From contig NZ_NGNR01000004.1 in assembly GCF_002198115.1 (NCBI RefSeq), forward strand, positions 265,011-329,010: DNA of 64,000 bases, in the 5' to 3' direction. The stretch comes from Robiginitalea sediminis. Lineage in GTDB: Bacteria > Bacteroidota > Bacteroidia > Flavobacteriales > Flavobacteriaceae. Shown here in pieces: positions 1 through 64,000 of this stretch (position 1 is its first letter; each line of letters opens with the position of its first letter). A program made the translations under genes and the position numbers. The notes beneath the pieces were generated by a model that saw only the letters and a list, made by a program, of their open reading frames with translations, was not told where the DNA came from and did no database searches.

Positions 1-121
1 CATCCCCGGCGCCTTCATAGGCGTCGTCCAGACCGTCCTGGTCGGCATCCTCCCCGCTGGGCGGGATGTAACCTTCCGTGGGCTGGCCCTCTACGTTGTC
101 CGGGATCCCGTCGTTGTCCGA
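1..121. repeat. Direct repeat, copy 1 (121 bp, identical to 694-814)
   Basis: Bases 1-121 match 694-814 exactly, at an offset of 693 bp (231 codons, so in frame). The repeat encodes about 40 residues running from a DSDNDGIPDN motif to the segment ending GAGDE. The copy may extend beyond the window start. Confidence 0.95.
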
Positions 122-2047
122 GTCAATATCCAGGTGGTCGGCAAAACCGTCCCCGTCGCTGTCCTGCGGGTTGGTAAGCGGGTCGTCATCCCCGTCCGTG
201 TTCGGGTCCTCCACCGTATCCAGGATGCCGTCGTTGTCGTCGTCCAGGTCAATGGGGTCTACCACTCCATCCCCATCGGTATCCGGCGGGCCGGGGTTAT
301 CCGGATCCAGATAATCGGGCGTGCCGTCCTCGTCCGTATCGTCGTTGGTCGGGTCGTCGTCCCCGTTCGGGTCTTCCTCATCGGTGGGCGTCCCGTCCCC
401 GTCGTCGTCCGCATCCCGGTAGTTCACGTCTTCTGTGCCATCGGTATCCGGCAGGTCATTGGCCGGGTCGTCGATCTCGTCGTTCACATCGAAGCCGTCG
501 TCCACATCCGAGCCTTCGTATCCGTCGTCCAGGCCGTCATTGTCCGTGTCCGTGCCGGTAAAGGTCCAGTCCGGCTGACCGTCGAAGTTAAAATCGTTCC
601 CCTCGTTGTTGTCCGGAACCAGATCATTGTCTGAGTCCTCGTCCAGGTAATCCGGCGTGCCGTCTGCGTCGGTATCCTCAGGGGTTACCCCTTCATCCCC
701 GGCGCCTTCATAGGCGTCGTCCAGACCGTCCTGGTCGGCATCCTCCCCGCTGGGCGGGATGTAACCTTCCGTGGGCTGGCCCTCTACGTTGTCCGGGATC
801 CCGTCGTTGTCCGAATCCAGGTCCACCCGGTCCGGCCACCCGTCTCCATCCGAATCCACGTCCTGGTTGAAGTTTACGGTTTGGGGGTCCTCGAAATTAT
901 CGAGGCATGAAAACTGTATCCCGGATTGCCGGGCAACAGAGGTAGTGAAATTGCCGGTAATGGAAGCCTGTATTCCAAAGCGGAAGACAAAGGTGGAAAT
1001 GTCCACAAACTCCACCGCCAGGTTAACGCTCGGGACGCCATTGGATATGCCGTCATATTCCTGCGTTCCCCCGTTTATCAATAACCCCCCTACGGTATTG
1101 TTAATCACAATCTCGGTGGGGTTGTCGAAGGTGTAGGAGGCAGGAGTGTCAAAACGGTTAAATTCCTGGTATTGGAGGTTTCCGTCCACGTCCAGGAAAT
1201 TTGCGATAAGTTCCGGCAAAACCTGCGGGGTATTGGTTCCGGAGACCACCAGGGTAATCCGTAAGTCGGCATACGGCCGGCGCTCAGTTGCCGATGTGGT
1301 AAAAAATATCTCTGGTTTAAAGAATTCCGGGTCTACTGCATTCTGGTCCAGGAAGGCGATTTCTGCCCCGTTCAGGCGCTCAATGGCAACCAGGGCGTCC
1401 AGGCCGGCCCCAATATTGGGGAACCGGTAAACCGAACCTTCAGCAAGTGCGGTTCCGCTTTCCAGGACAGGCTCCTGGTCGAACCTCAGGTTAGGCACTG
1501 TGCTGCAATCGTAATCGGTACTTAAGGTACTGGACTCAACCCCGTCCAAAATGCCGTCATTGTCGGAGTCCGGATCGCGATAATCCGCCACCCCGTCGGA
1601 TTCTGTATCTACCGGGGTAAGGCCTTCGCCGCTTCCCGGGCTGCTTTCATAGGCGTCATCCAGCCCGTTCCCGTCTGTATCCAGGCCGGAAGGGACCACT
1701 ATGGCAATAGCAGACTGGGCCTCGGTGTTGTCTGGAATACCGTCGTTGTCCGAATCCAGGTCCTTGTAATCCGGAATCCCATCGCCATCCGTGTCTGTGG
1801 GTTGCGTTGCCGGGTCCCCATCGCCGTCCGTATTTGCGTCTTCCACGATATCCAGGATACCGTCGCCATCGTCGTCAATATCAAATTGGTTCTGAATACC
1901 ATCCCCGTCAAAATCCAGGGTGGGGTCCGAATTAAACCACATGGGGCCATCGAAGGCATATAAGAATAGGGCTGCCGATAAAACAAACGGCAATACCCTT
2001 AAGGAATAAAGGCGATTCCTGAGGGGCGTAGAGGAAAGCTTCACCAT
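1..2047 (-). CDS. Large secreted TSP3-repeat (calcium-binding) protein, 5' part
   Basis: The frame is open from ATG 2047 to the window edge, so the protein is cut off after about 682 residues. Residues about 12-26 are hydrophobic and look like a signal peptide or anchor. Residues about 38-165 and 395-682 are Asp-rich repeats of the thrombospondin type 3 kind, such as DSDNDGIPDN and DTDGDGIPD, which bind Ca2+ in known members. Between them, about residues 170-390 form a non-repeat, beta-rich-looking stretch with two cysteines. In Bacteroidota such proteins are cell-surface or secreted adhesins, often ending in a sorting domain or OmpA domain; that end lies outside the window. Two copies of a 121-bp exact repeat lie within it. 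Secretion and surface location are inferred. Confidence 0.85.
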   Translation of the reverse strand, partial: MVKLSSTPLRNRLYSLRVLPFVLSAALFLYAFDGPMWFNSDPTLDFDGDGIQNQFDIDDDGDGILDIVEDANTDGDGDPATQPTDTDGDGIPDYKDLDSDNDGIPDNTEAQSAIAIVVPSGLDTDGNGLDDAYESSPGSGEGLTPVDTESDGVADYRDPDSDNDGILDGVESSTLSTDYDCSTVPNLRFDQEPVLESGTALAEGSVYRFPNIGAGLDALVAIERLNGAEIAFLDQNAVDPEFFKPEIFFTTSATERRPYADLRITLVVSGTNTPQVLPELIANFLDVDGNLQYQEFNRFDTPASYTFDNPTEIVINNTVGGLLINGGTQEYDGISNGVPSVNLAVEFVDISTFVFRFGIQASITGNFTTSVARQSGIQFSCLDNFEDPQTVNFNQDVDSDGDGWPDRVDLDSDNDGIPDNVEGQPTEGYIPPSGEDADQDGLDDAYEGAGDEGVTPEDTDADGTPDYLDEDSDNDLVPDNNEGNDFNFDGQPDWTFTGTDTDNDGLDDGYEGSDVDDGFDVNDEIDDPANDLPDTDGTEDVNYRDADDDGDGTPTDEEDPNGDDDPTNDDTDEDGTPDYLDPDNPGPPDTDGDGVVDPIDLDDDNDGILDTVEDPNTDGDDDPLTNPQDSDGDGFADHLDIDSDNDGIPDNVEGQPTEGYIPPSGEDADQDGLDDAYEGAGD
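694..814. repeat. Direct repeat, copy 2 (121 bp, identical to 1-121)
   Basis: This is the inner copy within the TSP3 gene. Base identity, not just protein similarity, suggests recent duplication or gene conversion. The copies differ from base 122/815 onward. Confidence 0.95.
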
Positions 2048-2427
2048 AGTTGATCGTTTAGGAATAACGGTCACCACGGCATGGTAGGTCAGGTTGGTGC
2101 AAAGGACTTGGGGGGTCCGTTTTGCACTACGCAATATAGGCGGAATACATGGCCCCTCCAATGAATTCCGCGCGTAATTGGGGTTGAAATCTTTAAAAGG
2201 CTCCAATATTCGACAAATGACCCCATTTACACGGAAAGCACCTTGCATCAAATGCGCATTTCATCGATAAAATAAAAAAAGGAAATTCCATAAATCCCTG
2301 AATACTTGGTTTTTATCGAAACAATACCAGGAAATAAAAACCCCTTCTTCCCGGATTTAAGGAGTTTAGCAACCCCTTGTGAGAGGCATGCGGGTTTTTG
2401 GTACTTTTGCACAAAATTTAAGTACCC
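2048..2427. other. Divergent intergenic region with prfC promoter
   Basis: This 380-bp AT-rich spacer separates the divergent TSP3 gene and prfC. At its right end is a promoter of the Bacteroidota type: TTG at 2377-2379, then 22 bp, then TACTTTTG at 2402-2409 (consensus TAnnTTTG). I see no convincing gene in it. A promoter for the TSP3 gene is expected here but I could not pick one out. Confidence 0.6.
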
Positions 2428-4017
2428 TTGAGCTTTAGCGCAGAAATAAAGAAACGACGGACCTTCGGGATCATCTCCCACCCGGATGCCGGGAAAACCA
2501 CCTTAACCGAAAAACTCCTGCTCTTCGGAGGGGCCATACAGGAAGCAGGGGCGGTTAAAAGCAATAAAATAAAGAAGGGGGCTACCAGCGATTTTATGGA
2601 GATCGAACGCCAGAGAGGGATTTCCGTAGCCACCTCTGTCCTGGCCTTCCGTTACCGCGATAAGAAGATCAATATCCTGGACACCCCCGGCCACAAGGAC
2701 TTTGCAGAAGATACCTTCCGCACCCTGACCGCCGTGGACAGCGTTATTGTGGTTATAGACGTTGCCAAAGGGGTGGAGGAACAAACTGAAAAACTGGTTT
2801 CGGTCTGCCGGATGCGCAACATCCCCATGATTGTCTTTATCAACAAACTGGACCGGGAAGGGAAAGATGCCTTCGACCTCCTGGACGAAGTGGAACAAAA
2901 GCTCGGCTTACGGGTTACCCCCCTGAGCTTCCCGATCGGGATGGGGTACGACTTCCAGGGGATCTACAACATTTACGAGGGGAACATCCAGCTGTTTCGG
3001 GGGGCGAGCAAAAAAAAGAGGGAGGAACGCTCCGAATTCCGGAGCCTGGAGGATTCGGAACTCGAAAAACAGATTGGAGGCAAAGCCCTTCAGGACCTCA
3101 GGGACAACCTGGAACTGTCAGGCGGGGTCTACCCGGAATTCGACAGAGACGCCTACCTGAAAGGGGAATTACAACCCGTTTTTTTTGGTTCCGCCCTCAA
3201 CAATTTCGGGGTTCAGGAATTGCTGGACTGTTTTGTTGACATCGCACCGGACCCCCGACCCAAGCAGGCGGAGGAACGGCTGGTATTGCCCACGGAGGAA
3301 CAGATGAGCGGGTTCGTTTTTAAGATTCACGCCAACATGGATCCCAAACACCGGGACCGCCTGGCCTTTGTGAAAATCGTTTCGGGGACTTTCCAGCGCA
3401 ATACCCCTTACCTGCATGTACGCCTGGGCAAGAACCTAAAGTTTTCCAGTCCCAATGCCTTTTTCGCAGAGAAAAAGGAAATCGTGGATACCTCATTCCC
3501 CGGGGATATTGTAGGATTGCACGATACGGGGAATTTCAAGATCGGGGATACCCTTACCCAGGGGGAAATCCTGCACTATAAGGGCATTCCCTCGTTTTCT
3601 CCCGAGCATTTCCGCTATATCAACAATGCAGACCCTATGAAGGCCAAACAACTGGCCAAGGGTATAGACCAGCTCATGGACGAAGGGGTGGCCCAGCTTT
3701 TCACCCTGGAATTGAACGGCCGGAAGGTGATCGGCACCGTAGGGGCGCTGCAGTACGAGGTGATCCAATACCGCCTGGAGCATGAATACGGGGCCAAATG
3801 CACCTACGAAAACTTCCCGGTACACAAGGCCTGCTGGGTAGATCCGGACGACCCGGAAAACCCTGAATACAAAGAATTTATCCGTGTAAAACAGAAGTAC
3901 CTGGCCCGGGACAAACAAGGCCAGCTCGTATTCCTGGCGGATTCCGCTTTTTCCCTGCAGATGACCCGGGACAAATACCCGAGCGTGAAGCTGCACTTTA
4001 CTTCGGAGTTTGCATAG
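2428..4017 (+). CDS. prfC: Peptide chain release factor 3
   Basis: A 529-residue translational GTPase that recycles RF1/RF2 from the ribosome after termination. The N-terminal GTPase domain has the P-loop HPDAGKTTL (about residues 18-26), DTPGH (about 86-90) and NKLD; domain II and the RF3 C-terminal domain follow, and the length is normal for the family. The start must be TTG 2428: the in-frame codon at 2419 is TAA and no ATG lies between, while the protein from TTG begins MSFSAEIKKRRTFG, as RF3 does. With the promoter element ending at 2409, the leader would be only about 12 nt. It stands alone, followed by a repeat element. Confidence 0.95.
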   Translation: MSFSAEIKKRRTFGIISHPDAGKTTLTEKLLLFGGAIQEAGAVKSNKIKKGATSDFMEIERQRGISVATSVLAFRYRDKKINILDTPGHKDFAEDTFRTLTAVDSVIVVIDVAKGVEEQTEKLVSVCRMRNIPMIVFINKLDREGKDAFDLLDEVEQKLGLRVTPLSFPIGMGYDFQGIYNIYEGNIQLFRGASKKKREERSEFRSLEDSELEKQIGGKALQDLRDNLELSGGVYPEFDRDAYLKGELQPVFFGSALNNFGVQELLDCFVDIAPDPRPKQAEERLVLPTEEQMSGFVFKIHANMDPKHRDRLAFVKIVSGTFQRNTPYLHVRLGKNLKFSSPNAFFAEKKEIVDTSFPGDIVGLHDTGNFKIGDTLTQGEILHYKGIPSFSPEHFRYINNADPMKAKQLAKGIDQLMDEGVAQLFTLELNGRKVIGTVGALQYEVIQYRLEHEYGAKCTYENFPVHKACWVDPDDPENPEYKEFIRVKQKYLARDKQGQLVFLADSAFSLQMTRDKYPSVKLHFTSEFA

Positions 4018-4020
4018 AAA

Positions 4021-4076
4021 CTGCAAGGTCGTTGCTGCGAGGGCCTGTAACTTTTGGGTTCGGGGGGGGCACCCCC
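4021..4076. repeat. Intergenic repeat element, copy A
   Basis: About 56 bp just after the prfC stop, starting CTGCAAGGT and ending in a G run followed by CACCCCC. It resembles 33816-33875 in the trpD-trpC gap: both contain CTGCAAGGT, GGCCTGTA and a terminal G-run/CACCCCC block. Both copies lie immediately downstream of a plus-strand stop codon. The G-run/C-run end could form a stem. Confidence 0.6.
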
Positions 4077-4148
4077 CTGCCAATACCTTTTAACGGAAAA
4101 ACGTACTGGGTTCCCGGCCGTATTCCTGTTGAGCTGGCACGCTAAGCC

Positions 4149-4703
4149 TTACAAATCCCACCATTCGGCCTGCTCAATCCCGTAACACAGACACCGTTCA
4201 TATTCCGGATATCCTTTGAGTTTAGGGTGGTTTAAGTGACCCAGGCAGTTCATCCCCAGTTTTTGCATCACCCGTTCGGAGGGTTTGTTGGAAAGGGTAC
4301 AGGTCGCTATCACGCGGTCCAGATTCAAAACGGTAAAGGCATGTTCCAGACACCTGCGCGCTCCTTCTGTGGCATAGCCCTGGCCCCAGGAACCCGGAAC
4401 CAGCCGCCACCCGATGTCCACGGCGGGGGTAAATGCAGTTTTATAGGCCTGATACGCCAGGCCGATAAATCCGATCCATTCCCCGGTCTCCCTTATTTCC
4501 ACCGCATAATAACAATAACCATACTCCTGGAATTGGTCCTGCAACCGCGCCAGGAAGGCGGCAGACTCTTCAACGTTCAGGGTTTTGGGGAAATGCTCCA
4601 TGACCGCGGCATCCGCGTTCATCGCAGCAAAGGCCGGGAGGTCGTCCTCCCGCCAGGGCCTGAAGCCTAAGCGTTGGGAAGTAAATAGGTAAGCGTCGCT
4701 CAC
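4149..4703 (-). CDS. GNAT-family N-acetyltransferase (RimJ/RimL type)
   Basis: A 184-residue acetyltransferase. The N-terminus (TSQRLGFRPWREDDL) is typical of the RimJ/RimL-like group (Acetyltransf_3), and the acetyl-CoA pyrophosphate-binding loop is seen as SWGQGYATEG at 105-114 (Q/RxxGxG/A motif). RimJ and RimL acetylate the N-termini of ribosomal proteins, but this group also modifies other substrates, so the target is unknown. It lies 45 bp downstream of the DUF3467 gene on the same strand and may be the last gene of that transcript. Confidence 0.85.
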   Translation of the reverse strand: MSDAYLFTSQRLGFRPWREDDLPAFAAMNADAAVMEHFPKTLNVEESAAFLARLQDQFQEYGYCYYAVEIRETGEWIGFIGLAYQAYKTAFTPAVDIGWRLVPGSWGQGYATEGARRCLEHAFTVLNLDRVIATCTLSNKPSERVMQKLGMNCLGHLNHPKLKGYPEYERCLCYGIEQAEWWDL

Positions 4704-4748
4704 AGCTTCGGGGTATGGGTCCGGTAGCCTGTAATTCAGGGAGTGGGG

Positions 4749-5066
4749 TTAGGCTTCCCCCGTGGGTCCGAAATTCAAGGGAATCTGGGGTTGATCGTAA
4801 TCCTTGATCGCCCCGTGCGCCTGCTCGAAACGCTGGACGTTCTCCCCCAGTGCCTTCAGGAACTTCTTAGCATGCTGGGGAGTCAGGATAATCCTGCTTC
4901 GCACCTTAGCCTTGGGGCGGCCGGGCATGATACTGATAAAGTCGACCACAAATTCCGACACCGAATGGTTGATGATAGCCAGGTTGGAATATGTACCCTC
5001 GGCCATGTTTTCATCCAGCTCGATATTGATCTGCTTCTGTTGGGGTTTGTTTTCCTGGTCTGCCAT
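4749..5066 (-). CDS. DUF3467 family protein
   Basis: A 105-residue acidic protein recognised as DUF3467: the conserved core runs from GTYSNLAIINHSVSEFVVDF to SRIILTPQHAKKFLKAL. Its function is not known; the family is common next to rpoC in Bacteroidota, as here. The rpoC terminator-like hairpin lies between rpoC and this start, so expression would depend on readthrough or on a promoter inside the rpoC end; the 55-bp gap shows no clear TAnnTTTG element. This would give a lower level than RNA polymerase itself (inference). Confidence 0.85.
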   Translation of the reverse strand: MADQENKPQQKQINIELDENMAEGTYSNLAIINHSVSEFVVDFISIMPGRPKAKVRSRIILTPQHAKKFLKALGENVQRFEQAHGAIKDYDQPQIPLNFGPTGEA

Positions 5067-5074
5067 ATGGGTAG

Positions 5075-5104
5075 TATAAAAAAACCCCCGGCGTGTGCCG
5101 GGGG
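5075..5104 (-). terminator. Rho-independent terminator after rpoC
   Basis: On the minus strand an 8-bp GC stem (CCCCCGGC / GCCGGGGG, 4-nt loop) is followed directly by seven T residues. It lies 17 bp after the rpoC stop and 9 bp before the DUF3467 start codon. Confidence 0.85.
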
Positions 5105-5120
5105 TTGTTTGACGTATGAA

Positions 5121-8100
5121 TTAGAATTTCAATTCCTCCTTGCGCGCCATAATCTCGTCGTACTCCTCTTTGGAGCCTACGATGATATTGTCGTAGTCGC
5201 GCATACCGGTTCCGGCCGGGATCTTGTGACCAACAATCACATTCTCCTTCAGGCCTTCCAGGCTGTCTACCTTGCCGCTTACCGCAGCTTCGTTCAGTAC
5301 TTTGGTCGTCTCCTGGAAGGAAGCGGCCGAAATAAAGGACTTGGTTTGGAGCGAAGCCCGCGTGATTCCCTGAAGTACCGGGGTTGCAGTAGCTGCTACG
5401 GCGTCGCGCGCCTGTACCAGAGCCTTGTCTGCCCGTTTCAGGATGGAGTTCTCGTCCCGCAACTCGCGTACGGTCACAATCTGACCGCGCTTGAGGTTCT
5501 CGGAGTCTCCCGCATCGGAAACCACCTTCTTGCCAAAGATTTCATCGTTTTCGTTGATGAAGTCATCCTTGTGGACCAACTGGTTTTCAAGGAAGATGGT
5601 GTCTCCCGGATCCTCGATCTGAACCTTGCGCATCATCTGGCGAACTACAACCTCGAAGTGTTTGTCGTTGATCTTCACCCCTTGCAGGCGATAGACCTCC
5701 TGTACTTCGTTAACCAGGTATTGCTGCACCGCAGACGGGCCTTTGATCTTCAGGATGTCCTCCGGAGTGATGGAACCGTCGGAAAGCGGCATCCCGGCGC
5801 GAACGTAATCATTCTCCTGAACCAGGATCTGGTTGCTGAGCTTCACCAGGTACTTTTTCAACTCGCCTGTTTTGGACTCGATGATGATCTCCCGGTTTCC
5901 GCGCTTGATCTTGCCGAAGGAAACTACCCCGTCAATCTCGGTAACCACGGCCGGGTTGGAGGGGTTACGGGCTTCGAAAAGCTCGGTAACCCGCGGCAGA
6001 CCCCCGGTAATATCGCCGGCTTTGGCGGATTTCCTCGGGATCTTAACCAGGATCTTCCCTTCTGCGATCTTCTCGCCGTTGTCTACCATCAGGTGGGAAC
6101 CAACCGGGAGGTTGTAAGAGCGCAGCACCTCCCCTTTCTTATCCTTGATAAGCAGGGTGGGGATGAGCTTCTTGTTCCGGGATTCGGAAATAACCTTCTC
6201 CTGGAATCCGGTCTGTTCGTCGATTTCCACCTGGTAGGTAACCCCTTGTTCGATATTCTCGTAGGCGATTTCCCCTGGGAATTCAGATACGATAACACCG
6301 TTGTAGGGATCCCACTGGCAGATGACATCGCCGCGTTTCACCTTGGCCCCATTCTTCACAAAGAGCAGGGAGCCGTAAGGAATGTTATTTGTACTGAGGG
6401 TAATGCCGGTTTTGGCATCCACCAGTTTGATTTCTGAAGTACGCGAAATAACGACCTGTACCGCATTGCCTTCGGCATCCTTGCCGGTAACCGTGCGCAG
6501 ATCCTCAATCTCCGCCACCCCATCGAATTTCGCCTCGAGCTTACTCTCCTCGGAAATGTTACCCGCAATACCCCCCACGTGGAAGGTTCTCAGGGTAAGC
6601 TGCGTTCCGGGTTCTCCAATGGACTGGGCGGCCACCACACCAACGGCTTCCCCGCGCTGAACCATTTTATTGGTCGCCAGGTTACGTCCGTAGCACTTGG
6701 CACAGATGCCATGGGTCGCTTCACAGGTCAGCGGGGAGCGAACCTCCACGCGCTCGATGGGCGACGCCTCGATTTTGGCGATATCGGCCTCCATGATTTC
6801 CTGTCCCGCAGAGAGGAGCAATTCCTCGCTGATGGGGTCGTATACATCGTGAAGGGATACCCTGCCGAGGATACGCTCCCCAAGGGTTTCCACTACCTCC
6901 TCATTCTTGCGGAGGGCCTCCACTTCGATACCGCGTAGGGTACCGCAGTCCTCGATATTGATAATGACATCCTGGCTTACATCCACCAGACGACGGGTCA
7001 GGTACCCGGCATCGGCCGTCTTAAGGGCCGTATCCGCAAGACCCTTCCGGGCGCCGTGGGTAGAGATAAAGTATTCAAGGATGGAAAGGCCTTCCTTAAA
7101 GTTGGAAAGGATGGGGTTCTCGATAATCTCGCCCCCTCCGGCAGTAGACTTTTTCGGCTTGGCCATCAGACCCCGCATTCCCGTAAGCTGGCGGATCTGC
7201 TCCTTGGAACCCCGTGCTCCGGAGTCCAGCATCATATACACCGAGTTGAAGCCCTGCTGGTCCTCGCGGATCCGCTTCATGGCCAGCTCGGTAAGCATGG
7301 CGTTGGTGGAGGTCCAGACATCGATGACCTGGTTGTACCGCTCGTTGTTGGTGATCAGACCCATGTTGTAATTCATCATGATGCCGTCCACCTGTTCGTT
7401 GGCGTCCCCGATCATCTCGTGCTTCTCTTCCGGGATGATGATATCCCCAAGGCTGAAGGACAGTCCCCCGCGGAAGGCAAAGTCGTATCCCATCGTCTTG
7501 ATCTTATCGAGGAAGTCTGCAGTTGTAGGCACATCCGTTACCTCCAGGATCTTCCCGATGATATCGCGGAGCGCTTTCTTGTTCAGTACGGAGTTTATAT
7601 AACCCGCAGCCTCCGGAACAACGGAGTTGAAGAGCACACGGCCCACTGTGGTTTCAATCAGCTTTTTCTCCAGTTCGCCTTTTTCATTGAGGTCCTTTAC
7701 CCGGACCTTGATCCCGGCGTTCAGGTTAACCCGTCCTTCGTTATAGGCAATTTCCACCTCCTCCGGGCTGTAGAAGGTAAGCCCTTCCCCGATAACCGGA
7801 ACTTCCTTGGTAGACTTGCGCTCTTTGGTCATGTAGTACAAACCCAGAACCATATCCTGGGAAGGTACGGTGATGGGAGACCCGTTGGCAGGGTTCAGGA
7901 TATTGTGGGAGGCCAGCATCAGCAGCTGGGACTCCAGGATAGCCTCCGGGCCCAGGGGCAGGTGTACCGCCATCTGGTCCCCGTCGAAATCCGCGTTGAA
8001 GGCGGTACACACCAGGGGGTGCAGGCGGATGGCCTTACCTTCTATAAGGCGGGGCTGGAACGCCTGGATCCCCAGACGGTGCAGGGTGGGGGCCCGGTTC

Positions 8101-9419
8101 AGCAGTACCGGGTGCCCTTTCAGCACATTCTCGAGGATATCCCATACCACAGGCTCCTTCTTGTCGATAATCTTTTTGGCGCTCTTCACCGTTTTCACAA
8201 TCCCACGCTCAATGAGCTTCCGGATGATAAAAGGCTTATAGAGCTCTGCAGCCATGTCTTTCGGCAGACCGCATTCGTAGAGTTTCATCTCAGGTCCTAC
8301 GACAATCACCGAACGGGCGGAGTAATCCACACGTTTCCCGAGCAGGTTCTGACGGAAGCGCCCTTGTTTTCCTTTCAGGGAGTCGGACAGTGACTTCAGC
8401 GGGCGGTTGGACTCTGTCTTTACGGCAGAGGCCTTCCGGGTGTTGTCGAAGAGGGAATCCACAGCTTCCTGCAGCATCCGCTTCTCGTTGCGGAGGATTA
8501 CCTCCGGCGCCTTGATTTCCATAAGGCGCTTCAGACGGTTGTTACGGATAATAACCCGACGGTACAGGTCGTTCAGGTCAGAGGTGGCAAAACGACCCCC
8601 GTCCAGCGGCACCAGCGGGCGCAATTCCGGCGGGATCACAGGGATGACCTTCATCACCATCCACTCCGGATTGTTCTCGCGGTTGTCCTGGGACTCGCGG
8701 AAAGCCTCCACCACCTGCAGCCGTTTCAAGGCCTCGGTCTTGCGTTGCTTGGACGTTTCGGTGTGGGCCTTGTCGCGCAGCTCATAGGAAAGTTCCTTGA
8801 GGTTGATGCGGGAGAGCAGGTCAATAAGGCATTCGGCCCCCATCTTGGCGATGAACTTGTTCGGGTCCGATTCCTCCAGGTACTGGTTCTCCGGCGGCAG
8901 GGTTTCGAGGATGTTCAGGTACTCTTCCTCGGTGAGGAAATCCATAGCCTGTATCTCTTCCCCGTCCGGGCCTTTGGCAATACCGGGCTGGATGACCACA
9001 TACCGCTCGTAGTAGATGATCATATCCAGTTTCTTGGACGGCAGCCCAAGCAGGTAACCGATCTTGTTCGGCAGGGAACGGAAATACCAGATGTGGGCCA
9101 CAGGCACCACCAGGTTGATATGCCCCACGCGGTCGCGACGCACCTTCTTTTCGGTTACTTCAACCCCGCATCGGTCGCATACAATACCGCGGTAGCGGAT
9201 ACGCTTGTATTTCCCGCAGGCGCACTCGTAATCCTTTACAGGTCCGAAGATACGCTCGCAAAAGAGCCCGTCACGCTCCGGTTTGTGCGTCCGGTAGTTG
9301 ATGGTTTCCGGCTTAAGGACTTCCCCCCGGGACTCCGCCAGGATGGCCTCGGGCGATGCGAGTCCGATGGAAATCTTGTTAAACCTCTTTACTTGTGTAT
9401 TATCCTTGAATCGAGCCAT
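5121..9419 (-). CDS. rpoC: DNA-directed RNA polymerase subunit beta'
   Basis: 1432 residues, the normal size for Bacteroidota beta'. It forms the catalytic core of RNA polymerase with beta. Seen: the N-terminal zinc ribbon with Cys pairs around residues 66-88 ([19 protein letters not shown]), the catalytic Mg2+ loop NADFDGD at 475-481, and the second zinc site cysteines ([16 protein letters not shown]). The C-terminus contains the family's LGARQ-like region replaced by the Bacteroidota form. It starts 40 bp after rpoB and is followed by a strong terminator. Confidence 0.98.
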
Positions 9420-9459
9420 TTCGATATGGTACTTAGATTTTGTGTTGTGTGAACTGCGC

Positions 9460-12400
9460 TTACTCCTCCAGACGGATGTCCAAACCTAATCCCTTAAGTT
9501 CGTGCATCAATACGTTGAAGGATTCCGGCAAGCCGGGTTCAGGCATGCTTTCGCCCTTGACGATAGACTCGTAGGTCTTGGCCCTTCCGATCACGTCGTC
9601 GGACTTCACGGTCAGAATCTCGCGCAGGGTTGCAGAAGCACCGTAGGCCTCCAGGGCCCAAACTTCCATCTCCCCGAAACGCTGGCCCCCGAACTGTGCC
9701 TTACCACCCAGCGGTTGCTGCGTGATGAGGGAGTACGGACCAATGGAACGCGCGTGCATCTTGTCGTCTACCATGTGACCCAGCTTCAGCATGTAAATCA
9801 CACCAACAGTGGCCTGCTGGTGGAAACGCTCTCCGGTACCTCCGTCGTAGAGGTAGGTGTGTCCGTAAAGGGGCACCCCGGCCTCCTCGGTAAGGGCATC
9901 GATCTGTGCGATGGTAGCCCCGTCGAAGATAGGAGTAGCGTACTTTTGCCCGAGTTTCAGCCCGGCCCAGCCCAGTACGGTTTCGTAAATCTGCCCGATG
10001 TTCATCCGAGAGGGTACCCCCAGCGGGTTCAGGACAATGTCTACCGGGGTTCCGTCTTCGAGGAAAGGCATATCCTCCTGGCGGACGATCCGGGCCACGA
10101 TACCTTTGTTCCCGTGGCGACCAGCCATCTTATCCCCTACTTTCAGCTTGCGCTTCTTGGCGATATAGACCTTGGCGAGCTTCATGATACCGGCCGGCAG
10201 TTCGTCTCCCACCGAAATGGTGAACTTGTCCCGACGCAGGTTCCCCTGCAGGTCGTTCAGTTTAATCTTGTAGTTGTGAAGCAAATCGGCAACCAGTGCA
10301 TTGGTAGCTGCATCCGTGGTCCAGCTTCCCCCTACCAGGTGGGCAAAGTCGTCCACGGCATTGAGCATTTTCAGGGTGTACTTCTTGCCTTTCGGGAGTA
10401 CCTCCTCGCCCAGGTCGTTCATAACCCCCTGGGATGTTTTGCCGTTGATCAGCTGGAAGAGTTTGTCTACCAGTACGTTTTTCAGCTCCTGGAACTTCAC
10501 TTCGTAATCCATCTCCAGCTTGGCAATGGCCTCCTTATCCTCGGAACGCTTGCGCTTGTCTTTGATGGAACGGGAAAAGAGCTTCTTATCGATCACAACC
10601 CCATTGAGGGAGGGCGGTGCCTTCAGGGAGGCATCCTTCACATCCCCGGCCTTGTCGCCGAAGATAGCCCGCAGGAGTTTCTCCTCCGGCGTGGGGTCGG
10701 ATTCCCCTTTGGGGGTAATCTTCCCGATCAGGATATCGCCCGGCTTCACCTCGGCCCCGATACGGATCATCCCGTATTCGTCCAGGTCCTTGGTGGCCTC
10801 CTCCGAAACGTTGGGGATGTCGTTGGTAAGCTCCTCGGCTCCCAGCTTGGTATCCCGCACTTCCAGGGCGTATTCGTCTATGTGTATGGAGGTAAAGATA
10901 TCCTCCCGAACTACCTTTTCGGAGATCACAATCGCATCCTCGAAGTTGTAACCCTTCCAGGGCATAAAGGCCACTTTCAGGTTACGGCCAAGGGCGAGTT
11001 CCCCGCTTTCCGTGGCATAACCTTCGCAGAGCACCTGCCCCTTCTTCACCTTGTCTCCCTTGCGGACGATAGGCTTCAGGTTGATGCTGGTCCCCTGGTT
11101 GGTTTTGCGGAATTTCACAAGCTCGTACGTCTTGGAATCCCCATCGAAACTCACCAGGCGCTCCTCGTCGGTGCGGTTGTAACGGATGGTGATCCTTTGG
11201 GAATCCACCTGCTCCACTACCCCGTCGCCTTCGGCGTTGATCAGCACGCGGGAATCCGTTGCCACCTGCCGCTCCAGACCGGTACCCACAATGGGGGAAT
11301 CCGGCTTAAGCAGCGGTACGGCCTGCCGCATCATGTTCGATCCCATCAGAGCCCGGTTCGCATCATCGTGCTCCAGGAACGGGATCAGGGATGCCGAAAT
11401 GGAGGCAATCTGGTTGGGTGCCACGTCGGTATAGTTGACCTCTTTGGGGTCTACCACCGGGAAGTCCCCTTCCTCTCGGGCGATAACTTTATCGGTATCG
11501 ATGGTACCATCTTTCTTGAGCGGGATGTTGGCCTGGGCAATCTTCATGCCTTCCTCCTCCTCGGCGCTCAAAAAGCTGTAATCCTTCAGGTCTACTTTCC
11601 CGTCCGCTACCTTGCGATAGGGGGTTTCCAGAAAGCCCATGTTGTTAACCTTGGCAAACACGGACAGAGAGGAAATCAGACCGATGTTCGGTCCTTCCGG
11701 GGTTTCGATCGGGCAGAGGCGCCCGTAGTGGGTATAGTGTACGTCACGTACCTCGAACCCGGCGCGCTCCCGGGAAAGACCTCCCGGCCCCAGGGCGGAC
11801 AGACGACGCTTGTGCGTAATCTCGGCCAGGGGGTTGGTCTGGTCCATAAACTGGGAGAGCTGGTTGGTCCCAAAGAAGGAGTTGATCACCGAAGACAGGG
11901 TCTTGGCGTTGATCAGGTCGATGGGGGTAAACACCTCGTTGTCGCGGACGTTCATCCGCTCGCGGATGGTACGGGCCATACGGGCAAGCCCCACCCCGAA
12001 CTGGGCGGAAAGCTGCTCCCCAACGGTACGCACCCGACGGTTGGACAGGTGGTCGATATCGTCGATCTCCGCCTTGGAGTTGATCAGCTCAATTAGGTAC
12101 TTGATAATGGTGATGATATCCTCCTTGGTCAGGACCTGTTTATCCATCCCGATATCGAGTCCGAGCTTCTTGTTCATCCGGTAACGGCCCACCTCGCCGA
12201 GGTTATAGCGCTGGTCGGAAAAGAAGAGCTTATCGATGATGCCGCGGGCGGTTTCCTCGTCCGGCGGCTCTGCGTTTCGCAGCTGGCGGTAAATGTGCTC
12301 CACGGCCTCCTTTTCGGAGTTGGTGGGGTCCTTCTGCAGGGTGTTGTGGATAATGGCGTAATCGCTCTGGGCATTGTTCTCCTTGTGGAGTAGGACGGTT

Positions 12401-13269
12401 TTCACGTCTGTCTCCAGGATCAGGTCGATGTGCTCCTTCTCCAGGATGGTATCGCGGTCCAGGACGATTTCGTTCCGCTCGATGGATACCACCTCCCCGG
12501 TGTCTTCATCCACGAAATCCTCGTGCCAGGTATTCAGAACACGGGCGGCCAGTTTGCGGCCCATGATTTTCTTGAGTCCGGTCTTGGTTACCTTCACTTC
12601 CTCGGAAAGGTCGAAGATCTCAAGGATGTCCTTGTCCCTTTCAAAGCCAATGGCGCGGAACAGGGTAGTTACCGGTAATTTCTTTTTACGGTCGATGTAC
12701 GCATACATCACGCTGTTGATGTCCGTGGCGAATTCGATCCAGGAACCCTTGAACGGGATAACCCGGGCCGAATACAATTTGGTCCCGTTGGCGTGGAACG
12801 ACTGTCCGAAGAATACGCCAGGGGAACGGTGCAGCTGGGAAACCACCACCCGCTCTGCTCCGTTGATCACGAAAGTGCCGCTGGGGGTCATATACGGGAT
12901 GGTGCCCAGATATACGTCCTGTACGATGGTCTCGAAATCCTCGTGTTCCGGATCGGTACAGTAGAGTTTCAGGCGGGCCTTGAGCGGCACGCTGTAGGTG
13001 AGGCCTCGCTCGATGCATTCCTGAATGCTGTAACGGGGCGGGTCCACGAAGTAATCCAGGAATTCCAGGACAAACTGGTTCCGGGTATCGGTAATGGGGA
13101 AGTTCTCCATGAAGGTGTTGTACAACCCCTCGTTGGCCCGGTGGTCCGACTTGGTCTCAAGCTGGAAAAAGTCCTGAAAAGATTTTATCTGGATGTCCAA
13201 GAAATCCGGGTATTCCGGTATGTTCTTAGCGGAGGCAAAGCTTTTTCTTTCAATCTGTTGTGTGAACAT
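9460..13269 (-). CDS. rpoB: DNA-directed RNA polymerase subunit beta
   Basis: 1269 residues. The rifampicin region is seen at about residues 463-535 ([20 protein letters not shown], then [20 protein letters not shown]), with wild-type-looking residues. Near the C-terminus are the conserved [11 protein letters not shown] and [20 protein letters not shown] blocks that contact beta'. The start ([20 protein letters not shown]) matches the family. It is separated from rplL by 130 bp holding a strong hairpin, and from rpoC by 40 bp. Confidence 0.98.
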
Positions 13270-13337
13270 CTACGGACAGGTATTACGTGAGTTTGCAAGG
13301 ATGGGCGGTATATGCCTTCATATACCAGCTATAAAAG

Positions 13338-13377
13338 GGTTTAGGTCTAGCCGCCCGGAGGGCGGAAGACCTAAACC
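13338..13377 (-). terminator. Candidate attenuator hairpin between rplL and rpoB
   Basis: The minus-strand transcript can fold an 11-bp outer stem (GGTTTAGGTCT with AGACCTAAACC) and a 6-bp inner stem (CCGCCC with GGGCGG). It is followed by a short T stretch (CTTTTAT). Its place matches the partial terminator known between rplL and rpoB in E. coli, which lowers polymerase relative to ribosomal protein output. Partial termination here is inferred; an RNase processing site is the main alternative. Confidence 0.6.
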
Positions 13378-13399
13378 TTAAACCATAGGGTTGAAGCGA

Positions 13400-13783
13400 T
13401 TATTTAAGCTCAACTTCTGCGCCTGCTTCTTCCAGTGATTTTTTGATACCTTCAGCTTCGTCTTTGGAAATGCCTTCCTTAACGGCTTTGGGAGCGCTGT
13501 CTACGATGTCCTTAGCCTCTTTCAGGCCAAGACCTGTAAGTTCCTTAACGAGTTTTACAACCGCCAGCTTGGAAGCTCCGGCTGCTTTGAGAACTACGTC
13601 GAATTCGGATTTCTCCTCGGCCGCTTCACCGGCGTCTCCACCAGCAGCAGCACCACCGGCAACTGCAACAGCGGCAGCAGCAGGCTCGATCCCGTACTCT
13701 TCCTTAAGGATATCAGCCAACTCGTTTACTTCCTTTACGGTAAGGTTGACCAACTGTTCTGCGAATTCTTTCAAATCTGCCAT
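13400..13783 (-). CDS. rplL: 50S ribosomal protein bL12 (L7/L12)
   Basis: 127 residues. It has the N-terminal dimerisation domain that binds L10, an Ala/Gly-rich hinge (about residues 36-52) and the C-terminal factor-binding domain ([20 protein letters not shown]). It forms the flexible stalk that recruits EF-Tu, EF-G and other GTPases. It lies 51 bp after rplJ; the usual L10/L12 order is kept. Confidence 0.98.
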
Positions 13784-13834
13784 TTTTCTATCGTTTAAAT
13801 CTGATTTAAATGTATACTTAGGTTTTAGTGCGTA

Positions 13835-14353
13835 CTATTCTTTTTCGGAAAGGGTTTTCAGGATTCCTGCCAGCTTGCCACCTCCGGATTTCAGGCCGGA
13901 AATAACATTCTTGGCGGGGGACTGCAGCAGTCCGATAATTTCCCCGATCATCTCTTCCTTGGACTTGATGCTTACCAGCGCGTCCAGTTTATCGTCCCCG
14001 ATGTAGATCGCTTCTTCGATATACGCGCCTTTGAGCAGGGGCCGGTCAGACTTCTTGCGGAAAGTCTTGATCAGCTTAGCCGGGACGTTACCGGTTTCAC
14101 TAAACATCAGGGAAGTGTTTCCTTTCAGGACTTCGGGCAATTCGCCAAACTCCCGGTCGGATGCTTCCATAGCCTTGGCCAGCAGTGTGTTTTTCACTAC
14201 GGCCAGCTTAACGTTCGCTTTAAAGCAAGCTCTTCTGAGATCTGAAGTCGTACCTGCGTCGAGCCCGGAAATATCGGCCAGATAAATGGTCGGGCTATCG
14301 CCGAGTTGCGAGGTCAGCTCCTTTATTACTGTTGCTTTTTCTTCTCTGGTCAT
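13835..14353 (-). CDS. rplJ: 50S ribosomal protein uL10
   Basis: 172 residues; it begins MTREEKATVIKELTSQLGDS and contains the LRRACFKANVKLAVVKNTLL block of L10, the stalk base that carries L12 dimers. It follows rplA after only 15 bp. In E. coli L10 represses its own operon through a structured rplJ leader; there is no room for such a leader here unless it overlaps rplA, so control may differ. Confidence 0.97.
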   Translation of the reverse strand: MTREEKATVIKELTSQLGDSPTIYLADISGLDAGTTSDLRRACFKANVKLAVVKNTLLAKAMEASDREFGELPEVLKGNTSLMFSETGNVPAKLIKTFRKKSDRPLLKGAYIEEAIYIGDDKLDALVSIKSKEEMIGEIIGLLQSPAKNVISGLKSGGGKLAGILKTLSEKE

Positions 14354-14368
14354 CTTGTTTCGATGCTT

Positions 14369-15064
14369 TTAAAGTTGAACCGCTTTCGGATCGAGTTGAA
14401 CACTGGGGCTCATGGTGCTGGACATGTAGATACTCTTCATGTACACGCCTTTCGCCGCAGCAGGTTTCATCTTGACCAGGGTGTCGATCAGTTCCTTCGC
14501 GTTTCCGGCAATTTTATCTGCCGGGAAGGACACCTTACCGATAGCCGCGTGCACGATCCCCGTTTTATCGACTTTAAAATCGATCTTACCAGCCTTCACC
14601 TCGGATACAGCCTTGGCCACATCCATGGTAACGGTTCCGGTTTTGGGGTTCGGCATCAGGCCGCGCGGGCCGAGGATACGGCCGAGAGGGCCGAGTTTCC
14701 CCATTACGCTGGGCATGGTGATGATCACATCCACATCGGTCCAACCTCCCTTGATTTTCTCGAGATATTCGTCCAGGCCTACGAAATCCGCACCGGCTTC
14801 CTTGGCTTCTGCCTCCTTATCCGGGGTCACCAGCGCCAATACCTTCACATCCTTACCCGTCCCGTGGGGAAGGGTAACCACGCCGCGAACCATCTGGTTG
14901 GCTTTACGAGGGTCCACCCCGAGGCGGACGGCGATGTCTACGGAGGCATCGAATTTAACGTTGGTGATTTCCTTGATAAGCGCAGAGGCTTCTTCCAGGG
15001 AATACAATTTGGTACGGTCCAGTTTGGCCCGGGCCTCTTTCTGCTTCTTTGTAAGTTTTGCCAT
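14369..15064 (-). CDS. rplA: 50S ribosomal protein uL1
   Basis: 231 residues, the normal length. L1 forms the mobile L1 stalk on 23S rRNA at the E site. Typical blocks are seen: [15 protein letters not shown] near residue 47, [19 protein letters not shown] near 128, and the C-terminal [20 protein letters not shown]. It begins 20 bp after rplK. In other bacteria L1 represses the L11-L1 mRNA by binding a mimic of its rRNA site. Confidence 0.98.
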
Positions 15065-15084
15065 CTTAAAAAGTGCTTTTCAGT

Positions 15085-15522
15085 TTAAAAAGGGCGTTTA
15101 CCGGACACCTTCAGCCCCATGGAACGGGCGGTGCCCGCTACCATGCTCATAGCCGATTCGGTCGTAAAGGCATTCAAATCCACCATCTTGTCTTCCGCGA
15201 TGGTACGGATCTGATCCCAGGTTACACTCCCCGCTTTAGAACGGTTGGGTTCGCCGGATCCCTTTTTAACCTTTGCCGCTTCCAATAGCTGTACAGCCGC
15301 CGGAGGTGTTTTGACGACAAACTCGAAAGATTTGTCGGCATAAACGGTGATAACAACAGGCAGGACTTTCCCCTGCTTGTCCTGCGTACGCGCATTGAAC
15401 TGCTTGCAGAACTCCATGATGTTAACGCCGGCAGCACCTAAAGCGGGTCCAACCGGTGGCGACGGGTTCGCAGCACCTCCCCTAACTTGTAGTTTAACTA
15501 CTTTACTTACTTCTTTTGCCAT
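15085..15522 (-). CDS. rplK: 50S ribosomal protein uL11
   Basis: 145 residues. It has the Pro-rich N-terminal domain ([20 protein letters not shown]) that binds thiostrepton-type antibiotics and the C-terminal rRNA-binding domain ending in the MGLKVSG motif. L11 sits at the GTPase centre and is needed for RelA activation in other bacteria. It is preceded by a 130-bp leader with three inverted repeats. Confidence 0.98.
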
Positions 15523-15652
15523 TGTTAAAAATTAATTTTCAACTCCCGGCCGTTTCACCCCGGCCGACTGTTCCTCCCGGATCTGACCCCGGGATAAGTA
15601 AAAGTGAGTTTAATTTGGAAGCAACGTCACTTTTAAGCGTAACAGATATTTT
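15523..15652 (-). promoter_or_regulatory. Structured nusG-rplK spacer, possible ribosomal-protein leader
   Basis: The 130-bp gap holds three stem-forming inverted repeats: CGGCCG/CGGCCG (15547-15566), TCCCGG/CCGGGA (15575-15594) and AAAAGTGA/TCACTTTT (15600-15634). The last has a 19-nt loop. Such a long structured gap is out of keeping with the 12-40 bp gaps around it. A target for L1 autoregulation or a promoter/processing site are both possible; I could not match the L1 rRNA site with confidence. Confidence 0.35.
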
Positions 15653-16204
15653 TCAGACTTTTTCTACTTGCATATAGCTGAGCTCCAGCGGTGTTTTCCG
15701 GCCAAAGATCTTCACCATCACTTCCAGCTTGCGCTTTTCCTCGTTGATCTTTTCAACCGTACCGTTGAAGCCATTGAACGGTCCGTCTATAACCTTTACA
15801 GTCTCTCCCAGCACAAAGGGGATAGCCACTGCATCGGTACTGACTGCCAGCTCGTCCACTTTACCCAGCATGCGGTTTACCTCGCTCTTGCGAAGCGGCA
15901 CCGGATCTCCGCCTTTGGTCTCACCCAAAAAGCCGATCACATTGGTAATGGAGCGGATCACGTGGATCATCTCCCCTACCAGATGTGCCTTAACCATGAT
16001 ATAGCCGGGGAAGTAGACGCGTTCCTTGTTGATTTTCTTTCCATTGCGGATCTGCACGACCTTTTCGGTAGGCACGAGAACTTCTTCCAGGTATTCCCCG
16101 AAACCGTGGCGTTCCACCTCGCTTTCGATATACCCTTTAATTTTGTTCTCCTGGCCGCTTACCGCCCGGACTACATACCACTTTTTCTCCAGTACTTCAG
16201 ACAT
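15653..16204 (-). CDS. nusG: Transcription termination/antitermination factor NusG
   Basis: 183 residues. The N-terminal NGN domain begins with WYVVRAVSGQENKIK and carries the PGYIMVKAHL block; the C-terminal KOW domain is seen as GETVKVIDGPFNGFNGTVEKI. NusG binds the RNA polymerase clamp and links it to Rho or the ribosome. It lies 12 bp after secE, the usual arrangement. Confidence 0.97.
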   Translation of the reverse strand: MSEVLEKKWYVVRAVSGQENKIKGYIESEVERHGFGEYLEEVLVPTEKVVQIRNGKKINKERVYFPGYIMVKAHLVGEMIHVIRSITNVIGFLGETKGGDPVPLRKSEVNRMLGKVDELAVSTDAVAIPFVLGETVKVIDGPFNGFNGTVEKINEEKRKLEVMVKIFGRKTPLELSYMQVEKV

Positions 16205-16216
16205 CTATCCCTGGCC

Positions 16217-16405
16217 TTAACCGATTAATGCATCGAAATACACCTGGATAAGCTTGGAAAAGAGGGAATCCACGGCCCAGGTGGCCAGTGCAAAAATGAT
16301 GGAGAACACAGCTACAATAACCATAAGGTTGGAAGCCTCTGCCCGAGTCGGCAGGGTAACCTGGTGCCTGAGTTCTTCGTAAGACTCTTTAACGTATGAA
16401 AACAT
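16217..16405 (-). CDS. secE: Preprotein translocase subunit SecE
   Basis: 62 residues with one membrane segment (about residues 27-48), the short single-span form of SecE. The cytoplasmic amphipathic helix contains SYEELRHQVTLPTRAEA, with the W/LPT-R signature of SecE. With SecY and SecG it forms the protein-conducting channel. It sits between tRNA-Trp and nusG, as in most bacteria. Confidence 0.95.
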   Translation of the reverse strand: MFSYVKESYEELRHQVTLPTRAEASNLMVIVAVFSIIFALATWAVDSLFSKLIQVYFDALIG

Positions 16406-16467
16406 ATCCAGCTATACTTGTTTAATGGCGGGCCTTCCGCCAACTGCCGGAAACCGGCAGCCCATTT

Positions 16468-16493
16468 TACTTGTTGCACGGGAGGAGAGACTC
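16468..16493. repeat. Partial duplicate of the tRNA-Trp 3' end
   Basis: These 26 bp are identical to 16547-16572, which cover the T-arm 3' side, the acceptor 3' strand and flanking bases of tRNA-Trp. The copies lie 79 bp apart, between tRNA-Trp and secE, with an 8-bp hairpin (CCTGAAGG/CCTTCAGG, 16494-16515) next to the partial copy. It is not a functional tRNA. It may be a remnant of a duplication or of element insertion and excision at the tRNA end. Confidence 0.8.
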
Positions 16494-16555
16494 CCTGAAG
16501 GACTTCGCCTTCAGGATAAACTTTCTCGTCTCGTGGACTTCAATTCTACTTGTTG

Positions 16556-16628
16556 CACGGGAGGAGAGACTCGAACTCCCGACACCCGGTTTTGGAGACC
16601 GGTGCTCTACCAACTGAGCTACACCCGT
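16556..16628 (-). tRNA. trnW: tRNA-Trp (anticodon CCA)
   Basis: A 73-nt cloverleaf with D-arm AGCTCAGTTGGTAGAGC and anticodon loop CTCCAAA, giving CCA, and a T-loop TTCGAGT. The acceptor stem shows one T-T mismatch at pair 6-67. The 3' CCA is not encoded. It lies between tuf and secE and is presumably cut from that transcript. Confidence 0.93.
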
Positions 16629-16702
16629 ATTCACAGTGAAAGGGTACCTTCCCGAAATGATCAGGACGGGACCCCTCACTGTGCCTGATTAAACCTTAAG
16701 GC

Positions 16703-17890
16703 TTAATCCAGAATCTTGGTCACCTGGCCGGCACCTACGGTACGTCCACCTTCGCGGATCGCGAAACGCAGACCTACGTTGAGGGCGATCGGCTGGAGCA
16801 GATCAACAGTAATGGTCAGGTTGTCACCAGGCATTACCATTTCCACACCGTCAGGCAGTACAATAGTTCCGGTTACGTCTGTGGTACGTACGTAGAACTG
16901 AGGACGGTAGTTGTTGTGGAACGGCGTGTGACGTCCACCTTCTTCTTTTTTCAGGATATAGACCTCAGCCTCGAATTTGGCGTGCGGCTTAACAGATCCC
17001 GGCTTGCAGATTACCATTCCGCGCTTGATATCTTTCTTCTCGATACCGCGCAGGAGGATACCTACGTTGTCACCAGCCTCACCGCGGTCGAGGATCTTGC
17101 GGAACATCTCAACACCAGTGATAGTGGAAGTGAGCTTCTCAGCTCCCATACCGATGATCTCAACGGGGTCACCGGTTTTGGCAACACCAGTTTCGATACG
17201 ACCGGTAGCAACAGTTCCACGACCGGTAATGGTGAATACGTCTTCAACCGGCATGAGGAAATCTTTATCTACATCGCGCTGGGGCAGTTCGATCCAGTTG
17301 TCTACGGCTTCCATCAGCTCCATAACGGTATTTACCCATTTCTCCTCGCCATTGAGGGCACCCAGGGCAGATCCGGCGATAACCGGGCTGTTGTCTCCGT
17401 CATACTCGTAGAAAGAAAGCAGTTCGCGTACTTCCATTTCAACCAGCTCCAGCAGCTCCTCGTCGTCTACCATGTCTACCTTGTTCAGGAAAACAACGAT
17501 ACGCGGGATACCTACCTGGCGTCCGAGCAGGATGTGCTCACGGGTTTGAGGCATAGGACCATCGGTAGCAGCAACCACCAGGATAGCACCGTCCATCTGA
17601 GCAGCACCAGTTACCATGTTCTTAACGTAGTCGGCGTGACCCGGACAGTCTACGTGTGCATAGTGACGGTTCGCGGTCTGATACTCTACGTGAGAGGTGT
17701 TAATGGTAATACCCCGCTCTTTTTCTTCCGGGGCGTTGTCGATGGAGTCAAAGCTGCGCAGTTCGGACAGACCTGCTTTTGCCAATACCGTGGTGATGGC
17801 AGCTGTCAGCGTAGTTTTACCGTGATCGACGTGTCCAATGGTACCGATGTTTAAGTGCGGTTTGGACCGATCAAAAGTTTCCTTAGCCAT
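16703..17890 (-). CDS. tuf: Elongation factor Tu
   Basis: 395 residues. It delivers aminoacyl-tRNA to the ribosome. GTPase motifs are seen: GHVDHGKTT (about residues 18-26), DCPGHADYV (about 80-88) and NKVD (about 135-138); the three-domain length is standard. It lies between tRNA-Thr(GGT) (219 bp upstream) and tRNA-Trp (74 bp downstream), as in many bacteria. Confidence 0.99.
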
Positions 17891-18109
17891 TGTTAATGAA
17901 TTTAATCTTAGTTTATATTAGTGTACTTGTGTTTATAAGCCACCAGCCCCTGCCCTGCCCTCTCAGGCAATTGCAGAATCCGATAGCCTGCCTTGCTTCC
18001 ATTTACGGGAAACAATATGTCTTGAACCACCACCGGGCGCCTTTAAAAAAGGAACCCTTTATCACCTCAGTGCCGGGGTCCGAAGCCCGCAATGACTTCA
18101 ATACTTTAG

Positions 18110-18181
18110 AGCCAACGACGGGAATTGAACCCGTGACCTCTTCCTTACCAAGGAAACGCTCTACCCCTGAGCTACGTCGGC
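18110..18181 (-). tRNA. trnT: tRNA-Thr (anticodon GGT)
   Basis: A 72-nt cloverleaf. The acceptor GCCGACG pairs with CGTTGGC (one G-U), the anticodon loop is TTGGTAA (GGT), and the T-loop is TTCAATT. CCA is not encoded. It is the last tRNA of the cluster before tuf. Confidence 0.93.
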
Positions 18182-18267
18182 TTGTTGGCGCAAGGTCCTT
18201 TTCAGGGGCATACCGCTTACCTTTCGGAAAGGGTATGGGCACCACAAACGCTTGCCCAAGGTCTTAG

Positions 18268-18340
18268 AGCGGGAGACCGGGTTCGAACCGGCGACATTCA
18301 GCTTGGAAGGCTGACGCTCTACCAACTGAGCTACTCCCGC
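18268..18340 (-). tRNA. trnG: tRNA-Gly (anticodon TCC)
   Basis: A 73-nt cloverleaf with acceptor GCGGGAG/CTCCCGC, anticodon loop CTTCCAA (TCC) and T-loop TTCGAAC. CCA is not encoded. It is third of four tRNAs in the cluster. Confidence 0.94.
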
Positions 18341-18361
18341 ATTACTTAAATTCCAATATTT

Positions 18362-18450
18362 CAAATACCAAATTCCAAACTTCCCAGCTCCAATTCCCAT
18401 TGGTATTTGGGATTTGGAATTTGTAATTTACTCAAGCCATCGGCTTGAGT
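18362..18450. repeat. Inverted repeats between tRNA-Gly and tRNA-Tyr
   Basis: Three pairs of arms are visible: CAAATACC/GGTATTTG (18362-18369, 18402-18409), CAAATTCCAAA/TTTGGAATTTG (18369-18379, 18413-18423), and a tight 9-bp hairpin ACTCAAGCC/GGCTTGAGT (18430-18450) right after the tRNA-Tyr 3' end. The first two pairs interleave, so they cannot form one simple hairpin. They are probably processing or spacer structures. Confidence 0.5.
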
Positions 18451-18453
18451 TTG

Positions 18454-18536
18454 TGGGGAGAGCAGGATTCGAACCTGCGAAGGTGAAAACCAACAGATTT
18501 ACAGTCTGTCCTCGTTGGCCGCTTGAGTATCTCCCC
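18454..18536 (-). tRNA. trnY: tRNA-Tyr (anticodon GTA)
   Basis: An 83-nt tRNA with a long variable arm. The acceptor GGGGAGA pairs with TCTCCCC, the anticodon loop is CTGTAAA (GTA), and the T-loop is TTCGAAT. CCA is not encoded. Confidence 0.94.
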
Positions 18537-18561
18537 GAACCCTAATTTTTAAGAACTTACG

Positions 18562-18635
18562 AGCCGATGGAGGGACTCGAACCCACGACCCCGAGATTAC
18601 AAATCACGTGCTCTAGCCAGCTGAGCTACATCGGC
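18562..18635 (-). tRNA. trnT: tRNA-Thr (anticodon TGT)
   Basis: A 74-nt cloverleaf with acceptor GCCGATG/CATCGGC, anticodon loop TTTGTAA (TGT) and T-loop TTCGAGT. It is the first gene of the tRNA-tuf-secE-rpoBC block, about 45 nt after the predicted transcription start. Confidence 0.94.
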
Positions 18636-18654
18636 TTAATGGGCCTTTTTTAAG

Positions 18655-18684
18655 CATAAAAAAGTCCGCTATTTCTAACGGACT
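18655..18684 (-). terminator. Terminator after hpf, overlapping the tRNA-operon start
   Basis: On the minus strand AGTCCG and CGGACT (10-nt loop) are followed by TTTTTT. It would end the xerC-hpf transcript. The promoter at 18686-18715 places its start point at about 18679, inside the left arm, so the tRNA-operon RNA begins within this hairpin. Confidence 0.7.
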
Positions 18685-18685
18685 G

Positions 18686-18715
18686 CAAATGTAGATAATT
18701 ATTTATTTAAACAAA
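18686..18715 (-). promoter_or_regulatory. Promoter of the tRNA-tuf-secE-rpoBC block
   Basis: On the minus strand, TTTG (18712-18715), 18 bp, then TACATTTG (18686-18693) fit the Bacteroidota -33/-7 consensus. The 18-bp spacer is AT-rich. It lies just after the hpf stop and before the first tRNA. Confidence 0.7.
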
Positions 18716-18721
18716 ACTATT

Positions 18722-19039
18722 TCATAAAAATTTTAGGCCGGTTTGGACCTTTGGTTTGCTTTTCTTTTTGACCAGTTTTCGCTCCAGGGAACTACAGGCA
18801 GAATCGATGGCTTCCTCGAAGGATTTACACTGTTTTTTCACGATAAACGTATCCTTGGGGACATGTAGTTTGATCTCAGCCGCCTTGTTTTCCTTAGCAC
18901 TGGAATTAACCAACTTCAGGAAGACTTCGGCCTGGATCACGCGGTCGTAAAACAGATCGAGTTTGTCTAGCCTTTTCTGTGCAAAATCAAGGAGCTTGCC
19001 ATCTGCCGTAAAGTTCACGGATTGTGTGGTTACTTTCAT
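18722..19039 (-). CDS. hpf: Ribosome hibernation promoting factor, short form (HPF/RaiA family)
   Basis: 105 residues from ATG 19039 (MKVTTQSVNFTADGKLLDFA). It has the HPF fold: a basic C-terminus (LERKLVKKKSKPKV) and the PKDTFIVKKQCKSFEEAIDS helix region. Family members bind the 30S decoding centre and silence ribosomes in stationary phase. An upstream ATG at 19066 abuts the xerC stop but adds a stretch unlike the family; I prefer 19039. It is translated from the xerC transcript 27 bp downstream and ends at a terminator. Confidence 0.88.
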   Translation of the reverse strand: MKVTTQSVNFTADGKLLDFAQKRLDKLDLFYDRVIQAEVFLKLVNSSAKENKAAEIKLHVPKDTFIVKKQCKSFEEAIDSACSSLERKLVKKKSKPKVQTGLKFL

Positions 19040-19066
19040 ACGCCGCCAATTTTTAAAGGTTAGCAA

Positions 19067-19957
19067 TCAGTCTTTGTTCCTGGGGTGCGCAGACCCGTGT
19101 ATGCGCTTGAGTTCTGCAATACTGTTGTGGGTATACACCTGTGTGGAGGCCAGGGAGGCATGCCCAAGCAACTCCTTCACCGAATTCATATCCGCACCCT
19201 TGTTGAGCATATGTGTGGCAAAGGTGTGCCTGAGAATGTGTGGACTTTTTTTTGCCTTTGCCGACACTATTCCAAGATACTTATTTATAATGCGATAAAC
19301 AAGTGTCGGATACATTTTACCCCCGGAGGCGGTCAGGAACAAAAATGGCGAATCTTCCAATGGAAACTCGGCTTTCCGCAGGTCCAGGTAGCGGGCAATT
19401 TGCTGGCGCAGATTCTCTAGTAACGGGATAATACGCTCCTTGCTGCGCTTACCCAAAACCTTAAGGGTCCCGTTTTCCAGGTCCAGGTCCTGCAGCAGAA
19501 GCCCGATAAGCTCCGCCCGCCGTATCCCCGTAGCGTAGAGCAGCTCCACAACCAAGCGGTCCCGCGCCCCCTCAAACTTATCCTCTTCCGGCCACTGGGT
19601 TAGCAGGGCCCGCATCTCGGCCTCGGAGAAGGGTACCTCCACTTTTTTATCGGTCCTCAAGGGTTTGTGTCCAGCCAGGGGGTTGGCTGCCACTTTCCCT
19701 GAGCGAACCAGGTACTTGTAATATGCCTTCAGGGAAGCTACTTTCCGGTTGATGGTCCGGTTGGTCCGTCCGTTTTCCATAAGGTCAATCACCCAATTTC
19801 GGATAACGGCATAAGGCAGGTCTTCGAGGTTTTCCGTGTCCTGGTGATCCCGGCAATACGCCGCGAATGCCTCCAGGTCCCGAACATAGGCCCGCACCGT
19901 GTGGGAGGCGTATTTCTTTTCCAGGGCCAGGTATTTCTCAAAGGCAGGCACACTCAT
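19067..19957 (-). CDS. xerC: Tyrosine recombinase XerC/XerD type
   Basis: 296 residues. It has the N-terminal SAM-like core-binding domain (about 1-85) and the catalytic domain with Arg in TGIRRAE, Lys in VLGKRSKER, HILRHTFATHML, LLGHASLASTQ and the Tyr nucleophile in QVYTH. With XerD it resolves chromosome dimers at dif. The housekeeping context (hpf, rpsU), with no integrase neighbours or att site, favours a chromosomal Xer over a phage integrase. Whether it is XerC or XerD cannot be told from sequence alone. Confidence 0.85.
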   Translation of the reverse strand: MSVPAFEKYLALEKKYASHTVRAYVRDLEAFAAYCRDHQDTENLEDLPYAVIRNWVIDLMENGRTNRTINRKVASLKAYYKYLVRSGKVAANPLAGHKPLRTDKKVEVPFSEAEMRALLTQWPEEDKFEGARDRLVVELLYATGIRRAELIGLLLQDLDLENGTLKVLGKRSKERIIPLLENLRQQIARYLDLRKAEFPLEDSPFLFLTASGGKMYPTLVYRIINKYLGIVSAKAKKSPHILRHTFATHMLNKGADMNSVKELLGHASLASTQVYTHNSIAELKRIHGSAHPRNKD

Positions 19958-19983
19958 AGCCTAAAGGTACGCATTGGGCAGGC

Positions 19984-20013
19984 ATAAAAAAACCCGGCCT
20001 TTGGGGGCCGGGT
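19984..20013 (-). terminator. Rho-independent terminator after rpsU
   Basis: On the minus strand CCCGGCC and GGCCGGG (6-nt loop) are followed by TTTTTTTAT. It lies 26 bp after the rpsU stop and separates rpsU from xerC. Confidence 0.85.
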
Positions 20014-20038
20014 ACTATGGGTTCGGGAGCACTATAGA

Positions 20039-20233
20039 CTACAGGTCCTCCAGGTCCCTCAGGCGTTGTACGTAACGTGCTTTAAGGACTTGCTGACGAC
20101 GGTCTATTGAAGGCTTGGTGAATTGCTTGCGCTGGCGAAGCTGGCGCATAGTTCCCGTGCGGTCGAATTTCCGCTTGAAGCGCTTCAGGGCTCTATCGAT
20201 ATTTTCTCCTTCTTTAACAGGTATGATCAACAT
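20039..20233 (-). CDS. rpsU: 30S ribosomal protein bS21
   Basis: 64 residues, basic, beginning MLIIPVKEGENIDRALKRFK. bS21 sits next to the 3' end of 16S rRNA. In Flavobacterium johnsoniae bS21, with bS6 and bS18, covers the anti-Shine-Dalgarno sequence, and rpsU itself carries a strong Shine-Dalgarno. The same arrangement is seen here (20240-20250), which points to self-control. It has its own terminator. Confidence 0.96.
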   Translation of the reverse strand: MLIIPVKEGENIDRALKRFKRKFDRTGTMRQLRQRKQFTKPSIDRRQQVLKARYVQRLRDLEDL

Positions 20234-20239
20234 AGGCTA

Positions 20240-20250
20240 CCACCTCCTTT
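20240..20250 (-). promoter_or_regulatory. Extended Shine-Dalgarno of rpsU
   Basis: AAAGGAGGTGG stands 6 nt before the rpsU ATG, with the GGAGG core 9 nt from it. This is a near-perfect match to the anti-SD. The other starts I checked in the window have A-rich or unremarkable upstream sequence instead. Confidence 0.9.
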
Positions 20251-20302
20251 CTTTTGCGAATTGCGGGTGCAAATATAGGGGCAATCGGTAAATGCCCGAC
20301 AA

Positions 20303-21472
20303 TTATTTCAAAATATTTTTGGCGATGACCACCTTTTGGATCTCGGTGGTGCCTTCTCCAATAGTGCACAATTTGGAGTCGCGGTAGAACTTTTCAACCG
20401 GAAAATCCTTGGTATAGCCATATCCTCCATGGATCTGTACCGCTTCGTTGGATACCCGTACACATACCTCGGACGCGTACATCTTAGCCTTTGCACTCAT
20501 CAGGGTAACGGGTTTTCCGTGGTTCTTCAGGAAGGCCGCTTTATGCACCAAAAGCTCAGCAGCCTCAATTTCAGTTGCCATTTCGGCCAGCTTAAAGGAG
20601 ATGCCCTGGAAGTGGCTGATGGGCTTGCCAAACTGCACCCGTTCTTTCGAGTATTTGAGGGAGGCTTCGTACGCCCCCTTAGCAATACCTAGAGACAGGG
20701 CACCGATGGAAATCCGCCCGCCGTCCAGGACTTTCATGGATTGGATAAAGCCCTCCCCTACTTCCCCCAGACGGTTTTCGTCAGGGATCCGGCAATCGGT
20801 GAAGATGAGCTCCGCGGTTTCACTGGCGCGCATTCCCAATTTATCTTCCTTCTTCCCGCTTTTAAACCCAGGGGTACCCTTTTCGATAACAAAGGCGGTC
20901 ATCCCTCGGCTGTCTCCTTTTTCCCCTGTGCGGGCCACTACCACAGCAATATCGCCGCTAATCCCATGGGTAATGAAGTTCTTAGCACCATTAAGGACCC
21001 AGAAATCCCCTTCCCGCTTTGCGGTGGTGTTCATTCCCCCGGCATCAGAACCGGTATTGTGTTCGGTAAGCCCCCAGGCTCCGATCCACTCCCCCCTGGC
21101 CAGCTTGGGAATCCAGCGCGCCTTTTGAGCTTCATCCCCGAATTCCAGGATATGGTTAGTGCAAAGTGAATTATGGGCCGCTACAGACAACCCGATGGAG
21201 GGGTCTACTTTGGAAATTTCTTCAATTATGGCGATGTACTCGTGGTAACCCAGGCCCGAGCCGCCTAAGGATTCCGGAACCAGGACTCCCATAAAACCGA
21301 GTTCGCCGGCTTTTTTGAAGACCTCCACCGGGAAGGTTTGCGCCTCGTCCCATTCCATGATATGAGGGCGGATGTATTGCTCGGCAAAGGCACGGGCAGA
21401 ATCGGCCACGTGGAGCTGAGTCTCAGAGTATTCAAAATTCAAACCGGATTCCGTTTGAGTTAGCATAGCCAT
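20303..21472 (-). CDS. Acyl-CoA dehydrogenase
   Basis: 389 residues from ATG 21472. It is an FAD enzyme that makes trans-2-enoyl-CoA from acyl-CoA, most like the short/medium-chain and butyryl-CoA group. Seen: the substrate/FAD block [15 protein letters not shown], the RVQFGKPI motif, and the C-terminal catalytic Glu in [10 protein letters not shown]. The longer frame (ATG 21523) would overlap the upstream gene by about 50 bp and adds a non-family N-terminus. The start lies 4 nt after the HhH gene stop. Confidence 0.93.
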
Positions 21473-21476
21473 TTTT

Positions 21477-22301
21477 TTAAAGGTCCAAATATAACCCAAT
21501 TCTCCCAATTTTATCCGAGGCAATACCTGGGACGGAATCCAATTGGGAAAGTTTTAAGAAGGGGCCGTTCGCCTCGCGGTACCGTACAATTTCCACGGCC
21601 ACTTCCCATGAAAAGTAGGGGACCCCGGCAAGGACCTCAGCCGTGGCGCTGTTCAGGCGCACCTTGCCGACCTCCGGGGGGTGGCAGACCCGGAAGCGTT
21701 CCATGGCACGCCGTGCCACCTCGGGTGCCAGCCCGTAGACATCGTAAAGCTGGGTAGGGTGCAGGAACCCGCCCAGGAGTTTTCGGTATTTTATGATACG
21801 CCGGGAAAGCACGGGGCCGATTCCCCGTACTTCCATAAGGGTCGCTTCATTGGCCGTATTCAGGCAGCCCAATTGCCCCTTGGGTGGTGCCCGGTTTTCT
21901 CTTGGAAAGGACATGTGGGGTTCCAGTCGGGAAGTTTCCTCATCGGTGAGGCCGGCCACCCGCTGAAGGGTTTCCATGGTGTACAGGGTTCCCCCTCTGG
22001 CCCGGAAAGCATACAGACTATCCAGCTGGGCGGCATGCAGCCCGAGTACGTAACCCCTGGAATCGTCCAGGCGGTTTGGGTCGGTGCGTCCCGGGGCTGG
22101 TTTCCCTGGCCCTGCAATCGTAAGACTGTCGGTAAACCCCTGCATGAGGGAATCCAGGACCATGTCCGGAAGTGGGGGTTCCCTTAGGTATTCCGAAAGG
22201 GTAAACCTCAGGTGGACCATTAATAACAACAGCAACAGGAAAAAGAAAATCCCACTCCGCAGGCGCAATGGGTGCCCTGAGTGGGATTTTTTTCGCCGCA
22301 T
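21477..22301 (-). CDS. ComEA-like helix-hairpin-helix protein, membrane-anchored
   Basis: 274 residues with a basic start and one hydrophobic segment (about 17-34), then an extracytoplasmic part with HhH units. Two are clear: [20 protein letters not shown] (near residue 147) and [20 protein letters not shown] (near 217), each followed by an IIKYR/IVRYR helix. ComEA binds incoming DNA in natural transformation; Bacteroidota homologues are often simply annotated as HhH proteins, and I cannot tell whether this cell is competent. It is probably cotranscribed with the dehydrogenase, which starts 4 nt on. Confidence 0.8.
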
Positions 22302-22329
22302 CCGCCAAAGTTACACCGGCGGCCTGCGC

Positions 22330-24393
22330 TTATTTTGCAGCTTTCTTAAAAAGCTGGTTGGCTTTGAGCTTCTTAAAGTACTGGTCCAGGTCTGCCCGTA
22401 CTTCTCCGCTCATCAGGTAAAGCCCGATGATATTCGGGAAGGACATAGCCAGAATCATCATGTCTGAGAAATCCAGCACCGCACCCAGGGAAACAGAGGC
22501 CCCGATTACCACAAAGACCAGAAAGAGCAGTTTATAGGCCATCTCCACTTTTTTACTCTTGCCGAAGAGGTAGGTCCAGGCCCGCATGCCGTAATAGGAC
22601 CATGAAATCATGGTGGAGAACGCAAAGAGGAAAACGGCTATACCCAGGACATAGGGGAACCAGCTGAACACACTCCCGAACGCGTCGGAAGTAAGCTGGG
22701 CACCTGCCATGCCTTCCACCTCGTGCATCCCGGTAAAGATCAGCACCAGGGCGGTAAGGGTACATACCACTACCGTATCGATAAAGGGCTCCAGCAGGGC
22801 CACAAACCCTTCGGAAGGTGGGTGGTTGGTCTTGGCCGTACTATGGGCAATGGCCGCCGAGCCTACCCCGGCCTCATTGGAGAAGGCAGCCCGTTGGAAT
22901 CCGACTACCAGTACCCCGATAATCCCTCCTTTAAGGGCACCCGGATTAAAGGCCCCTTCTACAATGGCAGAAAAAGCAGGACCAATATTCTGTATATTCA
23001 TAATGATGACCGCCAGGGCCGCGAGCACATAGATGGTTGCCATAAGCGGCACTACCCGCCCTGTTACTTTGGCGATGCTCCGGATCCCGCCGATGATCAC
23101 CACCCCTACCAGGATAGCAGTCACCACCCCAAACCAGAAGCCATTGCCCTGAAGGACGGTAAACTGGCCGGCGAGTTGTTCGAAGGACTGGTTGGCCTGG
23201 AACATATTGCCTCCACCAAAGGAGGCCCCCACGGCCAGCACGGCAAAAACGCCCGCCAATACACGCCCAAGGCCTTTCAGGTTCCGCTTCTCAAGGCCGT
23301 AGCGCAGGTAATTCATAGGTCCTCCGAAAACCCTTCCATCGGGCAGGATATCGCGGTATTTCACACCAAGGGTACATTCTACAAACTTGGAAGACATCCC
23401 TAGCAGGCCACAGACTATCATCCAGAAGGTGGCTCCGGCCCCGCCAAGGGAAACGGCCACCGCTACCCCGGCGATATTCCCAAGCCCTACGGTACCGGAA
23501 ACGGCGGTAGCGAGTGCCTGGAAGTGTGTAACCTGCCCGGGGGCATCCGGGTCGTCGTACTTGCCCTTGGCCAGGTCTATGGAGTGGCGGAACCCCCGGA
23601 TGTTGATAAAGCCCATCCGCAGGGTAAAGAACGTTGCACCGAGAACCAGCCAGATTACGATAAAGGGAATCCCGTTGGAAATCGGGTCCCCGTTGGGGTG
23701 GGTCATGACCACCGGCTGGTCGTAGTGGATTTCGGCCAGGTAATGGGCTCCTTGTTGTATAACATCTTCCGGGTTGTTCGCGTCGTATATCACGCCGCCT
23801 TCTGCCACCAGGTGGTTCACCGTACCGGCAGCTTCTGCCATTACGGTGATATCGCTTCCCGCACCTCTGGAAACCACGGCAACGGCATCGCCCTTGGCTA
23901 CCTTCTGGCCTTCAGCGGCAATCCAGCGTTTGAGGACAAACCTGTCGGTAACCTCGGGGCTCCACCCCGGGATGGGCACCCGTTTCTTCTCGGCATAGAC
24001 CACAGGGTCATACAACCCGAAAGCTGCAAAAGGATCCCAGAACAGTACATCGCCCAGGGCATTTACCGCCGGGGTCATGGTCCCGTTGAAGATTTCGGCA
24101 ATAGCCTCGGTAGGTACGGTATACACCCGTGTAACGCTGTTCCCCCGGGCATCGGATATCACCACGGTATAGGGAATGCCTTCGGTAAGGCCTGTTGCCT
24201 TGTCCGAACTTAGGGGCGTACCCTGGTTGCTCCACTTATAGACGTACGGGGGGGTACCGCCCGAGACGCTGAGGCGTACGACGCCATCGTTGATGTTGGT
24301 GGAGGGGTTATTGATGCTTTCCTTTACCTGCAGGTCTTGGGCAGCCAGGTTCAGGAAAAAGCAACTCAGTACTAGGGTACAAAAACGCTTCAT
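22330..24393 (-). CDS. Na+:alanine symporter (AGCS) with N-terminal SprB-like and lipoyl-like domains
   Basis: 687 residues, against about 450-500 for ordinary AGCS carriers. Residues 1-19 are a signal peptide (ending NLAAQ). Residues about 20-95 resemble a SprB/PKD-like repeat ([17 protein letters not shown]). About 130-215 resemble a biotinyl/lipoyl fold ([18 protein letters not shown], then [18 protein letters not shown]) but lack the modifiable Lys. From about 230 the AGCS carrier begins, with [19 protein letters not shown] and [13 protein letters not shown] as family marks. The substrate (Ala/Gly with Na+) is inferred from the family. The extra domains would lie outside the inner membrane, in the periplasm. 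Confidence 0.88.
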
Positions 24394-24693
24394 AGAGGGA
24401 GAGTATGTTTTAGTGGGTTCGGCTTGCGTGCGGCCAATATCCTAAAAAAAATTAACCCTATCAAATTCCGAAGGCAGAAACCGGAAGTGTTTTCTGCGGG
24501 TTTTCCACTGAGAACCGCACCCTGGGAAAAGGGGGTTCCCCTTCCGGCGTATTCTCCCAAACAGCAAGGGGCCTGCCCACAGATATAGGTTTGTTTTACG
24601 GGGAATATAAGTATCTTTAAATACACGGTCCGGTCTGGGTTGGCCGGCTCGAGGCAAAAGGTTAAAATCGCCCACCGGGCGCCACCACAATCC
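24394..24693. other. Divergent intergenic region (AGCS / DUF1538 operon)
   Basis: 300 bp with no gene I can support. The plus strand carries a good promoter candidate for the DUF1538 operon: TTTG at 24590-24593, 18 bp, TATCTTTA at 24612-24619, about 70 bp before ATG 24694. No clear element for the symporter gene was found. Confidence 0.55.
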
Positions 24694-25446
24694 ATGGCGA
24701 AAGGAAATCTAGTGGCATCGAAATTACCCCTCCTGAAAAAGCTGGGGGCAGCGGTCATGGACCTTATACCCATTGTGGTGGTGGTGGCTTTCTTCCAGAT
24801 CCTGGTTATACGGCAACCCTTTCCGGATGCGGCAGACCTCGCCCTGGGCAGTGCGTTTGTGGTATTCGGGCTGTTCCTCTTTATAGAAGGGCTTGAAATC
24901 AGTCTGTTTCCCATAGGGGAAACCCTGGCCTATGCCCTGACCAAAAGGGGCAGCCTGCCCTGGCTATTGGTTTTTGCATTTTTACTCGGGTTTTCCACCA
25001 CCATTGCGGAGCCCGCACTTATTGCAATCTCAAAACAGGCCGGCAGGATTGCGGCCGATGCCGGGCTGTTGGCCCGGGACCCGGAGGTAGTGGAATCTTA
25101 CGCCCTCGGGCTGCGGATTTCCGTTGCCCTGTCAGTTGGGTGTGCCGTTTTGATAGGGGTGATCCGGATCCTGAAGGGGTGGCCCGTATATACGGTGATC
25201 ATAGGAGGGTATATCGCCGTGATGCTCATTACCCTGGTGGCCCCGGAAGAGATTGTGGGGTTGGCCTACGATGCAGGCGGGGTGACCACCAGCACCATCA
25301 CCGTCCCGCTGGTTACTGCACTGGGGGTAGGCCTCTCCCGAAGTATCCGGGGGCGCAACCCCCTGACCGACGGGTTTGGGCTCATAGCCCTGGCTTCCCT
25401 CCTGCCGATGATCTTTGTAATGCTTTATGGCCTATTCTGGTTTTAA
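24694..25446 (+). CDS. DUF1538 membrane protein, UmpA-like
   Basis: 250 residues, strongly hydrophobic with about seven membrane segments. Two motifs stand out: [14 protein letters not shown] (about residues 100-112) and [14 protein letters not shown] (about 191-204). Both recur in the next gene, so the two are paralogues. In Halomonas, paired DUF1538 proteins UmpA/UmpB act together as a Na+(Li+,K+)/H+ antiporter in the membrane; the pair here matches that arrangement. An earlier in-frame ATG at 24640 adds a hydrophilic tail of poor quality, so 24694 is preferred. It is first in a four-gene operon. Confidence 0.85.
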
Positions 25447-25458
25447 TGTCTGTAGCCC

Positions 25459-26235
25459 ATGAATGAACTCCTGACCGCCTTTGCCAGCACCCTTTCCAGC
25501 ACCGCCATGGATGTCCTGCCTATCGCGGCCATTATTATCTTTTTTCAGGGGGTTATCCTGCGGCAACCGGTACCCCACCTCAAACAGGTGGTCATAGGCG
25601 GCATCTATGTTATCCTCGGGTTGACCTTTTTTCTGTTGGGCCTTGAAAAGGCACTTTTTCCACTGGGCGACCTGATGGCCCAGCAGCTGGCATCCCCATC
25701 ATTCCTGGGCATTGAGCAGGGCGAAACCGCCTCCTGGGGTTCCTATTACTGGTTTTACCTTTTCGCCTTCCTCATCGGTTTTTCAACGACCATAGCAGAA
25801 CCCTCCCTGATTGCCGTGGCCTTCAAGGCAAACGAGGTATCTTCCGGGACCATCAGTCAGTGGGGACTTCGGATAACGGTGGCCCTCGGGGTTGGGGTGG
25901 CCCTGGCCGTCGGCGCCTTCCGTATTATTACCGGCACCCCGTTGTACCTTTATATCTTGGTGGGGTACGTCGTGGTTGTCATACAAACGCTTTTTGCCCC
26001 GAAACAGCTCATTGCCCTGGCCTATGACTCCGGAGGGGTAACTACTTCCACTGTTACCGTGCCCATTGTCGCGGCCCTGGGGATTGGGCTTTCCAGTTCC
26101 GTGCCCGGCAGCAACCCGGCCGTGGACGGCTTTGGCCTGATTGCCTTTGCCAGCCTGTTTCCGATCATCTCCGTTCTGGGCTATGCCCAGATACGGCATT
26201 ATTTAGACCACAAACCCAAAACAACACTCCAATGA
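25459..26235 (+). CDS. DUF1538 membrane protein, UmpB-like
   Basis: 258 residues with several membrane segments. It carries the same marks as the first gene: [14 protein letters not shown] (about 106-119) and YDSGGVTTSTVTVP (about 189-202), followed by a DGFGLIAFASLFP helix. It starts 12 bp after the UmpA-like gene, and its stop overlaps the PII gene by 4 bp (ATGA), so the subunits are likely made in fixed ratio. Role as the second antiporter subunit is inferred from characterised Halomonas UmpAB. Confidence 0.85.
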   Translation: MNELLTAFASTLSSTAMDVLPIAAIIIFFQGVILRQPVPHLKQVVIGGIYVILGLTFFLLGLEKALFPLGDLMAQQLASPSFLGIEQGETASWGSYYWFYLFAFLIGFSTTIAEPSLIAVAFKANEVSSGTISQWGLRITVALGVGVALAVGAFRIITGTPLYLYILVGYVVVVIQTLFAPKQLIALAYDSGGVTTSTVTVPIVAALGIGLSSSVPGSNPAVDGFGLIAFASLFPIISVLGYAQIRHYLDHKPKTTLQ

Positions 26236-26579
26236 GATTTAAGCTGATCATGGTTTATGTAAAACCAAGCCTAACCGATAAACTCGTGGACATTATGAAG
26301 TCCGAGGGGGCTACCGGGGCCACCATTACCCCTGCACGGGGTACCGGGGTCCGGGAAGGGAAGACCTTTTTCGGCCTGTCCATAGAACACCGGACCGATG
26401 TGGTCACTTTCCTTGTGGAGGAACACATGGTCCAGAAATTACTGGATGCCATCAACACCCAATGCGAGTTTGCCAAACCCGGAACGGGAATTGCCTTTGT
26501 CCTGCCCATAGAACACGCTATTGGCCTTGAGAGCCAGATGGGCATTTTCAGGGACCAGGCGAGAGACGAATACCTATAA
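26232..26579 (+). CDS. PII-like signal protein
   Basis: 115 residues with the ferredoxin-like PII fold: a KLIMVYVKPSLTDKLVDIMK start, an ARGTGVREGKTFFG region where the T-loop sits, and PGTGIAFVLPIEHAIGL in place of the usual GDGKIFV.PVE block. The T-loop is short and lacks the uridylylated Tyr, so it is not a standard GlnB/GlnK. PII-like proteins bind nucleotides or other small molecules and gate membrane transporters, as GlnK does AmtB. The ATGA overlap with the UmpB-like gene suggests its target is that membrane pair. Confidence 0.85.
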   Translation: MRFKLIMVYVKPSLTDKLVDIMKSEGATGATITPARGTGVREGKTFFGLSIEHRTDVVTFLVEEHMVQKLLDAINTQCEFAKPGTGIAFVLPIEHAIGLESQMGIFRDQARDEYL

Positions 26580-26590
26580 CCTTAAACCCT

Positions 26591-26995
26591 ATGACTATGC
26601 CCACCCGCGATTACCAGAGTGCCAGCGAGATGATGGACAAAAAAATGATCTACATCGACGGCCTGGCTACGGCAAAGGAGGCCGTGGAGACCATGCGAAG
26701 GGAAAACGTAGATGCCCTTATTGTGAAAAAGCGGACTGAAAAGGACGCCTTCGGCATTGTTACCATCCGGGACCTGATAAACGGGGTGGTGATCCCGGAC
26801 CGGACATCCCTGGAAGTCAATGTCTTTGAAATCATGGTGAAGCCTACCATAACCATCCCTCACGATATGGATGTGCGCTATGTGGCCCGGTTGTTTATCC
26901 GGCTCGATATCTGGGAAGCCCCCGTAGAGCAAGACGGGAAACTGATCGGGATGATTTCCCTCTCGAAGATCATTATGAACAACGTCCTGTTCTGA
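26591..26995 (+). CDS. CBS-pair protein
   Basis: 134 residues made of two CBS domains (about 12-68 and 76-134), with the first ending FGIVTIRDLINGVV and the second IGMISLSKIIMNNVLF. CBS pairs bind adenosyl ligands (AMP, ATP, c-di-AMP, SAM) and report energy or ionic state. It follows the PII-like gene by 11 bp and is the last gene of the operon; a second regulator of the DUF1538 pair is the likely role. ATG 26597 is a possible alternative start. Confidence 0.85.
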   Translation: MTMPTRDYQSASEMMDKKMIYIDGLATAKEAVETMRRENVDALIVKKRTEKDAFGIVTIRDLINGVVIPDRTSLEVNVFEIMVKPTITIPHDMDVRYVARLFIRLDIWEAPVEQDGKLIGMISLSKIIMNNVLF

Positions 26996-27007
26996 AAAGG
27001 AACAGAT

Positions 27008-28030
27008 TCAGACGGCCTCTCCCGGGGCGATCTGGAACATATTGTTGAGCTTTCGGATCTGGTCCGGCCTGCCCAGCACTATTACCTTGCTGCGGGGTTC
27101 CAGGGGCATATCTGCCTCGGGGTTGATGATATAGGTCCCATCCGGCTTCACATATCCGATAATGGTACAGCCCGTCTTCCGGCGCAAATCCAGGTCCCGC
27201 AACGTGTTACAGTCTACCTGGTTGGTAAAATCCTCAATATGCACCTCCTCCAGGTTCGTAGTGTGCTCCCCTTCTAAAGACAATTTATCCATAAAGGTGA
27301 TCAGGTCCGGCAGGACTACCAGAGAGGCCATATGGTCGCCCCCGATCTTGTCCGGCATAATCACCTTGTTGGCTCCTGCCAGCTGCAGTTTTTTCTGGGA
27401 GGTAATCTGGGAGGCCCGGCTGATGATGATCAGGTCCGGGTTAAGCTGGCGGGCCGAGAGGACCACAAAAAGGTTAGCCGCATCGTCCGGGAGGGTGGCA
27501 ATCAGGTAACTGGCGCGCTTAACGCCTGCGGCGAGCAGCACATCGTCCTCATTGGCATCGCCTTCCACAAACAGGTTTTCCTCCTCGTACCGCTCGATGA
27601 TTTCCCGGTCCTTTTCAATGATGACGTGGGGCCGCTTGTATGCCCGAAGCCGGGCTGCCGCCTGGGAACCGTTCCGTCCGAAACCGCAAAGGATGACGTG
27701 GTTCTGCAGTTTGTCGATCTGTTGTTTCACTTTCTTCTTTTTTAGGAGTTGGAGGGAGTTTCTGCTAAAGATGTATTCGGTGACCACCGAAATGGCAAAG
27801 GCCACGATAAAAACGCTGGCTATGATCAGAAAGACCGTAAACAGGCGCTCTTCCATGGTAAGGGGCCGCACCTCCTGGAACCCGACCGTCGTAATGGTAA
27901 TGATGGTCATGTAGAGGGCTTCGGCCCAGGAAAAATTGGCCAGGAACCGGTAGCCCACAATCCCGATGGTCAGGATCATGACCATCAGGAAGATGGCCAG
28001 ATAGATTTTAGATCGGAAGAATCTGAGCAT
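27008..28030 (-). CDS. K+ channel with RCK (TrkA-N/TrkA-C) domains
   Basis: 340 residues: two membrane helices (about 10-30 and 62-88) flanking a pore loop with filter TTVGFQ (47-52), then a Rossmann RCK domain starting HVILCGFGRNG (111-121) and a TrkA-C domain (about 250-335). The layout is that of MthK-type ligand-gated K+ channels. The filter reads GFQ where most have GYG or GFG. It converges on the DUF1538 operon with only 12 bp between stops. Confidence 0.88.
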   Translation of the reverse strand: MLRFFRSKIYLAIFLMVMILTIGIVGYRFLANFSWAEALYMTIITITTVGFQEVRPLTMEERLFTVFLIIASVFIVAFAISVVTEYIFSRNSLQLLKKKKVKQQIDKLQNHVILCGFGRNGSQAAARLRAYKRPHVIIEKDREIIERYEEENLFVEGDANEDDVLLAAGVKRASYLIATLPDDAANLFVVLSARQLNPDLIIISRASQITSQKKLQLAGANKVIMPDKIGGDHMASLVVLPDLITFMDKLSLEGEHTTNLEEVHIEDFTNQVDCNTLRDLDLRRKTGCTIIGYVKPDGTYIINPEADMPLEPRSKVIVLGRPDQIRKLNNMFQIAPGEAV

Positions 28031-28032
28031 GG

Positions 28033-28260
28033 TTACAAATCAAAAACAGAAGTTCTCTTGGTATAAATCAGGTCCTTTATCCGCAGCCAGAAAGCCAGGA
28101 ACAGATAGAGGGCAAACCCAAAGCCCAGGGTAACAAAGGTCAGGTAAATAAAGGTCGTCCGAACCACCCGGGTACGAATCCCCAGACGTTCGGCGATGCG
28201 GCGGCTCACTTCAAAGCCCCGCTTCTGGAAATAATACAGGAGGCGGTAAAACAGGTTCAC
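28033..28260 (-). CDS. PspC-domain small membrane protein
   Basis: 75 residues. RIAERLGIRTRVVRTTFIYL is the PspC signature and is followed by one or two membrane segments (about 36-61). PspC proteins take part in envelope stress sensing in other bacteria; short Bacteroidota versions are uncharacterised. It ends 2 bp before the K+ channel start on the same strand, so the two are probably cotranscribed. Confidence 0.8.
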   Translation of the reverse strand: MNLFYRLLYYFQKRGFEVSRRIAERLGIRTRVVRTTFIYLTFVTLGFGFALYLFLAFWLRIKDLIYTKRTSVFDL

Positions 28261-28320
28261 ACCTTAAAAATAGGGAATTCCGGATTCTGTAGAGGCATCC
28301 CGGGGTAAAAACAAACGCAA

Positions 28321-28632
28321 TCAGGCGATCACGTCGCCCTCCCACTCCAGCATGCCACCCTTCAGGTTGAAGGCGCGTTCAAAGCCGCGGCTGTTCATCA
28401 GGGCACAGGCCTGCCCGCTCCGGTTGCCCGAACGGCAATAAACATAATAACTCTTCGATTTGTCGAGTTTTTCGATTTCCTCCAGGAAACCGGCCCCCAT
28501 GTAGAAATCGATATGGATGGCCCCGGGAATAATCCCGTCCTCCACTTCTTCCTCGGTGCGGACATCCAGGATAACGGCATCGGCGTCGCCCTGTAATTGT
28601 GCGGCCCATTGTTCTTGAGTCAGGTCTGCCAT
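28321..28632 (-). CDS. Rhodanese-like sulfurtransferase
   Basis: 103 residues from ATG 28632 (MADLTQEQWAAQLQGDADAV). It is a single rhodanese domain with the active-site loop YCRSGNRSG, Cys66 being the persulfide-forming residue, and the VILDVRTEEEV strand. Such single-domain forms carry sulfur or act in thiol chemistry; the substrate is unknown. A longer frame to 28746 reads through the probable promoter and is rejected. Confidence 0.9.
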   Translation of the reverse strand: MADLTQEQWAAQLQGDADAVILDVRTEEEVEDGIIPGAIHIDFYMGAGFLEEIEKLDKSKSYYVYCRSGNRSGQACALMNSRGFERAFNLKGGMLEWEGDVIA

Positions 28633-28655
28633 AGGTACTGCAATTAATAAGGATG

Positions 28656-28688
28656 TAAAGGTACGATATCCGGCCGTAACCATGCCAA
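28656..28688 (-). promoter_or_regulatory. Candidate promoter of the rhodanese gene
   Basis: On the minus strand TTG (28686-28688), 22 bp, TACCTTTA (28656-28663; 7 of the consensus positions), about 24 bp before ATG 28632. Confidence 0.45.
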
Positions 28689-28801
28689 CCTTAAAGCCAG
28701 GGAAATGACCTGCCTTGGCATCGAAACCTTTCCCCTTGGTTTCCACTGTACCCCTAAGAGGTTCTTAAACACGAATTAACAAATATTTATGCCTTGCACC
28801 C

Positions 28802-28841
28802 GTTTGCTGACCAAAAAGAAAACATACATTTGTATATACAA
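28802..28841 (+). promoter_or_regulatory. marR operon promoter with overlapping palindrome (probable operator)
   Basis: TTTG (28802-28805), 19 bp, TACATTTG (28825-28832) is an ideal Bacteroidota promoter. The perfect 12-bp palindrome TTGTATATACAA (28830-28841) overlaps the -7 element and start region, and a second small palindrome ACAATTATTGT (28838-28848) touches it. MarR repressors bind such AT-rich palindromes; self-repression is inferred. Confidence 0.7.
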
Positions 28842-28855
28842 TTATTGTAGCAACA

Positions 28856-29308
28856 ATGAACGTGGAACAAATCCTGCAAACCAAAACCCCGCTGCCCCTG
28901 AGGCAACGTTCGGTCATCCACCTGGTATTGGTGCACTACCACGTATACGATACCCTGACCCAGGCGCTGAAACCCTTTGAGGTTTCCGTTCCCCAATTCA
29001 ACGTGTTGCGAATCCTGAGGGGGCAAAAAGGGGAACCGGCAAACCTGAGCACTATCAACGGGCGTATGATCAACAAAATGAGCAATACGACCCGTCTGGT
29101 AGACAAGCTTATTGCCAAAGGCTTTGTGAGACGAAACATCTGCCCGGAAAACCGGCGGAAGGTGGAAATCTTCCTTACCGACCAGGGGGCGGAATCCCTC
29201 AGGGAAATGGACAAGGCCGTTGCCGGTGCCGAAGCCACGCTCATGCAACACTTTTCGGACCAGGACCTTAAAGACCTGAATAACCTGCTGGACCAAATCG
29301 AATCCTGA
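28856..29308 (+). CDS. MarR-family transcriptional regulator
   Basis: 150 residues with a winged-helix domain: helix-turn-helix near residues 62-85 (STINGRMINKMSNTTRLVDK) and wing IAKGFVRRNICPENRRKVEI. MarR dimers usually repress adjacent genes until a ligand or oxidant binds. It is the first gene before a nitroreductase (4 bp gap) and yceI, an arrangement seen elsewhere in Bacteroidota, so it probably controls that operon through the palindrome in front of it. Confidence 0.9.
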   Translation: MNVEQILQTKTPLPLRQRSVIHLVLVHYHVYDTLTQALKPFEVSVPQFNVLRILRGQKGEPANLSTINGRMINKMSNTTRLVDKLIAKGFVRRNICPENRRKVEIFLTDQGAESLREMDKAVAGAEATLMQHFSDQDLKDLNNLLDQIES

Positions 29309-29312
29309 ACCT

Positions 29313-29969
29313 ATGTCAACTGTAACACAAAACGAAATGCACATCGGGCTGGAAGCCCTCAAATGGCGCTACGCCACCAAACGCTTCAATCCGGAGCGCG
29401 AACTGACCGAAGAAACCCTCAATAGCCTGCTGGAAGCAGCACGACTTGCCCCTTCTTCCTATGGATTACAGCCGTATCGGATTTTTGTAATCCGCGACAG
29501 GGCCATCCGGGAAAAGCTCCGGGAAGCAGCCTGGAACCAGCCACAGCTTACCGAGGCCTCCTACGTGGTAGTCTTTGCCCACAATGCCGATTTCGGGCCG
29601 GAACTGGTAGACGATTACATCGACCTGGTGGCCCGTGAACGCAAAACCAACAAGGAGAACCTCAGCGGTTATGCCGACTTCATGAAATCGAAGCTCCTGG
29701 ACCTCCCCCGGGAAGCCAAAAGCAACTGGACTGCCCGCCAGGCCTACATCGCCCTGGGCAACCTGATGTATGCCGCGGCCGAAATGGGCGTGGACTCCTG
29801 CCCTATGGAAGGGTTTGAAACGGAAAAAGTAAATGAAATCCTGGGTCTGGAAGTCCAGGGGCTCAGCGCTGCGGTCATCGCGACAGTGGGCTATCGCTCC
29901 GAAGACGATGTAACCCAGCATTACCCCAAAGTACGCAAGAGCCCTGAAGTGCTCTTCGAGTACCTGTAA
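29313..29969 (+). CDS. NAD(P)H-dependent nitroreductase-family flavoprotein
   Basis: 218 residues with the FMN-binding nitroreductase fold: WRYATKRFNP near the N-terminus, ARLAPSSYGLQPYRIFVI (the classical APSSYGLQP signature) and a C-terminal AAAEMGVDSCPMEGF block. Enzymes of this group reduce nitro compounds or quinones and are often induced by MarR ligands. The true substrate is unknown. It is coupled to marR upstream and to yceI 46 bp downstream. Confidence 0.9.
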   Translation: MSTVTQNEMHIGLEALKWRYATKRFNPERELTEETLNSLLEAARLAPSSYGLQPYRIFVIRDRAIREKLREAAWNQPQLTEASYVVVFAHNADFGPELVDDYIDLVARERKTNKENLSGYADFMKSKLLDLPREAKSNWTARQAYIALGNLMYAAAEMGVDSCPMEGFETEKVNEILGLEVQGLSAAVIATVGYRSEDDVTQHYPKVRKSPEVLFEYL

Positions 29970-30015
29970 TAGCAATCAATTCCATTTATTAACACTTAAA
30001 AATCATTAACAAATC

Positions 30016-30603
30016 ATGAAAAAGAAGTTCATCACCCTTGCCCTGGCCCTGGTAGCCGGAGCCGCCATGGCCACCGAGCCCACAGCCGAGGAGAAAAAGC
30101 AGGTCAATGCCGAAAAAAGCACGGTGACCTGGAAAGCCTACAAGGTAACCGGATCCCACACCGGGACGGTAGACCTTACATCCGGAGCCCTGATGTTCGA
30201 CAACGGCCAGCTCACCGGAGGAGAATTTGTGGTTAACATGACCTCCATGACCGCCACCGACCTGGAAGGCGAGTGGAAAGACAAGTTGGTAGGCCACCTG
30301 AAATCCGACGATTTCTTCTCTGTGGAAAAACACCCGGAGTCCAAACTGGTCTTTACCAGTGTGAAATCCAATGGGAAAAACTCTTACGAGGTAACCGGCG
30401 ACCTGACCATCAAAGGCATCACCAAGCCGGTAACCTTCGACCTGTCTGTGTACGGAAGTAAAGCTACCGCCACCCTGAAGGTAGACCGGGCCGAGTACGA
30501 CGTGCGTTACGGTTCCGACAGCTTTTTCGACAACCTTGGGGACAAGACCATCTATGATGAGTTCGACCTTGTGGTAGACCTGGAATGGGATCCTGCCAGC
30601 TAA
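30016..30603 (+). CDS. YceI-family periplasmic lipid-binding protein
   Basis: 195 residues. A signal peptide (about 1-20, cleavage near AMA/TEP) precedes a lipocalin-like barrel with STVTWKAYKVTGSHTGTV and the C-terminal YGSDSFFDNLGDKTI block of YceI. Family members bind polyisoprenoids or other lipids in the periplasm. It is the last gene before a strong terminator, in the MarR-controlled operon. Confidence 0.9.
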   Translation: MKKKFITLALALVAGAAMATEPTAEEKKQVNAEKSTVTWKAYKVTGSHTGTVDLTSGALMFDNGQLTGGEFVVNMTSMTATDLEGEWKDKLVGHLKSDDFFSVEKHPESKLVFTSVKSNGKNSYEVTGDLTIKGITKPVTFDLSVYGSKATATLKVDRAEYDVRYGSDSFFDNLGDKTIYDEFDLVVDLEWDPAS

Positions 30604-30612
30604 ATGCGCTTT

Positions 30613-30643
30613 GAAAGCCGGCTACAGGCCGGCTTTCTTTTTT
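30613..30643 (+). terminator. Terminator after yceI
   Basis: GAAAGCCGG and CCGGCTTTC (9-bp stem, 7-nt loop) followed by TTTTTT, 10 bp after the yceI stop. Confidence 0.85.
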
Positions 30644-30654
30644 AAGGGCTTTGA

Positions 30655-30685
30655 TTTGGAAAATGACATTTCCTTTCTATATTTG
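30655..30685 (+). promoter_or_regulatory. trp operon promoter
   Basis: TTTG (30655-30658), 19 bp, TATATTTG (30678-30685): a perfect Bacteroidota promoter. The start point would be near 30692, so the leader peptide may be translated from an almost leaderless RNA. Confidence 0.75.
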
Positions 30686-30691
30686 AGGCTC

Positions 30692-30748
30692 ATGAAACCG
30701 AAATTCCATACAAACTGGTGGTGGACCCAAACTCAAGGCGAATCGTGA
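30692..30748 (+). CDS. trpL: trp operon leader peptide
   Basis: An 18-codon open frame, MKPKFHTNWWWTQTQGES, with three adjacent Trp codons at positions 9-11. It lies between the trp promoter and a terminator in front of trpE. This is the standard layout of ribosome-mediated attenuation: stalling at Trp codons when charged tRNA-Trp is scarce lets transcription continue. The ATG comes only about 7 bp after the -7 element. Confidence 0.85.
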   Translation: MKPKFHTNWWWTQTQGES

Positions 30749-30809
30749 CCTGAGCCCAGCCCGTTTGTATCCCGAATAAAAGGCTTGTCTGTCACGACAG
30801 GCCTTTTTT
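30743..30809 (+). promoter_or_regulatory. trp attenuator: antiterminator arms and terminator
   Basis: The terminator stem is AAAAGGCTTGTC (30778-30789) with GACAGGCCTTTT (30796-30807), 12 pairs with one G-U, followed by T residues. TCGTGAC (30743-30749), which includes the leader stop codon TGA, is the exact complement of GTCACGA (30791-30797) in the terminator loop and right arm. A ribosome stalled on the Trp codons (30716-30724) leaves TCGTGAC free to pair and break the terminator; one at the stop codon covers it. Mechanism inferred from this geometry. Confidence 0.75.
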
Positions 30810-30834
30810 CATGGAATACCTAAACGCAACGAAG

Positions 30835-32232
30835 ATGTCTTATTTGCTCAAGACGTACTATAAAAAGATCCTGGCCGATACCATTACCCCGGTTAGCGTC
30901 TACCTGAAGATCAGAGACCGGTTCCCGGGGAGTATTCTGCTGGAGAGCAGCGACTACCACGCCAACGACAATTCGTTTTCCTATATCTGCTGTAACCCCA
31001 TAGCCACCTTCCGGGTACAGGGGGAAATGCTGTACAGGACCTATCCGGACGGCAACTCCGACGATATGCCCATTGGCCCGGAAACGGACGTGGCACTGGA
31101 AATCCACCGGTTTGCAGGGCAGTTCCGCGTGGATGAAAACGACTTTAAGTTCATCAACAGCGGGCTTTTTGGCTATATGGGGTACGACGCCGTGCGGTAT
31201 TTTGAAGATATCCGCATCGAGAAGAAGCCGGATTCTCCTGAAATCCCGGACATCCATTACGCCGTCTACCAGAACATCATCGCCATCAACCACTTTAAGA
31301 ACGAGGCCTATATTTTCGCCCATAGTTTTAAGGGGGAAAACAACATCCCGGAACTCGAGCAGCTCCTCTCGGTACAGACCTTCGCCTCCTACCGGTTTAA
31401 AAAGGAGGGGGCGCCCCAATCCAACCTTGAGGACCAGGCCTTCCTGGAACAGGTGGCCCTGGCCAAAAAGCACTGTGCCCGGGGAGATGTTTTTCAGTTG
31501 GTGCTCTCCCGCCGGTTTTCACAGGGTTTTAAAGGGGATGAATTCAATGTATACCGGGCCCTGCGCTCTATAAACCCATCCCCCTACCTGTTTTACTTCG
31601 ACTATGGGGATTTCAAGATTTTCGGAAGCTCTCCGGAAGCACAATTGGTGGTGAAGGACGGAAAGGCCGAAATCCACCCCATTGCCGGGACCTTCCGCCG
31701 TACGGGGAACGATGAGCAGGACGCCGAACTGGCCAAAAAACTGGCCGCAGATGAAAAGGAAAACGCCGAGCACGTGATGTTGGTAGACCTGGCCCGCAAC
31801 GACCTCAGCCGCAATGGCAATACCGTGCAGGTAGAGACCTACCGTGAGGTGCAATACTTTTCCCATGTGATCCACCTGGTGTCTAAGGTCACGGGGATGA
31901 AAAAACCGGATATCCCCACCATGAAAGTCGTGGCCGATACCTTCCCGGCCGGGACCCTGAGCGGGGCTCCCAAACATATGGCCATGCAACTGATCGAGCG
32001 TTACGAAAAGACAAGCCGTACCTATTACGGCGGGGCCATCGGGTTTATGGCCTTCGACGGGGATTTCAACCACGCCATCATGATCCGGACCTTCCTGAGC
32101 CGCAACCATACCCTCTTCTACCAGGCGGGCGCCGGACTGGTTGCCGCCTCGGACCCCGAGGCCGAACTCCAGGAAACCTACAACAAGCTCGGGGCGCTCA
32201 ACCAGGCCCTGGATATCGCAGAAACCCTATAG
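30835..32232 (+). CDS. trpE: Anthranilate synthase component I
   Basis: 465 residues from ATG 30835. It makes anthranilate from chorismate with TrpG. The feedback-inhibition motif LLES-X10-S is intact (residues 35-49), and the chorismate-binding core shows SPEAQLVVKDGKAEIHPIAG, MLVDLARNDLSR and GALSGAPK-like FPAGTLSGAPK. An ATG at 30811 is in frame but lies one base after the terminator T-run, so 30835 is preferred. Control by Trp is therefore likely at both enzyme and RNA level. Confidence 0.95.
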   Translation: MSYLLKTYYKKILADTITPVSVYLKIRDRFPGSILLESSDYHANDNSFSYICCNPIATFRVQGEMLYRTYPDGNSDDMPIGPETDVALEIHRFAGQFRVDENDFKFINSGLFGYMGYDAVRYFEDIRIEKKPDSPEIPDIHYAVYQNIIAINHFKNEAYIFAHSFKGENNIPELEQLLSVQTFASYRFKKEGAPQSNLEDQAFLEQVALAKKHCARGDVFQLVLSRRFSQGFKGDEFNVYRALRSINPSPYLFYFDYGDFKIFGSSPEAQLVVKDGKAEIHPIAGTFRRTGNDEQDAELAKKLAADEKENAEHVMLVDLARNDLSRNGNTVQVETYREVQYFSHVIHLVSKVTGMKKPDIPTMKVVADTFPAGTLSGAPKHMAMQLIERYEKTSRTYYGGAIGFMAFDGDFNHAIMIRTFLSRNHTLFYQAGAGLVAASDPEAELQETYNKLGALNQALDIAETL

Positions 32233-32233
32233 G

Positions 32234-32803
32234 ATGAAACAGGTTCTGGTCATAGACAATTACGACAGCTTCACATACAACCTGGTCCATTACCTGGAAG
32301 AGCTGGGGTGTGCCGTTACGGTACGTAGGAACGACAAGATCACCCTGGAAGAGGTAGGCGGGTTTGACCGCATCGTGCTCTCCCCGGGTCCCGGAATCCC
32401 CGATGAAGCCGGCCTGCTTAAGGAAATCATCGCCCGATATGCGTCCGGGAAACGCATTTTCGGGGTATGCCTGGGCCAACAGGCCATTGCAGAGGTTTTC
32501 GGCGGACATCTTTTGAACCTGGACCAGGTCTACCACGGGGTGGCGACCCCGGTAAAAGTGGTCCTGGAGGATTACCTCTTTAAGGGACTCCCTGAGGTAT
32601 TCCAGGTAGGGCGGTATCATTCCTGGGTGGTAGCTCCGGACCTGCCTGAAACCCTGGAGGCCACCGCCCTTGATGAGGCCGGCCAACTTATGGCCTTGCG
32701 CCATCGGAAGTACGATGTGCGGGCGGTGCAGTTCCACCCGGAATCCGTACTCACCCCACAGGGGAAGAAAATACTGGAGAACTGGCTAAACGAAGAAGCA
32801 TGA
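32234..32803 (+). CDS. trpG: Anthranilate synthase component II (glutamine amidotransferase)
   Basis: 189 residues from ATG 32234, one base after the trpE stop. It is a class I amidotransferase that supplies ammonia from glutamine to TrpE. Seen: DNYDSFTYNLVHYL at the start, nucleophile Cys79 in GVCLGQQ, and the C-terminal His-Glu pair in VQFHPESVLT. It ends with a 4-bp overlap with trpD. Unlike some bacteria, TrpG is not fused to TrpD. Confidence 0.95.
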   Translation: MKQVLVIDNYDSFTYNLVHYLEELGCAVTVRRNDKITLEEVGGFDRIVLSPGPGIPDEAGLLKEIIARYASGKRIFGVCLGQQAIAEVFGGHLLNLDQVYHGVATPVKVVLEDYLFKGLPEVFQVGRYHSWVVAPDLPETLEATALDEAGQLMALRHRKYDVRAVQFHPESVLTPQGKKILENWLNEEA

Positions 32804-33795
32804 AACAGACCCTGAACAAACTCATCGAACACCACCTGCTCACCCGGGAAGAAGCCCGGCAGGTGCTTGTCGATATTGCTGCCGGGCAGTATAACACCAG
32901 CCAGACCGCCGCGTTCCTGACGGTCTTTATGATGCGCAGCATCAGCACGGAAGAACTGGAAGGGTTCCGGGATGCGCTGCTGGAACTCTGCAAGGCTGTG
33001 GATTTGGATGGGTATGCCCCTATAGACCTTTGCGGTACGGGCGGGGATGGTAAAAACACCTTCAATATCTCCACCCTGGCATCCTTTGTAACTGCAGGTG
33101 CGGGCATCCCGGTCGCCAAGCATGGCAACTACGGGGTATCCTCCAAATGCGGGAGCAGCAACGTCATGGAATTCCTGGGTATCCGCTTTACGGACGATAC
33201 CGATTTTCTGAAGCGGTGTATGGACCAGGCGGGCATCTGCATCCTGCACGCCCCCCTCTTCCACCCGGCTATGAAACAAGTAGCGCCTATCCGCAGGGAA
33301 CTGGGGGTAAAAACCTTCTTCAACATGCTGGGGCCCATGGTAAACCCGGCCTTCCCGAAATACCAGATGGTGGGGGTCTTTAACCTGGAGCTGGCCCGCA
33401 TGTACGGATACCTGTATCAGAATACAGACAAACAGTACAGCATTTTGCACGCCCTGGACGGGTACGACGAAATCTCCCTGACCGGAGACACCAAATGGAT
33501 CGGGCATGCGGGAGAAGGGATCCTCAGGCCTGCGGATTTTGGCCTGGATACCCTGGAGGCCACGGAGATCCATGGGGGTGATGCGGTGGAAGATGCGGCC
33601 CGGATTTTCCTGAATGTCCTCCAGGGCAAAGGAACCCAGGCCCAGAATGCCGTGGTTTGCGCCAATGCGGGGGTGGCCATTGCCACGGTACGCGGGGGAA
33701 CGCCCCTGGAAGGCTACCAGGCAGCCTGCGAGTCCCTGGAATCCGGCAAGGCCCTGGAGGCCTTCCGGGCACTGCAGAAACTTAGTATGACCTAG
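32800..33795 (+). CDS. trpD: Anthranilate phosphoribosyltransferase
   Basis: 331 residues. It joins anthranilate to phosphoribosyl pyrophosphate. The PRPP-binding loop is seen as DLCGTGGDGKNTFNIST (about 72-88), followed by KHGNYGVSSKCGSSNV and the HALDGYDEISLTG block. Its ATG overlaps the trpG stop (ATGA). The next gene, trpC, is 112 bp away, the only long gap in the operon. Confidence 0.95.
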   Translation: MKQTLNKLIEHHLLTREEARQVLVDIAAGQYNTSQTAAFLTVFMMRSISTEELEGFRDALLELCKAVDLDGYAPIDLCGTGGDGKNTFNISTLASFVTAGAGIPVAKHGNYGVSSKCGSSNVMEFLGIRFTDDTDFLKRCMDQAGICILHAPLFHPAMKQVAPIRRELGVKTFFNMLGPMVNPAFPKYQMVGVFNLELARMYGYLYQNTDKQYSILHALDGYDEISLTGDTKWIGHAGEGILRPADFGLDTLEATEIHGGDAVEDAARIFLNVLQGKGTQAQNAVVCANAGVAIATVRGGTPLEGYQAACESLESGKALEAFRALQKLSMT

Positions 33796-33815
33796 GTTAT
33801 GAATTAAAAAATGCC

Positions 33816-33875
33816 CTGCAAGGTTGGTGCAGGCCTGGCCTGTACCTTGTAAGCGGGGCGGGGGGGGGCACCCCC
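33816..33875. repeat. Intergenic repeat element, copy B
   Basis: 60 bp in the trpD-trpC gap, similar to 4021-4076 after prfC (shared CTGCAAGGT, GGCCTGTA, a G run and CACCCCC). It lies inside the trp operon transcript, about 20 bp after the trpD stop, and may form RNA structure there. Confidence 0.6.
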
Positions 33876-33907
33876 AAAGAACAAAGACTTGAATAAAAAA
33901 GAATAAC

Positions 33908-34693
33908 ATGAATATCCTGGAGCGTATCGCCGCAGACAAGCTAAGGGAAGTGGCCTTAAAGAAGCAGGTAACTCCGGAAGGGGAGCTCCGGCAGCACGCG
34001 CTGTTCACCAGGCCCACAAAGTCGTTGAAAGGCTCCCTTGAGCGCCTCCCATATGGAATCATTGCAGAACATAAACGACGTTCCCCATCCCGTGCCGTGA
34101 TCAACCAGGGCATTGCCCTTCCGGAGGTGGTCTCCGGGTACTCGGCAGCCGGGGCCGGCGGAATCTCTGTCCTGACCGACGGGCTTTATTTCGGGGGTTC
34201 CCTGGAGGACCTGCAAATGGCGAGGGCTGCAACCGATTTGCCCCTGTTGCGAAAGGAATTCATCCTGGACACCTACCAGATTACCGAGGCCAGGGCCTAT
34301 GGTGCTGATGCTATCCTGCTGATTGCTGCCATGCTGGATCCGGGCCACCTGGCCGACCTGGCTCAGTCTGCCCGGGCCCAGGACCTGGAGGTGTTGGTGG
34401 AAGTGCACGACCGGGAGGAACTGGAAGCCGTCCGGGACTGCGGGGCCGATCTTTTTGGGGTGAACAACCGGAACCTGAAAACCTTTGAGGTGGACCTGGA
34501 TACCAGCCGATCCCTTGCCGGGGCCATCCCGGACGGGGCCCTGAAGGTCTCTGAAAGCGGCCTGGGCCGCCCTGAAGAGATCCGCGAACTCCGCCAGCTG
34601 GGGTACCAGGGTTTTCTCATGGGGGAATCCTTCATGAAAACCCCTGACCCGGGCGCCGCCCTCGTTGAACTGATAAAATCCCTGCACGCGTGA
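33908..34693 (+). CDS. trpC: Indole-3-glycerol phosphate synthase
   Basis: 261 residues, a TIM barrel that closes the indole ring. Seen: IIAEHKRRSPSRAVI near residue 52 (catalytic Lys), LLRKEFILDTYQI, LVEVHDREELEAV, FGVNNRNLKTFEVD and SESGLGRPEEI with the expected catalytic Glu, Asn and Ser. It overlaps trpF by 4 bp. The two are separate genes here, not fused as in E. coli. Confidence 0.95.
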   Translation: MNILERIAADKLREVALKKQVTPEGELRQHALFTRPTKSLKGSLERLPYGIIAEHKRRSPSRAVINQGIALPEVVSGYSAAGAGGISVLTDGLYFGGSLEDLQMARAATDLPLLRKEFILDTYQITEARAYGADAILLIAAMLDPGHLADLAQSARAQDLEVLVEVHDREELEAVRDCGADLFGVNNRNLKTFEVDLDTSRSLAGAIPDGALKVSESGLGRPEEIRELRQLGYQGFLMGESFMKTPDPGAALVELIKSLHA

Positions 34694-35361
34694 AGCTCAA
34701 GGTTTGCGGCATGAAATACAACCCCGCCGAGGTAGCAGCCCTGAACCCGGATTACCTCGGGTTTATTTTCTGGGAGCCCAGTCCGAGGCACTTCGACGGA
34801 CCCGCACCCGAATGGGAGGAAGATGGGCCGGTCCGCGCAGGTGTTTTCGTCGATGCCCAAATCGGGGAAGTCCTGGAGAAGACGCGGGACTTTTCCCTTG
34901 GGATGCTCCAGCTGCACGGGAGTGAAAGCCCGGAATACTGCCGGGAACTCCAAAGCAGGCTCCGGGGCGCAGGGCTGGATGCCGCCTCCCTGGTGAAAGC
35001 TTTCGCCGTAGGGCCGGACTTCGATTTTGGCAAATTAGCGGCCTATCAACCGGTCTGCGATGCCTTTCTTTTCGACAGCCGTGGGCCATTACCCGGCGGG
35101 AACGGGAAGGTCTTCGACTGGTCCCTGTTGGAAGACTACGGGTTGGAAACACCGTTTTTCCTCAGCGGTGGCATCGGACCGGAGTCTATCCAGGCCCTGG
35201 AACATTTCCTAAGCATGCCCGTATCGCAGCGGTGTATAGCCCTGGATATAAACAGCGGGTTTGAAACCGCACCGGGACAAAAGGATATAACCCTGATAAC
35301 GGAATTTATGAATGAAGCCTTCTGGCAAAATGCCAAAGGCGAAAAGCACGAGAAGCGATGA
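34690..35361 (+). CDS. trpF: Phosphoribosylanthranilate isomerase
   Basis: 223 residues, a TIM barrel carrying out the Amadori step before TrpC. The start [10 protein letters not shown] holds the catalytic Cys, and [31 protein letters not shown] and [10 protein letters not shown] match the family, with the catalytic Asp in FLFDSR. The extra C-terminus is Lys/Glu-rich. Coupled to trpC and trpB by 4-bp overlaps. Confidence 0.93.
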
Positions 35362-36545
35362 GTAAGTACCACGTGGATGAATATGGGTTTTACGGAGAAT
35401 TCGGAGGTGCCTTTATCCCTGAAATGCTCTACCCCAACGTAGAAGAGCTCCGGCAGCACTACCTGGATATTATGTATACGGACGAGTTCCGGACAGAATT
35501 CCGCCAGTTGCTGCGGGATTACGTCGGCAGGCCCACCCCCCTGTACCTGGCCGAACGGCTTTCCGAGAAATACAAGAGCAAAATTTACCTCAAACGGGAA
35601 GACCTCTGCCATACCGGGGCGCACAAGGTAAACAACACCATTGGCCAGATCCTGATGGCCAAAAGGCTGGGTAAAAAACGGATAATCGCGGAGACCGGTG
35701 CCGGGCAGCACGGGGTAGCCACGGCCACGGTTTGCGCCCTGATGGGGCTGCCCTGCGTGGTCTATATGGGCGAGGTGGATATTGCCCGCCAGGCGCCCAA
35801 TGTGGCCCGGATGAAGCTCCTGGGAGCAGAAGTCCGCCCGGCAACCTCCGGCAGCCGTACCCTGAAGGATGCTACCAATGAGGCGATCCGGGACTGGATC
35901 AACAACCCGGAGGATACCCACTACATCATCGGATCGGTGGTGGGACCCCACCCCTACCCGGATATGGTCGCCCGGTTCCAGGCGGTCATCTCCGAGGAAA
36001 TCCAGGACCAACTCCTGGAAAAAGAGGGCCGGAAAGACCCGGATTACCTCGTGGCCTGCGTTGGTGGCGGGAGTAACGCAGCCGGCACCTATTACCATTA
36101 CCTGGATCGGGAATCCGTTAGTATTATCGCCGCGGAAGCCGCGGGGAAAGGGATAGAAACGGGGGAAAGCGCCGCAACATCGGCCCTGGGACGTACGGGG
36201 ATTATCCATGCCAGTAAAACCCTGCTGATGCAAACCGCCGACGGGCAAATCACCGAACCCTATTCCATTTCCGCCGGCCTCGATTACCCCGGTGTGGGGC
36301 CCATGCACGCCCACCTGTTCAAAACCAAAAGGGCAGACTTCATCCCGGTCACAGACCACCAGGCCATGGAGGCCGGGCGCGAACTGGCCGAACTGGAAGG
36401 GATCATCCCGGCCATCGAATCTTCCCACGCCTTCGCCGTTTTGGCCATGGGCCACATCCCGGAGGGTAGCCTGGTGGTAATCAACCTTTCCGGAAGGGGT
36501 GACAAAGACCTGCAAACCTATATAGATTACTATTCACTTGCCTGA
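35358..36545 (+). CDS. trpB: Tryptophan synthase beta chain
   Basis: 395 residues. A PLP enzyme that joins indole and serine. The PLP Lys is K90 in [10 protein letters not shown], the phosphate cup is [10 protein letters not shown] (about 233-242), and RNA-independent marks such as [13 protein letters not shown] are intact. It belongs to the standard TrpB1 type. It overlaps trpF by 4 bp; trpA begins 4 bp after its stop. Confidence 0.97.
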
Positions 36546-36549
36546 AGAC

Positions 36550-37326
36550 ATGGAAAAATCCAAGAACCGAATCCTTACCACCCTCGAAAAACCGGGCAAA
36601 CTCCTTTCCATCTATTTCACGGCGGGTTTCCCGAACCTTGAGGACACTGTCCCGGTACTGGAGGCCTTGCAGAAAGCAGGCGTAGATATGGTCGAGATCG
36701 GTTTACCTTTCTCGGACCCCCTGGCAGACGGTCCCACCATCCAAAGGAGCTCTACCCGCGCACTGCGCAACGGGATGACCACCGAACGCCTTTTTGAGCA
36801 ATTGGCGCATGTAAGGAAAATGATTCACATCCCTCTTGTGCTGATGGGTTATTTCAACCCGGTTTTGCAGTATGGGGTGGAAGCCTTTTGCCGCAAATGC
36901 CAGGAGGTGGGGATTGACGGACTTATCCTTCCGGACCTGCCGCTGGAAATCTATGAGCGGGATTACAAACACCTGATGGAACCCTATGGCCTGAGTATGG
37001 CCTTTCTGATAAGCCCCCAGACCAGCGAGGACCGGGTACGACGCATCGACCAGGCCTCCACCAGCTTCATCTATATGGTAAGCTCCGCAAGTACCACCGG
37101 GGTGCAGGATGGCTTTGGTCAAGGACAGGAAGGGTATTTCAGGCGCATCGAATCTATGGGTCTGGAACACCCGCAAATCGTGGGCTTTGGCATTAGCGAT
37201 TCCAAAAGCTTCCAGACTGCCACCGAAAGGGCCAAAGGGGCTATTATCGGGTCTGCCTTTGTCCGGATGCTGGACAGCGAAGGCATTGGGGGCATTGAAG
37301 CATTTATCCGAAACATAAGACCATGA
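36550..37326 (+). CDS. trpA: Tryptophan synthase alpha chain
   Basis: 258 residues from ATG 36550. It splits indole-3-glycerol phosphate and passes indole to TrpB. The catalytic residues Glu49 (VEIGLPFSDP) and Asp60 (ADGPTIQ) are present, as are VSSASTTG and VGFGISDSKSF. A TTG at 36538 inside trpB is a less likely start. Its stop overlaps the next small gene (ATGA). Confidence 0.95.
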   Translation: MEKSKNRILTTLEKPGKLLSIYFTAGFPNLEDTVPVLEALQKAGVDMVEIGLPFSDPLADGPTIQRSSTRALRNGMTTERLFEQLAHVRKMIHIPLVLMGYFNPVLQYGVEAFCRKCQEVGIDGLILPDLPLEIYERDYKHLMEPYGLSMAFLISPQTSEDRVRRIDQASTSFIYMVSSASTTGVQDGFGQGQEGYFRRIESMGLEHPQIVGFGISDSKSFQTATERAKGAIIGSAFVRMLDSEGIGGIEAFIRNIRP

Positions 37327-37553
37327 AAAGCATTGCAAATGACTGGAGGCTGGTCCTGCTGCTTTGCCTTACACTGGGCCTGGCCCCATACAGCCCGGAG
37401 CCCCATTTCTGGGGTAAAATCCGGTGGGTAGCCGGTGGGGCCCGGGGGATGGCTCCCATAGACTGGTTCGATCTGATTTTCCATGGGCTGCCTTGGCTTT
37501 TACTGGTCCGACTGGTATTCCTGAAACTGTTCCGGCCCGGAAAGCTGAAATGA
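37323..37553 (+). CDS. Small membrane protein coupled to trpA
   Basis: 76 residues, with hydrophobic stretches at about 7-24 and 47-66 and conserved-looking polar residues between (HFWGKIRWVAGGARGM, DWFDLIFHG). I recall similar short proteins in Bacteroidota with no known function. Its ATG overlaps the trpA stop by 4 bp, so it is made with the trp operon. A role in tryptophan or indole handling is possible but has no direct support. Confidence 0.75.
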   Translation: MKSIANDWRLVLLLCLTLGLAPYSPEPHFWGKIRWVAGGARGMAPIDWFDLIFHGLPWLLLVRLVFLKLFRPGKLK

Positions 37554-37565
37554 GGTGCGGGGACC

Positions 37566-37595
37566 TTGCCAATACCCATAAATTCGATAAATTTC
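37566..37595 (+). promoter_or_regulatory. Candidate promoter of the M20 peptidase gene
   Basis: TTG (37566-37568), 19 bp, TAAATTTC (37588-37595; one mismatch to TAnnTTTG), about 30 bp before ATG 37625. Confidence 0.45.
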
Positions 37596-37624
37596 CACTG
37601 GCTAATCCTAAATCGGATCATTCC

Positions 37625-39142
37625 ATGACCTTCCAGACCCTTTCACGCGCCTTTTTCGTATCCTGCCTCGTAGCAAGCCTGTCCGTTGTGGGGCAGGAAG
37701 CCTCGGAACTCAAAGCCCAGGTGAGACACAGCATCGATGAGCTCGCAGCCTTTATCGCCATTCCGAATGATGCGCTGAACCACGCGGACATCAACCGCAA
37801 CATCAGTTGGCTCACCGAGAAATTCACCGACAGGGGGTTTAACACCACGGTCCTGCCTACCGAAGAGGAATCCCTCTTTTTTGCAGCCCTTCCCATGGAG
37901 GCAGACAAACCCACCTTGCTGATGTACATGCATTTCGACGGGCAGTCTGTAGACCCAGCCCGGTGGGAACAGGCAGACCCCTACAAGGTGGTCCTCAAAG
38001 CCCCCGGGCCCGACGGTACCTGGGAAGAAAAGCCGTTCTCCGAATTGGAGGAGGATATCCCGGATGACTGGCGGCTTTTCGGGCGATCTACCTCAGACGA
38101 CAAGGGCCCGATAGTCATGCTGCTCAACGCACTTGACCTGATGAAAAAAACCGGGAAAGAGCTGGCTTTTAACCTCAAGGTGATCCTCGACGGACAGGAA
38201 GAACGGGGCAGCAGGCCCCTGCCCGCCGCCGTGGAAACCTACCGGGAACTCCTCGAGGCAGACTACCTGCTCATCGCGGACGGACCCACGCATTACACCG
38301 GGAGGCCTACCCTGGTATACGGATGCCGTGGCATTACCACGGTTACCCTTACCACCTACGGCCCCATCAGGCCCCAGCACAGCGGGCATTATGGGAATTA
38401 CGCCCCCAACCCCGGGCAGCAACTGGCACGTATCCTGGCCAGCATGAAAGACGAATCCGGGCGGGTTACCATTCCCGGCTATTACGATGGGATTACCCTT
38501 AGTCCGGAAGAAATGGAAGTGCTGAAATCGGTTCCGGACGAGGCATCCCGCATAGATGCGGACCTGCAGGTCGGGGTCACCGACCAGGTAGGCAGTTTCT
38601 ACCAGGAGGCCCTTCAATACCCCTCCCTGAATATCCGCGGGTTGGCCTCCGGGTGGGTAGGCCCTCAGGCTCGGACCATTGTCCCGGCTTCCGCTACCGC
38701 CGAATTGGATCTGCGCCTGGTACCGGAAACCGATGGGACCCGCCTGAAAGGACTGGTGCGGAAGCATATTGAATCCCTGGGGTACCGGGTGACGGATTCG
38801 GAACCCGATGCAGAAATGCGCTCCGGGCCACAGCTGCTGGTACGGATGGAGGAAAGCGGGGTAACAGATGCCTTCCGAACCCCCCTGGACCACCCTTTCG
38901 GTGTCCATCTGGTAGGGTTGCTGAGTGACCAATTTGAAGAGGAAGTGGTACAAATCCGGATTGCCGGGGGTACCGTCCCGATCGCACCCTTTGTCAATGC
39001 CCTGGACATCCCGGCCTTCCTGCTACCCCTGGTAAATCCCGACAATAACCAACACAGCCCCAATGAAAACCTGAGGATCGGCCAGCTGGGGTATGGCATC
39101 CAGGCCCTGTACACGATACTGGGCACCCCTCTTTCCGAATAA
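37625..39142 (+). CDS. M20-family metallopeptidase, secreted
   Basis: 505 residues from ATG 37625 with a signal peptide (about 1-21, ending VVGQ). The dinuclear metal site is visible: His/Asp in MYMHFDGQSVDP, Asp in GRSTSDDKGP, the catalytic and ligand Glu pair in LDGQEERGS, and a dimerisation domain in the middle. M20 enzymes split dipeptides or deacylate amino acids; the exact substrate is unknown, and periplasmic location is inferred. A longer frame starting at 37424 overlaps the preceding gene and is rejected. Confidence 0.88.
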   Translation: MTFQTLSRAFFVSCLVASLSVVGQEASELKAQVRHSIDELAAFIAIPNDALNHADINRNISWLTEKFTDRGFNTTVLPTEEESLFFAALPMEADKPTLLMYMHFDGQSVDPARWEQADPYKVVLKAPGPDGTWEEKPFSELEEDIPDDWRLFGRSTSDDKGPIVMLLNALDLMKKTGKELAFNLKVILDGQEERGSRPLPAAVETYRELLEADYLLIADGPTHYTGRPTLVYGCRGITTVTLTTYGPIRPQHSGHYGNYAPNPGQQLARILASMKDESGRVTIPGYYDGITLSPEEMEVLKSVPDEASRIDADLQVGVTDQVGSFYQEALQYPSLNIRGLASGWVGPQARTIVPASATAELDLRLVPETDGTRLKGLVRKHIESLGYRVTDSEPDAEMRSGPQLLVRMEESGVTDAFRTPLDHPFGVHLVGLLSDQFEEEVVQIRIAGGTVPIAPFVNALDIPAFLLPLVNPDNNQHSPNENLRIGQLGYGIQALYTILGTPLSE

Positions 39143-39144
39143 GA

Positions 39145-39171
39145 AACCCCGAAGGAAATTCCTCCGGGGTT
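39145..39171. terminator. Hairpin between convergent genes, possible bidirectional terminator
   Basis: AACCCCGAAGG and CCTCCGGGGTT can pair (one mismatch) with a short AT loop. It lies in the 55-bp gap between the M20 and ppc stops. The T-run on either side is weak, so efficient termination is uncertain. Confidence 0.4.
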
Positions 39172-39197
39172 GATGGATTAGCGTGGCCGTGCCGGTA

Positions 39198-41744
39198 TCA
39201 GGCCGAATTCCGGCTGGCGTTGATATTACCGTAGAGCGACCGGGTTACAATCTTTTCGTAGAGTTCCAGGTTTTCGGAACCCTTGCTGATTTGCTGCAGG
39301 GCATACTGTTGTATGACCAGCAGGGGAAGCACAATATCCTCCCGGATTTTGATGGATTCACGGGAGACCGACTCCCCTTCCATCAGCACCTTAGAGCCCG
39401 AAATCTGCAGGAGCATCTTTTTGGATAACTCGTATTCCTTAAACAGGATATTCCAGAAGGCGCTGTATTCCGGGTCCTGGTCCATATACCGGGTAAGCTC
39501 GAAGTAGCACTTGGTCAGGGACATCATACTATTGCGCATCAGTGCCCTGAAAAAGGGGACCTCCTTGTAGAGCTTTTTCAGTTCGGACAAACGTCCCTGA
39601 TCCTTCACGGTCTTCAGGGCAGTCCCTATCCCGAAATACCCGGGCACATTCTGCTTGAGCTGGCTCCAGGAGCCCACAAAGGAAATGGCCCGCAGGTCTG
39701 AGAGTTCCAGCTTGGCCTTGTTCCCGCGCTTCCCCGGCCGACTGCCGATATTGGCCTTCTGGTAGTACTTCAGGGTACTGCGGTTTTCCAAATACGGGAT
39801 AAACTTATCGTGTTTTTTAAGGGCGTCGTACTTCTGGAAACTCAGCTCCGAAAGCTCCTCTATCAGGTCGCGTTGGGCAGGGGTAATAATGTTTTCCTTC
39901 CCGTAGATGGTATTGGACAGGCCTGCCGTTAGCAATTGCTCACTGTTGTGGATAAACTGCTCCCGGGTCCCGAAGGTGCTGGTAATGGTCTGCCCCTGAA
40001 CGGTGAGCTGTATTTCGTGGTTGGCGATATCCTTGGTCTGTGCCGCGTAAAACCGGTGGGTTTTACCGCCTCCCCGGGCAGGTGGACCACCCCGGCCATC
40101 GAAAAAGATAGCCTTGATCTTGTGGCGGCGGCATACTTTGGAAAGGGTTTCCTTGGTCTTTAGAATAGACCAGTTTGCCTTGAGGTAACCTCCATCCTTG
40201 GTCCCGTCCGAGAAGCCCAGCATGATGGTCTGCTCCTCCCCCCTGCGCCGCACGTGTTCGCGGTACTGGGGCAATTCGAAGAGTTTGCGCATCACCTCCT
40301 CGGAGGCGTCCATCCCGTTCATGGTTTCAAAGAGGGGTACAATATCGAAGCTCAGGGTTTCAGCCTGCCAGCCGCACCAGCGGAAAAGCCCGTAGACAAA
40401 CAGTACGGAAAATACATCCTCCGAATTGCTGATTATGTATCGGTTACACCCGGCCTCCCCATTGCGGGCCTGGATTTCGGGCAATTGCGAGATGTTGCGC
40501 AGGGTGTCCTCCACAAGGGGGTCTTCGTATTGGGAAGGATCTACCTGCAGGGGCGCATCTACCAGAATCCGGACCAGGGCGTCTTCGCTGAGTTCATCCA
40601 GGGAGGTTTTGATCTTCCCTTCCTGAAGCAGGACAGCTTCCACCACACGCCGGTGCACCCGGTGGTCCTGACGGATATCCAGGGTCGCAAAATGCGTCCG
40701 GAACAGGCGCACCTTGTCTATAAAATGATCCAAATCCTTTTGGTACAAGCCGTAATACTGGTCTACCAGAATGGCCCTGGCCTCCAGCAATGGAGCCAGG
40801 ATTTCCGAGTAGGTCAGGGATTTCTCCGTATCGAACATGGCCACATAGACCTTGGCCCGAAGCTCCTGCAGGACCTCCTGAACCCCGCGGAAGGAAATCC
40901 TCCGACCGAGCGCCTTGAGATCATTGTAATAGCATTTCATCAGGGTGGTACGAAGTTCGTCCGCCACGTCCCGGGTGATGTCCGCCCGCACATAGGGGTT
41001 CCCATCCCGGTCCCCTCCTGGCCAGAAGCCCAGCTTAATGATATTGGGGTTGTTAAAATCCTCCCGCCCGGTACTGGATTTAATGTATTGGTACAGATCC
41101 CCTACCGCATGGTAATACACATGCCTGAGGGTATAAATGATGTTTTTGGCCTCATCCAGGGGGGTGGGTTTAGTCCTGTTGATCAGGGAGGTCAGGCCCA
41201 ACTGCTGAATGGTAACGTCTATTTCGTCGATCTTGTTTTCCAGAATCAGAGTGCGCAGCTCTGCAATAATATCCAGTACCGCAGGGGTATAAAACTGGGT
41301 GGGGTGCGCCGTAAGTACGATGCGCGCGCTGAAAGAATCGAGTTTCCTGGAGACCTTTTCCCACCTTTTATTCCGGCTGGCAATCTGGAAATAATCCCGG
41401 ATAGACAGGGAATCGGTATGTTCGTGAAGCTTGGGAAAGGCGGCATCCTCCACACTGTCGTAGAGGACCACCTGGCGCTCCACATACTGTATAATACTGA
41501 ACATCAGGTCGATGCGCTCCCTTTCGGTTTCCGCCTTGGTAAAGTCCGAAAAGAACTGGTCCAGGATTTCCGTGGGGTTCTTCCCGTCTTCCAGCCCGTG
41601 CTGGCACTGCTGAAAGAGCAGTGGGATGTAGATGCCCACATTCTCCCCTTCCGTATAGGGAAGGTTCAAAAACAGGCTGTTATACACATTGAATTTATTG
41701 CGTACCGAGCGTTTGAACTCCTTTAACCGTTCTGTCTGGCTCAT
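39198..41744 (-). CDS. ppc: Phosphoenolpyruvate carboxylase
   Basis: 848 residues. It makes oxaloacetate from PEP and bicarbonate to refill the TCA cycle. Seen: the catalytic His in VLTAHPTQ (near residue 147), GFWPGGDRDGNP, and the Gly/Arg loop FFDGRGGPPARGGGKTH. The C-terminus ends SRNSA, where most PEPCs end in QNTG or RNTG. It stands alone, convergent with the M20 gene. Confidence 0.95.
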   Translation of the reverse strand: MSQTERLKEFKRSVRNKFNVYNSLFLNLPYTEGENVGIYIPLLFQQCQHGLEDGKNPTEILDQFFSDFTKAETERERIDLMFSIIQYVERQVVLYDSVEDAAFPKLHEHTDSLSIRDYFQIASRNKRWEKVSRKLDSFSARIVLTAHPTQFYTPAVLDIIAELRTLILENKIDEIDVTIQQLGLTSLINRTKPTPLDEAKNIIYTLRHVYYHAVGDLYQYIKSSTGREDFNNPNIIKLGFWPGGDRDGNPYVRADITRDVADELRTTLMKCYYNDLKALGRRISFRGVQEVLQELRAKVYVAMFDTEKSLTYSEILAPLLEARAILVDQYYGLYQKDLDHFIDKVRLFRTHFATLDIRQDHRVHRRVVEAVLLQEGKIKTSLDELSEDALVRILVDAPLQVDPSQYEDPLVEDTLRNISQLPEIQARNGEAGCNRYIISNSEDVFSVLFVYGLFRWCGWQAETLSFDIVPLFETMNGMDASEEVMRKLFELPQYREHVRRRGEEQTIMLGFSDGTKDGGYLKANWSILKTKETLSKVCRRHKIKAIFFDGRGGPPARGGGKTHRFYAAQTKDIANHEIQLTVQGQTITSTFGTREQFIHNSEQLLTAGLSNTIYGKENIITPAQRDLIEELSELSFQKYDALKKHDKFIPYLENRSTLKYYQKANIGSRPGKRGNKAKLELSDLRAISFVGSWSQLKQNVPGYFGIGTALKTVKDQGRLSELKKLYKEVPFFRALMRNSMMSLTKCYFELTRYMDQDPEYSAFWNILFKEYELSKKMLLQISGSKVLMEGESVSRESIKIREDIVLPLLVIQQYALQQISKGSENLELYEKIVTRSLYGNINASRNSA

Positions 41745-41958
41745 ATAGTTCGTTTCTTTTTAGTTCCCGGACCCCGGGATCGGACCCGGCGTACTGGCGG
41801 CTGCAAATTACATCTCCCCAGCCATGTTTCCACCTCTACGGTGCTACTGTAACAAAATAGGGCACGCCAGGTACAAAATCAACATTTAAGGGGATTAATT
41901 CCCAACCTGCTGAATTCCCCTATTGCTTTGTGGAATCCGATTATCGAAGCCCCCGCAA

Positions 41959-42615
41959 TCAGAACCATTCCCGGTACTGTTCCACCCTGAAATCCATGAC
42001 CGTATAATGCGGATTCCTGGACTTTTCCTCTTTGTATTTCGGGATACTGCCTATGGCGCGGTTAGCCGAACCCGAAGGAGCTGTCAGGGATACCGTCCTG
42101 ATTTTCCGATCCCTGGCAAGGTAGCATTCGTGAATGCGCGGGACGGTTTGGGAGACGGGTTCCAGCCGAAGGCCTTCCCGCCGCAGCAGGCGCCGGAAGA
42201 AATACTCCGGGCCGTTTTTGCTGTTCCCCCCGGTAAAAAGAAGGGTCTCCACCCTTGGATACTGCCTCAACAGGCCCAGCAAATCCCGAAGCCGGACCTG
42301 TTGCATCCCAAGGTCTGTCGCATCAATTTTGTGGCGTTCCGCCTTCCGGACAATATCGCAAATGCCTATTTGGCGTGCTTTGAGAAACGCCTTGCGTTGC
42401 TCTATGGCCTCACGTGTAGTTTCGTACCGCAGGTCCAGCTGGAAAATCCGGTCCAGGATGGGCCAGAGCAGCCCATCGCGGCTGCCATAGCAAAAGTCCA
42501 CATCTCCCGGTTTCAGGTCCCCGGTACTGAAACGTGGCGGGGGCAGGGTTCCCACAATCCACTTGGTTGCCTGCTCGAAAAGAAAGGGTGGATAAGGGTG
42601 GCGGTGAACGAACAA
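41959..42615 (-). CDS. Uracil-DNA glycosylase-like (MUG/UDG superfamily) protein
   Basis: About 218 residues if TTG 42615 is the start. Marks of the superfamily are IVGTLPPPRF near the N-terminus (the GxxPS/T-like motif I) and YGSRDGLLWPILDRIF after it, then LLFTGGNSKNGPEYFFRR. The upstream part of the frame (to ATG 42756) looks unlike protein, and TATTTTTG (42635-42642, minus strand) fits a -7 element just before TTG. The substrate base is unknown and the family assignment is moderate. Confidence 0.6.
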   Translation of the reverse strand: MFVHRHPYPPFLFEQATKWIVGTLPPPRFSTGDLKPGDVDFCYGSRDGLLWPILDRIFQLDLRYETTREAIEQRKAFLKARQIGICDIVRKAERHKIDATDLGMQQVRLRDLLGLLRQYPRVETLLFTGGNSKNGPEYFFRRLLRREGLRLEPVSQTVPRIHECYLARDRKIRTVSLTAPSGSANRAIGSIPKYKEEKSRNPHYTVMDFRVEQYREWF

Positions 42616-42832
42616 AATATCAGGGATTGGAGCCCAAAAATAACGATTTGGGCCATGGAACACCGGGATGCCACTTTCGGATTTCCCGGAAGGACTTCTC
42701 CGGCAAGCGCGATGCAGCAAAAAAAAGGGGAACATCCCCCAAAACCCCGGTCCCAAAATACCCGTTAACCCTGCAACCCCCCTTCGGAAATCCTTCCTTT
42801 TTTCGTATCTTCAAAGGTCCAAACCACAGCTT

Positions 42833-42961
42833 ATGGGAAAAGGAGACAAGAAATCCAAAAGGGGTAAAATCGCCAATAAAACCTATGGGGCCAGGCGCCC
42901 GCGCAAAATCCGCAAACGCACCCCCGTAGAGGAAAAAGTAGCCATTAAAGGTAAAAGCTAA
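42833..42961 (+). CDS. 30S ribosomal protein bTHX
   Basis: 42 residues, highly basic: it begins MGKGDKKSKRGKIANKTYGA and continues RRPRKIRKR. This is the small THX protein that binds the head of the 30S subunit in Thermus and occurs across Bacteroidota. In the other long frame of this locus it appears only as a C-terminal tail; the ATG at 42833 is the natural start. Its stop is 9 bp from the convergent yaaA stop. Confidence 0.88.
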   Translation: MGKGDKKSKRGKIANKTYGARRPRKIRKRTPVEEKVAIKGKS

Positions 42962-42970
42962 TAAGTCGGG

Positions 42971-43732
42971 TTACCGGACGAATACCGGCTGGTCCTCCCT
43001 CAGGGTATGGGCCTTGCTGTACTGGTACCCATCGTAGTCGAATGCCAGCAGGTCCTCTGCCTTTTCAGCTCCCGATTCCAGGATATACCGCACCATAGAA
43101 CCCCGGGCCTTTTTGGCAAAGAAACTGATAATACGAAGTTTGTCCTTGCTCCAATCCTTAAAAACAGGGGTCACCACCTTTGCTTTTAGCTTTTTGGCAT
43201 CCAAAGCGCTGAAATACTCCTTACTGGCGAGGTTCACCAGGAGCTCTCCGGTCTCCATCTCCTCATTTAGCGCAGCGGTAAGGGTGGGTTTCCAGAATTC
43301 ATACAGGTTTTTCTTCCGCCCTACTTTCAGGGCCGTCCCCATTTCCAAACGGTATGGCTGGATCAGGTCCAGCGGGCGAAGCATTCCATATAACCCAGAG
43401 AGGATCCTAAGGCTTTCCTGCATCCGCGCCACCTGCTGCTCTCCCAGGGTATAGGCGTCCAGGCCCTGGTAAACATCCCCGTTAAAGGCATAAACTGCCG
43501 GGCGGGCGTTTTCCGGGCCAAAGGGAAGGGAAAATTCCTGATTCCGTTTCCAGTTTAGCTCGGCCAGGTCATTGGAAATACTCATAAGCTCCGAAAGGGC
43601 TTTGGGTTTTTTCTTCGAAAGGACCGCGTTGAGCTTCTCAGCCTCTCCCAGAAAGGTGGGTTGAGAGAATTCCGCTGTGGGTAAAGGCCGTTCGAAATCA
43701 AGAGATTTAGCAGGGGAAATAACAATCTTCAT
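42971..43732 (-). CDS. yaaA: YaaA family peroxide-stress protein (DUF328)
   Basis: 253 residues from ATG 43732 (MKIVISPAKSLDFERPLPTA, the YaaA start). The blocks YAFNGDVYQGLDA and LSGLYGMLRPLDLIQPYRLEMGT are characteristic. In E. coli YaaA limits free iron and protects against hydrogen peroxide; its fold binds DNA. An extra seven codons upstream are possible but unlike the family. Confidence 0.93.
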   Translation of the reverse strand: MKIVISPAKSLDFERPLPTAEFSQPTFLGEAEKLNAVLSKKKPKALSELMSISNDLAELNWKRNQEFSLPFGPENARPAVYAFNGDVYQGLDAYTLGEQQVARMQESLRILSGLYGMLRPLDLIQPYRLEMGTALKVGRKKNLYEFWKPTLTAALNEEMETGELLVNLASKEYFSALDAKKLKAKVVTPVFKDWSKDKLRIISFFAKKARGSMVRYILESGAEKAEDLLAFDYDGYQYSKAHTLREDQPVFVR

Positions 43733-43822
43733 GTACTGCGCATTTAGGTTCAAAAATACGACAGCCCCCGGGAATTGTCCAACACCAGCCTTAGACTTTG
43801 CCTATGGCCCTATAAAATCGAC

Positions 43823-44860
43823 TTATTCGTCGGAAAGGTGCCGCGCATACCCCCGCCATTTGGCAATACAGGCCGACATATCTTCCGGAAGCGGAGCTTC
43901 AAAATCCATGGCCTTCCCGCTTACCGGGTGCTCGAAGCCCAGGGTGCGGGCATGGAGGGCCTGACGGGGAAGCAAGCTGAAGGCGTTCTCCACAAATTGC
44001 TTGTATTTGGTAAAGGTGGTCCCCTTCAGAATGCGGTCTCCCCCATAGCGCGCATCGTTAAAAAGGGTATGCCCCAGGTATTTCATGTGCACCCGGATCT
44101 GGTGGGTCCGGCCGGTTTCCAGGCGGCAGGAGATCAGGGTGACATACCCCAGGCGCTCCACCACCTTGTAGTGGGTGACCGCCTCCTTACCCTGATCCCC
44201 TTCCGGGAAAACCTGCATCTGCAGTCTGTTTTTGGGGTTCCGCCCGATATGCCCTTCAACGCGCCCGGCATCGTCTGCAACATTACCCCATACCAGGGCA
44301 AGGTACTCCCGACGCGTTGTTTTGTCGAAAAACTGCTGGGCCAGGTGGGCCATAGCCTGGTCGGTTTTGGCAATCACCAAAAGTCCGGAAGTATCCTTGT
44401 CGATGCGGTGGACAAGCCCGGGCCTGTTGCTGGAATTCAGGGGCATTTCCCCAAGGTGGTGTGCCAGGGCATTGACCAGGGTCCCGGAATAATTCCCATG
44501 CCCGGGGTGTACCACCATCCCGGCGGCTTTGTTCACCACCAGCAGGGAATCATCTTCATAGATGATATCAAGGGGGATGTCCTCCGGGGTCAGGAGGTCC
44601 TCAAAAGGCGGGTACTCGAAGAGGACCCGGATCCGGTCTCCCGGCTTTACCTTGTAGTTCTGTTTGACCTTTACATCGTTGGCCCGGATGTTGCCGGCTT
44701 TGGCCGCCTGCTGGATTTTATTGCGGGTGGCATTGCGGATCAGGTTCATCAGGAACTTGTCTACCCGGAGCGGTACCTGCCCGGCTCCCGCAGTAAAGCT
44801 GTAGTGTTCAAAAAGCTCGTCGGATTCGGCGTCGTCCGTCCCGGGGGTGAATTCGGCCAT
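43823..44860 (-). CDS. rluD: RluD-family 23S rRNA pseudouridine synthase
   Basis: 345 residues from ATG 44860. An N-terminal S4 domain (about 22-85: VDKFLMNLIRNATRNKIQQA) precedes the RluA/RluD catalytic domain with NRPGLVHRIDKDTSGLLVIA (catalytic Asp) and RLETGRTHQIRVHMKYLGH. E. coli RluD modifies helix 69 of 23S rRNA. The start is one base after the PASTA gene stop, so the two are cotranscribed. Confidence 0.92.
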   Translation of the reverse strand: MAEFTPGTDDAESDELFEHYSFTAGAGQVPLRVDKFLMNLIRNATRNKIQQAAKAGNIRANDVKVKQNYKVKPGDRIRVLFEYPPFEDLLTPEDIPLDIIYEDDSLLVVNKAAGMVVHPGHGNYSGTLVNALAHHLGEMPLNSSNRPGLVHRIDKDTSGLLVIAKTDQAMAHLAQQFFDKTTRREYLALVWGNVADDAGRVEGHIGRNPKNRLQMQVFPEGDQGKEAVTHYKVVERLGYVTLISCRLETGRTHQIRVHMKYLGHTLFNDARYGGDRILKGTTFTKYKQFVENAFSLLPRQALHARTLGFEHPVSGKAMDFEAPLPEDMSACIAKWRGYARHLSDE

Positions 44861-44861
44861 A

Positions 44862-45449
44862 TCAGTTAGATTCGGCTTGTACGCGGGCCTGGTCGGGGAT
44901 AGTGCCATTGCCGCATACCAACTCGATGCGCGAGGTACGCGGCAATTTGTCCCCGGGGTTGATATACTTTCCCTGGTGGCGGATGCGATAGACCATATCC
45001 TTTCCCAACTCGTCTATGTAGGTGACCGTCTCCACTTCCAACCCAACAGCCCGGAGCATGGAAGTGGCATTGCGCTGGGTGACCTGGATAATATCCGGGA
45101 CCGTGACCTTTTTGTAGCCTGATGGGTTTACTGTAACGTAGATCTTGCGATTGGCCTTGACCTGGGAGCCGGCCGGCGGGTTCTGTTCTATGATGGAGAA
45201 ACGGGGGAATTCCGGGTCGAAATTGGCCGAATCCACCACCTCGTAGCGCAGCCCTGCGGCCTCAATAGCTTCCCGCATTTCCGGCACGGAGCGTTTGGCC
45301 AGGTCCGGGACCACTACAAATTCGCCATGGCCAGTGGTGCTTTTGAGCCACTGCAGGGTAAGCAGGGCCAGGACAATAAGGACCACAACAGCCAGCCCCA
45401 GCTGGATGAGGAAGACTTTGGATCGGAGGAAATTCAGGAAGTTGCGCAT
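44862..45449 (-). CDS. PASTA-domain membrane protein
   Basis: 195 residues from ATG 45449: one membrane segment (about 12-34), then two PASTA domains outside (about 45-115 and 116-185; VPDLAKRSVPEMREAIEAAG, then VPDIIQVTQRNATSMLRAVG). PASTA domains bind peptidoglycan fragments in Gram-positive kinases and PBPs; here there is no kinase. The gene is divergent from ddl, a peptidoglycan precursor gene, and coupled to rluD. This pairing is common in Bacteroidota. Confidence 0.9.
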   Translation of the reverse strand: MRNFLNFLRSKVFLIQLGLAVVVLIVLALLTLQWLKSTTGHGEFVVVPDLAKRSVPEMREAIEAAGLRYEVVDSANFDPEFPRFSIIEQNPPAGSQVKANRKIYVTVNPSGYKKVTVPDIIQVTQRNATSMLRAVGLEVETVTYIDELGKDMVYRIRHQGKYINPGDKLPRTSRIELVCGNGTIPDQARVQAESN

Positions 45450-45524
45450 ACCCGGTGAATTACCTGGCAAATATAGGAAACCCGCGCCTTTTTTAGTTAT
45501 TTTGGCGGGTTAACCGGCCGGTTT

Positions 45525-46511
45525 ATGGGAAACAAGAAGAACATCGCCGTTATCATGGGCGGCTTTTCCAGCGAATACGAGATCTCCCTGAAAAGCGGAG
45601 CAGTGGTCTGCAAATGGCTCGATCCCGAGCGCTACAGGGCCTACCCCGTGGTTATTGGCCGCGAGGCCTGGGAATTCAAAGATCCGGACGGGAATACCTT
45701 CCCGGTAAACCGCCACGATTTCAGCGTGGCGCTTCCCACAGGTACGCTGCACTTCGATTGCGTTTTCAATGCCATCCACGGGGCCCCTGGGGAAAACGGG
45801 CTGATGCAGGCCTACTTCGAGCTTATCGGAATGCCCCAAACAGCCTGCGACTTCTACGCCTCAGCCCTGACTTTCAACAAACGGGACCTGTTGAGCGTGC
45901 TGCGGGTACACCACGTACCCTGTGCGCCGTCCTACCACCTGGACAAGGGGCAGGAAATCCGCATAGAGGAGATCCTGAACAAGGTAGGGCTCCCCTGTTT
46001 TGTAAAGGCCAACCGGGCCGGCAGCAGTTTCGGGATCAGTATGGTCCGGGAAGCCTCTGAATTACCCACAGCGATAGCACATGCTTTGCGGGAAGACGAC
46101 GAAGTACTGATCGAAACCGCCCTGCAGGGGCGCGAGGTATCCGTTGGGGTTATCCGCTACCAGGGCCAGACCCGCGTCCTGCCCATTACCGAGATCATCC
46201 CGGAGGGAGACTTTTTCGATTTCGAGGCCAAGTACGAAGGCAAATCCCAGGAAATTACCCCGGCCAACCTATCCGAGGCCGAGGCCGATCGTGTCCGGGA
46301 ACTGGCTGCCCGGATTTACGACACCCTCAAGCTGAAAGGCTACAGCCGTAGTGAATTTATCCTGGTGGACGGTATCCCGCATCTGTTGGAGGTCAATACA
46401 ACCCCGGGGCTCACAGAGGCGAGCCTGCTCCCACAGCAGGCCAGGGCAGCGGGCATCTCGCTGCAGGAACTCTTCTCAAGCGCTGTGGAAGAGGCGTTGG
46501 CCAAAAAGTAG
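45525..46511 (+). CDS. ddl: D-alanine--D-alanine ligase
   Basis: 328 residues, ATP-grasp. It makes the D-Ala-D-Ala end of peptidoglycan precursors. Seen: the N-terminal IMGGFSSEYEISLKSG, FNAIHGAPGENGLMQAYFEL, FVKANRAGSSFGISMV (ATP loop) and LLEVNTTPGLTEASLLP at the Mg2+ site. It lies 75 bp from the divergent PASTA gene and 27 bp before coaD. Confidence 0.95.
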   Translation: MGNKKNIAVIMGGFSSEYEISLKSGAVVCKWLDPERYRAYPVVIGREAWEFKDPDGNTFPVNRHDFSVALPTGTLHFDCVFNAIHGAPGENGLMQAYFELIGMPQTACDFYASALTFNKRDLLSVLRVHHVPCAPSYHLDKGQEIRIEEILNKVGLPCFVKANRAGSSFGISMVREASELPTAIAHALREDDEVLIETALQGREVSVGVIRYQGQTRVLPITEIIPEGDFFDFEAKYEGKSQEITPANLSEAEADRVRELAARIYDTLKLKGYSRSEFILVDGIPHLLEVNTTPGLTEASLLPQQARAAGISLQELFSSAVEEALAKK

Positions 46512-46538
46512 TACTTTTATAGTCAAAGGAGTTCCGCT

Positions 46539-47006
46539 ATGAAACGCGCCATCTTTCCCGGATCATTCGACCCCATAACCCTGGGGCACTACGACATCAT
46601 CCAGCGGGGCATTTCCTTGTTCGACGAGCTCATCATAGCCATTGGGGAAAACGCGGACAAGCGTTACATGTTTTCCCTGGAAGAGCGGATGGGCTTCATT
46701 AAAGAGGCCTTCCGTGGGGAGAAACGCATCCGGGTAGAGTCCTACGAGGGCCTTACGGTAGACTTCTGCAAAAAAGTCGGGGCTGGCTTTATCCTGAGGG
46801 GGCTCCGCAACCCCGGGGACTTTGAATTCGAAAAAGCTATAGCCCATACCAACCGGAAACTCTCGGAAATCGAAACCGTCTTCCTGCTCACCGCTTCGGG
46901 CAAGTCGTATATCAGTTCCTCCATCGTACGGGATGTGATCCGCCACGGGGGGGACTACACCGGGCTGGTCCCGGAAACGGTGCGCTTTCAGGGCCCGCGA
47001 AGCTGA
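46539..47006 (+). CDS. coaD: Phosphopantetheine adenylyltransferase
   Basis: 155 residues. It makes dephospho-CoA from 4'-phosphopantetheine and ATP. Seen: AIFPGSFDPITLGHYDII with the (H/T)xGH motif TLGH, FILRGLRNPGDFEFE and the YISSSIVRDVIRHGGD end. It follows ddl in the same direction. Confidence 0.96.
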   Translation: MKRAIFPGSFDPITLGHYDIIQRGISLFDELIIAIGENADKRYMFSLEERMGFIKEAFRGEKRIRVESYEGLTVDFCKKVGAGFILRGLRNPGDFEFEKAIAHTNRKLSEIETVFLLTASGKSYISSSIVRDVIRHGGDYTGLVPETVRFQGPRS

Positions 47007-47144
47007 TACCGCAGACGCAAAAGACGGGTATCCGCAAGGCCCAACCCCGGGAATTCCCACCCTCACAACGCCAATCCCCCCTTTCACAACATTACTTGCC
47101 TTCTGTAGTCCTTGGCTTATACTTTAGTAGGAAATTTCCTATTT

Positions 47145-48995
47145 ATGATCCGGGATATCCCCTCAGGCATACATACCTACCTGGTCCGGCAACTGCCCGT
47201 CCCCACTGCTTTCTTCAACCGGCAGCTGGAGGTGGTATACGCATCGGATTCCTGGATAGCCATTTTCGGGTCGTTGGGGAAATCGGTCCTGGGCAGCACC
47301 GTAAAGGAATTGGCGCCCAACGCCCCGAAACGCTGGATGGATATCCTGGAAAACTGCCTGGAAGGGGTTACCGGCCAGAAAGGGACTGAGCGGGTATTTG
47401 GTCCGGACAATCAGGAAATCTGGTACGAATATGCCAACAGCCCCTGGTTTGACGAAAACGAAAACATCATTGGCGCCATCGTACAAGTGACCGATGTGAC
47501 CCAGCGGGTGCGCAAGGAACTCGAATACGAGAAAACCCGCATCCTGCTGGAAGCCAATGCAGAACTCGCCCTTATAGGGAGTTGGGAATATGACGTGGAG
47601 CGGGATTCCCTCAAGTGGAGCGATATGACCCGGCAGATTCATGAAGTACCCTTGCATTATACACCTACCCTGGAGTCTGCTATCCATTTTTACAAGGAAG
47701 GGTATTCGCGTAATACCATTACCCAAAAAGTGTACTTGGCCATTGACACCGGACAATCCTGGAGTGAAAAACTGCAGCTCATCACCGCCGAAGGGAGGGA
47801 AATCTGGGTTGTGGCTTCAGGTAAGCCGCTTTACAAAGGCGGGAAATACATCGGATTGGTCGGCACCCTGCAGGACGTGACCGAAATCACCCTGTCGGAA
47901 CAGAAAATCACGGAAAGCGAGCGGCTGCTGAGCACGGTGGTAGATAACCTGCCCCTAAACGTATACATCAAGGACCTGGAATCCCGCAAGACCCTGGTCA
48001 ACAAATCGGAATGTGCCTACATGGGGGTAACCGAACCTTCGGAACTGATCGGTAAATCGGACTTCGACCTATACGATGCCCGGATGGCCCAGGTCTCCAG
48101 GGATGAGGACCTCTATGTCATGAACAATGGCAAGTCCATCCTGGGCAAAGAAACGCTCTCCGTGCGAAAGGACGGCTCCACCACCTATTTCCTGTCCTCT
48201 AAAATCCCGCTGCTCGATGCCAGCAACCAGATCTATGGCCTGCTGGGGGTGAGCCTCGACATTACCGATCTGAAAAACAAGGAAAACGAACTACGGGACC
48301 TGATAGACGTTACCTCCCGTCAGAATGCCAAGCTGCTGAATTTTGCCCATATCGTTTCGCATAACCTCCGCTCTCACTCCGCCAACTTTTCCATGTTGCT
48401 CGAGCTATTGGCCGCCGAGGAGGACCCCGAAGAAGCGAGGCGAATCGTCCGCATGCTCACCGGTGCTTCCGACAACCTGATGGAAGCCCTGGAAAACCTG
48501 CAGGAAGTCGTGGCCCTGAATGCCTCCACCGAAATCCGGATGACCCCTGTTAACCTGAGGGGGGCGGTAAGCAGGGCGGAAGACCAGCTTGCTGCGTTCC
48601 TCGGAGCCAACCAGGCTTGCTTACACAACGATATTCCCGCCGAACTCACCATTACTGCTGTACCTGCCTATATGGAGAATATTCTGGAAAATTTCATCAC
48701 CAACGCCGTAAAGTACCGGCATCCGGAACGGACGCCTGAAATCCGCCTCTCGGCCCGCAAAGCCGGCGGGAAGATAGAGCTCAGCATTGCCGACAACGGC
48801 CTGGGGATAGACCTGGACATGTACGGAGACAAGCTTTTTGGCATGTATAAGACCTTCCATAAACACCCGGACGCCAAGGGTATCGGGCTGTATATCGTCA
48901 AAAACCAGATCGAGGCCATGCAAGCTAAAATACTGACCTGCAGTGAAGTCGATCAGGGAACCACCTTTAAAATTTATTTCAATGATGCAGTTTGA
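47145..48995 (+). CDS. PAS-domain sensor histidine kinase
   Basis: 616 residues from ATG 47145; TTG 47112 is an alternative start. No membrane segment is seen, so it is probably soluble. Three PAS domains (about 12-110, 130-250, 265-385) precede a divergent HisKA-like helix with the phospho-acceptor in FAHIVSHNLRSHSANF (about 410) and an HATPase domain with ITNAVKYRHPE and DNGLGIDLDMYGDKLFGMYK. The H-box S-H-N-L-R replaces the usual S-H-E-L-R/K. It overlaps the response regulator gene by about 14 bp. Confidence 0.9.
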   Translation: MIRDIPSGIHTYLVRQLPVPTAFFNRQLEVVYASDSWIAIFGSLGKSVLGSTVKELAPNAPKRWMDILENCLEGVTGQKGTERVFGPDNQEIWYEYANSPWFDENENIIGAIVQVTDVTQRVRKELEYEKTRILLEANAELALIGSWEYDVERDSLKWSDMTRQIHEVPLHYTPTLESAIHFYKEGYSRNTITQKVYLAIDTGQSWSEKLQLITAEGREIWVVASGKPLYKGGKYIGLVGTLQDVTEITLSEQKITESERLLSTVVDNLPLNVYIKDLESRKTLVNKSECAYMGVTEPSELIGKSDFDLYDARMAQVSRDEDLYVMNNGKSILGKETLSVRKDGSTTYFLSSKIPLLDASNQIYGLLGVSLDITDLKNKENELRDLIDVTSRQNAKLLNFAHIVSHNLRSHSANFSMLLELLAAEEDPEEARRIVRMLTGASDNLMEALENLQEVVALNASTEIRMTPVNLRGAVSRAEDQLAAFLGANQACLHNDIPAELTITAVPAYMENILENFITNAVKYRHPERTPEIRLSARKAGGKIELSIADNGLGIDLDMYGDKLFGMYKTFHKHPDAKGIGLYIVKNQIEAMQAKILTCSEVDQGTTFKIYFNDAV

Positions 48996-49386
48996 TTCGA
49001 TTTGTGTAATAGACGACGACCCCATCGTGGTATTCGGGATCCGGAAAATGCTTCAGGGCGCCTTCCCGGATGCTACCTTCACCTCGTACGAAAACGGCAA
49101 GGTCGCCCTGGACCACCTCAGCGCCGCAGTGGCCTCCGCAAGCCCATTGCCCAGGCATATCCTGTTGGACATCAACATGCCCATCATGGACGGGTGGCAG
49201 TTCCTGGACGCCTTTATCAGGCTCCCGATAACCGAACCCATGGATATTACCATAATCACCTCGTCCATAGACCCGGCAGACCTGCAGCAATGGGAAACCT
49301 TCCGGGGCCTCACGCATCACCGGCTGGAATTCCGAAACAAACCCATTAAAAAAGAGGACCTTATTGCCATAGTCCGCGCCGCCTGA
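48982..49386 (+). CDS. Single-domain (CheY-like) response regulator
   Basis: 134 residues consisting of a receiver domain only. The acidic pocket is IDDDP near the N-terminus, the phospho-acceptor Asp is in HILLDINMPIMDGWQFLD (near 58), Thr/Ser are in ITIITSS, and Lys is in FRNKPI. The start overlaps the kinase 3' end, and a second ATG lies 3 bp on. Coupled translation points to a dedicated pair. With no output domain it may pass phosphate on or bind a partner. Confidence 0.9.
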   Translation: MMQFDSICVIDDDPIVVFGIRKMLQGAFPDATFTSYENGKVALDHLSAAVASASPLPRHILLDINMPIMDGWQFLDAFIRLPITEPMDITIITSSIDPADLQQWETFRGLTHHRLEFRNKPIKKEDLIAIVRAA

Positions 49387-49402
49387 GCTCTTGCTTTTTT
49401 GG

Positions 49403-49410
49403 TACCTTTG
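49403..49410 (+). promoter_or_regulatory. -7 element of the M14 peptidase gene
   Basis: TACCTTTG is an exact match to TAnnTTTG, 25 bp before ATG 49436. No clear TTTG lies at the right distance upstream. Confidence 0.4.
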
Positions 49411-49435
49411 CCACATCCAAGCAAAGCGATACCCC

Positions 49436-51181
49436 ATGCAGCGTATAGGCCTGTTTCTGCTCACTGCCGCCCTGGTGCTTACCGGTTGCCGGCAACAGGA
49501 AAAAAGCGAGCGGGAGTCCTTCCCTACCCCATTTGAGATTGGGGGCGGGAATACCACCCCCCCTTATTCCGAAGTCGTGGATTTCTATATCCGTCTGGCT
49601 CGGGAATTCCCACAGGTCAACATGCAGACCCTGGGGATGACCGACAGCCGCACCCCCTTGCACCTGGTTACCTTCAACCCGGAGGGCAACTTTAATTTCC
49701 AGAGGCTGCGGGAAGAAAAAACCGTGCTGCTGGTACTCAATGGCATCCACCCCGGAGAACCGGATGGGATAGATGCCAGTATGATGCTGATGCGCGACCT
49801 GGCCACAGGAATACTGGAAATACCCGAGAATACAGTAATCGCATTGGTTCCCGTATACAATATAGGCGGGGCCCTGCAACGCAACAGTACTTCCCGTGCC
49901 AACCAGAACGGGCCAACCGAATATGGATTCCGGGGCAATGCCCGAAATTTCGACCTCAACCGGGATTTTATCAAAATGGATACCCGGAATGCGCAGAGCT
50001 TTGCCGAGATTTTCCATTTGGTCCAACCGGATTTTTTCCTGGACACCCATGTGAGCAATGGGGCAGATTACGCCTACGTCCTTACCCACCTTTTTACCCA
50101 GCAACAAAAACTCGGAGGACCACTGGGCGCCTATCAGGACGCGGTCCTTCGGCCTGCCCTGGAAGAGGCCCTGCTGCAGGAGGGCTGGGACATTACCCCC
50201 TATGTAAACGTCTTCAACAGGCCTCCTGACGGGGGGTTTACCCAGTTTATGGATTCCCCCAGATATTCTACCGGTTATACCGCACTCTGGAATACGCCGG
50301 GGATGATGCTCGAAACCCACATGCTCAAACCCTACTCCAGTCGGGTTGCAGGTACCTACGCCGTCCTGAAAGCCCTTCTGGGAATAATGGGCAAACATGG
50401 GAATACCCTGGTGGAACAACGGGAGGAAGCGGGTCAAAAATGGGTTCCGGGCGCCTACTATCCATTGGGATGGGCTGTGGATAGCAGCGCCTCCCGTATG
50501 CTGAATTTCAAAGGCTTCCGTGCAGACACCCTGCAAAGTGCTGTAACCGGTCAGCCCCGGTTGAAATACGACCCGGATACCCCTATGGACATTGCAGTAC
50601 CCTATTACGATACCTTCAGGCCCACAGATTCGGTGCTTATCCCCAAGGGCTATATGGTCCCAGGACAGTGGGAGCAAGTGCGCGAACGTCTGGACTGGAA
50701 CCGCATCCGGTACCGGGTCCTGGACAAGGATACCACCATGCAAGTTACTGCCTACCGAATTGCCGGCTACCAAACCTATTCCAACCCCTATGAGGGGCAC
50801 TACCCCCACTACGCTACCCGGGTGGAAGCAGATACCCTGGAAATCCCCTTCCGGGCCGGAGACCTCTGGATCCCCACAGACCAGGCCGGAGTACGATACC
50901 TGTTGGAGACCCTGGAGCCCATGGCTCCGGATTCCTTTTTCAATTGGAATTTCTTCGATACCATCCTGCAGCGCAAAGAGGGTTTTTCCCCCTATGTCTT
51001 CGAGGAAACCGCCCTGGCAATGCTCCAGGCCGATTCCGTTTTGAATCGGATTTTTTCGGAGAAAAAGGCGGCAGATCCGGCATTTGCCAACAGCGGCTAT
51101 GCCCAGCTCAGCTGGCTCTACGCCCGCAGCCCTCACTATGAGGCGGCATACAACCGATACCCCGTGTACCGGGTGGAATAA
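49436..51181 (+). CDS. M14-family zinc carboxypeptidase, lipoprotein
   Basis: 581 residues from ATG 49436. The N-terminus (MQRIGLFLLTAALVLTGCRQ) is a lipoprotein signal with the acylated Cys in LTGC. M14 marks are present: HxxE in GIHPGEPDG (about 104-107), the substrate Arg in NFDLNRDF, the third zinc His in DTHVSNGA (near 204) and the catalytic Glu in MMLETHM (near 292). The remaining C-terminus is of unknown role. It is likely anchored in the outer membrane or periplasm and trims peptides. Confidence 0.88.
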   Translation: MQRIGLFLLTAALVLTGCRQQEKSERESFPTPFEIGGGNTTPPYSEVVDFYIRLAREFPQVNMQTLGMTDSRTPLHLVTFNPEGNFNFQRLREEKTVLLVLNGIHPGEPDGIDASMMLMRDLATGILEIPENTVIALVPVYNIGGALQRNSTSRANQNGPTEYGFRGNARNFDLNRDFIKMDTRNAQSFAEIFHLVQPDFFLDTHVSNGADYAYVLTHLFTQQQKLGGPLGAYQDAVLRPALEEALLQEGWDITPYVNVFNRPPDGGFTQFMDSPRYSTGYTALWNTPGMMLETHMLKPYSSRVAGTYAVLKALLGIMGKHGNTLVEQREEAGQKWVPGAYYPLGWAVDSSASRMLNFKGFRADTLQSAVTGQPRLKYDPDTPMDIAVPYYDTFRPTDSVLIPKGYMVPGQWEQVRERLDWNRIRYRVLDKDTTMQVTAYRIAGYQTYSNPYEGHYPHYATRVEADTLEIPFRAGDLWIPTDQAGVRYLLETLEPMAPDSFFNWNFFDTILQRKEGFSPYVFEETALAMLQADSVLNRIFSEKKAADPAFANSGYAQLSWLYARSPHYEAAYNRYPVYRVE

Positions 51182-51184
51182 ATG

Positions 51185-51781
51185 TTAGTGAACCGGATGT
51201 TCAAATAAGATCCGGATATTAATGTAGGATTGTTCCAGGGCTTTCTGGATTTTCCGCGGCCCCTTCCACTTGACTTTCAGGATGCCCTCGCTTTTCTGGC
51301 CCTCCAGCGGACCCGTATAGGACGTGGTCATGGCATACCAGTGGACCTGTTTGAGTTTGTATTTACCATTCCGCTTAAGTACGTGGTAAGTGGTGCGGAG
51401 GAAATTCTCGATTTCGAGGCCCTGTACCCCGGTTTCCTCTTCAACTTCCCGTATGGCGCAGACCTCCAGCTTTTCCTTCTTCTTGCAAACGCCTTTGGGC
51501 AGGTCCCATTTCTCGTTGCGGTATATAAAAAGAACCTTGCCTTTTTTATTGGTAACAACACCCCCTGCCGCTACTATCATGGGGATGGCCTGGGTGAATT
51601 TATTCAGGATTTCCTCGAGGTTGGGGTGGTAAATGTAGGCCCGGTCGAGCTTTTTCCGATATAGGGCATCCACGGCGGCCTTTACCGACTGGTTGTTCAT
51701 CTTGAAGTACTCCCCTTCCCCCACATCCATGATTTTATCCGTGAGGATCAGAGGGCGTTCATTCACAAAAACTTTATACAT
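51185..51781 (-). CDS. Nudix hydrolase with N-terminal extension
   Basis: 198 residues. The Nudix box G-x5-E-x7-REVEEETGV is complete at 97-119. The first about 65 residues are a separate region of unknown role. Nudix enzymes split nucleoside diphosphates linked to another group; the substrate is not predictable from sequence. Its ATG lies only 7 bp from the divergent pyrE ATG, so its promoter must lie within pyrE. Confidence 0.9.
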   Translation of the reverse strand: MYKVFVNERPLILTDKIMDVGEGEYFKMNNQSVKAAVDALYRKKLDRAYIYHPNLEEILNKFTQAIPMIVAAGGVVTNKKGKVLFIYRNEKWDLPKGVCKKKEKLEVCAIREVEEETGVQGLEIENFLRTTYHVLKRNGKYKLKQVHWYAMTTSYTGPLEGQKSEGILKVKWKGPRKIQKALEQSYINIRILFEHPVH

Positions 51782-51788
51782 TTACGCC

Positions 51789-52430
51789 ATGGTTTTAAAC
51801 GAAGAAACGGCCCGTAAAACGGCGGAACTACTGCTGCAAATAAATGCAATAAAATTAAAACCAGAAAATCCCTTTACATGGGCTTCAGGCTGGAAATCTC
51901 CCATCTATTGCGATAACAGGATTGTCCTGTCCTTTCCCCAGGTACGCAACTACGTGCGGGACGAACTCGCCCGGGGGGTGGAAACCCTCTACGGCAAACC
52001 CGACCTGATTGTAGGGGTGGCCACCGGGGCCATCGGGATAGGGGTTTTGGTTGCCGAAAAACTGGGGCTGCCCTTTGCCTATGTAAGGCCCCAGCCCAAA
52101 TCGCACGGCCGGCAGAACCAGGTGGAAGGCCTGGCAGAAGCCGGGCAGCAGGTGGTGGTGATCGAAGACCTGATCAGTACCGGGATGAGCAGCCTGAATG
52201 CCGTAGACGCCCTCCTGGACCAGGGCCTCAAGGTAAAGGGGATGCTGGGGATATTCACCTATGGCTTCCCATTGTCGGAGGAGCGCTTTAATGCCCGGGA
52301 ACTCGAGGTACATACCCTGAGCAACTACGAACACCTGATCCGCCTGGCATCGCAGAGCGGCTTCATCAGGGAAGCCCAACTTGAAACCCTGCGGGAATGG
52401 CGCGCCAACCCGCAACAATGGAACCCTTAA
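51789..52430 (+). CDS. pyrE: Orotate phosphoribosyltransferase
   Basis: 213 residues from ATG 51789. It makes OMP from orotate and PRPP. The PRPP loop is seen as VVVIEDLISTGMSSLNA (about 118-134), with the conserved YVRPQPKSHG (about 98-107) and ASGWKSPIYCDNR near the N-terminus. A -7-like element TACATTTA lies at 51777-51784, which would give an almost leaderless RNA. The next gene starts one base after its stop. Confidence 0.94.
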   Translation: MVLNEETARKTAELLLQINAIKLKPENPFTWASGWKSPIYCDNRIVLSFPQVRNYVRDELARGVETLYGKPDLIVGVATGAIGIGVLVAEKLGLPFAYVRPQPKSHGRQNQVEGLAEAGQQVVVIEDLISTGMSSLNAVDALLDQGLKVKGMLGIFTYGFPLSEERFNARELEVHTLSNYEHLIRLASQSGFIREAQLETLREWRANPQQWNP

Positions 52431-52431
52431 C

Positions 52432-52824
52432 ATGCATATAGAAGCACCCGTGGCCCAGGTGGGCAAATCCAGGGAAGCGGTATTCGCTTTTCTGACGGAC
52501 CTGAAGAATTTCGAGCAACTCATGCCCGAGAACATCCAGACCTTTGAGGTGCTGGATGAGGACACCTTTCGCTTTGCCCTGAAAGGTATGCCCGAAATTG
52601 TGCTCAGGCGCAAGGAGCAACACCCTCATGAAAAGGTGGTTCTCGGGGCCGCGAGCGACAAGCTCCCCTTTACCCTGCAGGCCGACCTGGTGGAATCCGG
52701 GCCGGATAAGAGTGAGGTAAAACTAAGTTTTCAGGGGGATTTCAATCCCATGATGGCCATGATGATAAAGGGGCCCATAACCAACTTCCTGGGGACCCTC
52801 AGCCAAAACCTGGGCGCCCTGTAA
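52432..52824 (+). CDS. SRPBCC-like protein
   Basis: 130 residues from ATG 52432, one base after the pyrE stop. The pattern (VAQVGKSREAVFAFLTDLKN near the N-terminus, SEVKLSFQGDFNPMM and a long C-terminal helix) fits the START/SRPBCC fold that binds hydrophobic ligands. The ligand is unknown. It is placed directly behind pyrE, as in other flavobacteria by recall, and convergent with birA. Confidence 0.75.
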   Translation: MHIEAPVAQVGKSREAVFAFLTDLKNFEQLMPENIQTFEVLDEDTFRFALKGMPEIVLRRKEQHPHEKVVLGAASDKLPFTLQADLVESGPDKSEVKLSFQGDFNPMMAMMIKGPITNFLGTLSQNLGAL

Positions 52825-52833
52825 TCCCCCGGA

Positions 52834-53565
52834 TCAGTACAACAGTTCTATTTCCTTGAAGCCGCAGGCAAGGGGGGTGTCATCCTCCCTGCGGAGCTGC
52901 AGTTTCCCCCTTGGGCCTACCCCGAGGATTTCGGCCCGGAAAGCTTCTCCTCCCGGCAGGCGGAACCGCATAGCTTCCCCCATGCCGTACAATTCCCCTT
53001 CATAGCCTTTGCGGTATATCCCGGCCCCGCAAAGTGCCAGGCGCTCCAATTCTTCCAGGATGGCTTTGCGTAATTCCAGTAACAAGGGCTCCCGTTCCAC
53101 TTCCGCTCCGGTGACCATCCGCAGGGAAGCAGCACGGGGCAACCCCTCAAAGGCTTGCTGGTTTACGTTGAGGCCTACCCCGATAATACTCCGCCGGATA
53201 TAGGCCCCCTGAAGGGTATTCTCGATGAGGATCCCGCAGATTTTATGCCTACCTGACAAAATGTCGTTGGGCCATTTGATGCGAACTTCGGGGATATCCC
53301 GGGCTTTGAGCACCCTGGAAACCGCCATGGAGACCGCCATGGTAATCCCGAATTGGTCCTGGGTTTTGATGTAAGTTTCTTCTTTCAACAAGCTGAAGGT
53401 TAGGTTTTTACCCGAATCAGATTGCCAGGAAGCGCCTCGCTGCCCCCGCCCTTCGGACTGAAAGTCCGACCACAGGAGCGTCCCGTCTTTGAGCGCCTCC
53501 GTATCGAGGAGCCGCTTCATGGCGGCATTGGTAGAATCCGTGGCACTTATTTTGATCAGGTTCAT
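52834..53565 (-). CDS. birA: Biotin--[acetyl-CoA carboxylase] ligase
   Basis: 243 residues. It activates biotin with ATP and attaches it to the carboxyl carrier protein. The biotinyl-AMP loop is seen as EGRGQRGASWQSDSGKNL (about 38-55), with IKWPNDIL and GILIENTL. There is no N-terminal helix-turn-helix, so it is the ligase-only form and does not act as the biotin repressor. Divergent from rsfS with 88 bp between starts. Confidence 0.95.
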   Translation of the reverse strand: MNLIKISATDSTNAAMKRLLDTEALKDGTLLWSDFQSEGRGQRGASWQSDSGKNLTFSLLKEETYIKTQDQFGITMAVSMAVSRVLKARDIPEVRIKWPNDILSGRHKICGILIENTLQGAYIRRSIIGVGLNVNQQAFEGLPRAASLRMVTGAEVEREPLLLELRKAILEELERLALCGAGIYRKGYEGELYGMGEAMRFRLPGGEAFRAEILGVGPRGKLQLRREDDTPLACGFKEIELLY

Positions 53566-53626
53566 AAGGCTGATTTACACCGGTAAGGGAATGTTAAAGG
53601 GGCCGTCTAAAAAAACAAAAAAATGG

Positions 53627-53634
53627 TAACTTTG
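53627..53634 (+). promoter_or_regulatory. -7 element of the rsfS-ftsH operon
   Basis: TAACTTTG is an exact TAnnTTTG match, 20 bp before ATG 53654. The matching upstream TTTG is not clear. Confidence 0.5.
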
Positions 53635-53653
53635 TACAAACTAAATCTTTTGG

Positions 53654-54028
53654 ATGCAGAAAAGGAAAGCTAGCGCAGATGAATTGATTGCCTCAATCTT
53701 ACACGGAATAGAAGAAGTCAAAGGATTAGACATTAACCTACTGGATTTAAGAGCTATAGACAATACTGTTTGCGACTACTTTGTCATTTGCAGTGGTACT
53801 TCCAACACCCACGTTAACGCCATCGTCAATTCCATTCAGAAAACGGTCAGCAAAACCACCCAAGACAAACCCTGGCATACGGAAGGAACGGATAATGCCG
53901 AATGGGTGCTGATCGATTATGTAAATGTCGTGGTTCACGTATTCCAGAAACACGTCAGGGAGTATTACGATATTGAAGGGCTTTGGGGAGACGCCAAGGT
54001 AACCCTTGTTGAAAGCAGTTATAATTAG
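53654..54028 (+). CDS. rsfS: Ribosome silencing factor RsfS
   Basis: 124 residues; the family core DYFVICSGTSNTHVNAIVNS and WVLIDYVNVVVHVFQKHVRE is complete. RsfS binds uL14 and blocks subunit joining when nutrients are short. It begins the rsfS-ftsH-LUD-cdsA-psd-acbp operon, 8 bp before ftsH. Confidence 0.95.
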   Translation: MQKRKASADELIASILHGIEEVKGLDINLLDLRAIDNTVCDYFVICSGTSNTHVNAIVNSIQKTVSKTTQDKPWHTEGTDNAEWVLIDYVNVVVHVFQKHVREYYDIEGLWGDAKVTLVESSYN

Positions 54029-54036
54029 GAAAAAAC

Positions 54037-56088
54037 ATGGCAAACGACAATAAAACCCCCCAAAGAAAACCGCGGTTCAGTTCCTGGTGGATTTACGGGC
54101 TGATTATTATTTTCCTGATCGGGTTCCAGTTTTTTGGAAGCGATACCCTATCCCCCACCCAGAAAACCACCACCTCCGAACTTCAGGAATTCCTCCGCAA
54201 TGGGGATATCGACAAGATTCTGATTATCACCAATACCCGGCAGGCCAAGGTGTTCCTTACCGAGGAAGCGCTGGCCAAGGACGTGCACAAGGACGTCTCC
54301 CAGCAGCCGTTCTCCATTACAACCGGTTCTGTCCCTCACTATGTGTTGGATTATGGGGACTTGCAGAATTTTGAAAACGACATCAAGAAAATCAAGCAGG
54401 AAAACAACCTGGACACAGTGGTGGACTATACCACCGAGTCCAATGTTTTCATGGAACTGCTCTTTACCATCCTGCCTTTCGTGCTCATTATCGGGATCTG
54501 GATTTACCTTATGCGACGCATGTCCGGCGGGGCCGGGGGCGGAGCCGGGGGCCAGATTTTTAATATCGGGAAGTCCAAGGCCAAACTCTTCGATGAAAAG
54601 ACCGATACCCGCACCTCGTTTAAAGATGTGGCCGGGCTCGAAGGGGCCAAGGAAGAGGTGGAGGAAATCGTGGAGTTCCTTAGAAACCCCGATAAGTACA
54701 CCTCCCTGGGGGGCAAAATCCCCAAAGGAGCCCTCCTGGTAGGGCCTCCGGGAACCGGTAAGACCCTTCTGGCCAAGGCCGTGGCCGGGGAAGCCAAAGT
54801 GCCTTTCTTCTCGCTGTCAGGCTCCGATTTTGTGGAAATGTTTGTAGGGGTGGGAGCCTCCCGTGTGAGGGATTTGTTCAAGCAGGCCAAAGACAAAGCC
54901 CCCTCTATTATTTTTATCGATGAAATCGATGCCATCGGGCGGGCCCGGGGCAAGAACAACTTTACCGGTTCCAACGACGAACGGGAAAATACCCTCAACC
55001 AGCTGCTCACCGAAATGGACGGTTTTGGCACCAATACCAACGTCATCGTCCTGGCGGCTACTAACCGGGCCGATGTCCTGGACAAGGCCCTTATGCGGGC
55101 CGGGCGCTTCGACCGTCAGATTTACGTAGACCTCCCGGATATCCGGGAACGGAAGGAAATCTTTGAGGTGCACCTGAGGCCCATCAAGACCGCAGAAACC
55201 CTCGACCTGGATTTCCTGGCCCGGCAAACCCCCGGGTTCTCGGGCGCCGATATTGCCAATGTCTGCAACGAGGCAGCCCTGATAGCCGCACGGAAAGAGA
55301 AGAAAGCCGTTACCAAACAGGATTTCCTGGACGCTGTAGACCGGATTGTTGGCGGCCTGGAAAAGAAAAACAAAATCATCACCCCTGGCGAGAAAAAGAC
55401 TATCGCCTACCACGAAGCCGGCCACGCCACCGTGAGCTGGATGCTGGAGCATGCCGCCCCCCTGGTAAAGGTTACCATCGTACCCCGGGGGCAGTCCCTG
55501 GGAGCCGCCTGGTACCTGCCTGAGGAGCGTCTTCTGGTACGCCCGGAGCAGATGAAGGACGAAATGTGCGCCACCCTGGGAGGAAGAGCCGCAGAGAAGG
55601 TAATTTTCGACAAGATATCCACCGGTGCCCTTAGTGACCTGGAAAAAGTAACCAAGCAGGCCCGTGCGATGGTGACTATTTACGGGCTGAATGAAGAAAT
55701 AGGCAATGTGACCTACTACGACTCCAGCGGGCAAAGCGAATACGGGTTCACCAAACCCTATAGCGAGGAGACGGCCCGGATCATAGACCATGAGATTTCC
55801 CGGATTATAGAGGAGCAATATGCCAGGGCCGTGGAGGTACTTACGGAGAACAAAGACAAGCTCACGGAGCTTGCAGAGCTTTTACTCGAAAAAGAAGTTA
55901 TCTTTAAGGAGGACTTGGAGCGCATTTTTGGCAAGCGACCCTTTGAGGAAAATTTCGATCGGCTTGGGCAGGAGAAATCCATCCCGGAAGAAAACACGGG
56001 GGAAACAGCCCCTTCGGACGAGGTGACCCCTGAAGATGAAAACAGTTCAGGCAACTCCGGGCCAGAAACCGCAGTGAAAGAAAAATAA
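54037..56088 (+). CDS. ftsH: ATP-dependent zinc metalloprotease FtsH
   Basis: 683 residues: two membrane segments (about 18-33 and 131-150) enclose a periplasmic domain, then an AAA domain with Walker A GPPGTGKT (about 238-245) and a zinc protease domain with HEAGH (459-463). It degrades membrane and some soluble proteins. The last 40 residues are acidic and low-complexity. It is immediately upstream of lipid genes; in E. coli FtsH controls LPS/phospholipid balance, but that role here is inference. Confidence 0.96.
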
Positions 56089-56101
56089 GGCCGCAACGGT
56101 C

Positions 56102-56716
56102 ATGGGAATACTCGATAAACTTTTCGGAGGGGGCAAAAAAAAGAAGGGCTCCAGGGAAACGGTGCAGACCCGGGGGGAGCATATGCCCGACCTCCAGATC
56201 CCCGTCGATGAGAAGTTTACTATCCACTTTAAGAAAAACGGCGGGAAGTTTCTATACTGCGACAGCTTCGAGGAGGCTACCGCTGCGCTGCGGGACATCA
56301 TTGAGGAGAACCATTGGGGCACTACGCCCTTTTTCAGTATGAACCCCCACCTGGAAAGTCGGTTTAAGGGGGAAGGCGTCCGCTTTACGGACAAGGTGAG
56401 CGAAAGTGATGTTTTCTTCACGACCTGCGAGCACCTGATTGCTCAAAACGGTTCCATTTTGGTATCTTCCAACCAACTGCGGGAGAAAAAACTGCATGAA
56501 ATCCCCGTGAACATCGTTGTTTTTGCCACCACCAGCCAACTGCTGGAATCCCTGGGGGAAGGGCTGAAATCGATTAAAAAGAAATACCGGCAGCAAATAC
56601 CGACCAATATCACTACCCTGAAGCATTTCGAGCCTACGGACGACAATTCGAAGGATTTTATGACCTATGGGAGCAGTTCCAAACATTTATACCTGATCCT
56701 GCTGGAAGACCTTTAG
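56102..56716 (+). CDS. LUD-domain protein (LutC-like)
   Basis: 204 residues with a basic N-terminus (GGGKKKKGSRE). The core contains VSESDVFFTTCEHLIAQNGSILVSS, matching the LUD fold of LutC/YkgG. LutC acts in lactate use with LutA and LutB, but neither is nearby, and the neighbours are ftsH and cdsA. Its role here is unknown. It lies 13 bp after ftsH and 2 bp before cdsA. Confidence 0.8.
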   Translation: MGILDKLFGGGKKKKGSRETVQTRGEHMPDLQIPVDEKFTIHFKKNGGKFLYCDSFEEATAALRDIIEENHWGTTPFFSMNPHLESRFKGEGVRFTDKVSESDVFFTTCEHLIAQNGSILVSSNQLREKKLHEIPVNIVVFATTSQLLESLGEGLKSIKKKYRQQIPTNITTLKHFEPTDDNSKDFMTYGSSSKHLYLILLEDL

Positions 56717-56718
56717 GT

Positions 56719-57525
56719 ATGAAAGAAGTCTTCCGACGCCTGATCACCGGGGCCGTTTATGTCCTGCTACTGCTTTCCGCCGTTTTTCTCAGCTCGGATG
56801 CTTTCGACTTCATTTTCATGGTATTTGGCCTGGCCTGCCTCTACGAGTATAAAAGGCTGGTTCGCCTGCCGGGGTATTATATTTTTATCGCTTACCTGGG
56901 GCTCTGGTGGGTTTTTATCTACCTGACCCGGAGCCAGGCCCTCATCCAGACCCTGCTGATCCTTACCCTTATGGTAGACCTGGTCCTGGTAGCGCAATTA
57001 TTTAACCGCCGGGAACGCCACCCGGGCCTTTTTGAGAAATTCGTCGTCGGGTTATTCTATCTGGGGGGAGGCTGTATTTTCCTCACCATGATCCCTTATC
57101 AGGACGACCAGTTTGCCAAATGGCTCATAATGGGCATATTCCTGATTATTTGGGTCAACGATTCCTTTGCCTACCTGGTGGGTAAAACCCTGGGAAAACA
57201 CAAGCTCTTCCCATCTGTCTCGCCCAAGAAAACCGTGGAAGGGACCATCGGCGGGTTCCTGTTTTCCATGGTCGCCGCCGTATTGATCGGGCATTTCATG
57301 CCCCCGGTAATGCGTACCTCCCACTGGCTGGCCTTAACGGTGGTCCTTACCGGGATGGGAACCCTTGGCGACCTGATTGAATCGCGCCTGAAGCGGCGTG
57401 CCGGACTTAAAGACAGCGGCGCCATCCTGCCGGGTCACGGGGGGATGCTCGACCGGTTGGACAGCCTGGTTTTTGCCGCGCCTTTTGCCTATCTTACTTT
57501 AATTGTACTCCAATATGTTTCATAA
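56719..57525 (+). CDS. cdsA: Phosphatidate cytidylyltransferase
   Basis: 268 residues with about seven membrane segments. It makes CDP-diacylglycerol. The signature is complete at the C-terminus (LKRRAGLKDSGAILPGHGG, then MLDRLDSL), holding the catalytic Asp residues. Its 3' end overlaps psd by 11 bp. Confidence 0.95.
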   Translation: MKEVFRRLITGAVYVLLLLSAVFLSSDAFDFIFMVFGLACLYEYKRLVRLPGYYIFIAYLGLWWVFIYLTRSQALIQTLLILTLMVDLVLVAQLFNRRERHPGLFEKFVVGLFYLGGGCIFLTMIPYQDDQFAKWLIMGIFLIIWVNDSFAYLVGKTLGKHKLFPSVSPKKTVEGTIGGFLFSMVAAVLIGHFMPPVMRTSHWLALTVVLTGMGTLGDLIESRLKRRAGLKDSGAILPGHGGMLDRLDSLVFAAPFAYLTLIVLQYVS

Positions 57526-58186
57526 AGAGGGACAGCAGATTATCCTGGTAAGTTTCTTTGTGGCCTGTGCCCTGGCCCTGGGAGCCGAATTTTATATTGA
57601 GCCCCAATGGCTTCGGATTGGGTTACAGGTGGTGGTGGTGATACTGCTGATACTCATTCTGCAGTTTTTCCGAAACCCCAAGCGGACGGTCGTGCCCAGT
57701 TTCGATGAAATCCTCGCTCCCGTAGACGGAAAAGTGGTGGTTATTGAACGGACAGAAGAAAAGGAATACTTCAAGGACGAACGCCTGCAAATTTCCATTT
57801 TTATGTCCCCCCTTAATGTGCATGTCTGCCGCTATCCGGCCACAGGGGTGATCACCTATTCCAAATACCACCCGGGCAAGTACCTGGTGGCCTGGCACCC
57901 CAAATCGAGCGAGGAGAATGAAAGGACCACGGTGGTGATACGGACCCCCAAATTCGGCGAAATCCTCTACCGGCAGGTAGCGGGGGCCATGGCCCGCCGT
58001 ATTGTGAACTATGCCGAGGAAGGCGAAAGCGTCCAACAGGGGGAGGATTCAGGTTTTATTAAATTTGGGTCGCGCCTGGATTTGTTCCTGCCCCCGGACT
58101 GCCTCCCCGCCGTGCGACTGAACCAAAAAGTAAAAGGGGCCGTATCTTGTATAGCCACCCGAGCGGAGAACGAAAATGGATCGTGA
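57515..58186 (+). CDS. psd: Phosphatidylserine decarboxylase (short form)
   Basis: 223 residues from ATG 57515. It makes phosphatidylethanolamine. An N-terminal membrane region (about 7-50) precedes the catalytic domain with FMSPLNVHVCRYP and FIKFGSRLDLFLP, where self-cleavage at the Ser of FGS (near 185) forms the pyruvoyl group. The G-S motif replaces the LGST of larger PSDs, as in the short Bacteroidota type. Coupled to cdsA and acbp by overlaps. Confidence 0.92.
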   Translation: MFHKEGQQIILVSFFVACALALGAEFYIEPQWLRIGLQVVVVILLILILQFFRNPKRTVVPSFDEILAPVDGKVVVIERTEEKEYFKDERLQISIFMSPLNVHVCRYPATGVITYSKYHPGKYLVAWHPKSSEENERTTVVIRTPKFGEILYRQVAGAMARRIVNYAEEGESVQQGEDSGFIKFGSRLDLFLPPDCLPAVRLNQKVKGAVSCIATRAENENGS

Positions 58187-58442
58187 AGCCCTTTACCTGG
58201 AATTCGAGAAAGCGGTTGAGGTCATCAACAGCTACACCGAGCCGTTTCCGGCAGACCTCTTGCTGAAGCTGTACGCCTATTACAAAATTGCCAACCAGAA
58301 TTACAACAACCCGGGCAGTAAAACCCCGCTTATCAACGCCTTTAAAGCCAACGCCCTGATCCAGGCACGGGACATGGAGCCCGAAGAAGCCATGAGAGCC
58401 TATATAGAACTGGTCAAAAAGGAAGTCCCCAAACTCAAGTAG
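58176..58442 (+). CDS. Acyl-CoA-binding protein
   Basis: 88 residues, the four-helix ACBP fold by pattern: LYAYYKIANQNYNNPG and LINAFKANALIQARDMEPEE, with Tyr and Lys at the usual acyl-CoA sites. ACBP carries long-chain acyl-CoA; it is common in eukaryotes and found in some bacteria. It overlaps psd by 11 bp and its last 8 bp overlap the convergent creatininase stop. Confidence 0.9.
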   Translation: MDREALYLEFEKAVEVINSYTEPFPADLLLKLYAYYKIANQNYNNPGSKTPLINAFKANALIQARDMEPEEAMRAYIELVKKEVPKLK

Positions 58443-59208
58443 CCTCCTGCTGGTAAAAATCTCCTGGGTCTGCCTTGCAGAGATCCAGGAAAAATTGCCC
58501 CATTTTTTCCTGTAAAAGTCCTACGATTTCCTGGCCCTTCGCTGCGGTAGCCGCCGAAGGATCTCCCACTCCGGTGTCTACCGTCGCCTCGGACCAGCGG
58601 CGCTCAGTCCATGCCCAGGATTCGCCCAGCGCGTCAATTTTAAAACGACGGGAGGCTCCCTTACCCCAGGATTCACGGGGAAGGACCAGATCGGGGCGCA
58701 GGTGCAGCAACAGGCTGGTCTCCACCTCATCTGCATGGTCGCCTGGCGCCACCCCCAGGGCTTCGCGGTCCAAAGCCCGGAACCACTCCGTCATACAGAT
58801 CAGCAGGTCCGGGTACCGCAGACCGAGTTCGCGCAATAGCGGTTTGAAATTGTTTCCTCCATGGCTGTTAAACACCAGTAACTTGGGCACCCCTTGCCTG
58901 CTCAGGGTGGCGGCAATATCATCCAGGATAGCCAACTGGGTACTGGGGTTCAGGTTCATATCCAGGTAGATGTCGGACTGCCCTGTATTCACCCCAAAGG
59001 GGATGGTGGGCAGCACAACAAGCCTGCCACCACGTTCCCAGGCGTAGGCCGCCGCAGCCGCTGCAAGGGCATCGGCCTCTATGTTGTCCGTTCCATAGGG
59101 CAAATGGTAGTTATGGGCTTCGGTAGCCCCCCAGGGCAAAACGGCCAGTTCGAACCGCTGCTCACTAAGTGCTTTCCAATTGGTTTCTGCCAGAATATAA
59201 GGTCTCAT
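58435..59208 (-). CDS. Creatininase-family amidohydrolase
   Basis: 257 residues from ATG 59208. The metal site is seen as GATEAHNYHLPYGTDN (Glu30, His32, Asp41), with LVFNSHGGNNFKPLLREL and a DHADEVETSLLL block. The family includes creatininase and riboflavin-pathway enzymes (ArfB type), so the substrate cannot be named. It lies 13 bp after the sterol-desaturase-like gene on the same strand and is probably cotranscribed with it. Confidence 0.88.
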   Translation of the reverse strand: MRPYILAETNWKALSEQRFELAVLPWGATEAHNYHLPYGTDNIEADALAAAAAAYAWERGGRLVVLPTIPFGVNTGQSDIYLDMNLNPSTQLAILDDIAATLSRQGVPKLLVFNSHGGNNFKPLLRELGLRYPDLLICMTEWFRALDREALGVAPGDHADEVETSLLLHLRPDLVLPRESWGKGASRRFKIDALGESWAWTERRWSEATVDTGVGDPSAATAAKGQEIVGLLQEKMGQFFLDLCKADPGDFYQQEAT

Positions 59209-59221
59209 AATCCGATACGAT

Positions 59222-60493
59222 TTACAGGGTGGTCCCGGATGATACCGGGGCCCCATTGGTAGTGCGCCCCCAATATAGCCCCCCGAGGAGGGTCAGGACA
59301 AAATAGAGGGCAACGGCCATAGCCCCAAAGGACCAATACTCCCCGATGCCAAACCAGTCCTGGGTAGTCCAGATCAGCCAGAGACCTGCCAGAGACCTGC
59401 CGGTTTCCACCCACAGGGCATAGGGTTTGCGATCCATTAGGGCGGTATACCCGAAAATCCCGACAAAGATAAAAGCCCCGAAGAGCAGCAGGCCCGGGGT
59501 CCCGATTTGCCCATAGTTGTAGAACATGAAAATTAACAGCGCCAGGGATACGGTCATTTGTCCGATGGCATAGGCCTTAAGCCCCGCACCTGCGGGGGTC
59601 CGGTACCGCTCAAACCCGTAAACATCCCCAATGATTTCCCTAGGGTATACCTCCGCGACATCGGCGGGGCGCCACCCGGTGGGCATAAACCAGATCCGGA
59701 ATTTATCCCGCCAGCTGCGGGTGCGCCAGGCATCCTGCATAAGACCCCAAAGGTGTTGGAAATTAATGAGTACCGGGTTCCAGGTCCGGGCCGGTTTAAG
59801 GACCCCGTACTGCGGGGGTACTTCTTCGAGTTCCTCCTGGAATGTGCCAAAGAAGCGGTCCCAGATGCAGAGGACCTGCCCCAGGTTTTTATCGATATAC
59901 TGCGGGTTGATAGCATGGTGGACCCGGTGCTGGGAGGGGGTTACGATTACGTATTCCAGCCATCCCATTTTACCAATATGCTGGGTATGGTACCAAAACT
60001 GGGCGAAAAGGTGAACGGGCGCCAGGATAGCAATAACCTGTTCGGGAACCCCGAGTAGAGCCGCCGGGATAAGCAGGAGGGAAAAATACCCCACCAGGTT
60101 GGAAACCGGTTGCCGCAGGGCACAGGCCAGGTTGAATTCCTCGCTGCTGTGGTGGATCACATGCTGATTCCAGAAGACATTGACGTGGTGGCTGAGCCGG
60201 TGGTTCCAGTACCCGGCAAAATCGATAGCGACAAAAGCCACAAGCCAGATGGCCCACCCAGCCTCCAGGCGGACCAGGGCTAAGTGTTCTACCAAAAAAG
60301 GATAAGAAACCAGAACCACCACCAGCCCCAGGGAATCCTTGACGATGTTTGTAAGGCCCGAACTGATACTGCTGACGGTATCCATCACCCGGTACTTTTG
60401 ATTTCGTGCCAGGGCCCCGTAGAGGATTTCCACACCCATCAAGAGAATGAAGAAGGGAATGGCGTAAAGCAGGGCGTTGGCATATGCTTCCAT
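59222..60493 (-). CDS. Sterol desaturase / fatty acid hydroxylase superfamily protein
   Basis: 423 residues from ATG 60493, with about seven or more membrane segments. The di-iron His boxes are HRLSHH, HHSSEEF, HTQH and HRVHH. The region resembles alkylglycerol monooxygenase (TMEM195-like) rather than short sterol desaturases, mainly by length and spacing. It inserts oxygen or a double bond into a lipid; the substrate is unknown. It stands at the far end of the lipid-gene region. Confidence 0.85.
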   Translation of the reverse strand: MEAYANALLYAIPFFILLMGVEILYGALARNQKYRVMDTVSSISSGLTNIVKDSLGLVVVLVSYPFLVEHLALVRLEAGWAIWLVAFVAIDFAGYWNHRLSHHVNVFWNQHVIHHSSEEFNLACALRQPVSNLVGYFSLLLIPAALLGVPEQVIAILAPVHLFAQFWYHTQHIGKMGWLEYVIVTPSQHRVHHAINPQYIDKNLGQVLCIWDRFFGTFQEELEEVPPQYGVLKPARTWNPVLINFQHLWGLMQDAWRTRSWRDKFRIWFMPTGWRPADVAEVYPREIIGDVYGFERYRTPAGAGLKAYAIGQMTVSLALLIFMFYNYGQIGTPGLLLFGAFIFVGIFGYTALMDRKPYALWVETGRSLAGLWLIWTTQDWFGIGEYWSFGAMAVALYFVLTLLGGLYWGRTTNGAPVSSGTTL

Positions 60494-61011
60494 AGGGGGT
60501 GCTTTGCCCAAAAATAAGAAAAGAATCGGGCCCAAATAACTAGTGGGAAATTCTAGTGTCCGCCATGGCGAAGGATTCGCTTACAGTTTAGGGAGTGCCT
60601 GGTGCAAATGGAATTTCGCGGGTGAAGGGGAGTTGCATGGGAATGGGGTAAATTGTACCTGGGGCTTTGGGGCATTTCCCCAGGGATTTATTTGAAAATT
60701 TGAAGAGGTGCCAATTCGAAAATGAAGACGGAACTCCGTAATCTGAACTTTACCGGATAGGAAATTGCAGTGTCAAAGGGTACCTTTTAACCTGGGGCTT
60801 TGGGGCATTTCCCCTACCCCCCCAAATCCGAAAAAAGGTGACAACCCCAATACCGACCTTCCGCCCTCTCTGTCCCCCCGCCCTACTCCCCAAAAAAACC
60901 TCAGAACCAGGCTATAAAGATCCGTAATACGCGGATATTCATCCCTTCCGGCTTCCCGGATCCGCAAAAGATTCGGTATCTTTAAGAGAGCATTCCAAAG
61001 CCCGTATCCGG
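60494..61011. other. Intergenic region with 25-bp direct repeats
   Basis: 518 bp between divergent genes, with no gene I can support. It holds two exact copies of a 25-bp sequence (60657-60681 and 60790-60814; starting ACCTGGGGCTTTGGGG) 133 bp apart. The first copy is followed by AGG so that CCTGGGG and CCCCAGG form a stem. TATCTTTA at 60977-60984 is a -7 candidate for the mscS gene. Confidence 0.6.
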
Positions 61012-61929
61012 ATGAAAGAATTCGAGAGATTCATACAAGCCTTACAGGGGCTGGACTCCAACGAGCTCTTGGTGCAACTTGCCCAGTTTACCGTTTGGGT
61101 CCTTTTTATCCTGCTGATGACTTGGCTGGTGCGAAAGGGGATTAACCGCGCCCTGGACGATAACACTACCCGCTATCGGGCCAAAAAAGTCGTCCGGCTG
61201 GTTAGTTATGCCCTTATCCTGTTGCTCGCCCTGGTCACCTTTACCGGCAAGGTGCAATACTTTACCCTGGCAATAGGCCTAATTAGCGCCGGGCTGGCCT
61301 TTGCCTTGCAGGAGGTTATCCTGAGCCTTGCCGGGTGGGTAGCCATCTTTGCCTCCGGACTATATAAACCCGGGGACCGGGTGGAGATTAACAACGTTAA
61401 AGGGGATGTTATAGACATTGGCCTTACCCGTACCACCCTAATGGAAATAGGGGAATGGGTCCACAGCGATAACTACAGCGGGCGCATTGTCCAGATTAGC
61501 AACGCCTTTGTTTTCAAAGGGCCTATCCGAAACTACTCCACAGATTTTCCTTTTGTCTGGGACGAAATCAACCTGCCGGTCCGCTATGGGTCCGATCTGA
61601 AACGGGCCCAGGAACTCATCTGGGACATCGCCCAGCAATCCCTTTCGGAATACGCTGAATACGCGCGTACCCAATGGAAAGTTATGGTCCAGAAATACCT
61701 GATCGAAAATGCCAATGTGGCCCCTACCCTAAGCCTTAAACTCACCGATAACTGGGTGGAATTCAACCTGCGTTTTGTGGTGGATTATAAAAAACGACGG
61801 GTTACCAAGGACAGCCTCTACCGTCAGATCCACGAGGCGATTGCGCAGACCGGGGGAGCCGTACAACTGGCATCGGTGACCCTGGAACTTGTCAACTTCC
61901 CCGGGACTCAGGGGCAGTCTAAGGCATAA
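61012..61929 (+). CDS. MscS-family small-conductance mechanosensitive channel
   Basis: 305 residues with three membrane segments (about 22-40, 64-81, 85-115) and a cytoplasmic beta domain. The pore helix LISAGLAFALQEVILSLAGW and the adjoining FASGLYKPGDRVEINNVKGDVIDIGLTR are typical MscS. It releases solutes under hypo-osmotic shock. Its 3' end overlaps the convergent LRR gene by 22 bp. Confidence 0.92.
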   Translation: MKEFERFIQALQGLDSNELLVQLAQFTVWVLFILLMTWLVRKGINRALDDNTTRYRAKKVVRLVSYALILLLALVTFTGKVQYFTLAIGLISAGLAFALQEVILSLAGWVAIFASGLYKPGDRVEINNVKGDVIDIGLTRTTLMEIGEWVHSDNYSGRIVQISNAFVFKGPIRNYSTDFPFVWDEINLPVRYGSDLKRAQELIWDIAQQSLSEYAEYARTQWKVMVQKYLIENANVAPTLSLKLTDNWVEFNLRFVVDYKKRRVTKDSLYRQIHEAIAQTGGAVQLASVTLELVNFPGTQGQSKA

Positions 61930-62543
61930 GTATCCTCGGCATCCTTGGACCAGTTTGGCGGGATACTGGCCAGTTGTTGAGGGCTAACCAGGATACAGGA
62001 CAGCGGGTTGCCTTCAATGGCAAAAGTGTTCAGCAGGCTGTTGGTAGATACATCTATTCCGGTAACGGCATTGTCGGCCAGGGTAAGCAACTGCAAAGCC
62101 GGGTAATCCGCCACATCGAGGCCCGTCATCCTATTCCCGCTGAGGCCTAGCTTTTCAAAGTCGGGGTTCGGACCAATAGTAACCGATTCCAATTGGTTGT
62201 TTTCGGCCCAAACGAAGAGTAGTGAGGTGTTGCGGGACACGTCCAGGGTAGTAAGGGCATTGTTACGGACAGAAAGGTTTTCCAGGGCCGCAAAGGCTTC
62301 AATGCCCGTAAGATTTGTGATGCCCCTCCCGTCTACATTGAGTTCCCTGATGAAGGAGACAGAGGCCGTTACCACCCCTCCGTCCACGGCATCGTCCAGG
62401 CCCAGGTCCACCAGGGCCGATTCAAACGCCGCATCCACGATGGAGGTACGGGGTTGGGGTTGTGGGATGGGCTCAGAATCGGAGTCGTCATCGGAACATG
62501 CCAGGAACAACACGGCAAGGGCCAAAGGGATAAGGGTACGCAT
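61908..62543 (-). CDS. Leucine-rich-repeat lipoprotein
   Basis: 211 residues from ATG 62543. The lipoprotein signal is MRTLIPLALAVLFLACSDDD with the acylated Cys after LFLA. After a D/P-rich linker come several LRRs of the LxxLxVxxNxLxxLDVS kind (about 55-195). Such proteins usually bind other proteins or glycans at the surface; partner unknown. It overlaps mscS tail to tail. An exact -7 element lies just upstream. Confidence 0.88.
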   Translation of the reverse strand: MRTLIPLALAVLFLACSDDDSDSEPIPQPQPRTSIVDAAFESALVDLGLDDAVDGGVVTASVSFIRELNVDGRGITNLTGIEAFAALENLSVRNNALTTLDVSRNTSLLFVWAENNQLESVTIGPNPDFEKLGLSGNRMTGLDVADYPALQLLTLADNAVTGIDVSTNSLLNTFAIEGNPLSCILVSPQQLASIPPNWSKDAEDTYALDCP

Positions 62544-62558
62544 AGCTTCTTTTTTTTT

Positions 62559-62566
62559 CAAAAATA
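62559..62566 (-). promoter_or_regulatory. -7 element of the LRR lipoprotein gene
   Basis: TATTTTTG on the minus strand, 15 bp before ATG 62543, matches TAnnTTTG exactly. No clear TTTG partner was found upstream. Confidence 0.4.
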
Positions 62567-62682
62567 CGAAATGTTATGCCTGCCCTCCCGCAGTCATTTT
62601 CAGAATTGCCTACCGGTTCGTATTTTTATGGAATCCTAATCCGGGGCCAAAACTATCGCGGCCGCAGACCAATACCACTACC

Positions 62683-64000
62683 ATGAAACAGTTTGCTCTT
62701 CTCCTCTCCGGTCTTTCTTTCCTCTTCTTCGCCTGTACCCCAACAGGGCAACGGGCCAGTATTGCCTCTCCGGGAGGTATCAATGAAATCGACTTCTTCC
62801 TGAGCCCTGAGGGTACCCCCATGTACCGGGTCCTCCACAACGGACAGGTGGTGGTCGACACCTCCTCCCTCGGCTTCGAATTCAGAGACCAACCCCAGTT
62901 GGGAAGCGGCCTCGAGCTTATGGAGACCAAAACCGCCACCCTGGACGAAACCTGGGAAATGCCCTGGGGCGAGCAGCGGGAGGTGCGCAACCATTACAAC
63001 GAACTTCAGGTAAGCCTAAAAGAAAAAGCGGCCCCGGGGCGCAGCATCACCCTGCGCTTCAAGGCGTATGACGATGGTATTGGCTTTCGCTATGAGTTCC
63101 CCAAATGGGATGGGGTAGACAGCTTGGTTATCATGGACGAGCACACCCGTTTCCAGCTCACCGAAGACCATACCGCTTTCTGGATCCCCGGAGACTGGGA
63201 TATCTATGAACACTTATACAACACTACCCGGGTATCCGAAATCGACGCCCTTTCCAAAAGGGACCACGAGGACCTTGCGGCTACGTACATCCCGGAAAAC
63301 GCAGTCAATACCCCCGTTACCCTGCGCAGCGACTCCGGGCTTCACCTGGCTTTCCACGAGGCCGACCTGACGGATTACGCGGGCATGACCCTCAAGGTAG
63401 ACCCTGAGAACCTATCCTTTACCAGTGAACTGGTGGGCTCCGACAGGACGGGGTACAAGGTAAAGCGCGCGCTACCCTTCCACACCCCCTGGAGGACTAT
63501 CCAGATAGCCGACCGCGCCGGGGACCTCATCGAATCCCGCCTGACCGAAAACCTGAACGAACCCAATAAAATTGGCGATGTTTCCTGGTTTACCCCCATG
63601 AAGTATGTGGGAATCTGGTGGGAAATGCACCTGGGTGTCTCCACCTGGGACATGGAAGCTACCCAGGATATGAATACCTTCGCCACCCTGGGCAAAGAGC
63701 AGACCAGCAGCAAACACGGGGCCACTACGGAAAACACCAAACGCTACATCGATTTTGCCGCGGCAAACGGGTTTGGCGGGGTCCTGGTGGAAGGCTGGAA
63801 CACCGGTTGGGATCACTGGATCGGGTTCGAAGACCGGGAAGGGGTTTTCGACTTTATCACCCCCTATGCGGACTATGACCTGGAGGAAATCACCCGCTAT
63901 GCCCGCGAGAAAGGCGTGGAAATGATCATGCACCACGAAACCAGTGCGGCCCCTCGCACCTACGAGCAACAGTTGGATACGGCCTATGGCCTGATGCGCC
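62683..64000 (+). CDS. GH97 glycoside hydrolase, 5' part
   Basis: 439 codons from ATG 62683 to the window edge. The N-terminus is a lipoprotein-type signal with Cys after LFFA. The N-terminal beta-sandwich (about 25-265) is followed by the barrel, recognised by KYVGIWWEMHLG, SKHGATTENTKRYIDFAAAN, GFGGVLVEGWNTGWD and MIMHHETS. GH97 enzymes are Ca2+-dependent alpha-glucosidases or alpha-galactosidases, as in the Bacteroides SusB protein. The catalytic C-terminus lies beyond the window, so the reaction type cannot be decided. TATTTTTA at 62621-62628 is a weak -7 candidate. Confidence 0.9.
   Translation, partial: MKQFALLLSGLSFLFFACTPTGQRASIASPGGINEIDFFLSPEGTPMYRVLHNGQVVVDTSSLGFEFRDQPQLGSGLELMETKTATLDETWEMPWGEQREVRNHYNELQVSLKEKAAPGRSITLRFKAYDDGIGFRYEFPKWDGVDSLVIMDEHTRFQLTEDHTAFWIPGDWDIYEHLYNTTRVSEIDALSKRDHEDLAATYIPENAVNTPVTLRSDSGLHLAFHEADLTDYAGMTLKVDPENLSFTSELVGSDRTGYKVKRALPFHTPWRTIQIADRAGDLIESRLTENLNEPNKIGDVSWFTPMKYVGIWWEMHLGVSTWDMEATQDMNTFATLGKEQTSSKHGATTENTKRYIDFAAANGFGGVLVEGWNTGWDHWIGFEDREGVFDFITPYADYDLEEITRYAREKGVEMIMHHETSAAPRTYEQQLDTAYGLMR

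Follow-up and report, generated by a model that had tools for sequence, protein, structure and literature searches.

The closest described counterpart of the element analysed here is the Bacteroid-trp RNA, entered in Rfam as RF01692, 'Bacteroidete tryptophan peptide leader RNA' (Weinberg et al. 2010, Table 1, PMC2864571). Its occurrence before trp in F. psychrophilum has been mentioned (PMC6414381), and transcriptomes of F. psychrophilum have suggested leader-peptide attenuation before amino-acid operons (PMC9723704). Rfam has listed the RNA as a structure since 2010, and the printed alignment shows one stem, around the Trp codons. Because the model stops at GGCUUGUC, the 5' arm of the terminator, the partner of the antiterminator described below lies outside it. 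No mechanistic study of Bacteroid-trp RNA or of this pairing was found in the open literature that was searched.

The window (the whole stretch of 64,000 nucleotides of the Robiginitalea sediminis genome that was analysed) contains a trpEGDCFBA operon at 30835-37326, in which TrpE was checked against Pfam and the remaining trp products were named from their translations. The longest open reading frame for trpE begins at 30811, directly after the U-tract of the terminator, and relatives align from 30835; the alignment makes 30835 the more likely start of the gene. The upstream gene (30016-30603), YceI-like by eye, is followed by a terminator-like inverted repeat at 30616-30643 that separates it from the promoter of the trp leader. 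A profile search with Trp_repressor (PF01371), which did match control genomes, gave no match in the 3.30-Mb genome, and a trpR gene that would place the operon under the TrpR repressor was not found there. The elements between the upstream gene and trpE, and the evidence for each, are as follows.

30678..30685, + strand: TATATTTG, putative Bacteroidota -7 promoter box (sequence; F. johnsoniae spacing rule)
30692..30748, + strand: reading frame of the leader peptide, MKPKFHTNWWWTQTQGES and stop (sequence; search for WWW/WW leader reading frames in relatives)
30708..30715, + strand: ATACAAAC, segment 1 of the protector stem, immediately 5' of the Trp codons (folding; counterpart of the RF01692 stem)
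30716..30724, + strand: three adjacent Trp codons TGG TGG TGG, the putative sensor (sequence; an A site placed here gives the antiterminator in silico)
30735..30739, + strand: AAGGC, outermost antiterminator arm in this species, with partner GCCTT at 30801-30805 (folds)
30743..30749, + strand: TCGTGAC, 5' arm of the antiterminator, holding the leader stop TGA at 30746-30748 (conservation, folds, covariation)
30752..30756, + strand: GAGCC, inner antiterminator arm, with partner GGCTT at 30782-30786 in the 5' arm of the terminator (folds)
30763..30770, + strand: GTTTGTAT, 3' half of the protector stem (folding; RF01692 alignment)
30778..30809, + strand: intrinsic terminator with a 12-bp stem (30778-30789/30796-30807), loop TGTCAC (30790-30795) and a U6 tract (30804-30809) (folding; alignment of relatives)
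30791..30797, + strand: GTCACGA, 3' arm of the antiterminator (conservation, covariation)
30835..32232, + strand: trpE, first gene of trpEGDCFBA (Pfam check of TrpE; alignment of relatives starts at ATG 30835)

The RF01692 covariance model matches the window along its whole length (1-131) with 35.9 bits, at an E value of 0.01 for 301 bases, short of the gathering score of 49 bits. Eighteen of 20 tested flavobacterial relatives score above this cut-off, and the window aligns with flavobacterial relatives at the same place before trpE. The element lies directly before trpE of trpEGDCFBA, the closest records come from Robiginitalea and other Flavobacteriaceae, and UGG UGG UGG adjoins ATACAAAC, which is paired with GTTTGTAT and aligned to the stem of the model. 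Judged from sequence, the window element is a divergent homologue of Bacteroid-trp RNA (RF01692) below the curated cut-off, and it is very probably a ribosome-mediated transcription attenuator of trpEGDCFBA.

The initial annotation described an 18-residue leader with three adjacent Trp codons followed by a terminator in front of trpE. Both are present: the reading frame runs from ATG at 30692 to TGA at 30746-30748 and is conserved in relatives, and the 12-bp stem with its U6 tract precedes trpE, so that a Trp-rich leader and an intrinsic terminator stand before the first structural gene as in classical attenuation. In F. johnsoniae the distance from the -7 box to the transcription start is 4-5 nt (PMC6847099). 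With this spacing, the predicted transcription start for TATATTTG is near 30690 and thus 1-2 nt upstream of the leader ATG; the box itself lies 6 nt before that ATG, for a predicted 5' untranslated region of about 2 nt. The same box-spacing prediction yields 5' untranslated regions of at most 4 nt in 105 of 170 relatives. Leaderless mRNAs make up 5.5% in F. psychrophilum (PMC9723704), and the near-leaderless state of the trp leader mRNA, newly proposed here, is a prediction only.

The complementarity claimed between TCGTGAC and GTCACGA is exact, and GTCACGA comprises five bases of the terminator loop and the first two bases of the terminator 3' arm. Within a single sequence this match is only suggestive, because 4% of shuffled versions of the leader segment contain a perfect 7-nt complement; conservation in relatives confirms that the predicted TCGTGAC:GTCACGA pairing is far beyond chance. 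Two flanking helices absent from the initial annotation accompany it in the window: an inner pairing that includes a flanking base on each side, (T)GAGCC:GGCTT(G), and the extension AAGGC:GCCTT (30735-30739:30801-30805).

Regions upstream of trpE were compared in 80 genomes and 110 further family-level loci. A search for reading frames found a Trp-rich leader (WWW or WW) in 190 of 191 distinct Flavobacteriaceae regions, and a terminator was parsed in 189 of these 190, the remaining one also having a terminator, with a GACGAGCC arm; one parse (L022) hit an unrelated place and was excluded. TCGTGA is present with at most one mismatch in 176 of the 177 scored distinct leaders (164 exact), and the single leader with no motif within one mismatch is L178 (CTGTGA). 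On the terminator side, 169 of the 176 leaders have TCACGA as the partner, and the 5' side of the terminator loop is variable in length and sequence. A lack of conservation of the leader frame or of the pairing would have counted against the initial annotation; TCGTGA:TCACGA proves nearly invariant in the 176. Adjacent Trp codons are retained in every scored leader, and the motif starts 27-28 nt after the first of them in 172/176.

The position of the leader stop is less constant. It falls inside the motif in 137/176 leaders, downstream of it in another frame in 29, and before it in 10. The proposal that the stop itself forms an antiterminator arm thus holds for the window and for those 137 relatives, but the stop is not essential to the arm, being elsewhere in 39/176. 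A strict requirement for a stop in the arm is ruled out, for these 39 relatives break the rule while TCGTGA stays put. What is conserved is an RNA segment with a constant spacing from the Trp codons, in which a stop codon is usual and not required.

Seven relatives (L009, L011, L016, L020, L031, L032 and L079) have the attenuator 391-477 nt from trpE and not adjacent to it. In L009 (2177-2461) a small gene for a GIY-YIG endonuclease (PF01541, E 3.6e-17) lies between the terminator and trpE, and each of the other six has a similar reading frame just before trpE.

Covariation in the antiterminator helix, which had been suggested as a check, was found. Two other families of the class (f11 and f12), retrieved with the Rfam model and here called the Bacteroidales side, a label inferred from sequence, have the helix GTCGTAAG:CTTGCGAC, with compensatory changes relative to TCGTGA:TCACGA. 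Pair 5 is G-C in 175/176 Flavobacteriaceae and A-U in 32/40 Bacteroidales-side sequences; on that side a motif G faces C in 5/8 cases and a motif A never does (Fisher p 9e-5, not corrected for relatedness). The change from G-C to A-U goes together with a change of the leader stop from TGA to TAA, so that where TCG TAA replaces TCG TGA the terminator loop has the matching change. Pair 7 is C-G in the group of the window; 43 other flavobacteria have A-U there, 32/40 outgroup sequences have G-C, and many flavobacteria have a G-A mismatch. In the set of 90 distinct motif-partner pairs, 91.6% of cells are paired and 37 cells carry double changes, against 7.4 +/- 4.3 in shuffles (0/500), shuffle counts that are not probabilities, as many of the sequences are related. 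Every slid register is lower in both percentage paired and covariation score. Partners on the Bacteroidales side were picked by a pattern that fixes pairs 2-4 and leaves pairs 5-7 free, with manual correction of three of them. The same logic, carried by other sequences, seems to persist in more distant trp leaders: by eye, L222 (same order, other family) has AAAGTCTT in the leader and AAGACTTT in the terminator 5' arm, and L224 and L225 (class, f3) have GGCAGCC and GGTTGCC.

In an alignment of 129 sequences, the base pairs of the terminator are either kept or covary. Applied to the full alignment, RNAalifold recovered the terminator only and no alternative structure, because the alternative structures compete and the register of the protector stem differs by 3 nt between clades; folding was therefore done per sequence. 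For transcripts that end at TCACGA, with the leading edge of a stalled ribosome placed 19 nt beyond the first Trp codon, the minimum-free-energy fold contains the antiterminator helix in 175/176 leaders, compared with 31/176 when no ribosome is present and 0/176 with the ribosome at the stop. Once the 3' arm of the terminator is out, the antiterminator is kept in 5/176 and the terminator is otherwise the more stable fold; in most relatives, therefore, the switch would have to be kinetic. The window is among the exceptions, its extra antiterminator stability being due to AAGGC:GCCTT and (T)GAGCC:GGCTT(G). At equilibrium, when the A site is placed on each of the three Trp codons in turn, its full transcript has P(antiterminator) 0.90, 0.94 and 0.95; the value is at most 0.01 at codon 12 and all later positions up to the stop, and P(terminator) is 1.00 without a ribosome. 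These window values hinge on the assumed front edge of the ribosome: all three Trp codons give the antiterminator at +10 to +14 nt, and with larger assumed edges the best position lies one or two codons farther upstream. The expectation that a stalled ribosome frees the arm and a finishing ribosome hides it is thus borne out in silico, and an exclusive antiterminator favoured by stalling is predicted, with covariation in addition.

The ribosome-free transcript of the window is predicted to form an 8-bp stem, ATACAAAC:GTTTGTAT, with P 0.99. This competing stem, absent from the initial annotation, corresponds to the single stem that the RF01692 consensus shows in its partly printed alignment. 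In relatives, the motif is paired with the leader codons that separate it from the Trp codons, as a rule CTTACG with CGTGAG; the mean probability that the motif is so paired is 0.81, compared with 0.55 when those codons are shuffled, and sequestration exceeds the shuffled mean in 126/129 relatives. In silico, then, a protector prevents antitermination when no ribosome stalls, as in classical attenuation. The locus had been described as a compact form of attenuation with fewer RNA segments than that of E. coli. Segments 1:2, 2:3 and 3:4 are all present, with 1:2 predicted in the window as well as in the family, and this description therefore fails; a compact three-segment form is rejected in view of the 1:2 structure.

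From the conserved and covarying elements and the predicted folds, we infer that the leader is translated and that stalling changes readthrough in the following way. When charged tRNA-Trp is scarce, the ribosome would wait with its A site on one of the Trp codons (30716-30724), masking the 5' part of the protector and leaving the RNA from 30735 onward free. TCGTGAC could then pair with GTCACGA in the terminator loop while its flanks pair with the terminator arms, which would block the terminator from closing and let RNA polymerase continue into trpE. With ample tryptophan, the ribosome would reach the stop and cover TCGTGAC, and the terminator would form. If no ribosome were present, the protector (1:2) would hold the region and the terminator would form too.

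The compact form of the initial annotation would be a two-state attenuator made of the stop-codon arm and the two terminator arms, with no protector (1:2). The antiterminator can indeed arise from the stop-codon arm and the terminator alone, a ribosome at the stop suffices to block it, and the window lacks the CTTACG:CGTGAG protector of its relatives. The 8-bp stem predicted at P 0.99 in the ribosome-free transcript, as the counterpart of the RF01692 stem, nevertheless speaks against a switch of only two states, as does the pairing of the motif with leader codons in relatives well above the shuffled level, and such a switch is considered unlikely. Stronger objections apply to a protein, TRAP-like or repressor-like, that would read the TCACGA loop or TCGTGA and leave the leader reading frame incidental. 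Both hexamers are nearly invariant in Flavobacteriaceae, beyond what pairing needs, as a protein site might be; outside that family, however, they change together, which is expected of pairing and not of a protein site. Adjacent Trp codons in every scored leader, the fixed distance between these codons and the motif, and a genome in which no TrpR was found also argue against such a reader, and its probability is judged very low.

Hardly credible, and the least probable of the alternatives, is that TCGTGA has been kept only as the C-terminus and stop context of the leader (Ser-stop), with the loop complementarity as a side effect. In 137/176 relatives the leader does end at the TGA of the motif, as this explanation would have it, but in the 29 leaders with the motif in another frame and the 10 with the motif after the leader stop, both its position and its sequence are kept. 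The loop half, moreover, is non-coding, is nearly invariant, and changes with the motif outside Flavobacteriaceae. Ribosome-mediated attenuation with a protector, an antiterminator and a terminator is accordingly the preferred reading.

What is new at the level of sequence and prediction is an explicit, covarying antiterminator and a leader mRNA predicted to be near-leaderless; the mechanism is ordinary, the family is known, and the understanding of attenuation in general is unchanged. Naming the antiterminator turns amino-acid attenuation in a phylum that lacks Shine-Dalgarno sequences into a precise hypothesis that mutations can probe, and yields a better model for finding divergent members of the Bacteroid-trp family. 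A broader idea, tentative and rather doubtful at present, is that in Bacteroidota the stop codon (TGA or TAA) co-evolves with the terminator loop as a built-in part of the attenuator, and that one clade reads the leader from a near-leaderless mRNA. If this were true, the ribosome would load at the 5' end of the RNA without a Shine-Dalgarno sequence, and release at the stop codon together with loading at the 5' end would set the timing of the switch.

Comparison with known systems places the locus within familiar designs. Actinobacterial trp attenuators have complementary conserved triples common to antiterminator and terminator (Seliverstov et al. 2005, PMC1262725). They resemble the present element in their double or triple UGG leaders and classical alternative hairpins, and differ in their conserved sequences (gGCC-rGCy-GGCC), with no stop-codon arm noted in the passages considered (PMC1262725). 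Bacteroid-trp RNA shares with the window element its position before trp genes in Bacteroidota, a leader with Trp codons, the same stem and the same GGCUUGUC start of the terminator. E. coli trpL has the same 1:2, 2:3 and 3:4 logic: its Trp codons are at segment 1, and a stalled ribosome frees segment 2. In trpL the stop codon separates segments 1 and 2; here it is usually part of the 5' arm of the antiterminator. The 3' partner here consists of the terminator loop and parts of both terminator arms, and the leader mRNA, in contrast to that of trpL, is predicted to be almost leaderless.
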